Source of the DNA: Bacteroidota bacterium
Lineage (GTDB): Bacteria > Bacteroidota > Bacteroidia > Bacteroidales > Prolixibacteraceae
Direction: 5' to 3'
Assembly (NCBI GenBank): GCA_023251435.1
Contig: JAHEYU010000028.1
Coordinates: 1-64,000, forward strand
DNA: 64,000 nt
Positions 1 to 64,000 of the stretch are shown piece by piece. The notes beneath the pieces are model-generated. The model saw nothing but the letters and a program-made list of their open reading frames with translations. It was not told the origin of the DNA and ran no database searches. The position numbers and the translations under genes were made by a program. Within the stretch, counting starts at the first letter, position 1; each line of letters starts with the position of its first letter.

Positions 1-1
1 C

Positions 2-451
2 GGCAAAACACAGTCGATCCGTATTGAGGCATCGTCAGGCTTAAGCGATAGTGAAATTCAGCGGATGCGCGAAGAAGCCAAAGCCAACGAAGCATCTGAC
101 AAAGCTGCCCGTGAAAAAGTTGACAAACTGAACCAGGCTGACAGTCTGATCTTCCAGACCGAAAAACAGTTGAAAGAGTTTGGCGACAAATTACCAGCGG
201 ATAAAATAGCTCCGATTGAAGAAGCATTAGGCAAACTGAAAACAGCTCATGCATCACAGGATATTGCTGCTATTGATGCTGCAACAGCTGAACTTAACGC
301 TGTATTCCAGGCTGCATCGCAGGAAATGTACAATGCCCAGGCCGGTGGCGCACAGGCTGATCCGAATGCCGGACAGCAAGCCAATGCAGGCGGAAGCAAC
401 AACAAACAAGACGGCGAAGTAACTGATGTTGACTTTGAAGAAGTAAAGTAA
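2..451 (+). CDS. dnaK: DnaK (Hsp70) chaperone, C-terminal part, 5' end outside window
   Basis: This is the end of the ATP-dependent chaperone DnaK. The frame is open from base 2 with no start codon needed. The text [18 protein letters not shown] is the conserved end of the beta-sandwich substrate-binding domain. A helical lid follows, then a Gly/Asn/Gln-rich tail, and the protein ends in DVDFEEVK, close to the EEVD-like acidic end of bacterial DnaK. The ATPase domain lies upstream of the window. A strong hairpin with a T tract about 50 bases downstream ends the transcript. Identity is secure; only the truncation by the window edge limits the call. Confidence 0.95.
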
Positions 452-502
452 AAAAAGTTTGAAGACTGTAGTCGAAAGACCGTAGTACCAAATAGATATT
501 TA

Positions 503-533
503 AAGCCCTGCCGGATTCCCGGCGGGGCTTTTT
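503..533 (+). terminator. Rho-independent terminator after dnaK
   Basis: A 12-bp GC-rich stem (503-514 with 519-530, one G-T pair) closes a 4-base loop and is followed by a run of T. It sits 52 bases after the dnaK stop and very likely ends that transcript. Confidence 0.88.
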
Positions 534-581
534 GCACTCTGGCAGTGCAATTTTTGTAAAAATATGCACTCAATTAGTGCA
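532..581. repeat. Two tandem TGCACT-N5-AGTGCA hairpins
   Basis: Directly after the dnaK terminator, TTGCACT/AGTGCAA (532-538, 544-550) forms a 7-bp stem with 5-base loop followed by TTTTT. A second copy, TGCACT/AGTGCA (565-570, 576-581), lies 32-33 bases on. The shared arms show local duplication. They may be back-up terminators or binding half-sites; the sequence does not decide. Confidence 0.55.
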
Positions 582-700
582 AATACAAGGTATTGATCAA
601 GCTTTTATCGTGAAAGATGACATTGAACTTGGATATTTGAACACTATACCACTCTGGCAATTTGGTTTAACCTACTGATTGTGAAAAGCGTCCTATCTTT

Positions 701-762
701 ACTTCCTGATTTAACCCCATTTCACTTCCTGATTTGGCAGCGTTTTACTTCCTGGTTTGGCA
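701..762. repeat. Three-copy 23-bp direct repeat (ACTTCCTGATTTGGCA unit)
   Basis: Near-identical 13-16 base units start at 701, 724 and 747, exactly 23 bases apart. A weaker related string, CTGGCAATTTGGTTTAA, lies near 654. The surrounding 600-770 stretch has no gene. Multiple short direct repeats of about this size are typical of the termini of IS21-family elements, so this may be a solo end left by a lost element. That origin is inference; no transposase is present here. Confidence 0.5.
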
Positions 763-774
763 AATCTCACTTGT

Positions 775-1239
775 TTATTTCAACTCTTTCCGGTAACAAA
801 TGCTGTCTTCCATGCCAACATATTGCCCGTAGTTTTCGGTGAGCGAATAGCCGGCGCGCTCGTACAGGTGATGGGCTTCCACCTGGCGGCGGCCGGTTTC
901 GAGCACCGAAGCTGTGAAACCTTCTTCAACTGCCCAATTCTCCAATTCCTGAAGCATTTGTGCAGCCAATTGTTTTCCGCGCATTTCAGGAAAAACAAAC
1001 ATGCGCTTGATTTCCACAGCGCTTTCGTTAAACTTCTTGAAACATCCGCAGCCAACGGGTTTGCCTTCAGCATAAATTACAACGGCATGTTTGATGTTGT
1101 CAATTTTATTGTATCGGTCGTATTGCCGCTGAACATCGCCGTTTCGTATATTTAGATCTGCGTCGAGCGCGTCGACAAGATTCCTGAAAACCGGATTATC
1201 GCTGTTGGTGCGAACAATTTCTATTGAATGAGCTTGCAT
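775..1239 (-). CDS. GNAT family N-acetyltransferase
   Basis: About 154 residues with the GNAT fold. The acetyl-CoA pyrophosphate loop is seen in VEIKRMFVFPEMRGKQLAAQML (R/Q-x-x-G-x-A form, here RGKQLA). A late motif follows in ETGRRQVEAHHLYERAGY, where the Tyr and Gly close the active site. The family moves acetyl from acetyl-CoA to an amine; the substrate cannot be told. The reading frame extends to 1317, but the internal ATG at 1239 starts the conserved part and leaves room for promoters between this gene and the divergent gene at 1358. It is a single gene with no operon partner. Confidence 0.8.
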   Translation of the reverse strand: MQAHSIEIVRTNSDNPVFRNLVDALDADLNIRNGDVQRQYDRYNKIDNIKHAVVIYAEGKPVGCGCFKKFNESAVEIKRMFVFPEMRGKQLAAQMLQELENWAVEEGFTASVLETGRRQVEAHHLYERAGYSLTENYGQYVGMEDSICYRKELK

Positions 1240-1326
1240 ATCATTTATTTTTTCGGGCTTAAAAATAGACATAAAAAGCTTCGCCGAAAGTGGAATTTCG
1301 AAATCCATTCCGGCCAAATAAATCTG

Positions 1327-1334
1327 TAACTTTG
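1327..1334 (+). promoter_or_regulatory. Bacteroidota-type -7 box (TAACTTTG)
   Basis: This is a perfect TAnnTTTG match 23 bases before the ATG at 1358. It implies that the ATG at 1334, which overlaps the box, is not the start of the MORN-repeat gene. Confidence 0.55.
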
Positions 1335-1357
1335 TGCTGAATAAATACAGAGAAGAT

Positions 1358-2158
1358 ATGCGTGTACTGGTGATTTATTTTTTGTTCCTGATTTCAGGAA
1401 ATATTACGGCCCAAAATGCGATTAATCAAATGGATGCACAGGGGAGGAAACAGGGTTTCTGGACAAAAAAAGATACCGACGGAAAATTATTATATCAGGC
1501 AACTTTTAAAGACGATAAGCCGGTGGGCGAGATGAAGCGTTTTCACCCCAACGGAAAAATAAAAGCGGTACTGAATTTTATTGATGGCAGCGAACTTTCG
1601 GATGTCAGCCTGTACAACGAAAAAGGCCTTATAATTGCGCAGGGCAAATACATCGGGCAGTTAAAAACCGGAGAATGGAGCTACTTCCAGGATTCGAAAA
1701 TTATATCGACTGAGACTTATTTAAGCGGTCAAAAAAGCGGAATTTCCAAACGATTCTACAAAACCGGCGAATTGCTCGAAGAGTCGAACTGGCAAAATGA
1801 TCAATTGCACGGGGTTTACCGGTCTTATTTTCAGGATGGAAAGCCAAATCTGGAATGCAGTTATTCTGCAGGAAAACGGAACGGATCGTTTAAAACCTGG
1901 TTCCCCAATGGATCTCCTGAACTTGATGCATTTTATACTGACGATGTGCGCGATCTGGATTGGAAATATTTCGATGAGGCTGAAAAACTCCGTTATGTGC
2001 TGAAATACAAACTCGACGAGTTGCTAAATCCTGAAGTTCAGGATAGTATTGACAGGCAAAAGTCTGATATATTACAAATGAAAGACGAAAATATTCCTGA
2101 TCCGGAAAAATTTATACAGGATCCGGCAGAATATATGCGCTTGATGAGAATCCGTTAA
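1358..2158 (+). CDS. Exported MORN-variant repeat protein (YwqK-like)
   Basis: About 266 residues. An N-terminal hydrophobic segment (MRVLVIYFLFLISGNITAQ) looks like a signal peptide. It is followed by about seven repeats of the type G-x-W-x-x-Y/F...G-x-x-x-G, such as KTGEWSYFQDSKIISTETY and LHGVYRSYFQDGKPNLECSY. These are the short MORN_2 repeats of the family often named YwqK antitoxin in databases. That name rests on weak evidence and no toxin is adjacent. A structural or cell-envelope role is likelier. The start was taken at 1358 because of the signal peptide and the promoter box upstream. The S8 protease gene follows 10 bases downstream, probably as one transcript. Confidence 0.72.
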   Translation: MRVLVIYFLFLISGNITAQNAINQMDAQGRKQGFWTKKDTDGKLLYQATFKDDKPVGEMKRFHPNGKIKAVLNFIDGSELSDVSLYNEKGLIIAQGKYIGQLKTGEWSYFQDSKIISTETYLSGQKSGISKRFYKTGELLEESNWQNDQLHGVYRSYFQDGKPNLECSYSAGKRNGSFKTWFPNGSPELDAFYTDDVRDLDWKYFDEAEKLRYVLKYKLDELLNPEVQDSIDRQKSDILQMKDENIPDPEKFIQDPAEYMRLMRIR

Positions 2159-2168
2159 ACGAATAGTT

Positions 2169-3806
2169 ATGAAACGAGTGCTGCTACTTTTATTGGTTTT
2201 TGTGCTGGTCGGTTTTCAATCGTTTGCCCAAAGTACGCTCAAAAGTTACTATTGGGTGCAACTTACCGACAAAAAAGGAACACCCTACCAAATCAGCAGT
2301 CCTGAAGCATTTTTGTCGCAACGGGCCCTCGACAGGAGAGCCAGGCAGCACATTGCCATCGACGAAACCGATTTGCCTGTTTCTCCGGTTTATCTTGATA
2401 GCCTCAAAAAGCGCGGACTACAAATTTTACATACCTCAAGATGGTTAAACGGAGCAACTGTCGGAACAGCAGACACTGCCCTGATGCGAAAAATTGCAGG
2501 TTTGCCGTTTGTCTCATCGGTTCAGTTAACACGACCGGCAAGTGCATTGAAGTCGGCCACAAGTAAGTTCAGCAATGAAGAATTGAATGCTGAAATCGAT
2601 CCTTCAACCTATGGAATTGCCATTACACAATTGACTCAGCTTAACGGACAATACCTGCACAATCAGGGTTTCAGGGGAAAAGGAATACAGGTAGCTGTTC
2701 TCGATGCCGGATTCTGGCATGTGAATCAAATTGTTGCTTTCGATAGTCTTCGTCTGACCAAAAGAATACTTGGAACCCGCGATTTTGTTGATCCTGGTTC
2801 AGATATTTATCAGCAACACACGCACGGTATGAGTGTTCTTTCGTGCATGGGCGGCAACCTTCCCGGAAAACTTATTGGCACGGCACCCGATGCTTCGTAT
2901 TTTTTAATCCGTACAGAGAAAGATCCTACCGAATATCTGATTGAAGAAGATAACTGGGTGGCAGGAGCCGAATTGGCTGACAGCGTGGGTGTTGATGTTA
3001 TAAATTCATCGCTGGGTTATGGTGAATTTGACGACCCCGCAATGGATCATTTGTACAGCGATTTGAATGGTAAAAAGACCCGGATAACCCAGGCTGCCAA
3101 TATGGCTTTCAGTAAAGGCATTCTTGTTTTCAACAGCGCCGGGAACGAAGGAGCCGGAGGAATTAAAGCTCCGTCAGATGGCGAAAATGTGATTGCAGTG
3201 GCGGCAGTCGATAAAAATGGAGTTCGGGCCTCATTCAGTTCGGTGGGACCGGCTTATGGCGGAGCAGTAAAACCCAATGTGGCAGCGATGGGAGCTTCAA
3301 CTTTTTTGGTGACCAGTGGTGGTGCATTGTGGTATTCAAGCGGAACCTCCTTTTCTTCGCCGGTTTTGGCAGGAATGGGAGCCTGTTTGCTGCAAGCCAA
3401 TCCGTATGCAAATGTAAAGCAGGTAAAAATGGCCATAGAGCAAAGCGGGCATCAATACAGTAAACCCGATTCGCTGCTTGGTTACGGCATTCCCGATTTC
3501 GGAAAGGCTGATAAGTATCTGAAAGTAAATAGTATGCCGAATCATTCCACTCGTAATTCATGGTTTGTTTCGCCCAATCCGTTCAGCGATTATCTTCTCA
3601 TTAAAAATATTAATCCGGGCTTTGTTGAAGATTGTCTGATCAGCATCTTCAATCTTCAGGGAATTCAGCTCTGGCAATCAACATTCAAAACTTCAGAACA
3701 AATTTTACTGAATAATCTTTCTATCTTGCCCAACGGTTTTCTAATCCTGACAATCCGTTCAGGAGGAAAGGAAGAGCGGTTTAAACTGATTAAAACGGCA
3801 CAATGA
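2169..3806 (+). CDS. S8 subtilisin-like serine protease with T9SS sorting domain
   Basis: 545 residues. A signal peptide (residues 1-20, ending SFAQ) precedes an N-terminal prodomain-like region. The peptidase S8 domain carries the full triad: D179 in VAVLDAG, H219 in HTHGMSV and S394 in SSGTSFSSP, plus the oxyanion Asn N326 in SAGNEG. The last 80 residues (SWFVSPNPFSDYL onward, ending in a basic FKLIKTAQ) match the type A C-terminal sorting domain of the type IX secretion system, so the enzyme is exported to the surface or medium. It lies 10 bases after the MORN-repeat gene. Proteins of this layout are common secreted peptidases in Bacteroidota; the native substrate is unknown. Confidence 0.9.
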   Translation: MKRVLLLLLVFVLVGFQSFAQSTLKSYYWVQLTDKKGTPYQISSPEAFLSQRALDRRARQHIAIDETDLPVSPVYLDSLKKRGLQILHTSRWLNGATVGTADTALMRKIAGLPFVSSVQLTRPASALKSATSKFSNEELNAEIDPSTYGIAITQLTQLNGQYLHNQGFRGKGIQVAVLDAGFWHVNQIVAFDSLRLTKRILGTRDFVDPGSDIYQQHTHGMSVLSCMGGNLPGKLIGTAPDASYFLIRTEKDPTEYLIEEDNWVAGAELADSVGVDVINSSLGYGEFDDPAMDHLYSDLNGKKTRITQAANMAFSKGILVFNSAGNEGAGGIKAPSDGENVIAVAAVDKNGVRASFSSVGPAYGGAVKPNVAAMGASTFLVTSGGALWYSSGTSFSSPVLAGMGACLLQANPYANVKQVKMAIEQSGHQYSKPDSLLGYGIPDFGKADKYLKVNSMPNHSTRNSWFVSPNPFSDYLLIKNINPGFVEDCLISIFNLQGIQLWQSTFKTSEQILLNNLSILPNGFLILTIRSGGKEERFKLIKTAQ

Positions 3807-3837
3807 TGAGTGATCAGTCGCAGTTGGCAAATAAAAT

Positions 3838-3900
3838 GATACGGGTTTCGCGTTACGAGTTGCGAAACTTTTAACCTGTAACCCGAAACCCGCAACTAAA
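3838..3900. repeat. Intergenic inverted repeat, ACCCGAAACCCG family
   Basis: GGGTTTCGCGTTACGAGTT and CTGTAACCCGAAACCCGCAA form an imperfect hairpin just before xseA. A relative of this element is fused into the 3' end of aroB (48650-48719). The likely mobility and function are unknown. Confidence 0.5.
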
Positions 3901-3905
3901 AAAAA

Positions 3906-5357
3906 ATGAACGACCAACAATTTTCACTATTCGAGCTTCAGCGACAGGTAAAAGGTAGTCTTGATGATACTTTTTCGATGCCAGTTTGGGTGAAAGCCGA
4001 AATCAGTGAAATGACCGTGAATCGCAGCGGGCATTGTTATCTCGATCTGGTAGAAACCGAAACAGGCACAGATAATGTAATTGCCCGTTGCCGCGCCACC
4101 ATCTGGTCGTACACTTTCCGAATGCTCAAACCATATTTTGAAACTACTACCGGACAGGTTTTTACTGAAGGGTTGAAAGTATTGCTGCAAGCCAAAGTCG
4201 AATACCACGAGGTGTATGGTTTTAGCTTGAATATTCGTGACATCGATCCGGTTTATACGCTGGGCGATCTGGCCAGGCAACGGCGCGAAATCATCCGCAG
4301 ACTGCAGGAAGATGGCGTTTTTGAAATGAACAAAGAGCTGGAATTGCCATTGGTTTCGCAACGGATAGCCATCATTTCATCGCCAACAGCTGCTGGCTTG
4401 CAGGATTTTTTAGATCAGTTGCACAACAACCCTCATCAGTTCGTTTTTTACACCAAACTTTTTCCGGCGGTGATGCAGGGCAACGAAGCTCCGAGAAGTA
4501 TCACCAACGCGCTCGACCAGATTTACGAATACGAAGACTGGTTTGATGTAGTGGTAATTATTCGTGGTGGTGGCGCGCAAATCGATCTGGCCTGTTTCGA
4601 TCAGTACGAACTGGCATTCAATGTGGCGCAATTCCCACTTCCGGTAGTTACCGGTATTGGCCATGATAAAGACGATACCGTAATTGATATGGTCGCACAC
4701 ACCCGCATGAAAACGCCCACCGCGGTAGCCGAATTCCTGATTTCGGGCGCCTTGCAATTTTCGCAGCAATTAAGCGAACTCGAAAAGCACTTTACCGAAC
4801 TGATTACCGATCAGCTCGAAGAAAATAAAAATCGTTTGAACGATGCAGCCGACCAGTTGAGTTTGCTCATCAAACAAATGATTGCAAAACAAACAAACAG
4901 ATTGGACATTGCCCGTATTCACCTGGCAAACCGGTCGGCAGCTTTCCTTAAAAGCCAGTTTTCGGAGTTGAAACAATTAACTTCCACCACAAAAAACCAG
5001 ACCAACAGGTTTGTTGCCCGCCAAAACCAACTGCTTATCCAATCGGGTAATAAGTTGAATTACACCTTCAGGGAACAAGTGATAAACAACAAAAACCTGC
5101 TGAAACAATATCAGAAACTTATTAAAATACGAAGTCTCGAATCTATCCGGACAGAAAAGAAAAACTTAAACCTGATTCAGGAAAAGCTTCGGCTGATTGA
5201 TCCTCAGAACATTTTGAAACGCGGATATTCGCTGACCTTAATGAATGGGAAGATTCTTAAATCGGTACAATTGATTAAAGAAGGCGATCGGCTCGAAACG
5301 CAGTTGCGCGATGGAAAGATTGAGAGCACAGTAGAAAAGACAATAAAAAGCGAATAA
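3906..5357 (+). CDS. xseA: Exodeoxyribonuclease VII large subunit
   Basis: 483 residues. An N-terminal OB-fold (about 10-105, FSLFELQRQVKGSLDDTF, VWVKAEISE) precedes the catalytic domain (about 125-340, ISSPTAAGLQDFLDQL, VVIIRGGGAQIDLACFD, PVVTGIGHDKDDTVIDMVAH) and a long coiled-coil C-terminal part. The complex degrades single-stranded DNA to oligonucleotides in the cytoplasm and needs several copies of the small XseB subunit. No xseB follows: gmk starts 6 bases after the stop. The small subunit must be encoded elsewhere or be overlooked. The two genes likely share a transcript. Confidence 0.93.
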   Translation: MNDQQFSLFELQRQVKGSLDDTFSMPVWVKAEISEMTVNRSGHCYLDLVETETGTDNVIARCRATIWSYTFRMLKPYFETTTGQVFTEGLKVLLQAKVEYHEVYGFSLNIRDIDPVYTLGDLARQRREIIRRLQEDGVFEMNKELELPLVSQRIAIISSPTAAGLQDFLDQLHNNPHQFVFYTKLFPAVMQGNEAPRSITNALDQIYEYEDWFDVVVIIRGGGAQIDLACFDQYELAFNVAQFPLPVVTGIGHDKDDTVIDMVAHTRMKTPTAVAEFLISGALQFSQQLSELEKHFTELITDQLEENKNRLNDAADQLSLLIKQMIAKQTNRLDIARIHLANRSAAFLKSQFSELKQLTSTTKNQTNRFVARQNQLLIQSGNKLNYTFREQVINNKNLLKQYQKLIKIRSLESIRTEKKNLNLIQEKLRLIDPQNILKRGYSLTLMNGKILKSVQLIKEGDRLETQLRDGKIESTVEKTIKSE

Positions 5358-5362
5358 AAATT

Positions 5363-5932
5363 ATGCACGGAAAACTTATCATATTTTCGGCACCTTCGGG
5401 TGCTGGTAAAACAACCATTGTACGGCACCTGCTCGACCGGGATTTGAATCTTGAATTCTCCATATCGGCCACAAGTCGCGGAATGCGGCACACCGAAACC
5501 AACGGGAAAGACTATTATTTCCTAACGCCGGAAGAATTCAGAAATAAAATTGACAACAATGAATTTCTGGAATGGGAAGAAGTTTATCAGGGAACTTACT
5601 ACGGAACGTTGAAATCGGAAGTCGAACGAATTCGCTCTGCCGGGAAGAATGTTATTTTTGACGTGGATGTGGTTGGCGGATGCAACATCAAAAAATACTA
5701 TGGCAACGAAGCTTTGGCTGTTTTCGTGCAACCTCCTTCGGTGGAGGAATTGCGCAACCGGCTGGTTTCACGCTCGACCGACGCGTTGGATGTGATTGAA
5801 AAACGGGTGGCAAAAGCCGAATACGAATTGACTTTTTCCAGTCAGTTTGACCGGATTATTGTAAATGAAGATCTTGCAAAAGCTTTTGAAGAAGCAGAAA
5901 AGTGCATTCGTGAGTTTATAGCAGTAAAATAG
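5363..5932 (+). CDS. gmk: Guanylate kinase
   Basis: 189 residues, the usual size. The P-loop is SGAGKT (12-17), followed by the GMP-binding stretch (SATSRGMRHTETNGKDYYF) and the lid region. It phosphorylates GMP to GDP with ATP. It sits 6 bases after xseA and about 90 bases before nadD, with a REP-like hairpin in the second gap. The grouping gmk-nadD is common in Bacteroidota. Confidence 0.95.
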   Translation: MHGKLIIFSAPSGAGKTTIVRHLLDRDLNLEFSISATSRGMRHTETNGKDYYFLTPEEFRNKIDNNEFLEWEEVYQGTYYGTLKSEVERIRSAGKNVIFDVDVVGGCNIKKYYGNEALAVFVQPPSVEELRNRLVSRSTDALDVIEKRVAKAEYELTFSSQFDRIIVNEDLAKAFEEAEKCIREFIAVK

Positions 5933-5939
5933 ATAACTT

Positions 5940-6003
5940 GTCATGCTGAACTGGTTTCAGCATCTCTCTAATTATGGAGACCCTGAAACGAGTTCATGGT
6001 GAC
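5940..6003. repeat. REP-like imperfect hairpin between gmk and nadD
   Basis: GTCATGCTGAACTGGTTTCAG at the left and CTGAAACGAGTTCATGGTGAC at the right form a 27-bp imperfect stem around a short loop. The word TCATGCTGAAC..GTTTCAGCATCTC is of a kind seen as a dispersed intergenic repeat in many bacteria. Confidence 0.6.
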
Positions 6004-6020
6004 TTTAAAAACACAGGATA

Positions 6021-6599
6021 ATGATTAAAACCGGACTCTACTTTGGCTCTTTCAACCCAATCCACGTCGGACACATGGCAATTGCCAATTTTATGGTCGA
6101 ATACACCGATATCGATCAGCTTTGGTTTGTGGTGAGTCCGCAAAATCCATTAAAAAAGAAGAAGACACTGCTCGACGATTATCAGCGGTTGGAGCTTGTA
6201 AACCGCGCTATTGGCGACGATCTTCGATTCAGGGCCTCCAAAGTTGAGTTCAATCTGCCCAAGCCGTCTTATACAATCGACACGCTGGCTTACCTGACTG
6301 AAAAATATCCGACGCACCAGTTTTTTATCCTGATGGGTACCGACAATCTGGATAACATTCACAAATGGAAAAATGCCGATGTTCTGCTGGCAAATTACGA
6401 TATCATTGTGTATCCGCGACCGGGATTCAAACCCGATACTGCCGTGAAGTATCCACGCGTGCAGGTTGCCAACGCCCCGCTCATGGAGATTTCGTCCACT
6501 TTTATCCGCGAATCGATCAAAGCAGGCAAGGATATTCGCCATTTTCTTCCGTATCGTGCCTGGGACTATTTGCAGCAAATGAATTTTTATAAAAAGTAA
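6021..6599 (+). CDS. nadD: Nicotinate-nucleotide adenylyltransferase
   Basis: 192 residues, normal length. The nucleotidyltransferase signature GSFNPIHVGH occupies residues 9-18, and the second motif ISSTFIRE lies near the C-terminus. MGTDNLDNIHKWKN is typical of NadD. The enzyme joins nicotinate mononucleotide to ATP-derived AMP, giving deamido-NAD in NAD biosynthesis. Confidence 0.94.
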   Translation: MIKTGLYFGSFNPIHVGHMAIANFMVEYTDIDQLWFVVSPQNPLKKKKTLLDDYQRLELVNRAIGDDLRFRASKVEFNLPKPSYTIDTLAYLTEKYPTHQFFILMGTDNLDNIHKWKNADVLLANYDIIVYPRPGFKPDTAVKYPRVQVANAPLMEISSTFIRESIKAGKDIRHFLPYRAWDYLQQMNFYKK

Positions 6600-6795
6600 A
6601 AAGAGTTTCGAAGCATGAGTCTGGAATGGCGAATAAAAAGACAATCGCGAAGGTTATTCAACCATGTCATTTTTATCATTCATAACTCAAAATCCTGCTT
6701 ACCAGTTGAACCTGTGAGAGATGCTTTCTGAGCTTGTCGAAGTAAGGTTACTAGGCTCATCGAAGTAACCGTCAGCTAATTACTGGCGGGGCAGT
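6600..6795. other. Gene-free stretch with partial repeat words
   Basis: No reading frame of interest. It contains CTGAGCTTGTCGAAG and a second CTCATCGAAG 28 bases on, with GGTTAC/GTAACC able to pair. These resemble degenerate dispersed intergenic repeats. No RNA gene is recognised. Confidence 0.4.
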
Positions 6796-7083
6796 CTATA
6801 GAATGCTATTTAAATCTTGTCTTCCAATAATTGCCATTATTTCAACTGTACCATTCTCTATTCTGTAATATATACTGTCAACCCCACAAACACACCGTCG
6901 ATATCCTTTTTTTATATAATCGACAGATTCAAACGAAAATGGTCGTTGAGCAATAATGTCAAAATAATCAAAAAAAGCATCGAAGTATTTATCAGCCAGG
7001 GTTATTCCAAACTTTTCAACTCCGTAATGATGAATTCTTATCAAGTCTTCCTTAGCTTCATTACTTAATCTATATTTGGCCAT
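6796..7083 (-). CDS. parE: ParE/RelE-superfamily toxin
   Basis: 95 residues. The fold pattern is YRLSNEAKEDLIRIHHYGVEKFG at the start, then RPFSFESVDYIKKGYRRCVCGVDSIYYRI and a C-terminal VEIMAIIGRQD, all as in ParE-type toxins (gyrase poisons in characterised members). The ATG at 7083 is preferred over the TTG three bases upstream. It overlaps the antitoxin gene by 14 bases, so the pair is translated as one unit. All core strands seem intact, so the toxin is probably functional. Confidence 0.85.
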   Translation of the reverse strand: MAKYRLSNEAKEDLIRIHHYGVEKFGITLADKYFDAFFDYFDIIAQRPFSFESVDYIKKGYRRCVCGVDSIYYRIENGTVEIMAIIGRQDLNSIL

Positions 7084-7315
7084 CAAGTAAAGACTTTGAT
7101 TGTTTTAAAATTTGTTCTTTTGTTTCATTGGTAAATCCGTTAGCTTCCGATTTATTTAATTTCGCTCTAATCCAATCAGCTTGAGCTTGTTGGTTTCGAG
7201 CCTGTCTGATCAAATCATTGACAAGTTCACTTTTGCTGGAATATTCTTCGCTATTTACTTGTGCTTTTAACCATTCATCATTTGGTTTCGTTAATGATAT
7301 ACTTTGTCTTGCCAT
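7070..7315 (-). CDS. parD: ParD-like ribbon-helix-helix antitoxin
   Basis: 81 residues. The N-terminal ribbon-helix-helix (MARQSISLTKPNDEWLKAQV, EYSSKSELVNDLIRQAR) binds DNA. The polar C-terminal half would wrap the ParE toxin encoded immediately downstream. It is first in the operon and likely represses its own promoter, whose -7 box is seen 18 bases upstream. Confidence 0.87.
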   Translation of the reverse strand: MARQSISLTKPNDEWLKAQVNSEEYSSKSELVNDLIRQARNQQAQADWIRAKLNKSEANGFTNETKEQILKQSKSLLDGQI

Positions 7316-7332
7316 AATATTAAGTTTTGATG

Positions 7333-7340
7333 CAAATATA
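7333..7340 (-). promoter_or_regulatory. -7 box of parDE (TATATTTG on minus strand)
   Basis: Reads TATATTTG on the minus strand, a full TAnnTTTG match, 18 bases before the parD ATG. No clear -33 TTTG was seen. Confidence 0.45.
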
Positions 7341-7415
7341 CACCAAAATGAATCATCTGAAAATCCTTTTTCGAAACATTGTGTACCCTCTTTTTATACG
7401 AAATCTTCGTGAGGC

Positions 7416-7445
7416 TTGTAGCTCATCCAGATATTTCTATATTTG
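7416..7445 (+). promoter_or_regulatory. Promoter of the molybdopterin operon
   Basis: A -7 box TATATTTG (7438-7445) has a -33 TTG (7416-7418) with a 19-base spacer. Transcription would start near 7452, exactly at the edge of the Moco riboswitch fold that follows. Confidence 0.65.
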
Positions 7446-7454
7446 CATACGTAT

Positions 7455-7585
7455 TAAAACTCCGAGTTTTAGAAGCTAAGTACCCAGTATATGTTTCTAA
7501 AACCGATGGGTTGAAAGCGGAAACGCTTCAGCCTCCCGATTTCTGCAGTAGCGGAAAGACTTTGGAAAGGAGCAGCAACTCACCT
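7455..7585 (+). ncRNA. Moco (molybdenum cofactor) riboswitch
   Basis: The leader of the molybdopterin operon carries the hallmarks of the Moco RNA motif. There is a 9-bp stem (7466-7474 with 7495-7503). A hairpin capped by a GAAA tetraloop follows (TTGAAAGCG/CGCTTCA, 7511-7530). Next comes the near-invariant block GCCTCCCG (7531-7538), then GGAAAGG (7564-7570) and CAACTC. The E. coli moaA leader has the same order, CGCCTCCCG...GGAAAGG...CAAC. CTCC (7460-7463) can pair with GGAG (7569-7572) as the closing stem. About 58 bases separate it from the first start codon at 7643. The ligand in this family is Moco, or the tungsten cofactor in variants with a reduced third stem. Whether expression is switched on or off cannot be read. 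Confidence 0.85.
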
Positions 7586-7642
7586 CTTTATTGGTTTGTC
7601 TGCAATGCTTTCTTCCCCCGATAAATTTTGAAAGGCATTAGC

Positions 7643-8173
7643 ATGACTGAGATTTCGAAAAATATACTGCTTATTTCAGGCTCCGGACGGAACATCGGGA
7701 AAACGAGTTTCATTCGCCGGGTGATAGCACAAAATGCAGATAAAAAACCTGTTGCCATCAAAATTACTCCACATTTCCATGAACCTACCGACGGATTGGT
7801 TGCAGTTTCGATCAATGACGGTTTTCGGGTTTATCAGGAAACAAATAATTCGTCTGACAAAGACAGCTCCTTGTTTTTGCAGGCTGGTGCCGAAAAAGTA
7901 TTTTACATTCAAACTTCTGATTTATACCTGAATGAGGCCTTCAGTTACATTGCAAATTTACTTTCAGCGCAACAACCAGTTATTGTAGAGTCAGCAGCTT
8001 TACGCAAATACATTGTTCCCGGGCTTTATATTTTCATTCAGAAAAAGGACGAAGACACTAAACAATCGGCCCTTGAAATGCAAAAACTGGCTGATAGGTC
8101 AATTGATTCTGAAAGCGGCCAATTCAGTATTGACCCGGCATTACTCACTTTTAATCAGACTTGGAAATTATGA
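7643..8173 (+). CDS. P-loop protein, MobB-like, of the molybdopterin operon
   Basis: About 176 residues. Near the N-terminus, SGSGRNIGKTSFIRR is a Walker A loop of the kind seen in MobB, the GTP-binding adaptor of molybdopterin guanine dinucleotide synthesis. SSLFLQAGAEKVFYIQ recalls the substrate-facing part of MobB. The rest is divergent. The ATG at 7643 is preferred over a TTG at 7628. It is first in the operon behind the riboswitch, and its stop overlaps the moeA start (ATGA). Exact function is uncertain, but a cofactor-related role is well supported by context. Confidence 0.6.
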   Translation: MTEISKNILLISGSGRNIGKTSFIRRVIAQNADKKPVAIKITPHFHEPTDGLVAVSINDGFRVYQETNNSSDKDSSLFLQAGAEKVFYIQTSDLYLNEAFSYIANLLSAQQPVIVESAALRKYIVPGLYIFIQKKDEDTKQSALEMQKLADRSIDSESGQFSIDPALLTFNQTWKL

Positions 8174-9345
8174 TAACATTAGAGCAAGCCATTGAAATTG
8201 CTTTTACTAACGCAGTGACTTTGGACATTGAAAAGGTTGATTTCATGCAGTCGGCCGGATGCATTCTGGCGCAGGATGTTTTTGCCGATGCCGATATGCC
8301 ACCTTTCAACAAATCGGCAATGGACGGATATGCTTGTCGTAGTGCAGATTTGGCGCTGGAACTTTCAGTTGTTGAGGTGATTCCGGCAGGTTATTCTCCG
8401 ACAAAAAAGATAGGACCAGGTGAATGTTCCAAAATTATGACCGGCGCACAGGTTCCCGAAGGTGCCGACAAGGTTTTTATGGTCGAATATTCAGTAGAAA
8501 CCGCTCCGGGGAAAGTGCGTTTTTCAGGAGAAAAAACCAACCCGAATATCTGTCAGAAAGGCGAAGACCTGAAAGCAGGCGATCTGGTTTTAAGTTCAGG
8601 AATATGGCTTAAACCGCAGCACATTGCCATGCTGGCATCGGTTGGATGCGTTCGGCCAACAGTTTACAAAAAACCACAAATCGGAATTATTTCAACCGGT
8701 TCAGAACTTGTTAATCCGGAACAGAAACCGCAGTCATCGCAAATTCGCAATTCAAACGGGCCGCAGCTTTACACACAGGCAACAGCTGTCGGATTTCCGG
8801 CTAATTACTACGGAATTGTGCCAGACGATAAGCAACTGACCCGTGAAATCATCCTGAAATCGGTAGCCGAAAACGATGTGACCATACTTTCAGGCGGCGT
8901 TTCGGTGGGCGATTTTGATTTTGTGCCACAGATTATCAGCGACTTGGGTTTCGAAATACATTTCAATAAAATCAGTATCAAACCCGGGCAGCATACCACA
9001 TTTGCATCGAAGGGGAAAAAATACATCGTCGGCTTGCCCGGAAACCCGGTTTCGTCATTCATTCAATTCGAGGTTTTTGTTTTGCCATTTCTCCGGAAGC
9101 TGATGAATTACACCCAACACGAAACCCGGATGGCATTGCCGATGAGTCATAAATTCAGCCGGAAGAAATCAGATCGGGAAGAATGTTTGCCAGTTCAGAT
9201 AACAGAACAGGATGAGGTTCGAATGGTTGATTATCATGGATCAGCGCACATTCATGCCTATCATCAGGCATCTGGGTTTATTAATATTCCGGCAGGAAAA
9301 ACGGAAATAAAAAAAGGAGAAATCGTTTATGTTCGACCGTTATAA
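8170..9345 (+). CDS. moeA: Molybdopterin molybdenumtransferase MoeA
   Basis: About 391 residues, the family's usual length. Conserved signatures are MPPFNKSAMDGYA near the N-terminus, PEGADKVFMVE, GIISTGSEL, and the catalytic TILSGGVSVGDFDFV. The glycine-rich GLPGNPVSSF is also present. MoeA inserts molybdate into adenylylated molybdopterin. The ATG at 8170 overlaps the previous stop; a TTG at 8161 is less likely. Its 3' end overlaps moaA by 17 bases, so the genes are translationally linked. Confidence 0.94.
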   Translation: MITLEQAIEIAFTNAVTLDIEKVDFMQSAGCILAQDVFADADMPPFNKSAMDGYACRSADLALELSVVEVIPAGYSPTKKIGPGECSKIMTGAQVPEGADKVFMVEYSVETAPGKVRFSGEKTNPNICQKGEDLKAGDLVLSSGIWLKPQHIAMLASVGCVRPTVYKKPQIGIISTGSELVNPEQKPQSSQIRNSNGPQLYTQATAVGFPANYYGIVPDDKQLTREIILKSVAENDVTILSGGVSVGDFDFVPQIISDLGFEIHFNKISIKPGQHTTFASKGKKYIVGLPGNPVSSFIQFEVFVLPFLRKLMNYTQHETRMALPMSHKFSRKKSDREECLPVQITEQDEVRMVDYHGSAHIHAYHQASGFINIPAGKTEIKKGEIVYVRPL

Positions 9346-10126
9346 CCGGGTCATCAATTATTTGCGTATTTCGGTAACCGACCGCTGCAACCTTCGCTGT
9401 ACCTATTGTATGCCCGAAGATGGCATTCAGTTACTCGATCATTCCGATATCCTGAGTTTTGAAGAAATCGCTGATTTTACACGGATGGCTGTGGCCAACG
9501 GAATTACCAAAGTACGGTTGACGGGTGGCGAACCGCTGGTACGAAAAAACATCGTCGAACTGGTTGCAATGCTTGCAGCAATCGACGGTTTAGAAGATTT
9601 GTCGATGACCACGAATGGAGTTCTTCTTTCGAAATTTGCCGTTGATCTTAAAAAAGCAGGACTCAACCGGATCAACATCAGTTTGGATACCGTTAATCCC
9701 GATAATTTTTGCCATATCACCCGAAACGGAGAACTGGCACAGGTTCTGGAAGGAATTGAGGCTGCCCGGAATGTTGGTTTGGAGCCAATAAAAATAAATT
9801 GTGTATTGCTTGGGCAGCCCGATGAAGAGACAAAAAAGCTAAAAGCCTATTGTGAGAATCGTGGTCTAAGTCTTCGGTTTATTCACCAGATGAATCTGAA
9901 AACCGGAGAGTTTTCGACTGTTGAAGGGGGCGAAGGGGGAAACTGCAAAAAATGCAACCGCGTCCGCTTGTTGGCCAATGGCGATATCAAACCCTGTTTG
10001 TTCAGCGATCTGGCCTATAATATTCGAAAACTGGGGCATCAGGAAGCGCTGAATCTTACTTTGGGCAATAAACCCCGAAGCGGGACTTACAACCAATCGG
10101 GGGAATTTTATAATATTGGAGGATAG
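9329..10126 (+). CDS. moaA: GTP 3',8-cyclase MoaA, short form
   Basis: 265 residues, about 60 shorter than classical MoaA (320-330). The radical SAM cluster motif CNLRCTYC, the GTP/SAM-site TGGEPL and the C-terminal cluster motif C-x2-C-x13-C (CKKCNRVRL...KPC) are all present. The GG tail needed for catalysis in MoaA ends the protein (YNIGG). The missing block is between the end of the barrel (LRFIHQMNL) and the C-terminal cluster. MoaA and MoaC convert GTP to cyclic pyranopterin monophosphate. It overlaps moeA, and moaC follows after a repeat-like gap. It is probably active, since all cluster ligands remain. Confidence 0.88.
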   Translation: MFDRYNRVINYLRISVTDRCNLRCTYCMPEDGIQLLDHSDILSFEEIADFTRMAVANGITKVRLTGGEPLVRKNIVELVAMLAAIDGLEDLSMTTNGVLLSKFAVDLKKAGLNRINISLDTVNPDNFCHITRNGELAQVLEGIEAARNVGLEPIKINCVLLGQPDEETKKLKAYCENRGLSLRFIHQMNLKTGEFSTVEGGEGGNCKKCNRVRLLANGDIKPCLFSDLAYNIRKLGHQEALNLTLGNKPRSGTYNQSGEFYNIGG

Positions 10127-10127
10127 C

Positions 10128-10190
10128 GACTTGCGACTAGCTTCTGGTAGCCAGCTGCTAGTTGCTAATTGCCAGCAGCTATAAACTAAA
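10128..10190. repeat. Word-like intergenic repeat (GCTAGTTGC / CAGCTGCTAG)
   Basis: The moaA-moaC gap holds iterated GACTAGCTTCTGGTAGCCAGC / GCTGCTAGTTGCTAATTGCCAGC words able to form hairpins. A relative lies at 25430-25490 between paaK and the ACT gene. Confidence 0.45.
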
Positions 10191-10199
10191 ATAGAGACT

Positions 10200-10646
10200 A
10201 TGAAAAAACTATCACATACCGACGAAAAAGGAAAGGCAAAAATGGTTGATGTCAGCCAAAAGCCTGATCAGGAAAGAGAAGCTGTTGCCTGCGGTTTTAT
10301 TAAGCTTCAGGCTGAAACGATTGAATTAATCCGTCAGAACCAGATGAAAAAGGGCGATGTGCTCACTGTTGCCGAAATTGCGGGAATTCAGGGGGCGAAA
10401 CGCACCGGGGAATTGATTCCACTCTGTCACCCGCTGCAACTCTGGAAAATAGATGTAAAATGCACCCTTCAGGAAAATGGAGTGCAGGCAGAATGCACAA
10501 CGCTTTGCTTTGGCAAGACCGGTGTTGAAATGGAAGCGCTTACAGGGGTGAATGTTGCGCTGCTCACGGTTTACGACATGTGCAAAGCAGTCGATAAAGA
10601 AATGGTGATCGAAAATGTTCATCTGGTAACAAAAACGAAAAAGTAA
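10200..10646 (+). CDS. moaC: Cyclic pyranopterin monophosphate synthase MoaC
   Basis: 148 residues. It contains KRTGELIPLCHPL, the conserved active-site block, and GKTGVEMEALTGV followed by ALLTVYDMCKAVDK. It acts after MoaA to form cyclic pyranopterin monophosphate. It is 4 bases before the MOSC-MogA fusion gene. Confidence 0.95.
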   Translation: MKKLSHTDEKGKAKMVDVSQKPDQEREAVACGFIKLQAETIELIRQNQMKKGDVLTVAEIAGIQGAKRTGELIPLCHPLQLWKIDVKCTLQENGVQAECTTLCFGKTGVEMEALTGVNVALLTVYDMCKAVDKEMVIENVHLVTKTKK

Positions 10647-10649
10647 ACA

Positions 10650-11627
10650 ATGGCAACAGAGAACCGACAACAAGACAACAAGACAACAAGACAACACAAT
10701 TTCATAAAAGTCCTTTCCGTCAACGTTTCCGAAAAAAAAGGAACGTTTAAAAAACCGGTTGAATTTATCCAACTCACCGAAATTGGCGTAGTTGGTGATG
10801 CCCATTCAGGGAAATGGCACCGGCAGGTTAGTTTACTGGCATCCGAAAGTATTTCCAAATTTTCGGAAGAAGCGGGTCGTTCGATAAAATATGGCGAGTT
10901 TGCTGAAAACATTACCACCGAAGGACTTTTACTGCACGAATGTAAACCGCTCGACCGGTTTATGAATGATCATCTGGAATTGGAAGTCACACAGATCGGT
11001 AAAAAATGCCACGGCGACAACTGTTCTATTTTTCGTGAAGTAGGCAATTGTGTGATGCCCAAAGAAGGAATATTTGCCCGTGTAATCAGAGGTGGAAATC
11101 TCAAAGCTGGCGACCAGCTGGACTATCTTCGCAAAGTAATCAACATTCACATTATCACCCTTAGCGATCGTGCCAGCGCCGGAGAATACGCAGACAAAAG
11201 CGGTCCGCAAATCCGCAACCTTGCAGAAAAGTATCTTTCAGGAATCAATCGTCCGACAGAATTCACACACCATTTGATACCCGACAATCCTGAAAGACTT
11301 ACATTGCTGATAAAAAATGCAATATTGGAGGGAGCCGACGTAATTTTCACTACCGGAGGTACCGGAATCGGACCCCGGGATATTACTCCGGAAACAGTTC
11401 GTCCCCTGCTCGAAAAAGAAATTCCGGGAATCATGGAACTGATCCGGGTAAAATACGGGATGGAAAAACCGGCTGCGCTTTTGAGTCGCGGCATTGCCGG
11501 TGTTTCAGGAAAGACGCTGATTTACTGCCTTCCTGGAAGTGTGAAAGCAGTAACCGAATATTGTAACGAAATTTTGCCCACCATCGAACACTCTATTTAC
11601 ATGATTGAAGGAATTGACAGCCATTAA
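10650..11627 (+). CDS. MOSC domain fused to MogA/MoaB-like domain
   Basis: 325 residues. The N-terminal half (about 20-150) is a MOSC domain with GVVGDAHSGKWHRQVSLLA and the Cys-containing QIGKKCHGDNCSIF. MOSC proteins bind or transfer sulfur and sulfur-cofactor species. The C-terminal half (about 160-325) is a MogA/MoaB molybdopterin adenylyltransferase with IITLSDRASAGEYADKSGP and TTGGTGIGPRDITPE. The fusion would supply adenylylated molybdopterin to MoeA, encoded earlier in the same operon. Genes for MoaD, MoaE and MoeB are not in this cluster. Confidence 0.9.
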   Translation: MATENRQQDNKTTRQHNFIKVLSVNVSEKKGTFKKPVEFIQLTEIGVVGDAHSGKWHRQVSLLASESISKFSEEAGRSIKYGEFAENITTEGLLLHECKPLDRFMNDHLELEVTQIGKKCHGDNCSIFREVGNCVMPKEGIFARVIRGGNLKAGDQLDYLRKVINIHIITLSDRASAGEYADKSGPQIRNLAEKYLSGINRPTEFTHHLIPDNPERLTLLIKNAILEGADVIFTTGGTGIGPRDITPETVRPLLEKEIPGIMELIRVKYGMEKPAALLSRGIAGVSGKTLIYCLPGSVKAVTEYCNEILPTIEHSIYMIEGIDSH

Positions 11628-11691
11628 AAATGGTTATTGTAAAGAATATATCTCAAAAATCGCAATCGCTGGTTTAGTGATGTACTTTTTA

Positions 11692-11699
11692 TAAATTTG
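11692..11699 (+). promoter_or_regulatory. -7 box (TAAATTTG)
   Basis: Perfect TAnnTTTG match 15 bases before the ATG at 11715. A weak TTTA lies 16 bases upstream. Confidence 0.4.
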
Positions 11700-11714
11700 T
11701 AAAAACTGAAGGAA

Positions 11715-11942
11715 ATGGGACACAATGCTATAAAACTTGAGTTAATTGAGTGGCTTACCAAACTTGAAAACAGTGATACGCTTGACTATCTCAAAATAGT
11801 TAAGGATTCAAATGAAATGGAACAAGACTGGTGGAACGAACTACCAGAATCAGTAAAAGCAGGTATTCAACGCGGCCTTGATGACGCTGCTGAAGGAAGA
11901 GTCGTTTCTCATAACGATGTAAAATTGAAATATGGCCTCTGA
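11715..11942 (+). CDS. Putative addiction-module antitoxin, orphan
   Basis: 75 residues. The text QDWWNELPESVKAGIQRGLDDAAEGRVVSHNDVKLKYGL matches the typical end of small antitoxins of the Unstab_antitox/addiction-module type (W-x-E-L, G-L-x-D-A-x-x-G-R). No full toxin gene follows. A 17-codon frame that overlaps its stop may be the beginning of a lost toxin. Function as an antitoxin is inferred from the pattern only. Confidence 0.6.
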   Translation: MGHNAIKLELIEWLTKLENSDTLDYLKIVKDSNEMEQDWWNELPESVKAGIQRGLDDAAEGRVVSHNDVKLKYGL

Positions 11943-11985
11943 ATTTAAATTTAATACTATGCAAAATCCTGAAAAGGTCAAATAA
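11932..11985 (+). pseudogene. Possible truncated toxin start downstream of the antitoxin
   Basis: An ATG overlapping the antitoxin's end opens 17 codons (MASEFKFNT...) before TAA. The overlap is where the toxin gene of such modules begins. The rest may have been deleted before the next gene at 11996. This is weak evidence and could be chance. Confidence 0.25.
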
Positions 11986-11995
11986 AAATAAACCC

Positions 11996-12271
11996 ATGAT
12001 CAACGCAATTATCCTTATCAACGCCGAGCGTACCAAAATCAATTCGGTAGCAGAACAACTGGTCAGCTTACAAGGAATTACTGATGTTTATTCGGTAAGT
12101 GGCCGTTTCGATTTAGTGGCAGTTATAAGACTTCCTCACGCCGACGATCTGGCCGATCTGATGACCGAAAAGGTGATCAAGGTTGAAGGGATCACCAAAA
12201 CCGAATCAATGGTAGCCTTTAAAACTTTTTCGAAAACCGATATGGCCAGCATGTTCGAGCTGGGGGATTAG
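11996..12271 (+). CDS. Stand-alone RAM (Lrp/AsnC ligand-binding) domain protein
   Basis: 91 residues covering only the alpha/beta effector domain of Lrp/AsnC regulators: MINAIILINAERTKINSVAEQL, GITDVYSVSGRFDLVAVIRL, then VEGITKTESMVAFKTFS. No helix-turn-helix is present. Single-domain RAM proteins can bind amino acids or pair with full-length Lrp proteins. The gene stands alone between the orphan antitoxin and SOD. Confidence 0.8.
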   Translation: MINAIILINAERTKINSVAEQLVSLQGITDVYSVSGRFDLVAVIRLPHADDLADLMTEKVIKVEGITKTESMVAFKTFSKTDMASMFELGD

Positions 12272-12415
12272 TTTTTATCTAAGGAAAATGCTGATTCCTG
12301 CATTTCCTCTATTAGTCATAGATATTTTTGATCGGCCTGATTCCTAAACAAATCAGATTTATAGCTGTTTATGTCTTCATTAAAGAAAATCATAAACAGT
12401 ATAAATTTGAAAATC

Positions 12416-13117
12416 ATGAAACAAAAGAATCTCGTTCTGACAGTTATTTTTACGCTGGCCATATTACCACTTTTTGCATCCGGCTCATCCGATAAATTAC
12501 TATCGACCAAAGCCATCGACAGTGTTTTTCCTGAACTTCCTTATGCGTACAATGCGCTAGAACCAACTATCGACGCAAAAACGATGGAAATTCATTATTC
12601 GAAACACCACAAAGCATATTACAATAATTTTTTGGCTGCCATTAAGGAAACACCGGCTGCAAGTCTCGATCTAAAAAGCCTTTTTGCTGAAATAAGTAAA
12701 CAACCGGCAGTAGTTCGTAACAATGGTGGTGGTTATTACAACCATAATTTATTCTGGGAAAACATGACTCCTGCTAAAACCGCTCTATCAGGCTCATTAA
12801 AAGCCGCCATCGAAAAGGATTTCGGATCGGTTGATAAATTCAAGGAAGAATTTGCCGGTGCAGCAAAAAAACAGTTTGGAAGTGGTTGGGCCTGGCTGGT
12901 ACTAGGCAAAGACGGTAAATTATTTGTTTCATCAACGCCCAATCAGGACAATCCTTTAATGGATGTTGCTGATAAGAAAGGAACTCCACTTTTGTGCATC
13001 GATGTTTGGGAACATGCTTACTACCTCAAGTATCAAAATCTTAGGGCAGAGTATGTCGATAATTTCTGGAATGTGGTAAACTGGGATGTTGTAAGCAAAC
13101 GTTTCGAAAAGAAGTAA
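12416..13117 (+). CDS. Superoxide dismutase (Fe/Mn type), with signal peptide
   Basis: About 233 residues. An N-terminal hydrophobic stretch (KNLVLTVIFTLAILPLFASG) looks like a signal peptide, so the enzyme is probably periplasmic or otherwise exported. The Fe/Mn SOD fold follows. Metal ligands are the His in IHYSKHH, the His in YYNHNLFW, and the Asp and His of the hallmark DVWEHAYY. The frame extends to an ATG at 12371, but 12416 gives a clean signal peptide. The metal (Fe, Mn or cambialistic) cannot be settled here. Confidence 0.92.
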   Translation: MKQKNLVLTVIFTLAILPLFASGSSDKLLSTKAIDSVFPELPYAYNALEPTIDAKTMEIHYSKHHKAYYNNFLAAIKETPAASLDLKSLFAEISKQPAVVRNNGGGYYNHNLFWENMTPAKTALSGSLKAAIEKDFGSVDKFKEEFAGAAKKQFGSGWAWLVLGKDGKLFVSSTPNQDNPLMDVADKKGTPLLCIDVWEHAYYLKYQNLRAEYVDNFWNVVNWDVVSKRFEKK

Positions 13118-13140
13118 TTTTTATTGCAGAAAATATTTTA

Positions 13141-13171
13141 GTGAGCGGTTGACTTCAAGTCATCCGCTCAC
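13141..13171 (+). terminator. Hairpin after SOD gene
   Basis: GTGAGCGG...CCGCTCAC with inner TGACT/AGTCA gives a near-continuous stem of about 13 bp. There is no T tract immediately after, so efficient intrinsic termination is less sure. Confidence 0.5.
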
Positions 13172-13233
13172 TTGCGTTTAGAGACTTTCTTTCAGTAGTT
13201 TTTTATACCTTTCCGAATCAAAAAATTAAAGCC

Positions 13234-14019
13234 ATGATAGAAAATGTAGTTCTCATCGGAGCCGGAAACCTTGCTACACAGCTGGCTTTGGCTATGTTTG
13301 AAAAAGGAATTGTGATGAAACAGGTTTACAGCCGGAAAATTGAATCGGCCAAAGAATTGGCTGAAAAGGTGAATGCTGAATTTACAAACGATTTGTCACA
13401 ACTTATTTCTGATGCTGATTTATATGTGATTGCAGTGAAAGATTCTGCCATTCAGGAGGTATTGGAAAACCTCAATCTGGAAGAAAACCTGCTGATTGTG
13501 CATACTGCCGGAAGTGTACCGATGAGTATTCTGGAAGGATTTTCTAACAATTACGGGGTTTTTTATCCATTACAAACGTTTTCAAAAAGCCGGAAAGTTA
13601 ATTTTTCTGACATTCCGATTTGCCTTGAATCCAACCATCCTTCTACCTTCCTGAAATTAGAAAAACTGGCTGAAAGACTTTCTGGCTCCGTGAATCAAAT
13701 AAATTCAGAAGAACGGAAATCGCTGCACCTGGCGGCTGTATTTGTGAACAACTTTGTAAATCACTTTTATAACATCGGGGCTGATATCCTTCATGACAAA
13801 AAACTGGATTTTGATCTTTTAAGACCACTAATCCGCGAAACTGCCGAAAAAATTGAAACAATGCATCCGTTTGATGCACAGACCGGTCCTGCTAAACGGA
13901 ACGATCAGGCAATCATTCAGGCCCAATTAAAATTACTTCGCTACAAGCCTGAGTTTCAGAAAATCTATAGCTTTGCGACCGATAGTATTTTTCGGTTTCA
14001 ACAAAAACACAACCCATGA
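13234..14019 (+). CDS. Rossmann-like / DUF2520 domain oxidoreductase-like protein
   Basis: 261 residues. It has an N-terminal NAD(P)-binding Rossmann domain with VVLIGAGNLATQLA, then a helical DUF2520 domain (about 130-260, HLAAVFVNNFVNHFYNIG). It resembles the F420/NADP and ketopantoate reductase superfamily, but no substrate is known for this family. It overlaps the KdsC-like gene by 4 bases (ATGA), a pairing conserved in Bacteroidota. Confidence 0.78.
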   Translation: MIENVVLIGAGNLATQLALAMFEKGIVMKQVYSRKIESAKELAEKVNAEFTNDLSQLISDADLYVIAVKDSAIQEVLENLNLEENLLIVHTAGSVPMSILEGFSNNYGVFYPLQTFSKSRKVNFSDIPICLESNHPSTFLKLEKLAERLSGSVNQINSEERKSLHLAAVFVNNFVNHFYNIGADILHDKKLDFDLLRPLIRETAEKIETMHPFDAQTGPAKRNDQAIIQAQLKLLRYKPEFQKIYSFATDSIFRFQQKHNP

Positions 14020-14546
14020 CCTTCTTTAAAGAACGATTAAAAAATATAAAAGCATTTATTTTCGATGTGGATGGAGTGCTTTCAAGCGATACTTCGCCGC
14101 TCGACGAAAATGGCGATCCGGTGCGAACTGCAAATGTCAAAGACGGATTTGCTATTCGGTATGCGCTTCAAAACGGGTTTCGGGTAGCAATTGTTACCGG
14201 GGCAAATACACAGCGCGTAAAACTTCGGTACAAAAAACTGGGCGTCGAGCACATTTACCTGAATTCTTTCAACAAAACCGAATGTCTGGACGATATCCTT
14301 GCAAAAACAGGTTTACAGAAAAGTGAAGTCCTTTATATGGGCGACGATTTGGTCGATCATCAAATAATGAAGGAGATTGGAATTCCAACTTGTCCGATTG
14401 ATGCAGTACCTGAGATCAAAGCAATTTCGCTCTACATTTCAGATAAAAAAGGTGGCGAAGGTTGCGTTCGCGACGTGATTGAACAGGTAATGCGATCGCA
14501 GCAAAAGTGGTTCGGGCAGGAAATTAAAGGAATAAAGGCAGATTAG
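14016..14546 (+). CDS. KdsC-like HAD phosphatase
   Basis: 176 residues. Short HAD fold without cap: FIFDVDGVL (catalytic Asp pair), IVTGAN (motif II), the Lys of FNKTECLDD (motif III region) and MGDDLVDHQIM (motif IV). GGEGCVRDVIEQV matches the KdsC end. KDO 8-phosphate phosphatase acts in lipopolysaccharide core synthesis. Because the family also holds paralogues with other sugar phosphates, the substrate is an inference. Overlaps the DUF2520 gene. Confidence 0.82.
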   Translation: MTFFKERLKNIKAFIFDVDGVLSSDTSPLDENGDPVRTANVKDGFAIRYALQNGFRVAIVTGANTQRVKLRYKKLGVEHIYLNSFNKTECLDDILAKTGLQKSEVLYMGDDLVDHQIMKEIGIPTCPIDAVPEIKAISLYISDKKGGEGCVRDVIEQVMRSQQKWFGQEIKGIKAD

Positions 14547-14698
14547 TGGTCAGTGTTCAGTGGCAGTTATAAAGTCATTGCTGATTATTTTGTTTCACAT
14601 TACTAGTTTTATTGGCTTTGCAATGAATACAATTAAATGACCACAAATGACTTAATGACTATACTTGAATTTTGAAATATATAAATTGAATTTACCTT

Positions 14699-15280
14699 AT
14701 GCTTTTGAAAAAACTGGAATCCTACGAAATCATCCTCGCATCCAAATCTCCACGCCGCCAGCAATTGCTTGCTGATTTGGGCCTGAAATTCAATGTTCAG
14801 TCGATGGATGTTCCTGAAGATTTCCCTGAAGGATTGGGAATGACTGAAGTTCCGGTTTATCTGGCCGAATTAAAAGCGGAAGCGTTCCGTCCGCTCCTGA
14901 AAGACAATCAACTGGTGATTACTGCTGATACAATTGTATGGCTCGACGGTCAGGTGATGAACAAACCGGTAGATTATGCCGACGGCTTCCGAATGCTGAA
15001 AGAATTATCAGGAAATAAACACCAGGTTTTAACCGGAGTCTGTTTGTTATCGACCCAAAAGAAAGTCTCTTTTTATGCTTTAACAGATGTTTGGTTCAAA
15101 CAACTGAGCGACGAAGAAATTCACTACTACCTCGAAAATTATAGTCCGTACGACAAAGCCGGCGCTTATGGAATTCAGGAGTGGATTGGCTATATAGGCA
15201 TTCATCGCATCGAGGGTTCGTTTTTTAATGTGATGGGACTGCCTATCCAGAGCCTATACGAGCACCTTAGAGCTTTCTGA
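14699..15280 (+). CDS. maf: Maf family nucleotide pyrophosphatase
   Basis: 193 residues. IILASKSPRRQQLL is the N-terminal Maf signature, followed by ITADTIVWLDGQVMNKP and YDKAGAYGIQEW, GSFFNVMGLP. Members hydrolyse non-canonical or UTP/TTP-type nucleoside triphosphates to monophosphates. The third gene of the DUF2520/KdsC group, but with a 150-base gap. Confidence 0.93.
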   Translation: MLLKKLESYEIILASKSPRRQQLLADLGLKFNVQSMDVPEDFPEGLGMTEVPVYLAELKAEAFRPLLKDNQLVITADTIVWLDGQVMNKPVDYADGFRMLKELSGNKHQVLTGVCLLSTQKKVSFYALTDVWFKQLSDEEIHYYLENYSPYDKAGAYGIQEWIGYIGIHRIEGSFFNVMGLPIQSLYEHLRAF

Positions 15281-15350
15281 TAAACTCTAAAATCGTAATT
15301 CTAAATTCATTTAGTATCTTCATCCCCGGCTAAAATAAAAATACTATCCA

Positions 15351-16352
15351 ATGAAAACCAAATCTATCGCTATCGTTTTAATTTTTCTGACTATCTCCGT
15401 TTTTACAGGCTGTCAGCCAAAACACCCGAAAATCGGGATTTTGATACACAGCTACGAAAACGAACGCTGGATTAAAGACAAAGATTATCTGGTTGAAAAT
15501 CTAACGAAACTGGGGGCAGAAGTTTTGCTCGAAGAGGCTGGTAACGATCAGCAAAAACAGATTTCGCAGGCACAGGACATGATTAATAAAGGTGCAAAAG
15601 TTTTGATTGTAGTTCCGATCGATCAGGATGAAGCTGCAAAAATTGTGGAATTGGCGCAAAAAGCAGAGGTAAAAGTCATCGCCTACGACCGTTTGATTAA
15701 CGGCTGTCCGCTCGATTATTACGTTTCGACTAACAGTGTGAATACAGGTGAAATTCAGGCGAAGTACCTGCTTTCACTTCAGCCAAAAGGAAATTATGCT
15801 TTGATTGGCGGCTCTAAATATGACAACAATTCTTCGCGTCTTTTTTTAGGACAGATGAATGTTTTTCAGCCGTTGATGGAAATTGGAGATGTGACTCTTT
15901 CTTACAGCGAATTTGGTGAAGCATGGTCTAAAGAAGACGGATACCGGCAGGCAAAAATCATTATGGAAAAATATTCGGAAGGACTGACCGGAATAATCTG
16001 CGGAAACGATAACCAGGCACTTGGAGCCATGATGGCGCTGAAAGAAGCCGGATTGGAAGGTAAAGTACTTCTTGCCAGTCAGGATGCTGAATTGGAGAAC
16101 ATTAGAGCAATTAAAGACGGTTTGCAAACCTGCACGATACTTAAACCATTACAGGAAACCGCATTAACTACCGCCGAGCTGGCTGTGGCTGTGGCAAATA
16201 ATAAAAAAATAAACAAGCAATTTACTACTGAAAGTAACGGAAAAGTACTCGTTAAATCGATATTGGTTAATGCAACTGTGGTAACCAGAGACAACATTGA
16301 AACAACAGTTGTGGCTTCCGGATTTCATACTTTGGCCGAAATAAACCAATAA
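15351..16352 (+). CDS. Periplasmic sugar-binding lipoprotein (ABC substrate-binding, type 1)
   Basis: 333 residues. A lipobox (SVFTGC) at residues 15-20 marks it as a lipoprotein. Periplasmic binding protein type 1 fold: IGILIHSYENERW, GAKVLIVVPIDQDEA, VIAYDRLINGCPLDYYVS, GIICGNDNQALGAMMAL. It is closest in style to xylose/ribose-binding XylF-type proteins. There is no ATPase or permease gene nearby, so either it serves a distant ABC transporter or it is a sensor component. Substrate unknown. Confidence 0.85.
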   Translation: MKTKSIAIVLIFLTISVFTGCQPKHPKIGILIHSYENERWIKDKDYLVENLTKLGAEVLLEEAGNDQQKQISQAQDMINKGAKVLIVVPIDQDEAAKIVELAQKAEVKVIAYDRLINGCPLDYYVSTNSVNTGEIQAKYLLSLQPKGNYALIGGSKYDNNSSRLFLGQMNVFQPLMEIGDVTLSYSEFGEAWSKEDGYRQAKIIMEKYSEGLTGIICGNDNQALGAMMALKEAGLEGKVLLASQDAELENIRAIKDGLQTCTILKPLQETALTTAELAVAVANNKKINKQFTTESNGKVLVKSILVNATVVTRDNIETTVVASGFHTLAEINQ

Positions 16353-16413
16353 AGCAGTACTAATTTCTTCTTCTTTCATGATAAATTACCAAACCGGAAT
16401 AGAAACAGATCAT

Positions 16414-16421
16414 TATTTTTG
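16414..16421 (+). promoter_or_regulatory. -7 box of the S46 peptidase gene (TATTTTTG)
   Basis: TAnnTTTG match 22 bases before the ATG at 16444. No good -33 element seen. Confidence 0.45.
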
Positions 16422-16443
16422 TGGCTTTTAAAAGTTAACGAAA

Positions 16444-18594
16444 ATGATCAGAAAAACCGGACTTCTCATTGGCACAATCCTGATTTCGCTGTCGGCAACA
16501 TTTGCCAAAGAGGGAATTTGGATTCCTACACTACTCGAAAAATACAACATTGCAGAAATGCAGAAAATGGGTTTCAGGCTTACTGCTGAAGACATTTACA
16601 GTGTCAACAACGAAAGCATGAAAGATGCCGTGGTGCTTTTTGGCGGAGGATGTACCGGAGAACTTATTTCGAATGACGGATTGCTGATTACCAACCACCA
16701 CTGCGGGTTTGATGCCATTCAGGATCATAGTTCGGTTGAACACGATTACCTTACCAATGGATTTTGGGCCAAAAGCCGACAGGAAGAACTCCCCAATCAA
16801 CGGTTAAGTGTGCGGTTTCTGCATCGTATGGAAGATGTTTCAGGAAGTATTCTGGCCGGAACGGAAGGAAAAACAACCGATTCGGTGGCGGTAATCGTTG
16901 CCCGGAATACAAAAAAAATCGTTGCGCAGGCAATCGAAAAAGGCAAATTCGAAGCTTCGGTACAACCACTTTTCTACGGAAATCAATACTTTTTGTACGT
17001 TTATCAGGTATTCGAAGATGTGAGACTGGTTGGAGCGCCGCCATCGTCGATTGGGAAATTTGGCGGCGACACAGATAACTGGATGTGGCCGCGACATACC
17101 GGCGATTTCTCGTTGTTCCGCATTTATGCCGACAAAAACAATCAACCGGCCAAATATTCGGTCGACAATGTGCCTTTCAAACCTAAAAAATTCTTTACTA
17201 TTTCGCTCAAAGGAGTCAAACCGCAGGATTTCACACTTGTGTTTGGGTTTCCCGGTCGCACACAGCAATTTTTACCTTCACAGGCTATCAGGCAAATTAT
17301 GGAGCAGGGCGATCCCGACAAAATTAAAATCCGCGACACGAAACTTAGCCTGCTCGCAGCCGACATGAATAAAGATCCGAAAGTTCGCATTCAATATGCA
17401 TCAAAATACCAAACAACCAGCAATGCCTGGAAAAAATGGCAGGGCGAGGTAAAAGGATTGAAACGGATGAATGCTGTTGCAGTAAAACAAGCCGGAGAGT
17501 CAGAATTTAAGAAATGGATAGATGCCAGTTCAGAGCGACAGAAACGCTACGACGAGGTGCTTCCGACTTTCGAAAAGTTGTACCGACAATTTGAACCATA
17601 CACCAAAGCCAACGATTATTATACTGAAATCGTTTTCAGGGGAACTGATATTTTTAACATTATTTCGTTCTTCGACCCGATAGAGAAACGTTGGAACCAA
17701 TTAACTTCAGGTGATCAAAGTAAACTTCAGGAGGCCGTAAAACCTAAACTGGAAGAGCATTTTAAAGACTATAACCGAGCAACCGACGAGAAAGTATTTG
17801 CCGGATTGCTTCGCATGTATTTCAATGATATCGATCCGCAGTTTTTGCCCGCAGATTTTAATGCGCTGATGAGCAAAACTTCTTCGGAAGAATTGATAAG
17901 CAATGTTTACCGTAAATCAATTTTTTCTGATTATTCTGAATTAATAGATGCAACCCACAACCTGACTGCAAAAAACCTTCAAAAACTTGTCAACGATCCG
18001 GTTTTCCAACTATACAGGAACCTGAAGAAACATTTTGAATTGAATGTTGAGCCTTATTTCACCACCATTCAGAAGCAAATTGATGAAAATCAGAAAATTT
18101 ACGTGGCCGGTATTATGGAAATGAACCAGGGGAAACCAATTTGGGCCGATGCCAATAAAACACTGCGTGTTTCGTACGGGAAAGTGGAAGGCTACGAACC
18201 GATGGATGGCGTGGTTTACGATTATTATACTACCCTCGAAGGTATCATGCAAAAAGACAATCCTGAAATTTACGATTACAATGTACCGCAAGCCCTGCGC
18301 GATTTGTACGTGAATAAAGACTTCGGAAGATACGGCCGGAACGGAACGATGAATGTGTGTTTTACTGCATCAAACCACACAACGGGAGGCAATTCCGGGA
18401 GTCCGGTTCTCGATGCCGACGGAAAATTAATCGGCCTAAATTTCGACCGCTGCTGGGAAGGAACCATGAGCGACCTGTTATTCGATCCAGAACGCTGCCG
18501 CAATATTTCGCTCGATATCCGTTATGCACTTTTTATTATCGACAAACTGGCTGGAGCTGGCTATCTGCTGGAAGAAATGGAGATTGAAGAATGA
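16444..18594 (+). CDS. S46 family dipeptidyl-peptidase, DPP11 type
   Basis: 716 residues with a signal peptide (1-21, ATFAKEG). The chymotrypsin-like halves are split by a large helical insert as in S46. The catalytic His is H86 in ITNHHCGFD. An Asp is present in PRHTGDFSLFR. The Ser is S651 in GGNSGSPVLDADG. The residue 18 positions after the Ser is R669 (GLNFDR). In characterised S46 enzymes, Arg there gives Asp/Glu preference (DPP11) and Gly gives hydrophobic preference (DPP7). A periplasmic enzyme releasing acidic dipeptides fits asaccharolytic peptide feeding. The call to DPP11 rests on this one residue plus the close surrounding sequence. Confidence 0.88.
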   Translation: MIRKTGLLIGTILISLSATFAKEGIWIPTLLEKYNIAEMQKMGFRLTAEDIYSVNNESMKDAVVLFGGGCTGELISNDGLLITNHHCGFDAIQDHSSVEHDYLTNGFWAKSRQEELPNQRLSVRFLHRMEDVSGSILAGTEGKTTDSVAVIVARNTKKIVAQAIEKGKFEASVQPLFYGNQYFLYVYQVFEDVRLVGAPPSSIGKFGGDTDNWMWPRHTGDFSLFRIYADKNNQPAKYSVDNVPFKPKKFFTISLKGVKPQDFTLVFGFPGRTQQFLPSQAIRQIMEQGDPDKIKIRDTKLSLLAADMNKDPKVRIQYASKYQTTSNAWKKWQGEVKGLKRMNAVAVKQAGESEFKKWIDASSERQKRYDEVLPTFEKLYRQFEPYTKANDYYTEIVFRGTDIFNIISFFDPIEKRWNQLTSGDQSKLQEAVKPKLEEHFKDYNRATDEKVFAGLLRMYFNDIDPQFLPADFNALMSKTSSEELISNVYRKSIFSDYSELIDATHNLTAKNLQKLVNDPVFQLYRNLKKHFELNVEPYFTTIQKQIDENQKIYVAGIMEMNQGKPIWADANKTLRVSYGKVEGYEPMDGVVYDYYTTLEGIMQKDNPEIYDYNVPQALRDLYVNKDFGRYGRNGTMNVCFTASNHTTGGNSGSPVLDADGKLIGLNFDRCWEGTMSDLLFDPERCRNISLDIRYALFIIDKLAGAGYLLEEMEIEE

Positions 18595-18595
18595 T

Positions 18596-19402
18596 TTAAT
18601 CGCAAATCATACAAATGTCTTTTCGGGGATTAATGAGCATTACCGGTAAATTACCGGCTTTCTGCACGATTCGTTTCTCCGGAAGACCGATCATTAGATC
18701 AATTAATGTGATGGTGCTGCTTCCTGAAAAAATCATCACATCGCCTTTCAGCTTTTGTGCATTTTCAAGGGTTTCTTTACAAATACCCCAGCTCGACGAT
18801 TTTCCTTCAACAAGTGAATGACGCACATTTAGGCTTGAAAGAAATTTTTGGAAGAATTTCACGTTGCGCATCAACCGGTTTTCGTCGTCGAGATTCGTTT
18901 CACGGGCATAAATTACATGAATCTGTGAACGGTTGAATCGTCCTAAATAGGAGGCCCAGAGCGAGGTTTCCTTCGACGCTTTTCGGTAATCAACCGGAAC
19001 CAATACATTTTTGTATTGCAGAAATTCAGCAGAACTTCCCCTCACAAACAAAAATGGAATACTGCTTTCCCTGAAAGCCTTCATCGAATTTTTAATCTGC
19101 TCCTGATGTAAAACAACCAACACAGAATTGTAATCATTCACAAGTTTTTCGATGTTGTCGAGCAGCGAGTTCCGAAGAATTAAATTGGAGACCTGTAAAT
19201 CAGGAAGCTGGGATTTGAGATTTCGTGACATCAGAATAAGCTTTTCCTGAACTTCAGTTTTTTGCGATTTAACTTTCCATAATGCAAACAGGCAAAGTTC
19301 TTTTTTTAGGATATCTGCCATTCGTGCGCCATGAACGATTACCTCGCTCATCCGTTCCGAAAAATCACAAACAACTATAACTTTTTGATCTGAATAGGTC
19401 AT
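18596..19402 (-). CDS. Universal stress protein-like, tandem domains
   Basis: About 268 residues. Two USP-like alpha/beta domains: QKVIVVCDFSERMSEVIVHGARMADIL at the start, and YKNVLVPVDYRKASKETSLWASYLGR near residue 140. The nucleotide motif G-x2-G-x9-G is weakly kept (FSGSSTITLIDLMIGL). The function is unknown, as for most USPs. The reading frame reaches 19645, but the ATG at 19402 starts the conserved domain. A divergent promoter region separates it from the acyl-CoA synthetase at 19533. Confidence 0.7.
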   Translation of the reverse strand: MTYSDQKVIVVCDFSERMSEVIVHGARMADILKKELCLFALWKVKSQKTEVQEKLILMSRNLKSQLPDLQVSNLILRNSLLDNIEKLVNDYNSVLVVLHQEQIKNSMKAFRESSIPFLFVRGSSAEFLQYKNVLVPVDYRKASKETSLWASYLGRFNRSQIHVIYARETNLDDENRLMRNVKFFQKFLSSLNVRHSLVEGKSSSWGICKETLENAQKLKGDVMIFSGSSTITLIDLMIGLPEKRIVQKAGNLPVMLINPRKDICMICD

Positions 19403-19502
19403 AAAACTGAATTTCGATGACAAACTTAACTGTTTTTTTTTGCGAATGCTGAACATCTGCGAAAAGCCGTAAAAAATCAGTTCCTTCTGAACTTGCTTTG
19501 CG

Positions 19503-19510
19503 TAAATTTG
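19503..19510 (+). promoter_or_regulatory. -7 box (TAAATTTG) before the acyl-CoA synthetase
   Basis: Perfect TAnnTTTG match 22 bases before the ATG at 19533. Confidence 0.45.
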
Positions 19511-19532
19511 CTCACGAACTAAAATTCTGACA

Positions 19533-21593
19533 ATGATTACCAAAGAATTGATTGCCCCCCGAAGCATAGTGGTTATTGGCGCTTCAAACAATATTTCGAA
19601 ACCTGGAGGCAAGCTCCTTAAAAATCTGATCGATAATAATTTCAAAGGCGAACTTTGGGTAGTAAATCCGAATGAATCCGAAGTTCAGGGGGTTCGTTCT
19701 TTTTCAAGTCCACAAGATTTGCCGCAGGTTGATCTGGCTGTTTTGGCTATTCCGGCTGCCGCTTGTGTGAGTGTTGTCGAAATCCTGGCAACACAGAAAG
19801 GGACAAAAGGCTTCATCATCATTTCTGCAGGATTTAGCGAAGAAAGTGAAGAAGGCCGGATACTCGAACAGAAGATTGTGAAAATTATAGAAGAGAATAA
19901 TGGCAGTCTGATCGGACCAAACTGTATTGGTATCATAACTTATGCGCATACGAGTGTTTTTACCACTCCTATTCCGAAGCTTGTGCAAATGAGCTGCGAC
20001 CTCATTTCAAGTTCAGGAGCAACTGCTGTTTTTATTATGGAGTCGGGTATTCCCAAAGGACTTCATTTTGCCAGTGTATTTTCTGTTGGAAATTCGGCAC
20101 AGAACGGCGTTGAAGAAGTACTGGAATTTATGGACGAAGTTTTTAATCCTGAAACGAGTACACGCGTAAAGCTGCTGTACATCGAAAGTATTAAAAATCC
20201 TGATAAACTATTGAAACATGCCTCATCGCTCATTCGCAAAGGCTGTAAAATTGCTGCTATAAAAGCCGGAAGCAGTCAGGCGGGGAGCCGGGCAGCTGCT
20301 TCGCACACAGGGGCAATGGCTAACTCCGATCTGGCAGTTGAGGCATTGTTCCGCAAGGCCGGAATTGTTCGTTGCTACGGTCGCGAGGAACTGACAACAG
20401 TTGCCAATGTTTTTCACTGTAAACCTATGAAAGGCAAACGGCTTGCAATCATCACTCATGCAGGAGGTCCGGCAGTAATGCTTACTGATTCGCTCGAAAG
20501 TGGCGGATTGCATATTCCACAGATTAAAGATTCGGAAGCGAGGCAAAGGCTGAAAAGTAAGCTTTTCCCCGGCTCATCGGTCGAGAATCCCATCGACTTT
20601 CTGGCCACCGGGAATGCCGAACAGTTGGCTGCAATAATTAATGCCTGCGAAAACGATTTTGATGAAATTGACGGGATGGCTGTCATATTCGGTAGCCCCG
20701 GATTAACCCCGGTGCGGGATGTTTATCAGGTAGTAAACGAGAAAATGCAAACCTGCAAAAAACCGATTTTCCCGATTTTACCTTCAGTAATTAATGTAAA
20801 AGAAGATGTTGCCTATTTCATTTCACAGGGAAATGTGAACTTTCCTGATGAAGTTTTACTTGGAAAGGCTTTGACATCCATTCTCAAAACTGCCCGTCCT
20901 TCCGAAGAAAAAATATTCCTTGACAAAATTGATATTCCTGAAATTCGCCGCATTATCGATCATGCTGAAGATGGTTTTCAGTCGCCCGAAACCATTCACC
21001 GTTTATTTGCCGCTGCCGGAATTCCAATGGTTCGGGAAATTACAGTGACAAATGCCGCTGATGCAATAGAAACAGCTCGTCAGCTTGGGTTTCCTTTGGT
21101 AATGAAAGTGGTGGGTCCGGTGCATAAAACAGATGTTGATGGCGTGGTTCTGAATATAAAGGACATGGAAACTGTACAACGTGAATTTCAGCGGTTGATA
21201 AAAATAAAAGACACCACTGCAGTACTGATGGCCGAAATGGCATCGGGAATTGAATTGTTTTTGGGTGCCAAATACGAAGACAAATTTGGACATGTGATAC
21301 TTTGTGGAATGGGAGGAATTTTTGTTGAAGTGCTAAAAGATGTCACATCGGGACTTGCCCCGCTAACGATGTGCGAAGCTACTTCGATGATTAGAAGCCT
21401 GCGTTCGTACCAGATTATCAAAGGCTACCGGGGGAAAAATGGCGTGAGCGAGCGTAAATTTGCAGAAATAATGGTGCGTTTATCAACCATGTTGCGCTTT
21501 GCTGTCGAAATAAAAGAAATGGATATCAATCCGTTAATGGGCGATGGAGATAAACTGATGGCCGTGGATGTGCGAATCAGGATAGAGAAGTAA
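19533..21593 (+). CDS. ADP-forming acetate/acyl-CoA ligase (fused alpha-beta)
   Basis: 686 residues. Order: CoA-binding Rossmann domain (VVIGASNNISKPGGKLLKNL), succinyl-CoA-ligase-like domains with the phospho-His in RAAASHTGAMANSDLA, then a C-terminal ATP-grasp domain (about 470-686, HRLFAAAGIPMV, PLVMKVVGPVHKTDVDGV, EMDINPL). The enzyme family conserves acyl-CoA energy as ATP or GTP, which suits fermentation of amino acids via 2-oxoacid:ferredoxin oxidoreductases such as the one at 30.9-33.6 kb. Substrate range is not determined here. Confidence 0.9.
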   Translation: MITKELIAPRSIVVIGASNNISKPGGKLLKNLIDNNFKGELWVVNPNESEVQGVRSFSSPQDLPQVDLAVLAIPAAACVSVVEILATQKGTKGFIIISAGFSEESEEGRILEQKIVKIIEENNGSLIGPNCIGIITYAHTSVFTTPIPKLVQMSCDLISSSGATAVFIMESGIPKGLHFASVFSVGNSAQNGVEEVLEFMDEVFNPETSTRVKLLYIESIKNPDKLLKHASSLIRKGCKIAAIKAGSSQAGSRAAASHTGAMANSDLAVEALFRKAGIVRCYGREELTTVANVFHCKPMKGKRLAIITHAGGPAVMLTDSLESGGLHIPQIKDSEARQRLKSKLFPGSSVENPIDFLATGNAEQLAAIINACENDFDEIDGMAVIFGSPGLTPVRDVYQVVNEKMQTCKKPIFPILPSVINVKEDVAYFISQGNVNFPDEVLLGKALTSILKTARPSEEKIFLDKIDIPEIRRIIDHAEDGFQSPETIHRLFAAAGIPMVREITVTNAADAIETARQLGFPLVMKVVGPVHKTDVDGVVLNIKDMETVQREFQRLIKIKDTTAVLMAEMASGIELFLGAKYEDKFGHVILCGMGGIFVEVLKDVTSGLAPLTMCEATSMIRSLRSYQIIKGYRGKNGVSERKFAEIMVRLSTMLRFAVEIKEMDINPLMGDGDKLMAVDVRIRIEK

Positions 21594-21650
21594 TGTCTCC
21601 TCAACACTTCCGAATTAGGGGAACGGGACGGGGGCTTTTATACAAAAAAT

Positions 21651-21693
21651 AAGGCTGATAAACTTTGGTGAAACACCTTGGTTTATCAGCCTT
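21651..21693 (-). terminator. Convergent hairpin between acyl-CoA ligase and RRM gene
   Basis: Perfect 13-bp arms (21651-21663 with 21681-21693) plus inner GGTG/CACC pairing. On the minus strand the stem is followed by a T-rich run, so it most likely ends the RRM gene. It may also act on the plus-strand gene. Confidence 0.75.
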
Positions 21694-21759
21694 TATGTAG
21701 TTGTAAAAATTAGACTGGCTAATTATTACTTTAAGTGCAAATCAAATACGGATGGAATC

Positions 21760-22230
21760 CTAGTATTCTGATCTTCTGTTTCCACCACCAGTGCCACCGC
21801 CTCTGTTGAAGCCGCCACCGCCGCCAGAGCTTCCACCGCGTTCTCCGCCACGATAGCCACCGCCACCGCCGCTTCCACCACCGCTTCCACCACGGAATCC
21901 GCCGCCACCGCCAGAGTTACCTCCGCGGAAACCGCCACCGCCGCCGCTTCCACCACGGAAACCACCGCCACCTGGACGAGTACCTTCTTTTTTCTCTTCA
22001 GCTTTATTTACAACAATTGTCCGGCCTTCAATCTCAGCGTTGTTCAGTTCTTCAATTGCTTTTTTAGCTTCTTCTTCGTTTGTCATTTCCACAAAACCAA
22101 AACCTTTAGATCTTCCAGTAGCTCTGTCTGTGATAATTTTTACGGATGTTACTTCTCCGTATTCTTCAAAAATTTCCTGTAATTCGCTTTCCTCAATTTT
22201 AAAGGGAAGGCTGCCAACAAAAATGTTCAT
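21760..22230 (-). CDS. RRM-domain RNA-binding protein with Gly-rich RGG tail
   Basis: 156 residues. One RNA recognition motif (1-80) with RNP2 IFVGSL and RNP1 KGFGFVEM. It is followed by a tail of GGGGGFRGG-type repeats with Tyr and Arg, ending GGGNRRSEY. Proteins of this shape are common in Bacteroidota and Cyanobacteria and are thought to bind RNA in cold or stress responses. The tail is a low-complexity region of the kind that can drive condensate formation. No operon partner. Confidence 0.93.
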   Translation of the reverse strand: MNIFVGSLPFKIEESELQEIFEEYGEVTSVKIITDRATGRSKGFGFVEMTNEEEAKKAIEELNNAEIEGRTIVVNKAEEKKEGTRPGGGGFRGGSGGGGGFRGGNSGGGGGFRGGSGGGSGGGGGYRGGERGGSSGGGGGFNRGGGTGGGNRRSEY

Positions 22231-22264
22231 AATAACTGTTTAATTAATGGATGAATTAATTCTC

Positions 22265-22272
22265 CAAAAATA
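22265..22272 (-). promoter_or_regulatory. -7 box of the RRM gene (TATTTTTG, minus strand)
   Basis: TAnnTTTG match on the minus strand 35 bases before the ATG, implying a short leader. Confidence 0.45.
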
Positions 22273-22601
22273 GTTATATTTTAATTCAAAATACATTTGA
22301 CACAACAAATTATTTGCTGAAATAACTTTTTGTGATTTTTTTATTAGCCTAATGCCTAAATATTTACAGCAAACAGAAGCTAATTCGAAGTCTTTACAGG
22401 CTAAACAAACAAAAAATAAAAGGCTGAATGCATTAAAAGAGCTTCTTGTGAATTCTATTATTCAAACTCAATCTAAATTACAAATATTCATATTTTTCGA
22501 AAAATACCTGTAATTACTTATAATTGCTTTATTTTAATGCATTTCATGTGTTATAATGAAAGTATTATTGCCAAATTGCTTACAACTGTATCTTGCGCTC
22601 G
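22273..22601. other. AT-rich gene-free stretch between divergent genes
   Basis: About 330 bases of AT-rich DNA between the RRM gene and the porin promoter. No open frame of convincing length, tRNA or named RNA was recognised. AATATTCATATTTTTCGAAAAATACC includes a small inverted repeat. Confidence 0.5.
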
Positions 22602-22632
22602 TTTGTAGTATTGTTTAAATCTTCTACTTTTG
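22602..22632 (+). promoter_or_regulatory. Promoter of the porin-paaK operon
   Basis: -33 TTTG (22602-22605), a 19-base spacer, and -7 TACTTTTG (22625-22632). This is a full match to the Bacteroidota consensus. The start would be near 22640, leaving a 5' leader of about 160 bases before the ATG at 22802. Confidence 0.65.
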
Positions 22633-22801
22633 GCTTTTTATCTGAAAAAGTTGGACTTACTCGTTTGTATTCCACCTCTTTCATCGTAAAATATAATTAA
22701 AAACCAAAGATCATAAAACAGGATTCCTTGCCGGAGTTTTAGTTTCTTGTGCTGCGTTGGTTCGTCCATCACACAACAACGATCAAAGAACTAAACATCA
22801 A

Positions 22802-24109
22802 ATGAAAAAATTACTATCTGTACTTTTGCTTTTATGCTCGATTGCTGCGTTCAGCCAGGAAATTAAACCCAAAGAAACAACCCTTGAATTTTATGGATTT
22901 GTTCGCTACGAAGCATTTTGGGATACCTATAAAGGTCTGAATGCCGCCAACGAACAGTTTTTTGTGCTTCCGCTTTACGCCGGAGTTGATGCCAATGGAG
23001 AACACATCAACCAGACCCCAACGTACAATTTTTCATCCATGGCTACCCGTTTCGGTATCAGAATTTCCGGTCCTGAAATTTTTAAAGCCAAAACATCAGG
23101 AAACATCGAAACTGACTTTGCTGGTGACTTAGGCGCTAACCCCGCAATGTTTCGTGTGCGGCAAGCCAATGTGGTTTTTAGCTGGCCCGAATCATCGCTG
23201 TTGGTTGGTCAAACGTGGCACCCATTCTGGAGCGGAAAAGTTTTCCCAACCGTTGGCGGGTTAAACACAGGAGCTCCTTTCCAGCCTTTCAACCGCAGTC
23301 CCCAGTTGAGATTCGATTACAAGCCAAATAGTAAATTTATCCTTTCGGCGGCAATGGTTTCCGAATTCCAGTATAAGTCCTATGGTTTTACCAAGATTGA
23401 TGCGATGAACCCAAAGTCAATGACCATTGATAAAACGGACGCTTTTACCCGCAACGCAGGTTTTCCTGAACTGATTGCAAATGTTGAAACAAACAATGGA
23501 GGATTTACACTCGGTGCCGGAGCCAGCTTAAAATACATTAAACCAACTCTTTATACAGTTGGCGCTGATAGCAAGAAATTTGTTTCGGATGATTTGGTTC
23601 AGGGACTTTCGTTTGTAGGATACACCCAATACGTAAAAAACATGTTTACCATTCGGGCAAAAGCCGTAATGGGGCAGAACATGAACCACCTGACTATTCC
23701 AGGAGGTTATGGGGTGAAGTCGGTTGATCAGGCCACAGGTGCCATGAACTATACTCCTTATAATACGCTCACCAGTTTTGCCAATGCTGTGTATGGAAAA
23801 AAATATCAGGTGGGACTGTTTGTCGGGTACCTGAAGAATATGGGCACAACTGACGCACTTTATAACTTTGGAACTTCAGCCGCAGATCCTGCTGCAGTTA
23901 CTCCCGGAATGGTTCCCAATGTGGCGTCAATTTACAGGGTAGCGCCTCATTTTGCTATCAATGTGTCGAAACTTCGTCTGGTTTTCGAATATGAACTGAC
24001 TTCAGCCGAATACGGAACAGGAAAAATTATCCTGAACGACGGGCTTTACAGCAGTTCTACTGATGTTACAAATCACCGCGGACAATTAATGTTGATGTAT
24101 TCTTTCTAA
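22802..24109 (+). CDS. Outer-membrane beta-barrel protein, DcaP-like porin
   Basis: About 435 residues. Signal peptide MKKLLSVLLLLCSIAAFSQ. Then alternating strands: LEFYGFVRYEAFWDT, SSMATRFGIRISGPE, GNIETDFAGDLGANPAMFRVRQA and SSLLVGQTWHPFWSG. It ends in an aromatic (MLMYSF), as outer-membrane barrels do. The start at 22802 is chosen for the signal peptide; the frame opens at 22757. The paaK gene follows 10 bases after the stop, so the porin may admit aryl acids. The DcaP family call is moderate; the substrate link is inference from adjacency. Confidence 0.72.
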   Translation: MKKLLSVLLLLCSIAAFSQEIKPKETTLEFYGFVRYEAFWDTYKGLNAANEQFFVLPLYAGVDANGEHINQTPTYNFSSMATRFGIRISGPEIFKAKTSGNIETDFAGDLGANPAMFRVRQANVVFSWPESSLLVGQTWHPFWSGKVFPTVGGLNTGAPFQPFNRSPQLRFDYKPNSKFILSAAMVSEFQYKSYGFTKIDAMNPKSMTIDKTDAFTRNAGFPELIANVETNNGGFTLGAGASLKYIKPTLYTVGADSKKFVSDDLVQGLSFVGYTQYVKNMFTIRAKAVMGQNMNHLTIPGGYGVKSVDQATGAMNYTPYNTLTSFANAVYGKKYQVGLFVGYLKNMGTTDALYNFGTSAADPAAVTPGMVPNVASIYRVAPHFAINVSKLRLVFEYELTSAEYGTGKIILNDGLYSSSTDVTNHRGQLMLMYSF

Positions 24110-24119
24110 ACTGAACGAC

Positions 24120-25427
24120 ATGTATTGGGAAAACGAACTCGAAACCCTCGACCGAAAAAATTTAGAGCATCTTCAGGTTACACGCCTGAAAAAAACGATT
24201 CAGTCGGCAGTAAATTCACCTTACTATAGAAACCTTTACGGACAAATGGGTCTGTCAGCAGATTCGATCAGATCGGTTGCCGACATTCAAAAGTTACCAT
24301 TTACCACCAAACAGAACTTACGGGATAATTTTCCTTATGGATTTTTAGGGCTACCTCAAAAAGAGCTGATCCGCTTGCATAGTTCGAGTGGAACTACAGG
24401 AAATCCGACTGTTATTTTTCACAACCGGCATGACATTGATTCATGGGCAAACCTGATGGCACGTTCGCTATTTTGTGCCGGAGTGCGCGATACCGATGTT
24501 TTTCAGAATATTTGCGGGTACGGTTTGTTTACAGGCGGATTGGGATTTCAGTATGGAATTGAACGTCTGGGCTGTTTGAGTATTCCCGCCGGAGCAGGAA
24601 ACAGTCCGCGGCAAATCAAGCTGATGCAGGATTACGGGACAACTGTTGCCCATGCCATTCCGAGTTACCTGAACCGCTTGTTCGAAGTTTTTCAGGAAGA
24701 AGGTCTCGACCCACGAAAAGACACCAAACTACATACTTTTGTGATTGGCGCCGAACCTCACACCGAAGAACAACGCCAACGCATCGAAGAAATGTTCGGG
24801 GTAAAAGCGTACAACTCGTTCGGGCTTTCGGAAATGAATGGCCCTGGAGTAGCCTTCGAATGCACTTACCAGAACGGCTTGCACATTTGGGAAGATGCCT
24901 ACATCATCGAAATCATTAATCCGGATACGCTTGAACCTGTGGCTGACGGAGAAGTTGGAGAACTGGTAATGACCACGCTTGACCGCGAAGCCATGCCGCT
25001 CATTCGCTACCGCACCCGCGATCTGACCCGAATTCTCCCCGGAAAATGTGCCTGCGGAAGAACTCATGTGCGCCTCGATCGCATCACCGGCCGCAGCGAC
25101 GACATGTTCATTGTGAAAGGCTGTAATGTTTTCCCGATGCAGATTGAAGGTGTATTGATGAAAATTCCGGAAGTTGGTGCCGACTATTTAATTACCTTAG
25201 ACACCATAAACGGATCAGATGAAATGATTATTGAAGTTGAAGTGAAAAAAGACTGGTTTAATGGCGACATTACCCGTCTCGATAAACTTTCCCGATTAAT
25301 TTCAGGACAGATTCGTGACGAAGTGCTGGTTAAACCAATCGTAAAACTGGTTGAACCGGGTTCGCTTCCTAAATCAGAAGGTAAAGCAGTTCGGGTAAAA
25401 GAACTCCGGAAAGCGTTAAATTCCTGA
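24120..25427 (+). CDS. paaK: Phenylacetate-CoA ligase (first copy)
   Basis: 435 residues. The AMP-binding loop is LHSSSGTTGNPTVIF. The adenylate signature is YNSFGLSEMNGPGVAFEC. The C-terminal hinge has RTRDLTRILPGKCACGRTH, then RSDDMFIVKGCNVFPMQIE. It makes aryl-acetyl-CoA from an aryl acetate, ATP and CoA. It starts the operon paaK-ACT-paaK-ACT after the porin gene. In anaerobes such ligases pair with indolepyruvate- or VOR-type oxidoreductases. The exact acid (phenylacetate, indoleacetate, hydroxyphenylacetate) is not known. Confidence 0.9.
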   Translation: MYWENELETLDRKNLEHLQVTRLKKTIQSAVNSPYYRNLYGQMGLSADSIRSVADIQKLPFTTKQNLRDNFPYGFLGLPQKELIRLHSSSGTTGNPTVIFHNRHDIDSWANLMARSLFCAGVRDTDVFQNICGYGLFTGGLGFQYGIERLGCLSIPAGAGNSPRQIKLMQDYGTTVAHAIPSYLNRLFEVFQEEGLDPRKDTKLHTFVIGAEPHTEEQRQRIEEMFGVKAYNSFGLSEMNGPGVAFECTYQNGLHIWEDAYIIEIINPDTLEPVADGEVGELVMTTLDREAMPLIRYRTRDLTRILPGKCACGRTHVRLDRITGRSDDMFIVKGCNVFPMQIEGVLMKIPEVGADYLITLDTINGSDEMIIEVEVKKDWFNGDITRLDKLSRLISGQIRDEVLVKPIVKLVEPGSLPKSEGKAVRVKELRKALNS

Positions 25428-25429
25428 AA

Positions 25430-25530
25430 AGAAAACGGCTAGCGGCTTGTAGCTGGCAACTATCAACAGGAAACTTGCTACTGGCACCCAAATAGTAAAT
25501 TATAAATAGTCATTTGTAAATTCATTAATA
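25430..25530. repeat. Intergenic word repeats between paaK and ACT gene
   Basis: GGCTAGCGGCTTGTAGCTGGC and GAAACTTGCTACTGGCACCC, related to the words at 10128-10190, are followed by AAATAGTAAATTATAAATAGTC. This second type recurs at 31111-31175. Confidence 0.4.
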
Positions 25531-25539
25531 AATAGCACA

Positions 25540-25974
25540 ATGGCATACCAGGTTTCCATATTTCTCGAAAATAAAATCGGTCACCTTGAACGGGTTACGG
25601 CTGTGCTCAAAGCTGCACAAATCAACATCCTCACCATGAATCTGAACCACACTGCCAGCGGCTGGGGAATTCTGAATCTGGTAGTTTCGAACCCTATGCA
25701 AGCACATCACTTGCTGAACGAAAACGGATTATCTGCCGCCTTGCGCGAGATTGTGGTGATAGAAATGGCTGATCAGCCAGGTGGATTGGATGATTTGCTG
25801 AAAGAAGTTGTGAAAGCCGGAGTCAATTTCACCAATGCCTACGGAAGGTCGGCTTATGCCAACGAAAAAGCTTATTTTGTAATTGATACCGAAGATGTGG
25901 TTGATGCCCGTCATAAACTGCAACAGGCCCGACTAAACCTGCTTTCGGATGAAACAATTTATGGAATCTCATAA
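25540..25974 (+). CDS. Tandem ACT-domain protein (first copy)
   Basis: 144 residues forming two ACT domains: QVSIFLENKIGHLERVTAVL (about 4-70) and EMADQPGGLDDLLKEVVKAG (about 72-140). ACT domains sense amino acids. Proteins of this layout regularly accompany paaK homologues in anaerobes and may tie ligase expression or activity to amino acid supply. The paralogue at 27301 has the same design, so ligase-ACT is a duplicated pair. Confidence 0.85.
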   Translation: MAYQVSIFLENKIGHLERVTAVLKAAQINILTMNLNHTASGWGILNLVVSNPMQAHHLLNENGLSAALREIVVIEMADQPGGLDDLLKEVVKAGVNFTNAYGRSAYANEKAYFVIDTEDVVDARHKLQQARLNLLSDETIYGIS

Positions 25975-25989
25975 AATAACCCCAACAAT

Positions 25990-27288
25990 ATGATTTGGAA
26001 CGAAAAAATAGAATGTGCGAGCCGCGACGAAATGCGCGACATTCAAGCTGAGCGACTGAAAGAAACAGTCAGAAGAATTTATCACAATGTGCCCAGCTAT
26101 CGTCAAAAAATGCAGGAAGCTGGTCTGGTTCCCGGCGATATTCAATCGGTTGACGATTTGAGCAAACTGCCTTTTACCCTGAAAACCGATATGCGCGACA
26201 ATTATCCCTTCGGATTATTTACTGTGCCGATGAGTGAAATTGTGCGTATCCATGCATCTTCGGGCACAACCGGAAAACCTACTGTGGTTGGTTACACCCG
26301 CAAGGATCTGAATAATTGGGCCGAAATGGTTACCCGCTCGCTTTGTATGGCTGGTGTTCATCGCGAAGACATCGTGCAGGTAGCTTATGGCTACGGACTT
26401 TTCACCGGTGGGTTGGGATTACACTACGGTTGCGAAAATTTGGGTGCCTCGGTTATCCCGATTTCAGGAGGAAATACCGACAAACAGCTCCAGTTAATGG
26501 AAGATTTTGGAACGACAGTAATCGCCTGTACTCCATCTTATTCACTCCATTTGGGCGAAGAATTAAAGGCTAAGGGAATTGACAAAAGCAAGCTTAAATT
26601 GCGCGTTGGAATTTTTGGCGCCGAACCCTGGACAGAAAACATGCGCAAAGAAATTGAAGCCAGTCTGGGCATTAAAGCCATCGATATTTACGGATTGAGC
26701 GAAATTATGGGACCTGGTGTTTCGTGCGAATGCGAGCATCAAGCCGGAATGCACATCATGGAAGACCATTTTATTCCTGAAATTATTGATCCGGAAACCC
26801 TTCAACCGCTGCCTGCAGGCGAAATCGGTGAGCTGGTGTTCACCACTATTACCAAAGAAGGAATTCCTTTGATTCGCTACCGTACCCGCGATCTTACCCG
26901 CCTGAACTACGAAAAATGTGCCTGCGGCCGCACACTGGTTCGCATGGAAAAATGCAAAGGACGTTCAGACGATATGTTGATCATCCGCGGGGTCAATGTA
27001 TTCCCATCGCAAATTGAAACCGTTTTGCTCGAAATGAGCGAAACATCGCCACATTACCTGATCATCGTTGAACGGGAAGGGAACCTGGATTCGGTGAAAC
27101 TGATGGTTGAAGTTCAGGAACAGTTCTTCTCCGACGAAATTAAACAGCTCGAAGCTTTACGCAAGAAGATTACGCATAAGCTTCAGAGCACACTTGGCAT
27201 TTCGGTCGATGTAAAACTGGTTGAACCCAAAACCATTGAACGCACCGCTGGTAAAGCAAAACGAGTAATTGACAACCGTAACTTATAG
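25990..27288 (+). CDS. Phenylacetate-CoA ligase (second copy)
   Basis: 432 residues, collinear with the first copy. AMP-binding loop [34 protein letters not shown], then [19 protein letters not shown] and [19 protein letters not shown]. The two copies have diverged, so they may prefer different aryl acids. 12 bases before the second ACT gene. Confidence 0.9.
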
Positions 27289-27300
27289 GAGGAAATTAGC

Positions 27301-27729
27301 ATGATTATCAAACAATTATCAGTATTTCTTGAAAATAAAACCGGACGGCTGAATGAAGTAACCCAGATTTTGGGTAATGCCGGAATCAATATGTCTGCCT
27401 TCAGCGTAGCCGATACATCCGAATTTGGTATTCTGAGAATGATCGTTTCTGAGCCTGAAAAGGCACTTTCAATTCTGAAGGATGCTGATTTTTCGGTCCG
27501 GTTGACCGATGTTATTTGCCTGAATAGCCCCAATGAACCAGGTGCACTGGCCCGGGCGCTGAATATTCTTTCCGGAGAAAATGTGTTTATCGAATATTTG
27601 TATGCCTATTCGATGGATGATAAAACTGCCAATATTGTATTGAAACCCGATAACATTCAGAAATGTATTGAAGTACTTCAGGAACACAAAATGGAACTGG
27701 TAAGGGCCAGCGAGATGTATAAGATATAA
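27301..27729 (+). CDS. Tandem ACT-domain protein (second copy)
   Basis: 142 residues. Two ACT domains: KQLSVFLENKTGRLNEVTQIL and CLNSPNEPGALARALNILS. Follows the second ligase gene by 12 bases. Presumed amino-acid sensor of the pathway. Ends the paaK-ACT-paaK-ACT operon; the promoter for pheA begins 41 bases later. Confidence 0.84.
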   Translation: MIIKQLSVFLENKTGRLNEVTQILGNAGINMSAFSVADTSEFGILRMIVSEPEKALSILKDADFSVRLTDVICLNSPNEPGALARALNILSGENVFIEYLYAYSMDDKTANIVLKPDNIQKCIEVLQEHKMELVRASEMYKI

Positions 27730-27769
27730 AATCCTTGACATTCAAAAAACTGAACTCCGGTTCGTTTGT

Positions 27770-27777
27770 TATCTTTG
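27770..27777 (+). promoter_or_regulatory. -7 box of pheA (TATCTTTG)
   Basis: TAnnTTTG match 92 bases before the pheA ATG. It would give a leader of about 80 bases containing the two hairpins noted separately. Confidence 0.55.
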
Positions 27778-27799
27778 CAATTCAACATTCCGGAGATAT

Positions 27800-27845
27800 A
27801 TTAGGATATTTTACCTAAATTGTCCCGGCTTTGTCCGGGATTTTT
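27800..27845 (+). promoter_or_regulatory. pheA leader: terminator-like hairpin, possible attenuator
   Basis: A weak hairpin TTAGG/CCTAA near 27801-27818 is followed by TCCCGG (27823-27828) paired to CCGGGA (27835-27840) and a T5 run (27841-27845). All of this is 17 bases before the start codon. TCCGGA at 27789-27794 could pair with the second stem instead. I see no Phe-rich leader peptide. Attenuation is inferred. Confidence 0.5.
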
Positions 27846-27861
27846 AACATTAAAGAGAACG

Positions 27862-28698
27862 ATGAAAAAAATAGCTATACAGGGAATTGCAGGTTCTTTC
27901 CATGAAGATGCCGCAAGAAGATATTTCGAGGATGAAATAAATGTGGTTGAATGTAAATCCTTTACAAGCGTTTGCAATTTAATTGATTCTGATGAGGTTA
28001 GTATTGCCGTTATGGCCATCGAAAATTCGATTGCCGGTAGCTTGCTGCAAAACTATGCGTTGATCCGCGATTATCATTTAAAGGTAATTGGTGAAATTTA
28101 CATTCATATTCAAATGCATCTGATGGCCAATCCGGGTGTAACCAAAGAAGATATCAAAACAATATATTCGCATCCGATTGCCATTAAACAGTGCGCCGAA
28201 TATCTCGAAAAACACTTCCCGAATGCTCATCTGATCGAAAATCAGGATACTGCGGCTTCCGGGAAATTAGTTAGTGACGAAAAATTAACAGATGCCGCAG
28301 CTATCGGGAATCATCGCACTTCAGAGCTTTATGGCCTGGATATTCTTGATTCGGGACTCGAAACGAACAGACAAAATTATACCCGTTTCCTTATTTTATC
28401 GAAACATGTTAAGCCCAACGAACAGGCAAACAAGGCTTCGTTGTGTTTCGAAGTTGGCCACTACTATGGCGCTTTGGCCAATGTGCTAAATACCTTTGCT
28501 GAAAACAAAATCAATCTCACCAAAATACAATCGGTACCAATTATCGGCAAACCCAACGAATACACCTTCCATGTTGATGTGGAATGGGATTCGGTTGATA
28601 ATTACGAAAAAGCCCTTCATGCTATCCTGAAAAACGTATCAAGTCTTTCTGTATTAGGGGAGTATGTTCGTGGCGAATTAGCAATTCATAACCAGTAA
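27862..28698 (+). CDS. pheA: Prephenate dehydratase
   Basis: About 278 residues. Dehydratase domain: KIAIQGIAGSFHEDAARRYF, VMAIENSIAGSLLQNYALI and SGLETNRQNYTRFLIL (the catalytic Thr-Arg-Phe). A C-terminal ACT domain follows (CFEVGHYYGALANVLNTFAENKINLTKIQS), where Phe feedback binds. Converts prephenate to phenylpyruvate. The start is at 27862; the upstream frame to 27820 lies in the leader hairpin region. It stands between the aryl-CoA ligases and the aminotransferase, which fits a phenylpyruvate hub. Confidence 0.93.
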   Translation: MKKIAIQGIAGSFHEDAARRYFEDEINVVECKSFTSVCNLIDSDEVSIAVMAIENSIAGSLLQNYALIRDYHLKVIGEIYIHIQMHLMANPGVTKEDIKTIYSHPIAIKQCAEYLEKHFPNAHLIENQDTAASGKLVSDEKLTDAAAIGNHRTSELYGLDILDSGLETNRQNYTRFLILSKHVKPNEQANKASLCFEVGHYYGALANVLNTFAENKINLTKIQSVPIIGKPNEYTFHVDVEWDSVDNYEKALHAILKNVSSLSVLGEYVRGELAIHNQ

Positions 28699-28708
28699 AA
28701 TAAATTAT

Positions 28709-29233
28709 ATGAGCAAAATTGGATTATTTTTCGGTCCGTTAAAAGGTTCTGTTCACCGCGTTGCTGAAAAAGTTAAAGCAGCTTTGGGCAAACAAAATGT
28801 AGATATGATTTCGGTTAACGATGCCAGCATTTCAGATTTGGAGAAGTACGATCTGATCATTTTTGGTATTTCTACCGTGGGAAAAGAAACCTGGGATTCG
28901 AACTATTCAAATACCGACTGGAGCAAATTTTTCCCGAACATCAGTAAAGTTGATTTTTCAGGTAAAACGGTTGCTATTTTCGGATTAGGCGATCACATTA
29001 CTTATTCCAGCTATTTCGTAAATGCAATTGGAGTGTTGGCCAAAGATCTCCTGAAAAACGGGGCAAATTTAGTTGGAAAAGTAGATACTTCAGGTTACGA
29101 TTTCGATGAATCGGAAGCTGTGATAGACGGTAAGTTCATCGGTCTGCCGATTGACGAAGATTTTGAACCGGAACTGACCGACGAGCGCGTTTCCAATTGG
29201 GTAAACTCCATAAAACCGGCTTTCGGAATCTAA
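28709..29233 (+). CDS. Flavodoxin
   Basis: 174 residues, the long-chain length. It has the flavodoxin fold with GKTVAIFGLGDHITYSSYFVNAIGVL and YDLIIFGISTVGKETWDSN, the loops that stack on FMN. The phosphate loop is unusual: IGLFFGPLKGSVHRVAEKV in place of the T/S-G-T/S-x-x-T form. It may be the electron donor or acceptor for the 2-oxoacid oxidoreductase downstream. 10 bases after pheA. Confidence 0.85.
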   Translation: MSKIGLFFGPLKGSVHRVAEKVKAALGKQNVDMISVNDASISDLEKYDLIIFGISTVGKETWDSNYSNTDWSKFFPNISKVDFSGKTVAIFGLGDHITYSSYFVNAIGVLAKDLLKNGANLVGKVDTSGYDFDESEAVIDGKFIGLPIDEDFEPELTDERVSNWVNSIKPAFGI

Positions 29234-29438
29234 ATTTCCAAAACATGACAAAATACAGGTTCATCTTTTAGCCTGCATTTCTGTTAATTCAAAACAAGAA
29301 CGGGTTGCCTGCTTTCAATTTTCAATTCGGGAACAGTCTGTGTTTCCGAATTGCCAAACCTGCTTAGCAATACCCCGAATTCATTTGATTTATCGCAAAT
29401 ACTTTGCTTATTTTTACTCAAAATTTCTGAATCTTCAG

Positions 29439-30752
29439 ATGAACAATACACCAGTAAATCAAGAAATTGTAAAAAAATACATTTCCCAGCTTCGGATTAG
29501 TGATCCGGGGAAAGCCTCCATCCGCGAAATTGTTGCTTTAATAAACCTCGTTGAGGAAGAAAGCAAAATTAAATTCGTTCGCATGGAAATGGGCGTTCCC
29601 GGACTGCCAGCCGCCCAGGTGGGTGTTGATGCTGAGATCAAAGCACTTCAGTCAGGTGTGGCTTCGGTATATCCGATGATGGACGGCATTAAACCACTTA
29701 AATACGAAGCTTCGCGTTTCATCAAAACATTCATGAATGTTGACGTTGAACCTGCCAGCTGTATTCCAACTTCAGGAGCCATGCAGGGAACTTTTGCTGC
29801 TCTTTTGGTGGCTGGAAACATGGATGCAAAAAAAGATACAACACTCTTTCTCGATCCCGGATTTCCGGTACAGAAACAGCAAATGACTGTGATGGGTCAC
29901 AAGTACTTGTCGTTTGATGTGTTTGATTTTCGCGGTGAAAAACTTCGCGCCAAAATCGAATCATATTTGGCTGAAGGGAACATCAATTCGATGGTTTATT
30001 CCAATCCGAATAACCCAAGCTGGATTTGTTTTACTGAAGAAGAATTACAGATTATAGGCGAGTTGGCAACCAAATACGATGTGATTGTGATGGAAGATCT
30101 GGCCTATTTTGGAATGGACTTCAGGAAAGATTTATACACTCCGGGAAAGCCACCGTACCAGCCAACCGTTGCCAAATACACCGATCATTACGTGTTGTTT
30201 ATTTCCGGATCGAAGATTTTCTCGTATGCAGGTCAGCGTGGTGCCATCATGGCCATTTCGAATGCCTTGTGGAGCCGCCAGTACGACAATCTGGAAAAAC
30301 GTTTCGGCAGCAAACCTTTCGGTTTTACCATCGTGATGCAGGTTTTGTATGCACTTTCTTCAGGGATAACACATTCAACCCAGCACGCTTTGACAGCCAT
30401 GTTTAAGGCGGCCAGCGACGGTGAATTTAATTTTATTGAAGAAGTAAAAGAATATGGCCGTAAAGCCAAAATCATGAAAGATTTATTCGTCGCCAACGGA
30501 TTTCAGATTGTATATGAAAAAGACGGCGATGAACCGGTTGCTGATGGGTTTTATTTCACCATCGGGTATCCGGGAATGACAGGCGGACAGTTGCTTGAAA
30601 ATCTTCTTTATTATGGAGTTAGCGCCATTACCCTGAAAAATACGGGAAGCGAAAAAGAAGGATTACGTGCGTGTGTTTCGCATGTAAAACGTGAACAATT
30701 TGACGATTTAGAAAAACGGCTAAAGCAATTCAACGAAGATTTTCCCTTGTAA
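29439..30752 (+). CDS. PLP-dependent aminotransferase, class I/II
   Basis: About 437 residues. Fold-type I features: YSNPNNPSWICFTEEEL (substrate/PLP loop), VMEDLAYFGMD (Asp to the pyridine N), and SGSKIFSYAGQRGAIMA with the Schiff-base Lys. The start at 29439 removes an unlikely N-terminal extension. Substrate unknown. Position between pheA and the VOR genes suggests it links aromatic or branched 2-oxoacids with their amino acids. Confidence 0.85.
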   Translation: MNNTPVNQEIVKKYISQLRISDPGKASIREIVALINLVEEESKIKFVRMEMGVPGLPAAQVGVDAEIKALQSGVASVYPMMDGIKPLKYEASRFIKTFMNVDVEPASCIPTSGAMQGTFAALLVAGNMDAKKDTTLFLDPGFPVQKQQMTVMGHKYLSFDVFDFRGEKLRAKIESYLAEGNINSMVYSNPNNPSWICFTEEELQIIGELATKYDVIVMEDLAYFGMDFRKDLYTPGKPPYQPTVAKYTDHYVLFISGSKIFSYAGQRGAIMAISNALWSRQYDNLEKRFGSKPFGFTIVMQVLYALSSGITHSTQHALTAMFKAASDGEFNFIEEVKEYGRKAKIMKDLFVANGFQIVYEKDGDEPVADGFYFTIGYPGMTGGQLLENLLYYGVSAITLKNTGSEKEGLRACVSHVKREQFDDLEKRLKQFNEDFPL

Positions 30753-30863
30753 ATTAACTTTGGAAACTTTCATGCTTTTTTAAATATCTGAGACATCTAA
30801 AATAGTAGAGAATTACAATATGTCCCTAAAGTTTCCAAAGTTTGGAACGTAAAATTATAAGAA

Positions 30864-31088
30864 ATGGCAAAAGTTATTGGAGCAGTAGTGGTTGACAACG
30901 AAGAATGCAAAGGCTGCGGGCTTTGCGTGGTGGCTTGTCCACAAGATGTGCTGAGTCAAAACAAACAGGTTAACAGCCGTGGATATCATTATTCGTTTAT
31001 GAAGAATCCGGAAGCCTGTATCGGCTGTTCCAACTGCGCAACAGTTTGTCCAGATACCTGCATTACGGTTTATCGTGTAAAAATCTAG
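30864..31088 (+). CDS. 2-oxoacid:ferredoxin oxidoreductase, ferredoxin (delta) subunit
   Basis: 74 residues with two 4Fe-4S sites: [12 protein letters not shown] and [12 protein letters not shown]. It is the electron-transfer subunit of the four-gene VOR/KOR-type enzyme encoded next (alpha, beta, gamma). Confidence 0.92.
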
Positions 31089-31110
31089 AAATTGAAAATT
31101 AGACCATTGA

Positions 31111-31175
31111 CTATTTACTATTTGTTGGAACGAATGAGGTAAATAGTAAATCGTAAATAATCAAATAGTAAATAA
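31111..31175. repeat. AT-rich repeat, CTATTTACTATTT / AAATAGTAAAT
   Basis: A 13-base left arm at 31111-31123 can pair with either of two copies (31141-31153, 31163-31175), just before the alpha-subunit ATG. A relative is at 25490-25530. Confidence 0.5.
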
Positions 31176-31180
31176 ATAAA

Positions 31181-32266
31181 ATGGGTGAATTAAGATTAAT
31201 GAAGGGAAATGAGGTAATTGCCGAAGCAGCTATTCGCTGTGGATGCGACGGCTATTTCGGATACCCGATTACTCCCCAGTCGGAGGTAATGGAAACCCTG
31301 ATGGACCGCGAGCCCTGGAACGAAACCGGAATGGTGGTTCTTCAGGCTGAAAGCGAAATTGCTTCCATTCACATGATTTACGGAGCAGCCGCTTCCGGCA
31401 AAAAAGTAATTACCTCTTCCTCCAGTCCCGGTATTAGCTTAATGGCTGAAGGGATTTCATACATCGCAGGAGCCGAATTGCCTTGCGTCATCGTTAATGT
31501 TCAGCGTGGTGGACCGGGTTTGGGAACCATTCAGCCCTCGCAGGCCGATTATTTTCAGAGCACCAAAGGGGGAGGACACGGCGATTATCGCCTGATTGTG
31601 CTGGCACCATCCTCTGTTCAGGAAATGAACGACTTTGTTGAACTTGGGTTCCAACTGGCATTTAAATACCGCAATCCTGCAATGATTTTGACCGATGGTG
31701 TAATTGGCCAAATGATGGAAAAAGTGGTGTTGGCCGACTATATTCCACGATTGACAGACGAAGAAATCAACGAAAAATATGGTTCATGGGCAACCAACGG
31801 GCGCAAAGCAAACCGTCAGCGCAACATTATTACTTCGCTGGAAATGGACTCCGGAAGAATGGAAAAAAACAATATCCGCCTTCAGGAGAAATATACCAAA
31901 ATGGAAGAAGAGGAAGTGCTGTTTGAAGAATTCCGTTGCGAAGATGCCGAATACCTTTTGGTAGCTTTCGGATCATCGTCGCGTATTTGCCAGAAAGCGG
32001 TCGATCTGGCCCGCGAAAAAGGCATTAAAGTCGGACTTTTACGCCCGATTACACTCTTCCCATTTCCGAAGAAACCTATTGCAGCCCTGGCCAAACAGGT
32101 AAAAGGCATGTTGGTGGTTGAAATGAATGCTGGACAAATGGTTGAAGACGTTCAACTTGCGGCCGGATGTGCTATTCCGGTTAAACATTTCGGACGAATG
32201 GGTGGTATCATCCCAAGTCCGGGTGAAGTGGTTGAGGCTTTGGAACAAAAACTGATAGGAGGATAG
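31181..32266 (+). CDS. vorB: 2-oxoacid:ferredoxin oxidoreductase, alpha subunit (VorB-type)
   Basis: 361 residues. GYFGYPITPQSEVMETL, QAESEIASIHMIYGAAASGK and SSSSPGISLMAEGISYIAG are the alpha-subunit pattern of the VOR/KOR group. A transketolase-C-like domain lies near the end (ILLRPI-type GLLRPITLFPFPKK). With beta, gamma and delta, the enzyme interconverts a 2-oxoacid plus CoA with acyl-CoA, CO2 and reduced ferredoxin. VOR is specific for branched and sometimes aryl oxoacids; KOR uses 2-oxoglutarate. Sequence alone does not separate them. Confidence 0.88.
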   Translation: MGELRLMKGNEVIAEAAIRCGCDGYFGYPITPQSEVMETLMDREPWNETGMVVLQAESEIASIHMIYGAAASGKKVITSSSSPGISLMAEGISYIAGAELPCVIVNVQRGGPGLGTIQPSQADYFQSTKGGGHGDYRLIVLAPSSVQEMNDFVELGFQLAFKYRNPAMILTDGVIGQMMEKVVLADYIPRLTDEEINEKYGSWATNGRKANRQRNIITSLEMDSGRMEKNNIRLQEKYTKMEEEEVLFEEFRCEDAEYLLVAFGSSSRICQKAVDLAREKGIKVGLLRPITLFPFPKKPIAALAKQVKGMLVVEMNAGQMVEDVQLAAGCAIPVKHFGRMGGIIPSPGEVVEALEQKLIGG

Positions 32267-32269
32267 TTT

Positions 32270-33070
32270 ATGGAACTGAAAGATATTATCAACCCAAATA
32301 ACCTGGTTTACGAAAAACCAAAATTGCTGACCGAAAACACGATGCATTACTGCCCCGGCTGTAGTCATGGTGTAGTACATCGCATTTTGGCTGAAGTCAT
32401 TGAAGACATGGATATTCAGGATAAAACGATTGGCGTATCGCCTGTTGGATGTGCCGTTTTTGCTTACAATTATATTGAAATAGACTGGCAGGAAGCCGCC
32501 CACGGAAGAGCACCCGCAGTGGCAACCGGAATCGCACGTACCAATCCGGATAAAGTGGTTTTCACCTATCAGGGTGATGGCGATTTGGCATCGATTGGTA
32601 CTGCGGAAATTTTGCACGCTTGTAACCGTGGCGAAAACATGGTCGTTATTTTTGTGAATAATGGAATTTACGGCATGACCGGCGGACAAATGGCTCCTAC
32701 GACTTTGATTGGTCAGGTTACCGCCACAACACCCAATGGACGCGACGTCGGACGAAACGGTTATCCGCTTAAAATTACCGAATTGATTGCCCAATTGCCC
32801 GGAACATCTTATGTGACCCGTCAATCGGTCCATACGCCGGCAACTATTCGTAAATGTAAAAAAGCCATTGCGAAAGCTTTTCAGGCCGCGATCGATAAAA
32901 AAGGAACTTCGTTTGTGGAAGTGGTTTCCACCTGCAATATGAACTGGAAAATGACACCGGTAAAAGCCAACGAATGGATGGTCGAAAACATGTTCCCATT
33001 CTACGTACCCGGCGATTTGAAAGACGGTTCGAAAACTGATCCTGAAAGTTACACACCACTTAAAAACTGA
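32270..33070 (+). CDS. 2-oxoacid:ferredoxin oxidoreductase, beta subunit
   Basis: 266 residues. TPP-binding: TMHYCPGCSHGVVHRIL, VFTYQGDGDLASIGTAEILH with GDGD, and FVNNGIYGMTGGQMAPTT. 3 bases after the alpha gene. The TPP site holds the hydroxyethyl-type intermediate. Confidence 0.9.
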   Translation: MELKDIINPNNLVYEKPKLLTENTMHYCPGCSHGVVHRILAEVIEDMDIQDKTIGVSPVGCAVFAYNYIEIDWQEAAHGRAPAVATGIARTNPDKVVFTYQGDGDLASIGTAEILHACNRGENMVVIFVNNGIYGMTGGQMAPTTLIGQVTATTPNGRDVGRNGYPLKITELIAQLPGTSYVTRQSVHTPATIRKCKKAIAKAFQAAIDKKGTSFVEVVSTCNMNWKMTPVKANEWMVENMFPFYVPGDLKDGSKTDPESYTPLKN

Positions 33071-33075
33071 AAATC

Positions 33076-33627
33076 ATGACCGAAGAAATCATTATAGCCG
33101 GATTTGGCGGACAGGGCGTACTTTCGATGGGAAAAATTTTAGCCTATTCGGGCGTGATGGCCGATCAGGAAGTCTCGTGGTTTCCGTCGTACGGCCCCGA
33201 AATGCGTGGCGGAACTGCCAATGTAACCGTGATCCTGAGCGAAAGCCGCATCAGTTCACCGGTTTTGAACGAATACGATACCGCAATTATCCTGAATCAG
33301 CAGTCGATGGACAAATTTGAGCACATGGTAAAACCCGGAGGCGTATTAATCTACGACCCCAACGGAATCATCCATCCGCCCAAACGCGCCGACATTAACA
33401 TTTATAAAATTGAAGGAACACTGATTGCTGCCGAATTGGGCAATGTAAAAACCTTTAATATGGTGGTTTTAGGCGCTTACCTGAAGGCCAAACCAGTTGT
33501 TAAAATGGAAAGTGTTGAGAAAGGTTTGCAGAAATCGCTGCCAACCCGCCACCACTACCTGATTCCGATGAACCTCGAAGCCGTACAAAAAGGTTTCGAA
33601 AGCCTGGAATTGGTGCAGGCTGTTTAA
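33076..33627 (+). CDS. 2-oxoacid:ferredoxin oxidoreductase, gamma subunit
   Basis: 183 residues: IIIAGFGGQGVLSMGKILAYSG, SWFPSYGPEMRGGTANVTVI. The gamma (CoA-binding) domain of the same enzyme. 5 bases after the beta gene; last in the operon, and followed by a strong hairpin at 33787. Confidence 0.91.
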   Translation: MTEEIIIAGFGGQGVLSMGKILAYSGVMADQEVSWFPSYGPEMRGGTANVTVILSESRISSPVLNEYDTAIILNQQSMDKFEHMVKPGGVLIYDPNGIIHPPKRADINIYKIEGTLIAAELGNVKTFNMVVLGAYLKAKPVVKMESVEKGLQKSLPTRHHYLIPMNLEAVQKGFESLELVQAV

Positions 33628-33786
33628 TCCTGAAAATTTTACCTGAAACGACCATGCCACTGGAATAGTTTAAATTGAGGCTGAGCAAAAAGGAATGAAT
33701 TGGAACGAAGTGTAAATTTACTGGCATGGAGTTCCATCCGAACGTTTAATAATCAAATAATTAATAACTTTATTTTCGGATGAAAT

Positions 33787-33825
33787 AAAAATACCCGTCG
33801 GAGATAATCTGGCGGGTATTTTTTG
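33787..33825. terminator. Bidirectional terminator after the VOR operon
   Basis: AAAAATACCCG (33787-33797) pairs perfectly with CGGGTATTTTT (33813-33823), extended by two more pairs; T-rich on the plus strand and T-rich on the minus strand. It can end both the VOR operon and the minus-strand ATPase operon. Confidence 0.85.
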
Positions 33826-33875
33826 TATTTGTATCTAAATTGGTAATGTGGCAAAAATATGGAAACAGTAACCAA

Positions 33876-34478
33876 TTAATTGTATGCCACATTAAAATTT
33901 GAAAGATGAAGCATAGCTCTTTTCAAACTGTCGGAACGCTTCATCGCACGATTGACACTCCAATGTTTCATGACAAATTCACCTAATCGTCCGTTATAGT
34001 TTGGACCTACTGATGCAAATTCATTTTTAGGCAAAATATCTTCCTTTATTTTTCTGATCCTACAACGTTTCACTAATTGAAGAAGTTCTGCCTTGGGATC
34101 TGCAATTTCTTCAGAATTATCCCGAAAATTAGCTTCTGATAAGCCTATGTATTTTGAAAAACCCTCGACGTCTGCTAGTAACCATGCTTCCACTTCACGC
34201 ACCGCAATCCGGAAGATTAAATTTGGATGGGCGGATTTTCCAAGCCAACTATCTATTAAGGTTAGTGGGCATTCAACAGTATCTAAATCTGTCAATACAA
34301 AAAATGGGCATCCTTTTGCCGCTTCATTAAAACCGCCAATATTCTTTTTTATATAACCAAAACCACCTTCAGAATAAGAGTTTGCGATAAAATATTTCTT
34401 TGACTCTTCAGCAAGTTTTACCATAACCATCTCGCTGATTTCATCTTCAAATACCAGATTTAATGGAATTGGATTCAT
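33876..34478 (-). CDS. TOPRIM-like, DUF4276-like partner of an AAA ATPase
   Basis: 200 residues. Pattern of a divergent TOPRIM nuclease: an acidic residue E11 in NLVFEDEISE, then D64-x-D66 in VLTDLDTVE. The signature IAVREVEAWLLAD (91-103) is typical of DUF4276. It starts one base after the stop of the ATPase gene, so they form an operon. In RloB/AbiLii, PARIS and OLD systems, such a protein is the toxic nuclease partner of an ABC-type ATPase. No database was searched; the exact family is inferred. Confidence 0.65.
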   Translation of the reverse strand: MNPIPLNLVFEDEISEMVMVKLAEESKKYFIANSYSEGGFGYIKKNIGGFNEAAKGCPFFVLTDLDTVECPLTLIDSWLGKSAHPNLIFRIAVREVEAWLLADVEGFSKYIGLSEANFRDNSEEIADPKAELLQLVKRCRIRKIKEDILPKNEFASVGPNYNGRLGEFVMKHWSVNRAMKRSDSLKRAMLHLSNFNVAYN

Positions 34479-34479
34479 A

Positions 34480-35625
34480 CTAAAATTCCAGCGTAAGTTG
34501 GTTAATATCTTTGGGTTTTAGACGCGGAAGGATTGCAGAAGCCGGTGTCATACCACCTTTAAGCATATTCTTCACTTCTTCAATATCAGATGCCACACAA
34601 GCTTTAGTCCCTTCATTGGCTGGCTCAAGGACAACGACTTCATTTAAAGAAATACCTCTGTCGTTTAATAAATCGGAGCTATGCGTTGAAATGATCACTT
34701 GGCGTTTTCTGGGCTTTTGCAAGCGGTGAATTAAAGCGGCAAGTTTTGATACAATAGCCCCATTCAACGAAAGTTCCGGTTCTTCAAGAAGCAAAAGAGA
34801 ATCACCCTCCTGTAAAGCCCAAAGCAGACCAATTAACCTCAATGTCCCATCACTGAACTGGTCTTCTTTCTGTTTTCCTGCTCCTGGACGCCAATGTTTA
34901 TATATGGCTTCAATATGAGGATATCCATTCTCAGTTGCAAATTCAAGATGTTCAAGTTGCGGAACAGCAAGCTTTAAAGCCTGTTCAATTTTGCGAAGGA
35001 ATGACTTCCGTGTTTTTTCATTTACCTTAGCGACTCGCTCTAAAAATCCCTTTCCAAAAGGGTCTCCAGGCAAATCAGGCCCGGTGAAGGCGGACGGATA
35101 CTTTAATAATTGGGGAACGAGATGAAGGTATAAGGTATTTTCAAAAAAACGTACCACTTCTCTGAAATCCTTGTTGGTATTGATTTGTTCCAGATAAGTC
35201 TGAGTTAATCGTACAATATCCTTCTTGTCCTCTTCTTCTGGTCGGTTGACAATTAACTGATCACCTTCCCAAACTTTCTCATACGATAAATATGGTAAAC
35301 GATAACCCCTTGGTTCTTGAACAATTCCAATTCCATATTTCCATAGTACCACATCTGAACCAAACTCCGAAAGGTGAATTTCAATTTCAACATTGGGATT
35401 TTTTCGTGCGGCAAGAGAACGAATTTTTGTGATTCCACCCCGGTCAATTACGGCCTTTTGCAAGCCACCACCAGGCTTGGCGATATCTCGCAGAAACTTA
35501 AAAACATCCAAAAGATTAGACTTTCCTGATGCATTGGCACCAACAAGAATGACTCTTTCCTGAAGTTTGACATCCAGTTCTTTGAAGTTTTTCCAATTTC
35601 GTAGGATTAATCTTGATATGATCAT
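34480..35625 (-). CDS. ABC/SMC-like AAA ATPase (AAA_21 / OLD-like)
   Basis: 381 residues, whole ABC-type head: Walker A GANASGKS (29-36), ABC signature-like FSDGTLR (257-263), Walker B LLLLEEPELSL (277-287) with the catalytic Glu pair, and H-loop STHSSDLL (313-320). Encoded upstream of the TOPRIM-like gene with a one-base gap. Proteins of this kind act in phage defence as sensors or DNA-scanning motors. Lies between the VOR operon and dgt, both unrelated to defence by default. dgt starts upstream (35709), so the pair is probably transcribed from its own promoter. Confidence 0.8.
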   Translation of the reverse strand: MIISRLILRNWKNFKELDVKLQERVILVGANASGKSNLLDVFKFLRDIAKPGGGLQKAVIDRGGITKIRSLAARKNPNVEIEIHLSEFGSDVVLWKYGIGIVQEPRGYRLPYLSYEKVWEGDQLIVNRPEEEDKKDIVRLTQTYLEQINTNKDFREVVRFFENTLYLHLVPQLLKYPSAFTGPDLPGDPFGKGFLERVAKVNEKTRKSFLRKIEQALKLAVPQLEHLEFATENGYPHIEAIYKHWRPGAGKQKEDQFSDGTLRLIGLLWALQEGDSLLLLEEPELSLNGAIVSKLAALIHRLQKPRKRQVIISTHSSDLLNDRGISLNEVVVLEPANEGTKACVASDIEEVKNMLKGGMTPASAILPRLKPKDINQLTLEF

Positions 35626-35708
35626 CTTGAAATTTTTTACAATTTTACGGTTTTAAATGATTGATCGTTGTAATATATCTTTTTATCTTATTTCCCTTTT
35701 TCGTGTAT

Positions 35709-37046
35709 TTATACTCCCGGAATGTTAATTCCCTTTATTTTTCGATATAAATCGAGCGCGTATAAGTCGGTCATTCCCGAAACAAAATCAACGACTGCCT
35801 GCACTTTTTCGTAGGTCGAAGCATGGGTTCCGCGGTACTGATCGGGTAAGAGCATCAGCATCTTTTTCGAGATTCCCTCTTTCGGATTCAAAATAGCTTC
35901 AACAAAAACTTCTAGCAAAGTTCCGATAATCTGGTAGCCCGATATTTCGATTTCAATAACTGAACGGTCGTTGTAAATATTTCGGATACTTACATCTTTG
36001 ATTGTTTTCATTGCCTGCAGCGAAGTTGGATGAACATGATCAATCAGAGCTTTTTGGAAACTTCCGGATAAAATATCGTCTTGTTTTTCGCTGAAAACAT
36101 CGATGCACTGCTTTACCAGTTTTCCGATGACAGTGGCCCGCAGGTAGGCGATCTGTTCGTTTTTGTCGGCCACTACATCAAGCGTTTCGTTCATTCTGCC
36201 AATCTGCCGGGCTTCTGTTTGCGGATCAAAGAATCCCATCAGAAGCGACCGCGTCTGGTCGAAGGAATGAATTTTCAATTTGTGTGCATCTTCCAAATCC
36301 ATTAGCTGATAGCAAATGTCGTCGGCGGCTTCGACCAGAAACACCAGTGGATGCCGGACGAATTTTGCCGGATTTCCTGATAATTGCAACAATCCCAATT
36401 CATTGGCAATGCGCTCAAAAATAGCTTTCTCCGACTGAAAAAAACCGAACTTGGGTTTGTCGGTCAGCATCGATTCGAACGGATATTTTACAATAGATGC
36501 CAGTGTGGTGTAGGTCAGCGCAAAACCGCCATCGCGCCGTCCGTTAAACTGGTGGCTCAACAGCCTGAAGGCATTTGCATTTCCATCGAATTGGGTAAAA
36601 TCTTTCCGTTGCGTGTCCGAAAGTTCAGCCTGCAAGCGAGGCTCACTGCTTTTCTTGAAAAACTGCGCAATGGCATCTTCTCCGGAATGTCCAAACGGCG
36701 GATTTCCCATGTCGTGAGCCAGGCATGCAGCCGAAACCACCGATCCGATCTCCTGAAAAAGCGGGTTTTCGATTTCCATTCTGTCGTTTTCTGCTTTTTC
36801 AACGAACATGCTTCCCAGCGAACGGCCTACGCTGGCAACTTCGAGACTATGTGTTAGCCTGTTGTGTACAAATACGCTTCCTGGCAGTGGAAAAACCTGT
36901 GTTTTATTCTGCATCCTCCGGAAAGGCGACGAGAAAATAATTCGGTCGTAATCGCGCTGAAACTGCGTACGGCTATGTTTATTATCTTTTTTCACAAGCT
37001 GTTCCTGCCCAAGACGGGTAGTCGATATTATTTGATTCCAATTCAT
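35709..37046 (-). CDS. dgt: Deoxyguanosinetriphosphate triphosphohydrolase
   Basis: 445 residues. HD-domain signatures: RRMQNKTQVFPLP, RLTHSLEVASVGRSLG, CLAHDMGNPPFGHSGEDA. Hydrolyses dGTP to deoxyguanosine and tripolyphosphate, and shapes the dNTP pool. In some bacteria dNTPases of this group also limit phages, but this copy has the usual housekeeping form. 14 bases after the YgjP-like gene on the same strand. Confidence 0.92.
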   Translation of the reverse strand: MNWNQIISTTRLGQEQLVKKDNKHSRTQFQRDYDRIIFSSPFRRMQNKTQVFPLPGSVFVHNRLTHSLEVASVGRSLGSMFVEKAENDRMEIENPLFQEIGSVVSAACLAHDMGNPPFGHSGEDAIAQFFKKSSEPRLQAELSDTQRKDFTQFDGNANAFRLLSHQFNGRRDGGFALTYTTLASIVKYPFESMLTDKPKFGFFQSEKAIFERIANELGLLQLSGNPAKFVRHPLVFLVEAADDICYQLMDLEDAHKLKIHSFDQTRSLLMGFFDPQTEARQIGRMNETLDVVADKNEQIAYLRATVIGKLVKQCIDVFSEKQDDILSGSFQKALIDHVHPTSLQAMKTIKDVSIRNIYNDRSVIEIEISGYQIIGTLLEVFVEAILNPKEGISKKMLMLLPDQYRGTHASTYEKVQAVVDFVSGMTDLYALDLYRKIKGINIPGV

Positions 37047-37059
37047 TCGGAGGGGATTT

Positions 37060-37770
37060 TTAGAAAGTTTGTGTCCGGTAGTTGTTCATTTCTTTGTCGG
37101 CTTTGCGGGCGTTAGGGTAGCAGTGTTCCAGGAGCGACCAGAATTTATTCCCGTGGTTTTTCTCAACAGTGTGTGCCAATTCGTGCAAAAGTACATAATC
37201 AATCAGATGTTCGGGTACACGCATAAGGTGAAGGTTGAGGTTGATATTATTTACCGACGAACAGCTTCCCCAACGTGTTTTTGTATTTTTTATGCTTACA
37301 TCCTGATATTTAAAGCCATGTTTACCGGCCAGTTCTTTTAACCGTTTTGGAAGATATATTTTAGCTTCCCAGCGCATTACATCAATCAGTGTTTTTTTTA
37401 TAAACTCCTGAACTTTTGGCAATTCGTGGTTCACTTTTTCTGGAATAAAAATCTGAATAACCCCGTTCCCAACCCTGTTGTAAACCCGGTCGGTATTTCC
37501 TTTTGTGATTGCCAGCTGATGAAACCTGGTTTTAAAACAGCTTTCAGGAGCAAATAAAGTTAAACCAGCTTGTAATTTGGTTTGTTGTTTAATAATCCAG
37601 TCAGCTTTTGATTCGACAAATCGAATAGCGTCGCGGTACAGCGCCGAAGGTGGCATTGAAACAACAATTTCAGCATCCGACTTCACGCTTAAGCGAATTC
37701 TTCTGGATCGCTCATTAATTATGAACGAAACTTGTCCAACTTGTTCGATATTTACGTATTTTGTAGTCAT
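37060..37770 (-). CDS. YgjP/M48-like zinc metalloprotease domain protein (DUF45)
   Basis: 236 residues. LLHELAHTVEKNHGNKFW carries HExxH and the third ligand His downstream, the DUF45 pattern. TRWGSCSSVNNINLNLHLMRVP is the other conserved block. Thought to be a cytosolic zinc metalloprotease; substrate unknown. First in a probable two-gene transcript with dgt. Confidence 0.88.
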   Translation of the reverse strand: MTTKYVNIEQVGQVSFIINERSRRIRLSVKSDAEIVVSMPPSALYRDAIRFVESKADWIIKQQTKLQAGLTLFAPESCFKTRFHQLAITKGNTDRVYNRVGNGVIQIFIPEKVNHELPKVQEFIKKTLIDVMRWEAKIYLPKRLKELAGKHGFKYQDVSIKNTKTRWGSCSSVNNINLNLHLMRVPEHLIDYVLLHELAHTVEKNHGNKFWSLLEHCYPNARKADKEMNNYRTQTF

Positions 37771-37822
37771 TCAATCAAACCGAATAATTTGCTAAAGTAA
37801 TCAAACCAAAAAAACTAATGAT

Positions 37823-38527
37823 ATGGAACAGAACAAACGATTTGAAGTTTTTGGAACCTTAACAAAAACAGAAACAGTTTTTACAATCGATCAGAAAATT
37901 CTTCCCGGCACTTTGGTATTTGAAGCATTAAAACCTTTCCCTGGTTATTATTACGACACGCCTATGGGTTCGAAGCCTGTTTATCTTTATTTGGCGCTCG
38001 AAGAACAATATACACTCGAAGATATTTTGCGGGCTTCACAAAAAGTTCAGCACGAGTTTGTTGCACCTTTTGATGCGGGAAAAGGGTTTTTGCATATTTA
38101 TGACACTACGTACAATGTGTTGCGCGTAAGACACTTAAAAAATTACGACTTACTCGAAAAACTGCAGCAATCGTTTGTCGATAATGGAATCAATTTTTTG
38201 CAAAAATCGAAAAAATTCAAAGACGAGTTTGTAAAGATCAGGATTATCAAATTCTTTTCGCTCGAAGAAATTGCGGAAAGTATCTTTCTGGATAAACGTG
38301 AAAAAAATCACGCCTACATTGAAATACCACGTCATTTGAAATGGGAGGAATTTGATTCTATTACCAATAAAGTTAAACACAATTGGGTGGACAGTAAATT
38401 TGATGCCGCAATGGCTTCTTTTTATTACGACGGCAGTTTGCACGAAGTTGTTCGCGTTTATTCCGGGAAAATTGATATTGAATATTTACAGGAATTACGG
38501 AAATTGTATCTGGATAAAATGAAATAG
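37823..38527 (+). CDS. Conserved protein of unknown function
   Basis: 234 residues, no signal peptide, rich in Lys, Phe, Glu. I do not recognise a family. Features: a central hydrophobic PGYYYDTPMGSKPVYLYLALEE segment and DFDS-like charged C-terminal helices (HEVVRVYSGKIDIEYLQELRKLYL). Stand-alone, divergent from the YgjP-like gene, and closed by a strong terminator. Confidence 0.7.
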   Translation: MEQNKRFEVFGTLTKTETVFTIDQKILPGTLVFEALKPFPGYYYDTPMGSKPVYLYLALEEQYTLEDILRASQKVQHEFVAPFDAGKGFLHIYDTTYNVLRVRHLKNYDLLEKLQQSFVDNGINFLQKSKKFKDEFVKIRIIKFFSLEEIAESIFLDKREKNHAYIEIPRHLKWEEFDSITNKVKHNWVDSKFDAAMASFYYDGSLHEVVRVYSGKIDIEYLQELRKLYLDKMK

Positions 38528-38550
38528 GAGGATGTTTTCAGACAAATATA

Positions 38551-38593
38551 AAAAGGCGGCTTATTTGAATTCAGAAATAAGCCGCCTTTTTTT
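38551..38593 (+). terminator. Rho-independent terminator
   Basis: Perfect 16-bp stem (38551-38566 with 38575-38590) with an 8-base loop and T tract, 23 bases after the unknown gene. Confidence 0.93.
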
Positions 38594-38711
38594 GCTAACG
38601 AACACAAAAAATCAGCACAGTACAGGATTGTGGTTTCAACCTTAAAACTTATCTTTATGGAATCTTAATCATCGACAAATAAATCAAATATTATAACCTA
38701 AATTTCACTAA

Positions 38712-40079
38712 ATGAATAAATTAGTAATTATTGCCTTGTTGCTGGCACTATTCCATAAGGAAACAAATGCCCAGCAAAAACTTTTTAAAGAAACCGAAGA
38801 ACAGAAAAAAGAACGGATGGCCTGGTGGGTTAACGACCGCTTCGGAATGTTTATTCACTGGGGATTGTACGCTTTACCTGCCCGACACGAATGGGTGAAA
38901 AATCAGGAACGGATTACCGACGAAAACTACCAGAAGTACTTCGATAATTTCAACCCGGATCTTTATAACCCACGCGAATGGGCAAAAATGGCCAAAGCCG
39001 CCGGAATGAAATATGCCGTAATTACCACCAAACATCATGAAGGTTTCTGTTTGTTCGATTCGAAATTTACCGATTACAAAGCAACTAAAACGCAGTACGG
39101 CAAAGACCTCCTGAAAGAATGGGTGGATGCTTTTCGTGCCGAAGGCTTGAAAATTGGTTTTTATTACAGCCTGATAGACTGGCATCATCCTGATTTTATT
39201 GTTGACCGCGTTCATCCGCAGCGAACCGACGATAAAGCGAAACTTGCTGAACTTAACAAGAACCGCGACATGGGTAAATACCGTGAATACCTGCACAATC
39301 AGGTGCGCGAGTTGCTTACCAACTATGGAAAAGTGGATATGCTTTGGCTCGATTATTCGTATCCAGGTGAAAATGGGAAAGACAATAAAGATTGGGATTC
39401 CGAGAAGCTTATTAAAATGGTTCGTCAGTTACAGCCTGCCATTTTGGTGAACGACCGCCTCGATCTGAAAGACTTTGAAGATGGTTGGGATTTTACGACT
39501 CCCGAACAATACAAAGTTTCGAAATGGCCTGAAGTGAACGGCAAAAAAGTGTATTGGGAAACCTGCCAGACTTTCAGCGGATCGTGGGGTTATTACCGCG
39601 ACGAACATACCTGGAAAGATACCAAACAACTGCTGGTTTTACTGATCGAATCGGTTAGTAAAGGCGGAAATGTACTTTTAAATGTTGGACCGACAGCACG
39701 TGGAACATTTGACGAGCGGGCTCAAACCGCGCTGGCAAATATGGGCAGTTGGATGAAGTATAACAATCGCTCGGTTTATGGTTGCACGGCGGCTCCCGAT
39801 GAATTCAAGATTCCTGAAAACTGTCTGCTTACTTTCAACCCAGCCACCAACCGTTTGTACATTCACTTGCTCGATTACCCATTGCAGAACTTTAACTTAC
39901 CTGGATACGCCGGAAAAATTAAATATGCCCAATTCCTGCATGATGCTTCAGAAATTAAAATAACTGCCAGATATGGTCATGGCATGAAAGAAGGTGAAAA
40001 CCCAACCGACCTGAATCTTAGCCTGCCGGTTACAAAACCAAATGTTGAAATTCCGGTAATTGAATTAATATTGAAATAA
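38712..40079 (+). CDS. Alpha-L-fucosidase, GH29, secreted
   Basis: 455 residues. A signal peptide ending TNAQ. GH29 markers: RFGMFIHWGLYALPARHEW, AKAAGMKYAVITTKHHEGFCLFDSK, and the likely nucleophile Asp in VDMLWLDYSYPG. It removes terminal fucose from glycans in the periplasm or outside. A stand-alone gene with its own terminator; no SusCD pair nearby. Confidence 0.9.
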   Translation: MNKLVIIALLLALFHKETNAQQKLFKETEEQKKERMAWWVNDRFGMFIHWGLYALPARHEWVKNQERITDENYQKYFDNFNPDLYNPREWAKMAKAAGMKYAVITTKHHEGFCLFDSKFTDYKATKTQYGKDLLKEWVDAFRAEGLKIGFYYSLIDWHHPDFIVDRVHPQRTDDKAKLAELNKNRDMGKYREYLHNQVRELLTNYGKVDMLWLDYSYPGENGKDNKDWDSEKLIKMVRQLQPAILVNDRLDLKDFEDGWDFTTPEQYKVSKWPEVNGKKVYWETCQTFSGSWGYYRDEHTWKDTKQLLVLLIESVSKGGNVLLNVGPTARGTFDERAQTALANMGSWMKYNNRSVYGCTAAPDEFKIPENCLLTFNPATNRLYIHLLDYPLQNFNLPGYAGKIKYAQFLHDASEIKITARYGHGMKEGENPTDLNLSLPVTKPNVEIPVIELILK

Positions 40080-40100
40080 CCAGAAGTTATTCTGATATAC

Positions 40101-40136
40101 AAAAGCGGTTCTGATTAAGTTCTGAACCGCTTTTTT
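40101..40136 (+). terminator. Rho-independent terminator after fucosidase gene
   Basis: AAAAGCGGTTC (40101-40111) with GAACCGCTTTT (40124-40134), then TT; 22 bases after the stop. Confidence 0.85.
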
Positions 40137-40180
40137 ATACTATAAATTTTGTATTTTCGCGCCGTGCTTTCTGTGAAGGC

Positions 40181-40210
40181 CGTGTACTTGGTAACCACGT
40201 AAAAAACAAG
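40181..40210 (+). ncRNA. preQ1-I-like riboswitch before the queuosine transporter
   Basis: Compact H-type pseudoknot ending 5 bases before the ATG. P1 is CGTG (40181-40184) with CACG (40196-40199). The loop CTTG (40187-40190) can pair with CAAG (40207-40210) as P2. The bridge between is GTAAC and then TAAAAAA, the A-rich tail typical of preQ1-I aptamers; the GTAACC string is shared with the Thermoanaerobacter tengcongensis aptamer. The genes under it (transporter, queC, queF) make or use preQ1. Since the fold touches the start codon, control of translation is likely. Confidence 0.8.
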
Positions 40211-40215
40211 AAATA

Positions 40216-40896
40216 ATGAAAAGAGAAGTATCTGTATTGTTTATGCTTGCCGGCATTTTATTTGCCACCTGTTTGTTGATTTCCAATATTCTAGCCACAA
40301 AAATTTTGATGATTGGTCCCTGGGCAGCTCCTGCCGGAGTGTTGATTTTCCCAATCGCTTACATCCTGAACGATGTGATTACCGAAGTGTGGGGATTTGG
40401 CAAAGCGCGCCTGATTATCTGGACAGGTTTTGCCGTGAATATTCTGGCAGTCCTGTTTTTTACCATGGCAATTGTCATTCCAGGCGCTCCATTCTGGCAA
40501 AATCAGGAATCGTTTGCAACCGTTTTGGGCAATACTCCCCGAATAGTTGTTGCCAGTTTGAGCGCCTATTTAATCGGGTCGTTCCTGAATGCTTTTGTAA
40601 TGAGCCGCATGAAAGTGCTGACCAAAGGCAAAGGGTTCTCCGGAAGGGCAATTCTGTCAACATTGGTTGGGGAAAGCGCTGATTCATTGATTTTTATCGT
40701 AATCGCATTTGCAGGTGTTTTCCCGTTGGGAGTGCTTGTCACAATGATTTTTACACAGGCCATGCTAAAAACCGTTTACGAAATTCTGATTCTGCCCGTA
40801 ACCATTTGGGTGGTCAAATTTGTAAAACGTGTGGAAGGAGTCGATGCTTTTGACACTAATTTATCGTACAATCTGTTCAGGGTAAAGGAAATTTAA
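40216..40896 (+). CDS. yhhQ: Queuosine precursor transporter (YhhQ/VUT family)
   Basis: 226 residues with about six hydrophobic segments. [34 protein letters not shown] and [15 protein letters not shown] are the VUT-family pattern, in which members import queuosine bases such as preQ0 and preQ1. It sits 2 bases before queC and right after the preQ1-I-like RNA. Confidence 0.9.
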
Positions 40897-40898
40897 TC

Positions 40899-41549
40899 AT
40901 GAGTAAAGCATTGGTCGTTTTTTCCGGAGGGCAGGACTCTACTACCTGCTTGTTCTGGGCATTGAAAGAATTTGACGAGGTGGAAACCCTTTGTTTCGAC
41001 TACGGACAGCGCCACAGCATCGAGCTGGAGGCTGCCCGCGCCATTGCTCAAAATGCCGGAGTGCCATTCACTTTGCTGAATCTTGATTTGCTCAAACAAA
41101 TTACCCACAATTCGTTAACAGATCAGGCAATGGATGTGGAAGAAAACAAACCGGATAATCGTCCGCCAAACACATTGGTTGAAGGACGAAATATGCTGTT
41201 CCTGACGTTTGCGGCCATTTTCGCCAAAGGGAAAGATATTCCAAATCTGGTAACAGGCGTTGGGCAGGCCGATTACAGCGGTTATCCCGATTGTCGCGAC
41301 GAATTTGTGCGTTCTCTGAACCAAACTCTCAACCTGTCGATGGATTATAATTTCACGATTCATACTCCGCTGATGTGGAAGTCGAAGCAGGAAATCTGGG
41401 CTCTGTCCGACGAACTGGGAGTGTTCGATTTGGTGCGCACTCAAACAGTAACCTGCTACAATGGAATAAAAGGAGCTGGTTGTGGCCATTGTCCTGCCTG
41501 CCAGCTTCGGGGGAAAGGACTGGAAGACTATTTAAAAAAAGCCCCCTAA
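40899..41549 (+). CDS. queC: 7-cyano-7-deazaguanine synthase QueC
   Basis: 216 residues. PP-loop FSGGQDS near residue 8; a Zn-binding cluster of Cys at 186, 195, 198 and 201 ([16 protein letters not shown]). [16 protein letters not shown] is the QueC block. Makes preQ0 from 7-carboxy-7-deazaguanine, ammonia and ATP. Follows the transporter by 2 bases and precedes queF. Confidence 0.95.
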
Positions 41550-41638
41550 ATCCCCCAAAAAGGGGACTTTAAGAAAGCATTGGAAATCAGTGAGAGCTTC
41601 ACTCAAAGTGAAACCCTCACTTTAAAAATAGAACTACT

Positions 41639-42109
41639 ATGAGCGAATTAAAAAATCTTGGAAACGAAAGCAAATACCTGTTCGAATATTCTTCGGAAAT
41701 GCTGGAAAGCTTCGACAATAAACACCCCGAAAACGATACGATGGTGAAATTCAATTGTCCGGAATTTACCAGTTTGTGCCCTATTACCGGCCAGCCCGAT
41801 TTTGCAACCATTTACTTAAGCTACATTCCCGGCCAGAAAATGGTTGAAAGCAAAAGTTTGAAGCTATACCTGTTTAGTTTCCGCAACCACGGAGCCTTTC
41901 ACGAAGATTGTATGAACATCATCATGAAAGACCTGATTGCTCTGATGGATCCAAAATACATCGAAGTTTGGGGAAAATTTCTGCCACGCGGAGGACTTAG
42001 CATCGACCCGTATTGCAATTACGGAAAGCCAGGTACCAAATACGGGCAAATGGCCGAATATAGAATGATGAACCACGATTTGTATCCTGAAAGAATTGAT
42101 AACAGATAA
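41639..42109 (+). CDS. queF: NADPH-dependent preQ0 reductase QueF
   Basis: 156 residues, the short (unimodular) form. [15 protein letters not shown] holds the nucleophilic Cys (C47), and [23 protein letters not shown] the substrate-binding Glu-Ser. Reduces preQ0 to preQ1, the end of the pathway sensed by the upstream RNA. 90 bases after queC, still within the likely operon. Confidence 0.95.
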
Positions 42110-42214
42110 CTGAATTCTTTCGTTACCGGTTCAGTCATTTTTACGTATTTAAATGCGCAACCTTTTTTTTCATCGGAACGTCTATGTGATATCAATGTTC
42201 AAAAAACTGATCCT

Positions 42215-43960
42215 ATGAGAAAATTTTTACTTTTTGCGCTGATGTTATCGGGTTTGATGACCACCGCACAAACAATTATCACAAATGGCAACTGCAAGGC
42301 GGCATTTAAATATGTGGTAAACGATTCCGTAAAAACACTTGTTCCGGCAACAGCCATTAATTTTCACGATCGCTCTGAGGGCAATGGGATTCGTTGGTTT
42401 TGGGATTTTGGCGATGGAAATACCAGCAACAAACAAAATCCAATGTACGTTTTTGTTCACCCTGTGGGAGGTCCGAATGTGAAAATTAGCCCTTATCGCA
42501 CAGTCAGCCTGACTATTCTGACTGCTGACAACTGCAAAAGTTTCTATTCAGAAATGATTAATATACTTGATGGAACTACTTATCAGGATCCATCGTGTAG
42601 TGCGAGATTTAAGTATTACCAGACTGCCTATGATTCGATTGGCAAAACTGCTTCGTTTCAGCTTACCAATCTTTCAGTAGGAGATTCTCTTCAGTATTTA
42701 TGGCAATTCGATAATGGTAAAGTTAGCACCGAAAGGGAGCCTGTCGTGACTTTTGACCTTTCGCGACCCGACCGGAAAGTTTGCCTGACAGTTACCGGAG
42801 CCAACAAATGTGCCGACACTTTCTGCGATGCGGTTTATATTGTCGATCCGAATATACCTGTGATTGATCCGGCCTACTGCGAAACAAATTTCGGATTCAC
42901 TGTCAATCACAAAGTCCAGACATTCGCACCGGCATTGGTTCTCGATTTTTACTCGAAAGCATGGCCCGAACCAGTTGAATGGAAGTGGGATTTTGGCGAC
43001 GGAAGAACCAGCGATGAACCAAATCCGATGCACATTTTCAATTTTCCAATTCTGAAAGACAGTACGGTTAGCTTCCCAAATCCATTCAGGACTGTTACTT
43101 TAACTGTTAAAACAGCCACTGGCTGTGTCGCAACAGCGAGCCAGACCATCAATATTTATATGGAACAAATGCCGGTTGATACAGTTTACGATAAGCCGGC
43201 TCGTTATTATACCATGAAAATTGAATCATTTTTTCCTGTCCAAATGTCGTCGTGCGCAGGATGGGCAAAGGCTCATGTTTACATGAAAGATTCGCTCATA
43301 GAGGCTAACAATTACAAATGGTCGGATGGAACCGAGGGGCCTGAGGTCAAAGGCCTTTGCCCGACAAATACTTATTCTGTAAAGGCAATAGCTCCAGATG
43401 GAACTCATATTTCAACTACGTTTATTTTCAATTCAAATGGAACAATTACCGAGATTCCGATGAACTGGAAAGTTAGTGGCAGTCGCGATAATCTAATTGT
43501 TCAGGTTGAAAAACTTTACCCCGATTATACCGTTGAATGGCGACTTTGTGATGGATCGGTTGCAAAAGGCGATTCAATAGCTCTCTCGCTGATCAATTGC
43601 GGTTCAATCGCATCGAATCTGATTTTGAAAGATGCTTCGGGCAAAGAGGTTTATTCAGAAAACATTTCGATGAAAACCATTGCTACAAAGTTGAATCCTG
43701 AAATAGAACTGCCTGTTGTGAAACTGTTCCCGAACCCTGTCCGCGATGTGCTCAACATTCAATATTCAGGAAAGCGACTGAACGAAATGCAGGTTGAAAT
43801 CAGCGATCTGTCAGGAAGAAGGGTTTCACTTCAGAATTTCTTTGATGTTGAATCAGGACAACAGATAAGCCTGAATGTAAATGACCTGCAAAAAGGACTC
43901 TACTTCTGCAAATTAATTTCGGCGAACAAAGTTATCGGGGTTGAAAAGTTCAGCAAGTAA
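42215..43960 (+). CDS. PKD-repeat surface protein with T9SS sorting domain
   Basis: 581 residues. Signal peptide (MRKFLLFALMLSGLMTTAQ). Three PKD-like domains are recognisable by FWDFGDGNTSNKQNPMYVF (about 65-85), LWQFDNGKVSTEREP and KWDFGDGRTSDEPNPMHIF (about 255). The C-terminus (VKLFPNPVRDVLNI... KGLYFCKLISA... VEKFSK) is a type A sorting domain of T9SS. It is probably a surface adhesin-like or binding protein; no catalytic domain is seen. Confidence 0.85.
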   Translation: MRKFLLFALMLSGLMTTAQTIITNGNCKAAFKYVVNDSVKTLVPATAINFHDRSEGNGIRWFWDFGDGNTSNKQNPMYVFVHPVGGPNVKISPYRTVSLTILTADNCKSFYSEMINILDGTTYQDPSCSARFKYYQTAYDSIGKTASFQLTNLSVGDSLQYLWQFDNGKVSTEREPVVTFDLSRPDRKVCLTVTGANKCADTFCDAVYIVDPNIPVIDPAYCETNFGFTVNHKVQTFAPALVLDFYSKAWPEPVEWKWDFGDGRTSDEPNPMHIFNFPILKDSTVSFPNPFRTVTLTVKTATGCVATASQTINIYMEQMPVDTVYDKPARYYTMKIESFFPVQMSSCAGWAKAHVYMKDSLIEANNYKWSDGTEGPEVKGLCPTNTYSVKAIAPDGTHISTTFIFNSNGTITEIPMNWKVSGSRDNLIVQVEKLYPDYTVEWRLCDGSVAKGDSIALSLINCGSIASNLILKDASGKEVYSENISMKTIATKLNPEIELPVVKLFPNPVRDVLNIQYSGKRLNEMQVEISDLSGRRVSLQNFFDVESGQQISLNVNDLQKGLYFCKLISANKVIGVEKFSK

Positions 43961-44031
43961 ACCTTGAGCTTACTCCTGATAATCAGTCATCTGGGTTTTG
44001 GCAGCAAGCCACTACTATAATGTCAATTCAG

Positions 44032-44077
44032 AAAAAACGCTGTCGGGAGTTCAAAATTCTGACAGCGTTTTTTTTAG
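44032..44077. terminator. Bidirectional terminator between PKD and RNA ligase genes
   Basis: AAAAAACGCTGTC (44032-44044) pairs with GACAGCGTTTTTT (44061-44073), giving 13 bp with A/T runs on both sides between convergent genes. Confidence 0.85.
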
Positions 44078-44090
44078 TAATCCTGAAAAC

Positions 44091-45107
44091 CTATTCTCCG
44101 TACTTAAGCAGAAATTCAGGATTTATTGCCTTGAAGCTTATACGGCTCATGTTGAAATCCTGGTACATCCCGGGTGCAGTCTTTTTTTCTGTCTGGTTCC
44201 TGATCACGATTCCTTCGGCCCAAACATCCTGGCACATTTTGCTTTTGACTGTTGCCCGACTGATGATGGCACCTATGTCAGCCTCAAGCTCATAGTCGGT
44301 CTCAATAATTGGTACAGTTGGCAATTCAAGCTGGTTCATCAACCCGGTAAACTGTTCAAAATTCAGGTATTCGTACCGATCGATGTCGAATGCGTTGAAA
44401 AACCGCATTGTCTGGCCGCGAAGTCTGAGTTTATTATCCTGAATTCCTTCACCGATCAGTTCACCCTGGACGGCTATATTTTTGTTTAACGACCGCAATT
44501 TGTTTTCTAAGTCCAGTTGACGGGCAACTTTCCAGAAGCTGTTTTCTTCGTCTTCGAGTAATTCGAGGTTTCGGCTGCAAACCCCAAATTCTCCCCTGTT
44601 AAGAAAGTAAGTACCCGAACTTCCGTCCAGCTTTTCAGTAATATAGCATTTAGTCCCTTTAAATACATCGATCAATTCCTGAAGAACCTGAACCCTTGTT
44701 TCATCTGTTTTCGGAATGAACGAGGGAAATGGACCTTTTGCGATTCCACTAAGGCAGGCAGGCATTGGTGGTTCGTACTTTTCGACTCCGAGTGTTTCGG
44801 TGCAATCCATCCCTTCGGCAATTTCGAATCCGGGAGGTAAAACTGATAGCTGGAAGCAAATACCTTGCGAAATCTGTCCGCGAAGCCTGATCGTCCTGAT
44901 CCTCATGCCCCGTGGTTTTAAAAATTCAAATTCGGGTCTGTCGGGCAATAAGCTGTCAATTTCGCAATACACTATCAGGTCGTCCACTTTAAATTCCCCC
45001 TTTTTTACCACCAGTTGCCAACCCAAAACAGTGGCTTTTTCAATTGCATCGGCATTTTCGATAGGTTCCAACGCTTTAATCCGCTGAATACTTGCAAGGT
45101 TCCGCAT
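44091..45107 (-). CDS. RNA ligase, Rnl5-like (Deinococcus RnlA type)
   Basis: 338 residues. An N-terminal OB-type module (MRNLASIQRIKALEPIENAD, VLGWQLVVKKGEF, EIDSLLP) is followed by the nucleotidyltransferase domain. Motif I is YITEKLDGSSGTYF, with the adenylated Lys in KLDG. VQGELIGEGIQ is motif III-like, and WAEGIVIRN is motif IV. The order OB then ligase domain is that of D. radiodurans DraRnl (Rnl5), which seals nicks with 3'-OH RNA ends. Its biological role is unknown. Single gene with no repair partners adjacent. Confidence 0.83.
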   Translation of the reverse strand: MRNLASIQRIKALEPIENADAIEKATVLGWQLVVKKGEFKVDDLIVYCEIDSLLPDRPEFEFLKPRGMRIRTIRLRGQISQGICFQLSVLPPGFEIAEGMDCTETLGVEKYEPPMPACLSGIAKGPFPSFIPKTDETRVQVLQELIDVFKGTKCYITEKLDGSSGTYFLNRGEFGVCSRNLELLEDEENSFWKVARQLDLENKLRSLNKNIAVQGELIGEGIQDNKLRLRGQTMRFFNAFDIDRYEYLNFEQFTGLMNQLELPTVPIIETDYELEADIGAIISRATVKSKMCQDVWAEGIVIRNQTEKKTAPGMYQDFNMSRISFKAINPEFLLKYGE

Positions 45108-45225
45108 GGCTAAATTTGTGAAAGTTGAAGATCTAAATTACGAATTATCCGTTCATCTTTCCGTTTTCCGGACACAAAATGCTAACTTGTGCTTTGAACA
45201 GGTTCACCTTTCAATATATTGAGCC

Positions 45226-45879
45226 ATGAACAAGTTTATCGTCACAATCATATTCATTGCCCTTTTCATTGATTCGTCAAATGCCCAATTGCGATGGAGT
45301 TTTGAGCTGCATGGCGGTCAGGTTTTCAATGTTCCTATGCCGTTAAAAATCAGACAGGAAGGATTTCAGGATATTAAACTATGGGCGATATTCGATGCCG
45401 AGCCGTTCATTTTGCCGGTTTACTGGGATTGGCGTTTCACTCGCTGGCAAGACGAAAAGGCCTGGGAATTTGAAGTAATTCACCACAAACTTTATTTGAG
45501 CAATACAACTCCCGAAATTCAGAAATACAATATTTCTCACGGGTTTAATATGCTCATGTTCAATCGAGTTGTTCAGAAGAAATTTGTACGTATCAGAGCC
45601 GGGGCTGGTGTTATTCTTGCGCATCCCGAATCGAAAATCAGGGGGAAGGAATTTGGCGATACCGGCAATGATATGGATATGGGTTATTTTATTTCGGGGC
45701 CGGTTATGAATTTCGCCGTGAGCAAACCATTCTACCTGGGAAGCAGGTTTTATATAAATGCTGAAGCTAAAACCACCTTTGCTTATTCGTCGATTAAAAT
45801 TGCGAATGGAAATTCGGACGTTTACAATTTGGCTTTTCACCTAAATCTGGGGCCGGGTGTGGTTTTTCTGAAAAAATAG
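45226..45879 (+). CDS. Exported protein of unknown function, beta-rich
   Basis: 217 residues. A signal peptide (1-20, SSNAQ) then alternating aromatic strands such as LRWSFELHGGQVF and FYLGSRFYINAEAKTTFAYS, ending VVFLKK. This suggests a small outer-membrane barrel or periplasmic protein, but no family was recognised. Convergent with dprA, 4 bases apart. Confidence 0.65.
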   Translation: MNKFIVTIIFIALFIDSSNAQLRWSFELHGGQVFNVPMPLKIRQEGFQDIKLWAIFDAEPFILPVYWDWRFTRWQDEKAWEFEVIHHKLYLSNTTPEIQKYNISHGFNMLMFNRVVQKKFVRIRAGAGVILAHPESKIRGKEFGDTGNDMDMGYFISGPVMNFAVSKPFYLGSRFYINAEAKTTFAYSSIKIANGNSDVYNLAFHLNLGPGVVFLKK

Positions 45880-45883
45880 CAAC

Positions 45884-46993
45884 TTATTTTAACCGGTACA
45901 TTTTTCCGGGCAGGCTAATCACCATTCCTTTAAATTCGAGGCCGAGCAGCGTTGCAGAAACTTTGCTCATTGGCAATTGTGTTTCAATTGTTATTTCATC
46001 AACAAACCGATCGCCACCCTTTAAAAGGTCGATCAGTTTTTGCTCTTCAGGGCTTAGTTCAACAAACAACGAAGTTTGCACTATTCTGGCTGATGGAGCT
46101 TTCACGTCCCAATTCATCGCTTTCTCAATGTCAGCCAAATTTTCAATTAACACCGCTTCGTTTAGTTTAATCAGTTTGTTACAGCCCTTCGAGAAAGGGT
46201 CGTTGCTGCGACCTGGAAACGCAAACACGTCGCGGTTGTATGAATTGGCAATGTCGGCAGTTACCAGCGCTCCACCTTTTTCAGCACTTTCAACTATAAT
46301 TGTAGCGTCGGCCAGGCCGGCAATAATGCGGTTGCGTCTCAGAAAATTCTGCCGGTCGATTTTGGTGTTGCTGATGAAATCGGTAATCAATCCACCCTTT
46401 TCAAGCATTTTGGCAGCAATGGGAGCATGGAGCGCCGGGTAGATCGTATCAAGGCCATGAGCAAACACGCCAACCGTAGGAATATCGTACTTGAGGCAGG
46501 CTTTGTGGGCATGAACATCAATTCCGTAGGCAAGTCCAGAAACTACCAGCAGCGGGTAATTGCGTTGCGAAATATTGCTGATCAGCTCATCGCACAGCTC
46601 TTTCCCATAGGCGGTGGCATTACGCGTGCCTACAACCGAAATAATCCGCCGCTCATTCAAATTGGCATTTCCTTTATAAAACAGAATGATGGGAGCATCA
46701 CTACAGTTTTTCAGTCGGGCAGGGTAGTTGTCGTCCAGATAAAAGTAAGTGGTTATTTTGTTTTTCAGTATAAATTCAACTTCTCGCCTGGCACGATCGA
46801 GCACATCCTGCCTTACGACTCTTTGCGCATTCACCTCGCCAACTCCGGGTATTTTTAGTAGGTTTTTCTCTTTCTCCTGAAACACGCCTTCCACACTGCC
46901 AACATAGGCAATCAGGTTACGGGCAGTAATTGCTCCGATTCCGGGAATTAATGAAATAGCTATTTTGTAGGCAAGATTGTCTGGTGAATCCAT
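45884..46993 (-). CDS. dprA: DNA processing protein DprA
   Basis: 369 residues. Helix-hairpin-helix N-terminus (SLIPGIGAITARNLI, IPGVGEVNAQRVV), the Rossmann-like DprA core (ISVVGTRNATAYGKEL, VVSGLAYGIDVHAH, NFLRRNRIIAGLAD) and a C-terminal winged helix (EITIETQLPMSKVSATLLGLEFKGMV). Loads RecA on incoming single-stranded DNA during natural transformation. Confidence 0.93.
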   Translation of the reverse strand: MDSPDNLAYKIAISLIPGIGAITARNLIAYVGSVEGVFQEKEKNLLKIPGVGEVNAQRVVRQDVLDRARREVEFILKNKITTYFYLDDNYPARLKNCSDAPIILFYKGNANLNERRIISVVGTRNATAYGKELCDELISNISQRNYPLLVVSGLAYGIDVHAHKACLKYDIPTVGVFAHGLDTIYPALHAPIAAKMLEKGGLITDFISNTKIDRQNFLRRNRIIAGLADATIIVESAEKGGALVTADIANSYNRDVFAFPGRSNDPFSKGCNKLIKLNEAVLIENLADIEKAMNWDVKAPSARIVQTSLFVELSPEEQKLIDLLKGGDRFVDEITIETQLPMSKVSATLLGLEFKGMVISLPGKMYRLK

Positions 46994-47035
46994 TTGTTGT
47001 GATTTACCATAAAATTAAGCAATTTGTAACTCAAT

Positions 47036-47497
47036 TTAAATACCTTTTCGGTTATTTTTCCTGATTTCTGATAAAGCCATGCTGATCTGTTCAATTTCGT
47101 CTTTGGTCATGGCTGCAAGACTGATGGACGGATATTCTGCAATTCCGCGTTTTGTTTTAATTGCGATGGAGAGATCGGCAAATCCCATCGACTTTTCAAT
47201 CTGGAAATTAACCAGTGCCTGATGTGCGAATTCAATCGACTCGTATTCTTTTTTCAGCAAAGAAATAATCGGATAATACCTGATGAGAATTTTTCCGTTG
47301 TTCGTGCTGAAAGAAACGTAACAAAGATTGGCAAACTGCGAAATTCCAACATAGATCGCGAACACGCCTGCAGTTATCAAGACCGCGGTATCCTGCTTCA
47401 ACCATAGCAATGCAAGGCCCAACAGAACGATTGTGATTCCGATAATATTAAATGCCCGTTTAATTCTTTTGCTTCTTTTTTGATTCGAAATTTCCAT
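47036..47497 (-). CDS. Small membrane protein, unknown function
   Basis: 153 residues. A basic N-terminus, then two hydrophobic segments (FNIIGITIVLLGLALLWL, TAVLITAGVFAIYVGI) and a soluble C-terminal part that could be a PH-like domain (KILIRYYPIISLLKKEYESIEF). No family recognised. Divergent from aroB. Confidence 0.65.
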   Translation of the reverse strand: MEISNQKRSKRIKRAFNIIGITIVLLGLALLWLKQDTAVLITAGVFAIYVGISQFANLCYVSFSTNNGKILIRYYPIISLLKKEYESIEFAHQALVNFQIEKSMGFADLSIAIKTKRGIAEYPSISLAAMTKDEIEQISMALSEIRKNNRKGI

Positions 47498-47530
47498 GAT
47501 TGCTGGTAAAATTGTAAATATTCAGGCCTT

Positions 47531-47563
47531 TTTGCTGACGAATTCTAAGCTTTGTTAACTTTG
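47531..47563 (+). promoter_or_regulatory. Promoter of aroB-aroA
   Basis: -33 TTTG (47531-47534), 21-base spacer, -7 TAACTTTG (47556-47563), 24 bases before the aroB ATG. Full match to the Bacteroidota consensus. Confidence 0.7.
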
Positions 47564-47586
47564 CCGATGTTTTAATTTTCGTTTTT

Positions 47587-48723
47587 ATGACTGACTCAAA
47601 AGTACACTCAAATATTGTCTTTTCACAACAGATTGAAGCCGAACTTCAGAAAATCATTCAAAAGTATCCCTCCGGAAAGGTGTTTTTGCTCACCGAACAA
47701 AACGCTGCCGGATTTTGCCTGCCATTGATTCAGAGGGTTATTGATCAGTTCCCGATCAGGCAATTGGCAATTCCTTCAGGAGAAGAAAACAAAAATATAC
47801 AATCGGTTGGGCTGGTTTGGGATTTTCTGAGCAACAACGGAGCCGACCGCAAATCGCTGCTGATCAATATTGGCGGAGGAATGCTCACCGATTTGGGCGG
47901 ATTTGCAGCTTCAACTTTCAAACGCGGATTGGATTTCGTGAACATTCCTACAACACTTTTAGCACAGGTTGATGCCTCAATCGGGGGAAAAACCGGGTTC
48001 AATTTCAATGGCCTGAAGAATGAAATTGGTGTATTCATGGAACCCAATTCGGTGATCATCAACACTAACTTTCTGAAAACGATTGACCGTGAAAACTTTC
48101 TTTCGGGTTATGCTGAAATGCTGAAACATGGCCTGATTAAAAGCCGCACGCATTGGGACGAATTGTTGACATTTGATATGGACAACGTCGATTACGATGC
48201 GCTTCAGAAAATAATCGCGCATTCGGTTGCTATTAAAGAATGGCACGTTCTGAACGATCTGACAGAACAAAATATTCGGAAAGCATTGAATTTCGGTCAT
48301 ACCGTTGGCCACGCTTTCGAAAGTTATGCAATGAAAACCGGTCGCCCGATTTTGCATGGCTATGCGGTGGTTTATGGAATGATTGCAGAACTTTATTTGT
48401 CGGCCAAACAATGCGGACTGGGAATCGATGAACTTAATCATATTTCATCATGGCTAATTGCTAATTATGGAAAATTTGAAATACAGGAAAGCGATTTCGA
48501 AGCTTTGTACCAACTCATGACACACGATAAAAAGAACGAAGGCAAACGCATCAATTTCACTTTAATTCCTGAAATCGGGAAGGTAGAAATCAATGTCGAT
48601 TGTTCTAAAGAATTGATTTTTGAAGCACTGGAATATTATAAAAGTTGCGGGTTACGGGATACGAGTTCCGAGTTAAATTTACCCGAAACACGAAACTCGT
48701 TACCCGAAACAATTAAAAAATGA
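47587..48723 (+). CDS. aroB: 3-dehydroquinate synthase
   Basis: 378 residues. NAD-dependent cyclase of the shikimate path: NIGGGMLTDLGGFAASTFKRG, TTLLAQVDASIGGKTGFN, LNFGHTVGHAFES. The end of the protein is odd: after EALEYYKSCGLRD comes TSSELNLPETRNSLPETIKK. Its codons belong to an inverted intergenic repeat, so about 25 C-terminal residues have been added by repeat insertion. The stop overlaps the aroA start (ATGA). Confidence 0.94.
   Translation: MTDSKVHSNIVFSQQIEAELQKIIQKYPSGKVFLLTEQNAAGFCLPLIQRVIDQFPIRQLAIPSGEENKNIQSVGLVWDFLSNNGADRKSLLINIGGGMLTDLGGFAASTFKRGLDFVNIPTTLLAQVDASIGGKTGFNFNGLKNEIGVFMEPNSVIINTNFLKTIDRENFLSGYAEMLKHGLIKSRTHWDELLTFDMDNVDYDALQKIIAHSVAIKEWHVLNDLTEQNIRKALNFGHTVGHAFESYAMKTGRPILHGYAVVYGMIAELYLSAKQCGLGIDELNHISSWLIANYGKFEIQESDFEALYQLMTHDKKNEGKRINFTLIPEIGKVEINVDCSKELIFEALEYYKSCGLRDTSSELNLPETRNSLPETIKK
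48650..48719. repeat. Repeat element read through as the aroB C-terminus
   Basis: GTTGCGGGTTACGGGATACGAG and CGAAACTCGTTACCCGAAAC form inverted arms similar to the element at 3838-3900. It lies in frame inside aroB and ends at the aroA start. Confidence 0.6.
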
Positions 48724-49955
48724 AATACCTCGTTTCCAAATCCGATAAAACCCTGAAAGGAAGCATCGTTCTTCCGGCCTCAAAAAGTATTGCGAACCGT
48801 GCGCTGATTATTCATGCGCTGAGTTACAGCCCGTACCCGATTGAAAATCTTTCGGACAGCGACGATACGCGGGTGATGGAAAAAGTTTTCAGTTCGAACA
48901 CCAATCATTTTGACATTGGCCATGCCGGAACTGCCATGCGTTTCCTGACAGCTTTTCTGTCGCAAATTGTGGGAGAATGGACTTTGACCGGTTCCGACCG
49001 TATGAAACAGCGGCCAATTGGCATTTTGGTAGATGCCTTGAATAAGCTCGGTGCAAAAATCGAATACCTCGAAAATGACGGTTTCCCTCCGCTGAAAATT
49101 TATGGTTCGCATCTGAAAGGTTGCATTTTTGAATTGGACGGCAGCGTTAGCAGCCAGTATATTTCGGCTTTGCTGATGATTGCCCCGACTGTTGAAGGTG
49201 GCATGACATTGCGCCTGAAAAATAAAATCATGTCGCGTCCGTACATAGAAATGACGCTGAAACTGATGGAGCAATTCGGGGTTCATAATGTATGGAAAGG
49301 CAACGAAATTCGCATTGCAGAACAACCATACAAAGCCCGTCCGTTCTCGGTTGAGGCAGATTGGTCGGGAGCATCGTACTGGTACGAAATGGCTGTTTTG
49401 GCTGATGAAGTTGATCTTGAACTGACCGGATTGACCACCGAAAGTTTACAGGGCGATGCTCAAATTGCCAAGTGGTTCGAACAACTGGGAATTGATACTA
49501 TTGCAACTGAAAAAGGATCACGGTTGGTAAAGAATGGCAAGCCCCTACCCAAAAATTTGAATCTCAATTTTATCGAAAACCCCGATGTGGCGCAGACTTT
49601 CGCTGTTTTGTGCGTGATGAAACAAATCCCTTTTCATTTTACCGGATTGGAAACCCTGAAAATAAAGGAAACCAACCGCATTGCTGCCCTTCAGGATGAA
49701 CTGGCGAAATTTGGCGCGCAGCTTACCGAACCAGCACACGGAGAACTGAAATGGGACGGAACTTTTCCGCTCGAAAAACAGGCGGTTCCCGAAATCGAAA
49801 CCTATCACGATCACCGCATGGCTTTGGCATTTGCTCTTGCCTGCCAGACTTATGGCCAAGTTGCAATCCTCGATCCGATGGTAATCACCAAATCCTATCC
49901 GGGCTATTGGGATGATTTGAAAAGGGTGGGGTTTGTTATCGAAACCGTTGCCTAA
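48720..49955 (+). CDS. aroA: 3-phosphoshikimate 1-carboxyvinyltransferase (EPSP synthase)
   Basis: 411 residues. LPASKSIANRALIIHAL, FDIGHAGTAMRFLTAFL, GSDRMKQRP, and late RETNRIAALQ-type KIKETNRIAAL and YHDHRMALAFALAC. Joins shikimate 3-phosphate with phosphoenolpyruvate. Translationally coupled with aroB by a 4-base overlap; supplies chorismate and thence prephenate for pheA elsewhere in the window. Confidence 0.94.
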   Translation: MKYLVSKSDKTLKGSIVLPASKSIANRALIIHALSYSPYPIENLSDSDDTRVMEKVFSSNTNHFDIGHAGTAMRFLTAFLSQIVGEWTLTGSDRMKQRPIGILVDALNKLGAKIEYLENDGFPPLKIYGSHLKGCIFELDGSVSSQYISALLMIAPTVEGGMTLRLKNKIMSRPYIEMTLKLMEQFGVHNVWKGNEIRIAEQPYKARPFSVEADWSGASYWYEMAVLADEVDLELTGLTTESLQGDAQIAKWFEQLGIDTIATEKGSRLVKNGKPLPKNLNLNFIENPDVAQTFAVLCVMKQIPFHFTGLETLKIKETNRIAALQDELAKFGAQLTEPAHGELKWDGTFPLEKQAVPEIETYHDHRMALAFALACQTYGQVAILDPMVITKSYPGYWDDLKRVGFVIETVA

Positions 49956-49967
49956 AGGCAAACAGCC

Positions 49968-50049
49968 TGCCCCGATGAAAATCGGGGGCAAAGGATAATT
50001 CGGTATGATCATCAAAGCAACTATCCTTTGCCGTTCCGCTTTAGCGAAC
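49968..50049. terminator. Hairpin-rich convergent gap between aroA and tadA
   Basis: GCCCCGAT/ATCGGGGGC, then GGCAAAGGATA (49987-49997) with TATCCTTTGCC (50022-50032), and a smaller GTTCCGC/GCGAAC hairpin follow. These serve as termination or insulation between convergent genes. Confidence 0.6.
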
Positions 50050-50067
50050 GGACATCAAGGCTGTTTC

Positions 50068-50508
50068 TTACCTTTTCCCCTGAAAAAAATCCTTCATTAA
50101 TTGTGCACATTCGTTTTCCAGAACACCGTAAACAACTTCGGTTTTGGGATGTAGCGCTTCCGGGGCAAATTTGCGGAATCCCCGTTTTTCGTCGGAAGCA
50201 CCATAAACCACTTTGCCAATCTGCGACCAGCCCAAAGCCCCGGCACACATCACGCAAGGTTCTATGGTAACGTACAAAGTACATTCATTCAGGTACTTTC
50301 CGCCCAATAAGTTGGCCGCCGCGGTAATAGCCTGCATTTCGGCGTGAGCGGTCACATCGGTCAGTGTTTCGGTGAGGTTATGGGCACGGGCAATAATGCG
50401 ATTTTGCGAAACCACCACCGCACCCACCGGAATTTCTCCTTCTGCAAAAGCCTGTTGTGCTTCCTGAAGCGCCCGCTGCATAAAATATTCGTCGTTAAAA
50501 AGTTCCAT
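50068..50508 (-). CDS. tadA: tRNA-specific adenosine deaminase
   Basis: 146 residues. Zn deaminase motifs: HAE (55-57, TAHAEMQAI) and PCVMC (84-88), PVGAVVV near residue 27. Converts A34 of tRNA-Arg(ACG) to inosine; expected to be essential. A decayed second copy lies at 54691-54877. Confidence 0.92.
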   Translation of the reverse strand: MELFNDEYFMQRALQEAQQAFAEGEIPVGAVVVSQNRIIARAHNLTETLTDVTAHAEMQAITAAANLLGGKYLNECTLYVTIEPCVMCAGALGWSQIGKVVYGASDEKRGFRKFAPEALHPKTEVVYGVLENECAQLMKDFFQGKR

Positions 50509-50571
50509 TTGTTCCAGGAAAGATGAAGAACAAAAATAGGCATTCGCCAGTTAATACGAAACACTAACTGA

Positions 50572-52500
50572 TTAAGGCTGCTTTTCTTTCATCACCAATT
50601 TGGCTTTGTCGTTACTTACAATACTGGCATAAAATTCAACGACCGCCTTATAATTTTCTTGAGGCCAAAACCCGAGGTTAATTTTAACCTCCCGAACATA
50701 AGTAGCCCTGTCATTTTGAACAGTAATCTTTGAAGTATATTCACCATATTCGGTAGTAATAGTTTTATCACGCGGAATAGTTTCCACCTGATATCCTTTT
50801 GGTAACTGGAAAACAATGGAGTCTTTGTCGTGAAATGCATATTTCTGCACAACGGGCATCTTTCGGTTATCAACCTTTGTTGGATTGCTCATACGCTGGT
50901 TCAGCATGTTCATCGGGATAAAAAGGCGCATCCCTGTTTTGGTCGCGTAATTTGGTGATGTCATGGTCAACGACTCCAATGCTTTCGGAATTTTTTCTTT
51001 CCTGACTTCGTAGCCTAACGAATTAATGACCAGCCCGGGAATGGCAATGACTTCCAAAAGTTCCTTTTTCTGGTCTTCTTTACTTTTTTCAAATCGCGAT
51101 GATACGTTGTCGTATTGATAGCCGGAATACGCTGTTTTTACAGCAGATTGCATTGCCCCATCGGGACTGATTTGCACTTCGGCAGAACGAAACTGCAAAT
51201 TTTGCGCTGAAGTCAGCAAAGGCGTTCTGCACAGTTTTCCACCATCAGGAGTAATAAGTAAAACCTGGCGTCCCTCCACAAATTTTCCGAGGTAGCCGCA
51301 AGGTTGAGTTTGACTGGTACATTCGAGCCAGATGGTATCTTTTTGCATAGGCACGCAAAGTATGGCATGGTTATTTTGGTTGATGGTAGGGAAGTCGGTC
51401 ATGGTAATACCCAAATTTGGACCTGCCCCTGCAAGTACATATAACGATGGAATGCCTACGCAATTCAGCAGCGCTTTCATGTAGTTGGATAGCGCTTTGC
51501 AGTCGCCGTATCCAAGCCGGTCGACCGTTTCGGCTGGGAATGGCTGAAAACCTCCCAATCCGAGTTGAATACCCACATAACGTGTTCGCTTCTGCATGTA
51601 CTGGTAAAGAAGTTGAACTGTTTGAGCGGTGTCCTTTACTTCTCCGGCAATACTTTTAATTTCCGCTTTTCGGGCTTCCGGAAGCCGATCGAGTCCCATG
51701 TTTAGTCCGGACACCCATTTCCCGAATTCCTGCCATGAACTCATGTTGCCCGAAGATCCGTCGTAAGTGAAATTGGTCGGTGCACAGCTTACTCGCGGGG
51801 TTTGTGCCGACAATCCGGGCGACATAGGTTCTTCTTTCCAGGCCTGAAGCGAATCGACTTTCCAAACGATGGTGCGTTTCCTAGCTTCGTTCGTTTGGGT
51901 TCGGCATCCTTCGGGCAGGTTAAACTCCCGATACCTGATCTCAAGATTTTCGGGCCAGGTAATACTGAATGACGATTCTTCAACTGCCAATCGGTAATTG
52001 TCCAAAGGTCGCCATTCGGGGTAGCCAATTAAGCCGCTGTGTTCAATTTCATATTCATATTCAACGGTGTATGGATAGCTGTTGGTTTTAAATTCGGCCA
52101 CCTTCAGGCGCAGATCGTCGTAAATCTGACCGGCAGAGGTATAGTTTACATCCTGTATGGCGCTGTTTTTAAGCTTGTCATCGGGCAATCCGATCTGGTT
52201 GTAACTTCGGCCTGAAATGGTTTTTATTTTTTTCTGTTTGTCGTAGGGCAGAAATAGTTTACTGAAGTGATTCCCGTTTTCTTCGAGTACCGTAATTACC
52301 AGATGCACTTTTTCCAGGGCTTTCCCGTATTCGATCACTTCAAATTCGTGGTGGTACTGTCGGCAGATGGCGTAAGCATCTTTTTTTAAGGCCGGAGAAA
52401 TGTCTTCGACCGGGAAATTGGACTGATTTTTTTCTTTGCCCGAAGCAGAAAAAAACATGAAGAAAAGGAATCCGGCTGTTAAAACAAGGATTTGTTTCAT
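50572..52500 (-). CDS. DUF3857 / transglutaminase-like exported protein
   Basis: 642 residues with a signal peptide. DUF3857 in the N-terminal half; a transglutaminase-like core follows with C334 in GYGDCKALSNYM, H378 in NQNNHAILCV and an acidic partner E393. The C-terminal part is beta-rich. In this family a papain-like fold cleaves or cross-links an unknown substrate in the cell envelope. Its start overlaps the stop of the paralogue upstream by 4 bases. Confidence 0.82.
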   Translation of the reverse strand: MKQILVLTAGFLFFMFFSASGKEKNQSNFPVEDISPALKKDAYAICRQYHHEFEVIEYGKALEKVHLVITVLEENGNHFSKLFLPYDKQKKIKTISGRSYNQIGLPDDKLKNSAIQDVNYTSAGQIYDDLRLKVAEFKTNSYPYTVEYEYEIEHSGLIGYPEWRPLDNYRLAVEESSFSITWPENLEIRYREFNLPEGCRTQTNEARKRTIVWKVDSLQAWKEEPMSPGLSAQTPRVSCAPTNFTYDGSSGNMSSWQEFGKWVSGLNMGLDRLPEARKAEIKSIAGEVKDTAQTVQLLYQYMQKRTRYVGIQLGLGGFQPFPAETVDRLGYGDCKALSNYMKALLNCVGIPSLYVLAGAGPNLGITMTDFPTINQNNHAILCVPMQKDTIWLECTSQTQPCGYLGKFVEGRQVLLITPDGGKLCRTPLLTSAQNLQFRSAEVQISPDGAMQSAVKTAYSGYQYDNVSSRFEKSKEDQKKELLEVIAIPGLVINSLGYEVRKEKIPKALESLTMTSPNYATKTGMRLFIPMNMLNQRMSNPTKVDNRKMPVVQKYAFHDKDSIVFQLPKGYQVETIPRDKTITTEYGEYTSKITVQNDRATYVREVKINLGFWPQENYKAVVEFYASIVSNDKAKLVMKEKQP

Positions 52501-54557
52501 TGGGCGCTGATTTTCTTTAAAACAATTTGTTCTGATTCTTTGGCTACCACCATATCGAAAAAATCTTTAAGGTTGGTATATTCTGCGGGCAAGAACATGG
52601 GTTTATCGATAGAAAAGCGCATGTTCACAACAATCCGTTTGTCCATTTGACCAATGGCATAACTGAATTTTCCATTTTTATCGCCAAGAACAATGCTCGC
52701 GCCTTTTGGGAGTTCTTCCACCTGGTAACCTTCAGGAATGGTTAAGTTGAGACGGTAGGTCTCGGAAAACGGAGCGCCAAAATCTACTGGGTACTCGCGG
52801 GATGGAGACGAAAACGGATTTTTTTGCAGTTTGCCGCTCACTATCGGGTTGATGTATAGAATAGAAGCCTCATCCTCCGATCCGCCATCCAAAATAACAT
52901 TGTATTTTTTCTCAACCGGTAAGTAAAGGCTTTCGAGGCAGTTGTAGGTATAGTTGGTGTATTCTATTCCGTCTGAATTATTTTTAACGGTTTCGAATTG
53001 GGCCTGCGGTCCGCCGGCTTTTTTCACTTCCTGACGAAAGTTGTAGGCATTTAACCCGGATATGCGTGATATAATTTCTCCTGAAAGGTTTCCTTCTTTC
53101 ATTTCGAGTGATACTGATGTGTTGATTGTTGAAGTGGGATTGGTAGTTGCCACGTGTTCAGTACCATCTTTTCTCAGCAGGATACCATTCCCGTTCAGGC
53201 AGCGGAAAGGAAGTTGTCCGGCCGGAAGTAACGGATCGGTGACATCCATTAATACAGGTTTATCGTCGATCATTGCTTTTACGATCAGGTAGTTGCAGTC
53301 GCTCAGCGAAGCATGTACAGGCGATATTAATCCGTGGTCGCGTGTACTCAGGATAACCGGATCGGCCGCAATCCCGGCTTTTTGGAGCATGACCGCCAGC
53401 AACATGTTTAGATCGGCCGAATTGCCCGATTTGTCGCTGTAAGTTTTCCGCAGCGATTTGGCTGGCATGTATGATTTTATATTGTCCCATTTTACGGCCG
53501 ACTGAATATGGCTGTAAACAGCAACAGCTTTTTCCATTGGTGTCGGTTTTCCTGAAATCAGATTTTTCACATCTTCTTCCGTGAAATTTCCACTTCTGAG
53601 TTGTCCGCCAAAATCTTCATCGCTCAATAAATCATTGCCAATGATGTTCCACGAGTTGGTATAGTTTTTATATTCTCCGCCTATCCTCGAAAAATCTGTA
53701 CTGGCCAATTCAAACTTCATGCGGGTTGTATAGTTTTCAAGTGTGGTAAGGTAAGGCTCAACTTTCATAGCAGGTACTTCTTTCGCGGTATAGTTATACC
53801 TGTGAGCCAGGTAAGTAATGGTTTGAATTACTTTTTCCCGCTGGCCACCTCCCGAAATTACTCTGCCCGAAGTTTCGTAAGTTGCGGTGTAATTGATGTT
53901 TTCGTTTTGCGTGGTATGATCTTGCGAGTTTAAGGTATGATAGCCCAGCGATGAATGGTTGTATCTAAAATATTCGGGATAAACAACATCGTATTGGCTC
54001 CATTTTACCGGGATGGAATATTGAAACTTCCAGGTCCGTAAATTCCATAGCAAGGGCGAGCTAATGCTATATTTCAGATCAATTACCGATCCAACTTTTA
54101 CCGATGGCATTGATAGCCTTGCTGCTTCCCAGTATTTGTTCTCCCTTTCTTTAAATATGGATTCTTTTTTCAGGTCAGTTTTTTGGATTTTCTCCCCTTC
54201 AAGATTAAAAGTTACGCCAACTACCGAACTGAGGTCTTCCCGCGACAGTCCTGAAGAATATAGCGGAATAGTAAAGTTGCCCCATTCAGTAGCGCTTTGT
54301 TTCAATATTTTCACCCGCAGAAACCGTTCAAAAGTCAGCATAAATCGCTTCGCTCCAACATCGTACTTTACCAGCGACTGGCCATCGTCGAACAGTATTA
54401 CCGCAGCGGCAGCGGTGTCGGGCTCGTAAACGGTCATCCGGAGTTCTTCGTCGGTAACTTTGCCAAATTTTACTTTTGGGGCTTCTTGTGCCGAAATGCG
54501 GGAAACAGATAAACAAGATAAAAGAGCGAAAATGAAAAATTTGAGGCATGTTTTCAT
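52497..54557 (-). CDS. DUF3857 / transglutaminase-like protein lacking catalytic Cys and His
   Basis: 686 residues, same layout as the neighbour. N-terminal signal peptide (ISAQ at 21-24). In the transglutaminase-like core the Cys position is Ser (KSGNSADLNM, S380) and the His position is Asn (SDCNYLIVK, N422), while the Asp is kept in VLMDVTDP (D438). It therefore looks catalytically dead. First of a two-gene unit with the apparently active paralogue, so a regulatory or scaffold role is likely. The alignment was by eye. Confidence 0.8.
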   Translation of the reverse strand: MKTCLKFFIFALLSCLSVSRISAQEAPKVKFGKVTDEELRMTVYEPDTAAAAVILFDDGQSLVKYDVGAKRFMLTFERFLRVKILKQSATEWGNFTIPLYSSGLSREDLSSVVGVTFNLEGEKIQKTDLKKESIFKERENKYWEAARLSMPSVKVGSVIDLKYSISSPLLWNLRTWKFQYSIPVKWSQYDVVYPEYFRYNHSSLGYHTLNSQDHTTQNENINYTATYETSGRVISGGGQREKVIQTITYLAHRYNYTAKEVPAMKVEPYLTTLENYTTRMKFELASTDFSRIGGEYKNYTNSWNIIGNDLLSDEDFGGQLRSGNFTEEDVKNLISGKPTPMEKAVAVYSHIQSAVKWDNIKSYMPAKSLRKTYSDKSGNSADLNMLLAVMLQKAGIAADPVILSTRDHGLISPVHASLSDCNYLIVKAMIDDKPVLMDVTDPLLPAGQLPFRCLNGNGILLRKDGTEHVATTNPTSTINTSVSLEMKEGNLSGEIISRISGLNAYNFRQEVKKAGGPQAQFETVKNNSDGIEYTNYTYNCLESLYLPVEKKYNVILDGGSEDEASILYINPIVSGKLQKNPFSSPSREYPVDFGAPFSETYRLNLTIPEGYQVEELPKGASIVLGDKNGKFSYAIGQMDKRIVVNMRFSIDKPMFLPAEYTNLKDFFDMVVAKESEQIVLKKISAQ

Positions 54558-54690
54558 GGCAGGTCGAATAGTTATGGTTGATTTTTGTCAGAGGTTTTTT
54601 GCTTATGCAAGGTATAAACAAAAAATGATTATGTATATACAAAGGATTGTTTTTTTGCTGGAAAAATTATGATGGGTCAGGAGTGGGTGA

Positions 54691-54877
54691 ATATCTTTAT
54701 TAATTGCGAGCATTCGTTTTCAAGAACCCCAGAAACAATCACGGTTTTGTGGGCACGGGCAATAATCCGGTTTTGTGAAATTACCATAGCTCCAATTGGG
54801 ATTTAGCCTTCCCTGAAAGCCTTTTTATCTTCCTGAATTGCCTGCCGCATAAAATATTCGTCGTTAAAAAGTTTTAT
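54691..54877 (-). pseudogene. tadA relic, internally deleted
   Basis: Reads, in minus-strand order, KLFNDEYFMRQAIQEDKKAF, stop, IPIGAMVISQNRIIARAH, then VLENECSQLIK. These match residues 2-21, 26-43 and 129-138 of the intact TadA at 50068-50508. The start ATG has become ATA, a Glu codon has become TAA, and the middle carrying HAE and PCVMC is missing. It cannot make a deaminase. Confidence 0.88.
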
Positions 54878-55031
54878 CGGTTGAAGGTAAAAAGTTGAAA
54901 GGCGAAAGTAAGAAGAAATGGGGAAAAAGTAGTCTTGCAAGAAATTGTGGAAATCAGACATTCAAATCTGTTGAGAAACATAAATATCACAAATGCGAAA
55001 AACATACATTTGATAAACAAAAACCAACACA

Positions 55032-55478
55032 ATGCAAACATTCATTAAAACCCTTCTAATCCTAACTTTTATCTTCTTAGTAACAACCTCTGGAACTCCA
55101 GTCAAACAGAATCCGATATACGGAACGTGGAAAATTACTTCGGGAAAGCATGATGGAACCAAAGCTCCGCAATATATGATGGATCGGATCCAGTTATTCA
55201 ATAGCGACAATACTTTTAAATCATTGATTAATAGAGCTGATGGGAAACAGAGTTTGTCTAATTGGGGAAATTTTTATCTGATAAACGATTCGACTATGGT
55301 AACCTACCATAAAGATTACAACGGGAAATTGGATAACATCGCCAATACCTATCATTTTCATGTAAGGAATGATTCCCTGCATTTTTATGGATTTTATTTA
55401 CGACAAATGCCGGGAAATCCTTCGGTACGTGTTAAAGTGTTTATTGACGAGTGGTGGGTAAAAGCAAACAAAAAATAG
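55032..55478 (+). CDS. Small exported protein, lipocalin-like (DUF4488-like)
   Basis: 148 residues. Hydrophobic N-terminal segment (LLILTFIFLVTTSG), then GTWKITSGKHDGTKAPQ and a beta-rich body ending DEWWVKANKK. This is a lipocalin-like pattern common in Bacteroidota. Function unknown. It is convergent with the lipocalin-like lipoprotein downstream. Confidence 0.6.
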   Translation: MQTFIKTLLILTFIFLVTTSGTPVKQNPIYGTWKITSGKHDGTKAPQYMMDRIQLFNSDNTFKSLINRADGKQSLSNWGNFYLINDSTMVTYHKDYNGKLDNIANTYHFHVRNDSLHFYGFYLRQMPGNPSVRVKVFIDEWWVKANKK

Positions 55479-55491
55479 TCTTTCCTTTTGA

Positions 55492-55914
55492 TTACTTTTT
55501 TCTGAAGGTGTTAACAATACTCATCTTTCCATCTGGGCTTGTCCGGGTTAAAACAAGTAGTTCGTTCTTCATTTCGTAAATGTAATCAACATCAATAGGC
55601 TGACCATTAATTTTCAGGGTTATGATTAACTTATTTTCGGTAAGTTTCCAGGTTCCTTCGTAGGTATCCAAAGTCCCCGAGCCCGACATGTTGCTGGTCT
55701 GCTTGAATTTCCCGTCGTTCGCAAAATAAAAATCGGTAACAGCACTTCCGTTTTTAATTTCAGCTTCCATAACCTTTTGTGTTCCATCGGGGGTAAGATA
55801 CGTTAGATCAACTATTCCCCATGTGCCTTCGAGGTTTATTCCCTGTTCATTTTCTTTTGAACAGCAAATAGAGAAACCCATTGCAACAATACAAATCAGG
55901 AGAAGTGTTTTCAT
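55492..55914 (-). CDS. Lipocalin-like lipoprotein
   Basis: 140 residues. Lipobox with adjacent Cys (GFSICCSKE). LEGTWGIVDLTYLTPDGTQKV, then YEGTWKLTENKLIITLKING and TFRKK at the end are the lipocalin-like strands. Ligand unknown. Confidence 0.7.
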   Translation of the reverse strand: MKTLLLICIVAMGFSICCSKENEQGINLEGTWGIVDLTYLTPDGTQKVMEAEIKNGSAVTDFYFANDGKFKQTSNMSGSGTLDTYEGTWKLTENKLIITLKINGQPIDVDYIYEMKNELLVLTRTSPDGKMSIVNTFRKK

Positions 55915-56010
55915 GATTATATGATTTAAGGTTTAATGGCTATACGAGTTTTCAAGTGAAGAGTTGACTATTCTTTTTCAATTTAACCGAAGTGCACATA
56001 GGATTTTTTT

Positions 56011-56018
56011 TACATTTG
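56011..56018 (+). promoter_or_regulatory. Possible -7 box (TACATTTG)
   Basis: TAnnTTTG match about 100 bases before the DUF1593 gene; no clear -33 element. Confidence 0.3.
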
Positions 56019-56120
56019 GGAGTGCATTGTTCAAAAAGGTTTTTGAGGGGAATATACCATTCTATGCATGGCTTGCAAACAATAATTTTACGCGAAATGT
56101 AAATCTTTAAAAAAGTAAAC

Positions 56121-57158
56121 ATGATTAGAATATTTCTACTAATTGGATTCAGCTTTATTTTTTTTGTTTCTTGTAAAGCAAGGAATAATCCAAGGGTATT
56201 TATTTTCACAGATATTAATATTGATGCCGGAGATCCAGATGATCGTCAATCATTGGTTCATTTGTTATGGTACTCTAATGAATTACAAATAGAAGGAATT
56301 GTTGCTGATCGATGGAATGCTAGAAGTGTAGAGGCTTGCAAACTTGCAATTGGTGCCTATGGCGATGATTATCAAAAATTATCGTTTATCAAACAAAAAT
56401 ATCCGACCCCGGAAAATCTTGTTAAACTCGTTGCAAATAATACAGATGAATCTTTTAAATTATTCGCTAACGCAGTATCAGATAAAAGTAGTCCCTTAAA
56501 TGTTCTTGTTTGGGGAAATATGGAGAGCCTAAGTAAAATATTATTGGCACACCCAGAATATTCCAATAATATAAGACTAATTACCATCGGAACCGGATTA
56601 ATGCTTGAGGATGATATAAAAGATATGCCCAAAGATTGGGAAAAATCAAAACCTTGTGAGCAACTTAATTGGAATGGATTTGGAAGAAATGCTATTTATT
56701 ACAATCCTCAATTCAATAAAATGTGGTGGCTCGAAATCAACTGGACATATTCAGGAATGTTTATTGGAGATGAACCTAAAGTAATGTTTAACGAGCTTTC
56801 TAAGTATGGTAATATGGGGAAGCATATCAAGGATGTAGTGAAATATGAAGACTGGGCGCAGTATTTTAGAGTTGGAGACACCCCCTCTGTGTTGTATCTG
56901 TTAGACCCTAATCATGAATTAGATGATCCTACACAAAGCAGTTGGGCAGGAAAATTTGTAAAACCATTTCCTAATCTAAAACCCAATTATTATACTGACT
57001 ACAGTGGTTCACAAGAATGGGATTATTTAAACCCTTGTAATACCTGGGAAAATCATAAATTTGTCAGAGATGAAGCGACAAAGACACTTTTAAATAGAAG
57101 ATCGGAGATGTACCATGCATTAATTGAAAAGCTTAATTTGATTTACCCGAATAACTAA
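56121..57158 (+). CDS. DUF1593 / nucleoside hydrolase-like exported lipoprotein
   Basis: 345 residues. Signal peptide with lipobox (FVSCKA). N-terminal motif FTDINIDAGDPDDRQSLVHLL resembles DUF1593 proteins (nucleoside hydrolase-like fold, Asp cluster). Long AT-rich codons compared with neighbours suggest later gain. Related proteins occur near glycan-degrading genes, but none lies here. Substrate unknown. Confidence 0.75.
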   Translation: MIRIFLLIGFSFIFFVSCKARNNPRVFIFTDINIDAGDPDDRQSLVHLLWYSNELQIEGIVADRWNARSVEACKLAIGAYGDDYQKLSFIKQKYPTPENLVKLVANNTDESFKLFANAVSDKSSPLNVLVWGNMESLSKILLAHPEYSNNIRLITIGTGLMLEDDIKDMPKDWEKSKPCEQLNWNGFGRNAIYYNPQFNKMWWLEINWTYSGMFIGDEPKVMFNELSKYGNMGKHIKDVVKYEDWAQYFRVGDTPSVLYLLDPNHELDDPTQSSWAGKFVKPFPNLKPNYYTDYSGSQEWDYLNPCNTWENHKFVRDEATKTLLNRRSEMYHALIEKLNLIYPNN

Positions 57159-57267
57159 AGCCCAATATATAACAAAAACTATATATCAATTACGGGTTCG
57201 ATGCCCATAACAAAGTCCTCAGCCCTTAATAGCATCGAAGCATGTCAAAGGTTTTTAATCTTCCTGA

Positions 57268-57321
57268 TCTGACATTTCCCAGCCAATTATTCCAAAAAAT
57301 CACTAATTTTTGCAGCAAATA
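57268..57321 (+). repeat. Copy 1 of a 54-bp duplication of the aspS upstream region
   Basis: Near-identical to 57700-57753: TCTGACATTTCCCAGCCAAT... AATTTTTGCAGCAAATA. The two copies flank the broken mazE-like gene, 432 bases apart. Confidence 0.85.
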
Positions 57322-57386
57322 TATGTTATTACTTTAGTTCACTACATTTGCTCAATGTCAATGGTTTTAGTTAAAAATGTTTGAAC

Positions 57387-57644
57387 ATGGATGCAAATAT
57401 CATTAAAGTTGGCAATAGCCGCGGCATTATACTTCCTGTTGCTTTGCTGAAAGAGTTGAAGCTCTCGACATAGTCAACCGTTCGCAATGAGGTCGAAAAA
57501 GGGGCAATCGAGATCCGTCCGGGTGCAAGGCAGGGATGGGAAGAGGCAGCATTAAGAATGCATCAAAACGGTGACGATAAGCAGTTGATCCCTGAAGTCT
57601 TCGAGGACGAAACTATGGAGTGTTTCAGGAATGATCAGGATTGA
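57387..57644 (+). pseudogene. MazE/AbrB-type antitoxin gene with in-frame amber stop
   Basis: Reading ATG at 57387 gives MDANIIKVGNSRGIILPVAL, LKELKLST, then TAG (57471-57473), then STVRNEVEKGAIEIRPGARQG and LIPEVFEDET. The frame continues cleanly to TGA at 57644, so a single point change (likely TCG or similar to TAG) broke it. Sequence patterns match chromosomal MazE-like antitoxins (...DDKLLIPDVFEDE...). No toxin gene follows. Confidence 0.85.
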
Positions 57645-57699
57645 TCACTCAACAATGATCCTGAAGTATAATTACTATTCTCTGTATCTTTCTATGCTT

Positions 57700-57753
57700 A
57701 TCTGACTTTTCCCCGCCAATTATTCCAAAAACTGCTTATTTTTGCAGCAAATA
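57700..57753 (+). promoter_or_regulatory. aspS promoter inside copy 2 of the 54-bp duplication
   Basis: Copy 2 of the repeat. Its -7 box TATTTTTG is at 57737-57744, 23 bases before the aspS ATG. Copy 1 has an extra base in the box (TAATTTTTG), so copy 2 is likely the working promoter. Confidence 0.65.
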
Positions 57754-57767
57754 AAACAGATACAAAT

Positions 57768-59525
57768 ATGTACAGAACACATACATGCGGCGAAATCCGC
57801 ATCAATCATCAGGGTTCGGAAGTAACCCTTGCAGGCTGGGTTCAGCGCGTTCGTAACCTGGGTGGAATGACTTTTATTGATCTTCGCGACCGTTATGGCA
57901 TTACACAATTGGTTTTCGATGAAAAAACCGAGCAAGCTGTGGCTGAATTAGGTAACCAACTTGGGCGCGAGTATGTGGTTCAGGCTACCGGAACCGTTCG
58001 CGAACGCAGCAGCAAAAACAAAAATATCCCCACCGGCGAAGTCGAACTGGCTGTAACAGCATTAAATATCCTGAATAGCTCGGAAACTCCACCGTTTACC
58101 ATTGAAGACGAAAGCGATGGCGGCGACGAAATCCGTATGAAATACCGTTACCTCGATTTGCGCCGTGCCCCTGTTCGCGATACGCTTATTTTGCGTTCGA
58201 AAATGGCATTCGCAACCCGCACCTATCTCGATGGTCAAAATTTCATTGAAACCGAAACTCCGGTTCTGATTAAATCGACTCCGGAAGGCGCACGCGATTT
58301 TGTGGTTCCATCGCGCATGAATCCTGGTGAATTTTACGCTTTGCCACAATCGCCGCAACAATTAAAACAATTGCTGATGGTGGCAGGTTTCGACCGCTAT
58401 TACCAGATTGTGAAATGTTTCCGCGACGAAGATTTGCGTGCCGACCGTCAACCCGAATTTACCCAGATCGACTGCGAAATGTCGTTCGTAGAGCAGGAAG
58501 ATGTGTTGAACATGTTCGAAGGTTTGACCAAATATTTGTTCAAGCAAATTAAAGGAATTGATATTACTGAATTTCCGCGCATGGCCTACTCCGAAGCGAT
58601 GGAAAGCTACGGCTCGGACAAACCTGATATTCGTTTCGGAATGAAGATAAAAAACCTGACCGATTTGGTAAAAGGCAAAGGATTTCCGGTATTCGACGAT
58701 GCCGAATTTATCGGTGGAATTTGTGCCGAAGGTTGCTCTGAATATACCCGTAAACAGACTGATGCCCTGACCGAATGGGTAAAACGTCCGCAGATTGGCG
58801 CCAAAGGTTTGGTTTACGTGAAAGTGAATACCGATGGTACAATCAAATCTTCAGTCGATAAATTTTATTCTTTGGAAGAGCTTCAGAAATGGGTTGAGGT
58901 GTTCGGAGCAAAACCGGGCGACTTGCTGTTAATACTTTCAGGAGCAAAAGAAAAAATGCTGAAAGCCATTGGCGACATGCGTCTGGAAATGGCTAATCAA
59001 TTGGGATTACGCGACAAAAACGTGTTCCAGCCATTGTGGGTGGTTGATTTTCCTTTGCTCGAATGGGACGAAGATACAGCCCGTTTTTATGCGATGCACC
59101 ATCCGTTTACCGCTCCAAAACCTGAAGATATTCCGTTGCTCGATACCAATCCGGGAGCAGTTCGTGCCAATGCCTACGATTTGGTTATTAATGGTGTAGA
59201 AATTGGAGGTGGTTCGGTTCGTATTTTCGACAAAGCACTTCAGGCAAGAATGTTTGGTTTACTTGGGTTTTCGCCTGAACAGGCCGAATACCAATTTGGC
59301 TTCCTGATGAATGCCTTCAAATTTGGAGCGCCACCACATGCCGGAATTGCCTTCGGATTCGACCGTTTGACCTCCATGTTTGCCGGACTGGACAGTATCC
59401 GCGACACCATTGCTTTCCCGAAGAACAACTCAGGCAGAGATGTGATGATGGACAGTCCATCAACCATTTCTCCGGAACAATTGGACGAATTAAATTTGCT
59501 GGTGAATTTGAAAGAAAAAAAATAA
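57768..59525 (+). CDS. aspS: Aspartyl-tRNA synthetase
   Basis: 585 residues. N-terminal OB anticodon-binding domain (about 1-105), class II motif 1, motif 2 ([18 protein letters not shown]), the bacterial GAD-like insert, motif 3 ([15 protein letters not shown]). Charges tRNA-Asp, possibly also tRNA-Asn in species lacking AsnRS. Starts at ATG 57768 in the usual [11 protein letters not shown]. Confidence 0.96.
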
Positions 59526-59538
59526 TACCACCTTTTTG

Positions 59539-60615
59539 ATGGGTATCATTCTAAAACATATCTGGATGGTCAGCATTTGGGCAATTGTCCCATTTGCTAA
59601 CCCGCCAGATTTTTTTTTGATGATTGGACCGACGAATGGGTTCAATGAAAATTACCTCTTTGCTCTTGTAATTCTTGTTGCAGTTCTTGTTTTCGTTGCT
59701 CTTTACCTTGCTTTTTTATTAAGAAAATCATGGAAAGCAGAAAAGAAGATCAGCGCTCAGACAGAACGGATACTTGACCAGAAAATTAAGCTGGACACCT
59801 CTGTAAAACAACTTAACAGTGTTATTTCGAATCTTGAAAGTGCCAATTACCGGCTTAAAGAAACAAATCTAGGTTTAGTGGAGGCCAGAACAAAGGCAGA
59901 GGAATCAGACAAACTTAAGTCGGTATTTCTGGCGAATGTTTCGAATGAAATACGCACCCCCCTGAATTCAATTGTTGGATTTTCGTCGTTATTGAATGAT
60001 CCGGAAATTGATAATCCGGAGAAGAAAATGTACATCGATTTAATTGAATCAAATACCGAATCGCTTCTGGTTCTGATTGATGAGATACTTGATCTTTCGA
60101 AGATTGAAGCGCAACAAATTATACTAAAAAAACAGGAGTTTAGCCTTGATATCCTTTTTTCTGAATTGTTTCAGGTGTTTAGTCACGGCAACATCAATTC
60201 GCGGGCTGAACTTATAATTGGAAATAAAATTCAAGGCAAAGCGCTTTATATAAATTCAGACCGGGGTCGGGTGAAACAAATATTGATCAATTTGCTGTCG
60301 AATGCCTTCAAGTTTACCGATTCGGGAACCATCCAGATGGGCTACCTGTCTTCAAAAACCCGCGAAGTTGTTGTTTATGTGAAGGATACAGGCGTTGGGA
60401 TCAAAAAGGAACAGCATGAAGAAGTTTTTCGCCGTTTCATGAAATTAAGTGAAATATCAGCGCGCAGCTACCGGGGTGCCGGACTGGGTCTGGCTATTAC
60501 GAAAAAACTCGTCGAACTTTTGGGAGGAAAAATCTGGGTTGAATCAGAACCCGGCAAAGGCTCAACTTTCTTTTTTACACTTCAGGGCTGTACCCTGAAA
60601 GACCTTCCAGACTAG
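59539..60615 (+). CDS. Histidine kinase-like protein lacking the phospho-acceptor His
   Basis: About 358 residues. One transmembrane helix (about 40-62), a coiled coil, a HisKA-like dimerisation domain and a HATPase domain. The H-box reads FLANVSNEIRTPLNSIVG: the His that is normally phosphorylated is Asn (codon AAT, residue 136 from the ATG at 59539). The kinase half is otherwise normal: N box (ILINLLSNAFKFTDSG), G1 (DTGVGI), G2 (GAGLGLAI). It may be a pseudokinase, a phosphatase-biased sensor or a dead relic. No response regulator adjacent. Confidence 0.88.
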   Translation: MGIILKHIWMVSIWAIVPFANPPDFFLMIGPTNGFNENYLFALVILVAVLVFVALYLAFLLRKSWKAEKKISAQTERILDQKIKLDTSVKQLNSVISNLESANYRLKETNLGLVEARTKAEESDKLKSVFLANVSNEIRTPLNSIVGFSSLLNDPEIDNPEKKMYIDLIESNTESLLVLIDEILDLSKIEAQQIILKKQEFSLDILFSELFQVFSHGNINSRAELIIGNKIQGKALYINSDRGRVKQILINLLSNAFKFTDSGTIQMGYLSSKTREVVVYVKDTGVGIKKEQHEEVFRRFMKLSEISARSYRGAGLGLAITKKLVELLGGKIWVESEPGKGSTFFFTLQGCTLKDLPD

Positions 60616-60917
60616 AAAAAACCAAGTTCCAAACGGGCTTCCTCGCTCATCATCGATTTGTCCCACGGCGGTTCGAAGGTGAGTTCAACATCGGCTTCAG
60701 TAATGCTATCAACAGCCAAAGCCGCCTGCCGTACATCTTCCACCAGTATATCAGCAACCGGACAGCCGGGAGCAGTCAGTGTCATTATGATGTTGGCTTT
60801 GTTTGAATCATCAACGTCCACATTATAAATAAGACCCAAATCGTAAATGTTTACCGGTATTTCGGGATCAAATACGTCCTTCAGCCTTTCTATTATCAGG
60901 TCTATCCTTGCATCCAT
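60612..60917 (-). CDS. DUF59 / MIP18-family protein (SufT-like)
   Basis: 101 residues. Conserved PEIPVNIYDLGLIY and MTLTAPGCPVADI with C52, the DUF59 signature of Fe-S assembly factors such as SufT. One-base overlap with sufE, so co-expressed. Its 3' end overlaps the kinase gene by 4 bases convergently. Confidence 0.9.
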   Translation of the reverse strand: MDARIDLIIERLKDVFDPEIPVNIYDLGLIYNVDVDDSNKANIIMTLTAPGCPVADILVEDVRQAALAVDSITEADVELTFEPPWDKSMMSEEARLELGFF

Positions 60918-61351
60918 TATTCGTTCTCCTTTTCTGAAATTCTGTTATATGCAACAGCATAGAGTTTAATTTGTTTGATCATCGCCAGCAAACCATTCGA
61001 CCGGGTGGGCGAAAGGTGTTGTTTCAGTCCAATTTCGTCAACAAAGTAAAGTTCGTTGTTAATGATTTCCTTTGGAGTTTGGTTCGAGACAACGCGCAAC
61101 AATAATGCAACCATTCCTTTCACTATAACGGCATCACTTTCTCCCCGAAAAATGATTTTTCCATCCACAAAATCAGAAACCAACCATACACGCGACTGAC
61201 AGCCTTTGATGATGTATTGATCGATTTTGTCTTTTGGATCCAAATCTTTCAACTCGTTTCCCAGTTCAATCAGGTAACTGTATTTATCCATCCAGTCTTC
61301 GAAAGCCGAAAACTCTTCTATTATCTCCTGCTGTATTTCGTTTATTGTCAT
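60917..61351 (-). CDS. sufE: SufE, cysteine desulfurase partner
   Basis: 144 residues. The sulfur-accepting Cys is C51 in IIKGCQSRVWLVSD. SufE accepts sulfur from SufS and delivers it to the scaffold. The ATG at 61351 is preferred over a TTG three bases earlier. Pairs with the DUF59 gene; SufS and SufBCD are elsewhere. Confidence 0.93.
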   Translation of the reverse strand: MTINEIQQEIIEEFSAFEDWMDKYSYLIELGNELKDLDPKDKIDQYIIKGCQSRVWLVSDFVDGKIIFRGESDAVIVKGMVALLLRVVSNQTPKEIINNELYFVDEIGLKQHLSPTRSNGLLAMIKQIKLYAVAYNRISEKENE

Positions 61352-61616
61352 CAACTAAAGCTTAAAGGATGCAAATGTCGTTATTTTTTTTTATATCCGT
61401 CAACAAAAATCAGTCTTCATCAGGTAAACAAATTGCTAAATCTTTTATGAGCTGCATTTGGGCTTGTATTTTCCTGAAGATTCATTCGCTTTCGCTTACT
61501 CTGTCTAATTTTGAATGATTATAAATTGCAAATAGCGAATAATCTGGCGGGTCAAAATTGTAACTTTAAAGACTAGTTAAGTTAAAATAATCGAATATTA
61601 ATAAAATCATTTAAAC

Positions 61617-62192
61617 ATGGAATCATTAGCAGGATCAAGAACTGAACAAAATCTGTTGAAAGCGTTTGCAGGCGAATCGCAAGCCCGCAACCGGTATGAG
61701 TTTGCAGCAAAAGTTGCACAAAAAGAAGGATTGGAGCAAATTGCTGCCCTCTTTTTGGAAACTGCAGAAAACGAACGGTCACATGCCAAACAGTTTTTCA
61801 AACAATTGGAAGGCCGTATGGTTGAAATTACAGCCACCTATCCGGCCGGAAAGATTGGTACAACACTCGAAAACCTGAAAGCTGCCGCTGACGGCGAACA
61901 AGAAGAATGGACTGAATTGTATCCTGAATTTGCCCGTATTGCCGACGAAGAAGGATTCAAGCGCGTTGCCTTATTGTTCCGCTCGATTGCGAAAATTGAA
62001 AAAGCACACGAGGAACGCTACCGTAAATTGTATCAGAACCTCGAAGAAGGAAAAGTATTTGAGCGCGAAGGAAAAGTAGTATGGAAATGCCGTGTTTGCG
62101 GATTCCTGCACGAATCGGCCAAGCCACCATTGAAATGTCCTGTATGCGAACATTCACAAGCATATTTCGAAATCGAAGCCGATAATTTTTAG
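61617..62192 (+). CDS. Rubrerythrin
   Basis: 191 residues. N-terminal four-helix diiron domain (LKAFAGESQARNRYEFAAKV, ENERSHAKQFFK, AHEERY) and a C-terminal rubredoxin-like knuckle (Cys 158, 161, 174, 177). It reduces H2O2 with NADH-derived electrons in anaerobes. A near-consensus -7 box (TAACTTTA) lies 49-56 bases upstream. Confidence 0.96.
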   Translation: MESLAGSRTEQNLLKAFAGESQARNRYEFAAKVAQKEGLEQIAALFLETAENERSHAKQFFKQLEGRMVEITATYPAGKIGTTLENLKAAADGEQEEWTELYPEFARIADEEGFKRVALLFRSIAKIEKAHEERYRKLYQNLEEGKVFEREGKVVWKCRVCGFLHESAKPPLKCPVCEHSQAYFEIEADNF

Positions 62193-62281
62193 GCGATATC
62201 GGTTTGAATAGAATTTGGAGATTGGAGTTCGCAATTTGCGCCTTCCATATTTTTTAACCTTGCAATTCCATTTTGGAATAT

Positions 62282-62395
62282 CAAGTTAGGGAGAACGAGA
62301 ATATTGAGCTTGTATTTAATTACCTTGATGAGCTGATCACCAAACAGGAAGAAGTTAAGCCCCGAAAGCGAATAGGATATAAAAATCAGGACTGA
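62282..62395 (+). pseudogene. C-terminal remnant of an ORF6N-like protein
   Basis: In frame to TGA at 62395: ENENIELVFNYLDELITKQ, PRKRIGYKNQD. This resembles the typical end of ORF6N-domain proteins (IELVFxYLDEL...PRxxIGYK). The rest of the gene is gone, so it is a decayed fragment of an accessory gene beside rubrerythrin. Confidence 0.55.
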
Positions 62396-62413
62396 TTTTT
62401 ATAGGCAAAAATT

Positions 62414-62475
62414 AACCACGGATTTCACGAATTCACACAAATTTTAATCTGTGTAAAACCATGAAATCCGTGGTT
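62414..62475. repeat. Inverted repeat AACCACGGATTTCA / TGAAATCCGTGGTT
   Basis: Perfect 14-bp arms (62414-62427, 62462-62475) around an inner ACACA/TGTGT pair. The word is a common dispersed repeat. It lies just downstream of dapL on the minus strand and could help to end it. Confidence 0.7.
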
Positions 62476-62483
62476 TAGCACTT

Positions 62484-63713
62484 TTATTTCAGATTTTTAA
62501 TCCGCTCCATTGCTTCCAACACATTATCGCGGTCGGCAAACGCCGAAAAGCGGAAATAGCCTTCGCCCGATGGCCCGAATCCTGAACCGGGAGTTCCAAC
62601 CACATTGGCTACATTCAGTAATTTATCAAAGAATTCCCATGATTTCATGTTGTCCGGAGTTTTCACCCAAACGTAAGGCGCATTCACTCCGCCAAATACC
62701 GTAAAGCCGGTTTCTTTCAGGCTTTCGCGCATGATACGGGCATTTTCCAGATAATAAGCGATTACTTCTTTCACCTGTTTTTTACCTTCTTCAGTATAAA
62801 TAGCAGCAGCGGCTTTCTGCACCGGATACGAAACTCCGTTGAATTTGGTGGTGTGACGGCGGTTCCACAATGGTTTTACCGGATGTGCAGTACCTTCGCT
62901 GTCGTAGGCTTTCAGTTCTTTTGGAATTACGGTGAAAGCACAGCGCGTTCCGGTGAAGCCTGCCGTTTTCGAAAAGCTCCGGAATTCGAGCGCAACTTCT
63001 TTGGCACCTTCAATTTCGAAAATCGAATGAGGAATGCTATCGTCGGTAATAAATGCTTCGTAAGCGGCATCGTACAGGATGATGCATTTATTCTCGCGGG
63101 CATAATTTACCCATTTGGTCAGTTCTTCTTTCGAAGCAACAGTTCCGGTCGGGTTATTCGGAAAGCAAAGGAAAATCAGATCAGGACGCTCGGTGGGCAA
63201 TTCTGGAATAAAACCGTTGGCTTCGTTGCAGGGCATGTAAATAATTCCTTCGAAATAGCCGTTCGGCTGAATTTCGCCTGTTTTTCCCGACATCACTGTG
63301 GTATCGGCATACACTGGGTAAACCGGATCGCATATCGCAATTTTATTTCCGGCACCAAATACTTCCTGAATGTTTCCGGTATCGCATTTCGAACCATCTG
63401 ACACGAAAATATCGTCGGCGGAAATATCCACTCCTCTACTTTTGTAGTCGTTTAGTGCGATGGCTTCGCGCAGAAAATCGTAGCCTTGTTCGGGGCCGTA
63501 GCCTTTAAACGACGAGGCGCTGGCCATTTCATCAACTCCTTCGTGGAAAGCCTTCACAACCGCCGGAACCAGCGGTTGGGTAACATCGCCAATTCCCATT
63601 CTGATTACTTTTTTATTGGGATTGGCTTCTGCAAATTCGCGCACTCTGCGTCCAATTTCGGGGAACAAATACCCGGCCTGAAGTTTCAGGTAATTTTCGT
63701 TAATCAATGCCAT
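62484..63713 (-). CDS. dapL: LL-diaminopimelate aminotransferase
   Basis: 409 residues from the ATG at 63713 (an in-frame ATG at 63758 gives an unlikely extension). [36 protein letters not shown] and the PLP Lys in [14 protein letters not shown] are the DapL pattern. It makes LL-diaminopimelate directly from tetrahydrodipicolinate and glutamate, as typical of many Bacteroidota. Confidence 0.94.
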
Positions 63714-63755
63714 GATATGATGTTTTAAGTGATAATTTTTCAAATTTCGAGCCTT

Positions 63756-63763
63756 CAAAGTTA
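63756..63763 (-). promoter_or_regulatory. -7 box of dapL (TAACTTTG, minus strand)
   Basis: Full TAnnTTTG match on the minus strand 42 bases before the ATG at 63713. Confidence 0.5.
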
Positions 63764-63958
63764 TAATATTTTATTTTGAGGCCTTTTTAGTTTCGATTTT
63801 TGTATTCAGAAAATCGCAAATATTTTACAGAGACGTCATTCTTGTACCACTGCAAATGGGTCGGCGTTGCTTTGCTCTGGAGCACACTCAAGCAGATTAC
63901 TCCCCCATAGAAGTAAACAATACATTTGCATTAAGTTATTTAGAATGCTTATAAATTG

Positions 63959-63967
63959 CCCCCCCCC
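63959..63967. repeat. C9 homopolymer
   Basis: Nine consecutive C in the otherwise gene-free stretch 63764-64000. No gene or RNA was recognised in that stretch. Homopolymer length is prone to slippage and to sequencing error. Confidence 0.7.
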
Positions 63968-64000
63968 TCTAATAATATTTTGATAAAAGGGGTTACCTTT

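Follow-up and report, generated by a model that had tools for sequence, protein, structure and literature searches.

A HEC-01-type pair of an ABC ATPase and a putative TOPRIM-like nuclease as a candidate immune module in a Bacteroidota genome

Two genes lie one base apart on the minus strand of a contig from a Bacteroidota bacterium, and the question that they raise is what an ATPase and a small protein, encoded in such close order, do for their host. The window analysed here is the whole 64,000-nucleotide stretch of this contig. A preliminary description had taken the genes for an ABC-type ATPase joined to a TOPRIM/DUF4276-like protein, a candidate defence pair that does not fit one named system. 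The reading as a candidate defence pair is supported and the lack of a named system is not, since both halves match the PADLOC candidate type HEC-01, after which they are named below. Both open reading frames were recovered as first described, and in the ORF list the single base 34479 separates the ATPase stop codon from the ATG of the small gene.

33876-34478, minus strand: HEC-01B small-protein gene, 200 aa, ATG start, downstream of the ATPase gene
34480-35625, minus strand: HEC-01A ATPase gene, 381 aa, ATG start, upstream member of the pair

The surroundings of the pair are ordinary, and a Pfam scan found no defence gene among its five neighbours. On the plus strand at 37823-38527, a 234-aa open reading frame has no Pfam family above cut-off. 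A promoter scan returned no minus-strand match ahead of the pair, with a sigma-70 consensus that may not be the host's, and one plus-strand match where 6.1 were expected from shuffled sequences.

Judged by profile matches and a structural model, the upstream gene, called complete in the preliminary description, is an OLD/RecF-like ABC-type ATPase with intact motifs. It matches PF13304 in Pfam (E 3.2e-35) and, over residues 1-379 on profile positions 1-380 of 382, the PADLOC model PDLC04180 (E 1.6e-151, 503 bits); no NCBIfam family lies above its cut-off among the best 25 of 78 matched. The motifs GANASGKSN, SDGTLR and LLLLEEPE, which we take to be Walker A, the ABC signature and Walker B, are accompanied by H315. 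Their key residues are near-invariant in the 76 sequences of the family set, window included: G34, K35 and S36 of Walker A in 74 each, S258, D259 and G260 of the signature and E281/E282 of Walker B in all 76, and H315 in 75. The AlphaFold2 model (pLDDT 90.5) matches PtuA, Rad50 and GajA in Foldseek at E of about 1e-12 to 1e-14. Compared as a profile with PDB sequences, the ATPase finds GajA best, then OLD, and also PtuA, retron ATPases and AriA.

The small protein matches the PADLOC model PDLC04194 nearly over its full length (E 4.1e-62, 208 bits), and no NCBIfam family was found for it. Its match to DUF4276 (PF14103), which the preliminary description had suggested along with PF13304, is real though sub-threshold, at 29.3 bits against a Pfam gathering cut-off of 30.2. 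Comparison by hhalign with nine DUF4276 proteins gives 96.7% probability (E 3.5e-10, 178 columns), and these profile comparisons support a remote homology between HEC-01B and DUF4276. Unrelated controls reach 0.5% (the ATPase alignment) and 0.1% (the alignment of the restriction enzymes described below), all of these probabilities being single pairwise comparisons. The DUF4435 and RloB affinities also considered at the outset were not borne out by sequence profiles. Pfam shows no PF14491 or PF13707 match up to E 0.1, and hhalign gives 0.1% with DUF4435 (three sequences, a small alignment), 0.4% with RloB and a weak 16% with the OLD TOPRIM domain. The method is insensitive among TOPRIM subfamilies, because RloB against DUF4276 gives just 20%.

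Across the 76 small proteins, E11, G39, D64, C70, W78, R90, E95, E97, W99, K129 and G158 are present in every sequence, and D66 in 75; the glutamate, the DxD and the conserved block (AVREVEAW) singled out in the preliminary description are thus nearly invariant among relatives. A TOPRIM motif consists of a glutamate after strand 1 and a DxD after strand 3. The AlphaFold2 model (pLDDT 92, pTM 0.89) predicts strands at 4-9, 29-35, 59-64 and 87-92 and helices at 13-26, 42-53 and 71-79, an order b-a-b-a-b-a-b that we take to be that of TOPRIM domains. In the model, E11 follows strand 1, D64xD66 ends strand 3 and E95xE97 follows strand 4. HEC-01B is therefore described here as a probable, still putative, TOPRIM-like nuclease with a conserved acidic site. 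In the accessible part of PMC7049728, the OLD TOPRIM enzymes, which cut DNA, hold metal A by E377, D431 and D433 and metal B by D381, S478 and E480. This ligand order is similar to that of HEC-01B, and by analogy we infer that E95 and E97 would serve metal B.

The want of a TOPRIM fold in a structure prediction, which the preliminary description had said would refute it, did not come about: the modelled topology is TOPRIM-like, though no structure search gave a significant match. Foldseek found nothing in the PDB at E <= 0.001, the best match being a designed Rossmann protein (E 0.077), with GajA at ranks 20, 22 and 48 among the matches listed (TMq 0.36-0.38). Nothing in BFVD reached E <= 0.001 either; the top match was an RloB-like protein (probability 1.00, TMq 0.51, E 0.013). 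When the small-protein alignment was used as a profile against the PDB, it met only two unrelated entries, one being the repeat protein 6nyr, matched in weak pieces (E 3.9e-05). The alignments behind the structure models held 71 and 65 rows, window included, after gappy or long rows had been removed by hand. The missing match to a solved TOPRIM structure would suit a partner that is catalytically idle, binding DNA or playing a structural part with a mere resemblance to TOPRIM. Such a partner is very improbable given that E11, D64, E95 and E97 are kept in 76 of 76 sequences and D66 in 75, despite a mean identity of 43%.

Searching GTDB genomes with the small protein yielded 198 candidate stretches, of which 126 were confirmed as relatives, and the best 80 loci were kept. 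They come from Bacteroidota, Nitrospirota, Cyanobacteriota, Acidobacteriota, Planctomycetota, Pseudomonadota and other phyla. In 79 of these 80 loci (best 80 of 126 relatives), the gene immediately upstream, on the same strand, encodes an ATPase homologue, and in the exception, L059, the contig end falls inside the small gene. Among the 79 paired loci, the genes share exactly 4 or 1 bases in 43 and leave a gap of 1-4 bases in 17, and the spacing is between -10 and +10 bases in 71; L052 has 170 bases between the genes, and over-long predicted starts affect the spacing in L063 and L065. Pairwise distances of ATPases and small proteins correlate over 73 rows (r = 0.78), a value that none of 2000 permutations attained (maximum 0.25). 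Chance falls far short of explaining such pairing. The ATPases are on average 55% identical and the small proteins 43%, and pairing, co-divergence and identities together describe a stable unit of two genes, of which the smaller evolves faster. The conservation sets hold 76 sequences each, window included, after 4 of 79 ATPases had been dropped for length and 5 of 80 small proteins as short (three) or with over-long predicted starts (two).

Such a unit is accessory in its own genus. Judged by the small protein alone, all 22 genomes compared from the genus lack the small gene, three of their assemblies being less than 85% complete; G014 and G020 gave partial matches only (28 and 56 residues, E 6e-4 and 8e-4). 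Within the phylum it occurs in 5 of 395 genomes at E <= 1e-20, its own included. The universal conservation as core genes that the preliminary description had named as an argument against its reading was thus not found. In G015, one of these same-genus genomes, the flanking genes (an oxidoreductase gamma gene and a dGTPase-like gene) are 98% and 96% identical to those of the window, and the gap between them measures 84 bp as against 2081 bp in the window. A blastn comparison with this site (L134) shows homology ending at 33648, matching at 33780-33831 and resuming at 35710.

33832-35709 (approximate ends), no strand assigned: insert relative to the G015 empty site, comprising both genes with 44 bp on the lower side and 84 bp on the upper
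33787-33823, plus strand: intrinsic-terminator-like hairpin with a 16-pair stem and a T tail, beside the insert and also present at the empty site

Besides the pair, the ORF list of the insert contains no integrase, transposase or recombinase-sized reading frame. Absence from the genus, together with the empty site in G015, therefore identifies the pair as a bare insert without an integrase, and a core housekeeping role is ruled out on the same two grounds. GC content at third codon positions is 0.33 and 0.28 in the pair as against 0.40-0.54 in seven nearby genes. The terminator stretch 33780-33831 is common to the window and G015; the terminator scan alone is no evidence, because it found 2 sites in the region where shuffled sequences predict 2.1. 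Between the oxidoreductase gene and the terminator, 131 bp (33649-33779) are unmatched in G015 and may be a second small insertion. The dGTPase-like neighbour was considered as a part of the module and rejected, being present in 21 of the 22 same-genus genomes, all of which lack the small gene.

An all-against-all comparison of 410 neighbour genes of the relatives yielded two recurrent partners, a type III-like methylase and a restriction enzyme. The methylase occurs in 10 of 80 loci (best 80 of 126 relatives); the restriction enzyme occurs in 9 of 80, each time together with the methylase. In L022, the methylase matches PF01555 and PADLOC MTase_III (PDLC03632, E 1.3e-150), and the 943-aa restriction enzyme scores 1094 bits with NCBIfam NF046055 against a cut-off of 800. 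The pair sits between the two in the order mod-A-B-res in 8 of 9 loci, and the order is A-B-mod-res in L084. Under a longest-ORF rule, the nearest genes of at least 100 aa on each side amount to 152, all scanned with PADLOC; MTase_III (PDLC03632) is matched by 8 of them at E <= 1e-15. Controls were 150 of 180 genes from seven genomes of the window's class, whose phylum spread differs from that of the loci, and none of the 150 matches the L022 methylase or restriction enzyme. A Fisher test of 8/152 against 0/150 gives p 0.007, computed post hoc when the pattern was already known. Control genes match 43 PADLOC families, with no restriction family among the 25 listed. Raw PADLOC matches are unspecific for this reason, and the argument therefore rests on the restriction genes. 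On a quickly built ATPase tree, in which 21 of 73 inner branches are weakly supported, the restriction-modification (R-M) label, carried by 9 rows, must have been gained or lost at least 8 times; it covers 9 of the 10 R-M loci, the L030 ATPase being among the dropped rows. The window's nearest rows are L009 and L010, both from Nitrospirota and with the order mod-A-B-res, and L011, which has a type IIG enzyme.

Other defence genes adjoin the pair sporadically. Type IIG enzymes lie upstream in L011 and L071, HmaA lies just upstream in L088, and an HmaC-like ATPase just upstream in L062. Among neighbour families, described from the 25 commonest of 47 and of 76, further PADLOC matches pooled over the nearest neighbours are AbiD, PDC-S70 and PDC-M30A. 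With these pooled matches set aside, no defence gene is pinned down in 65 of 80 loci, and metabolic genes are among the neighbours that recur elsewhere (ketol-acid reductoisomerase, CTP synthase, cytidylyltransferase). The defence-island analysis of relatives suggested in the preliminary description thus shows R-M, type IIG and Hma neighbours in some relatives, while the Pfam scan recognised none beside the window copy. In L066, a second, divergent HEC-01A-like ATPase (7633-8919; PDLC04184, E 1.1e-63) is encoded some 1.1 kb farther downstream than the pair, so that two HEC-01 modules may adjoin each other there. In L030, the methylase and restriction genes (3837-6852 and 9308-11135) are split into several reading frames and are probably interrupted, with the small gene between them open.

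The scarcity of defence neighbours bears on a different account, in which the pair is not specific to immunity and is instead a selfishly spreading module, toxin-antitoxin-like or for DNA repair, that only sometimes settles beside restriction systems. The 65 loci without a pinned-down defence neighbour and the window copy without any recognised by the Pfam scan speak for it, and a tight two-gene operon in a bare insertion is compatible with an addiction module. Against this stand the repeated restriction linkage, gained or lost at least 8 times on the ATPase tree for 9 rows that carry it, and the 0 of 150 control genes that match either restriction partner. We regard this account as unlikely.

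The restriction enzymes of these loci appear to be self-sufficient, as six aligned proteins keep a C-terminal PDF...LETKG, a PD-(D/E)XK-like motif. The idea that these restriction loci lack a nuclease and make use of the TOPRIM protein instead is rejected on this motif together with the NF046055 score in L022. For an NF046055 enzyme acting in trans, the window's own genome yields three weak matches below cut-off, on contig C136. At 8586-11207 of C136 (genome G000; L218-L220) lies a 960-aa reading frame with weak restriction-subunit likeness, at best 37 bits with NF046055; a restriction partner in trans is, on this sequence likeness, possible.

With a probability of about 0.72, and on the strength of sequence comparison and predicted structures, we propose that the pair is a horizontally acquired two-gene candidate immune module of the HEC-01 type, best read as an OLD/PARIS-like ATPase with a TOPRIM nuclease. 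The ATPase would assemble with the small protein and hold HEC-01B inactive until infection is sensed, most plausibly as a phage attack on restriction or DNA-processing machinery. The TOPRIM protein would then be released or activated and cut nucleic acid by two-metal catalysis, with E11, D64 and D66 as predicted ligands of metal A and probably E95 and E97 of metal B. Phage growth would be halted through damage to or arrest of the host cell. The module may possibly be a backup that acts once restriction fails. The closest system with a worked-out mechanism is PARIS, whose AriA protein detects the anti-restriction protein Ocr, and modules built around OLD-ABC proteins in BREX loci are called a likely backup effector layer (both in the accessible portion of PMC12839542, 2026). 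The type III sandwich (mod-A-B-res) fits this backup-effector theme by analogy. AriB cuts tRNA, as excerpts of PMC12409363 state, and RNA, tRNA in particular, would be slightly preferred to DNA as the target of HEC-01B.

Against the proposed immune module stand the non-significant structure matches of the small protein, its weak or missing profile links to RloB, DUF4435 and OLD TOPRIM, the window copy and the 65 loci without a recognised defence neighbour, and a further set of results. Searches of 72,556 plasmid and 50,697 phage records found no relative of the small protein, and the 29 IMG/VR stretches matched by one peptide pattern include none that was confirmed, which we would not expect of a widely mobile module. 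The ATPase has no match on plasmid and phage records at the strict limits E 1e-30 and 1e-20.

The choice of target separates the proposed mechanism from one in which a split OLD/Gabija-like nuclease nicks or degrades invading DNA, the ATPase is a nucleotide-gated regulator, and no host tRNA is involved. Its case comprises the ATPase profile, whose best PDB matches are GajA and then OLD, the restriction enzymes that adjoin the pair in some relatives, and the cutting of DNA by OLD TOPRIM enzymes of similar ligand pattern (PMC7049728, accessible part). However, AriB, like HEC-01B a TOPRIM protein in a gene separate from its ATPase, is an RNase (available portions of PMC12409363 and PMC10568477), and the restriction loci have a nuclease of their own in the six aligned proteins with PDF...LETKG. 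A DNA-acting module of this kind is a serious possibility that we nonetheless judge to be short of probable.

Within the proposed immune module, the subfamily could be more specifically a guard of type III-like restriction, an idea that we hold tentatively and think rather doubtful. In the mod-A-B-res operons, the ATPase would monitor the restriction complex and the TOPRIM protein would turn into a suicide nuclease once a phage inhibitor has disabled that complex, and solitary copies such as that of the window would guard a restriction or replication complex in trans. The window copy would act either alone or as such a guard of something in trans.

Because the pair belongs to a listed candidate type, it is not new as a kind. 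In the literature searched, which was mostly open-access and without preprints, no functional study of HEC-01, no report of the mod-A-B-res arrangement and no papers on DUF4276/PF14103 were found; in the portions of that literature available, HEC-01 is merely listed among predicted systems. The recurrence of mod-A-B-res supplies a concrete and testable hypothesis about the trigger, phage anti-restriction. If true, a TOPRIM effector would join the immune modules that punish attacks on restriction, and the conserved residues of HEC-01A and HEC-01B point out the mutants worth making.

Among named systems, HEC-01 ("Hma-embedded candidate", PADLOC-DB 2.0) comprises the same pair, its A and B models scoring 503 and 208 bits. 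It has at least 28 sub-models among the matches listed, and the window pair belongs to the PDLC04180/PDLC04194 subfamily. HEC types were discovered through embedding in other defence loci, according to the available part of PMC12988326. Embedding in an Hma or other defence locus is seen in some relatives and not among the five neighbours in the window; we take it that not every HEC-01 copy need be embedded. In the window's subfamily, type III-like R-M neighbours (10 of 80 loci) are commoner than Hma (2 of 80).

PARIS likewise encodes its ATPase and TOPRIM protein in separate genes, and the window ATPase matches the AriA model (112 bits) as well as AriA chains in the PDB. AriB carries a DUF4435 domain, whereas none was found in HEC-01B, which has no AriB model among the 19 PADLOC families it matched. 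Membership of PARIS is ruled out by the lack of PF14491 up to E 0.1 and the 0.1% hhalign probability (three DUF4435 sequences). OLD and GajA share with the pair an ABC ATPase and the order of TOPRIM-type motifs, but combine both domains in one protein, and Gabija adds the helicase GajB (PMC10568477, in the part available). Two separate reading frames and no helicase beside the window pair exclude it from Gabija and OLD.

RloAB and AbiLi-AbiLii consist of an ATPase and an RloB-type partner. The window ATPase matches the AbiLi model, and an RloB-like protein is the top BFVD match of HEC-01B; however, the ATPase scores 503 bits with HEC-01A as against 81 with AbiLi, and no sequence-profile link joins the small protein to RloB. 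Membership is ruled out, with no PF13707 match up to E 0.1 and 0.4% in hhalign.

The last comparison concerns PrrC, a nucleic-acid-cutting effector that is silenced by a linked type I R-M system and activated by a phage anti-restriction factor (PMC2610378, as far as its available text goes). Some HEC-01 relatives resemble it in the genetic linkage of a putative effector to an R-M enzyme. To our knowledge, PrrC is not a TOPRIM protein. The R-M neighbour of HEC-01 differs in being type III-like, and silencing by R-M is hypothetical for HEC-01; by analogy, a guard of the kind outlined above would correspond to PrrC, with a TOPRIM protein as effector and type III-like R-M as its context.
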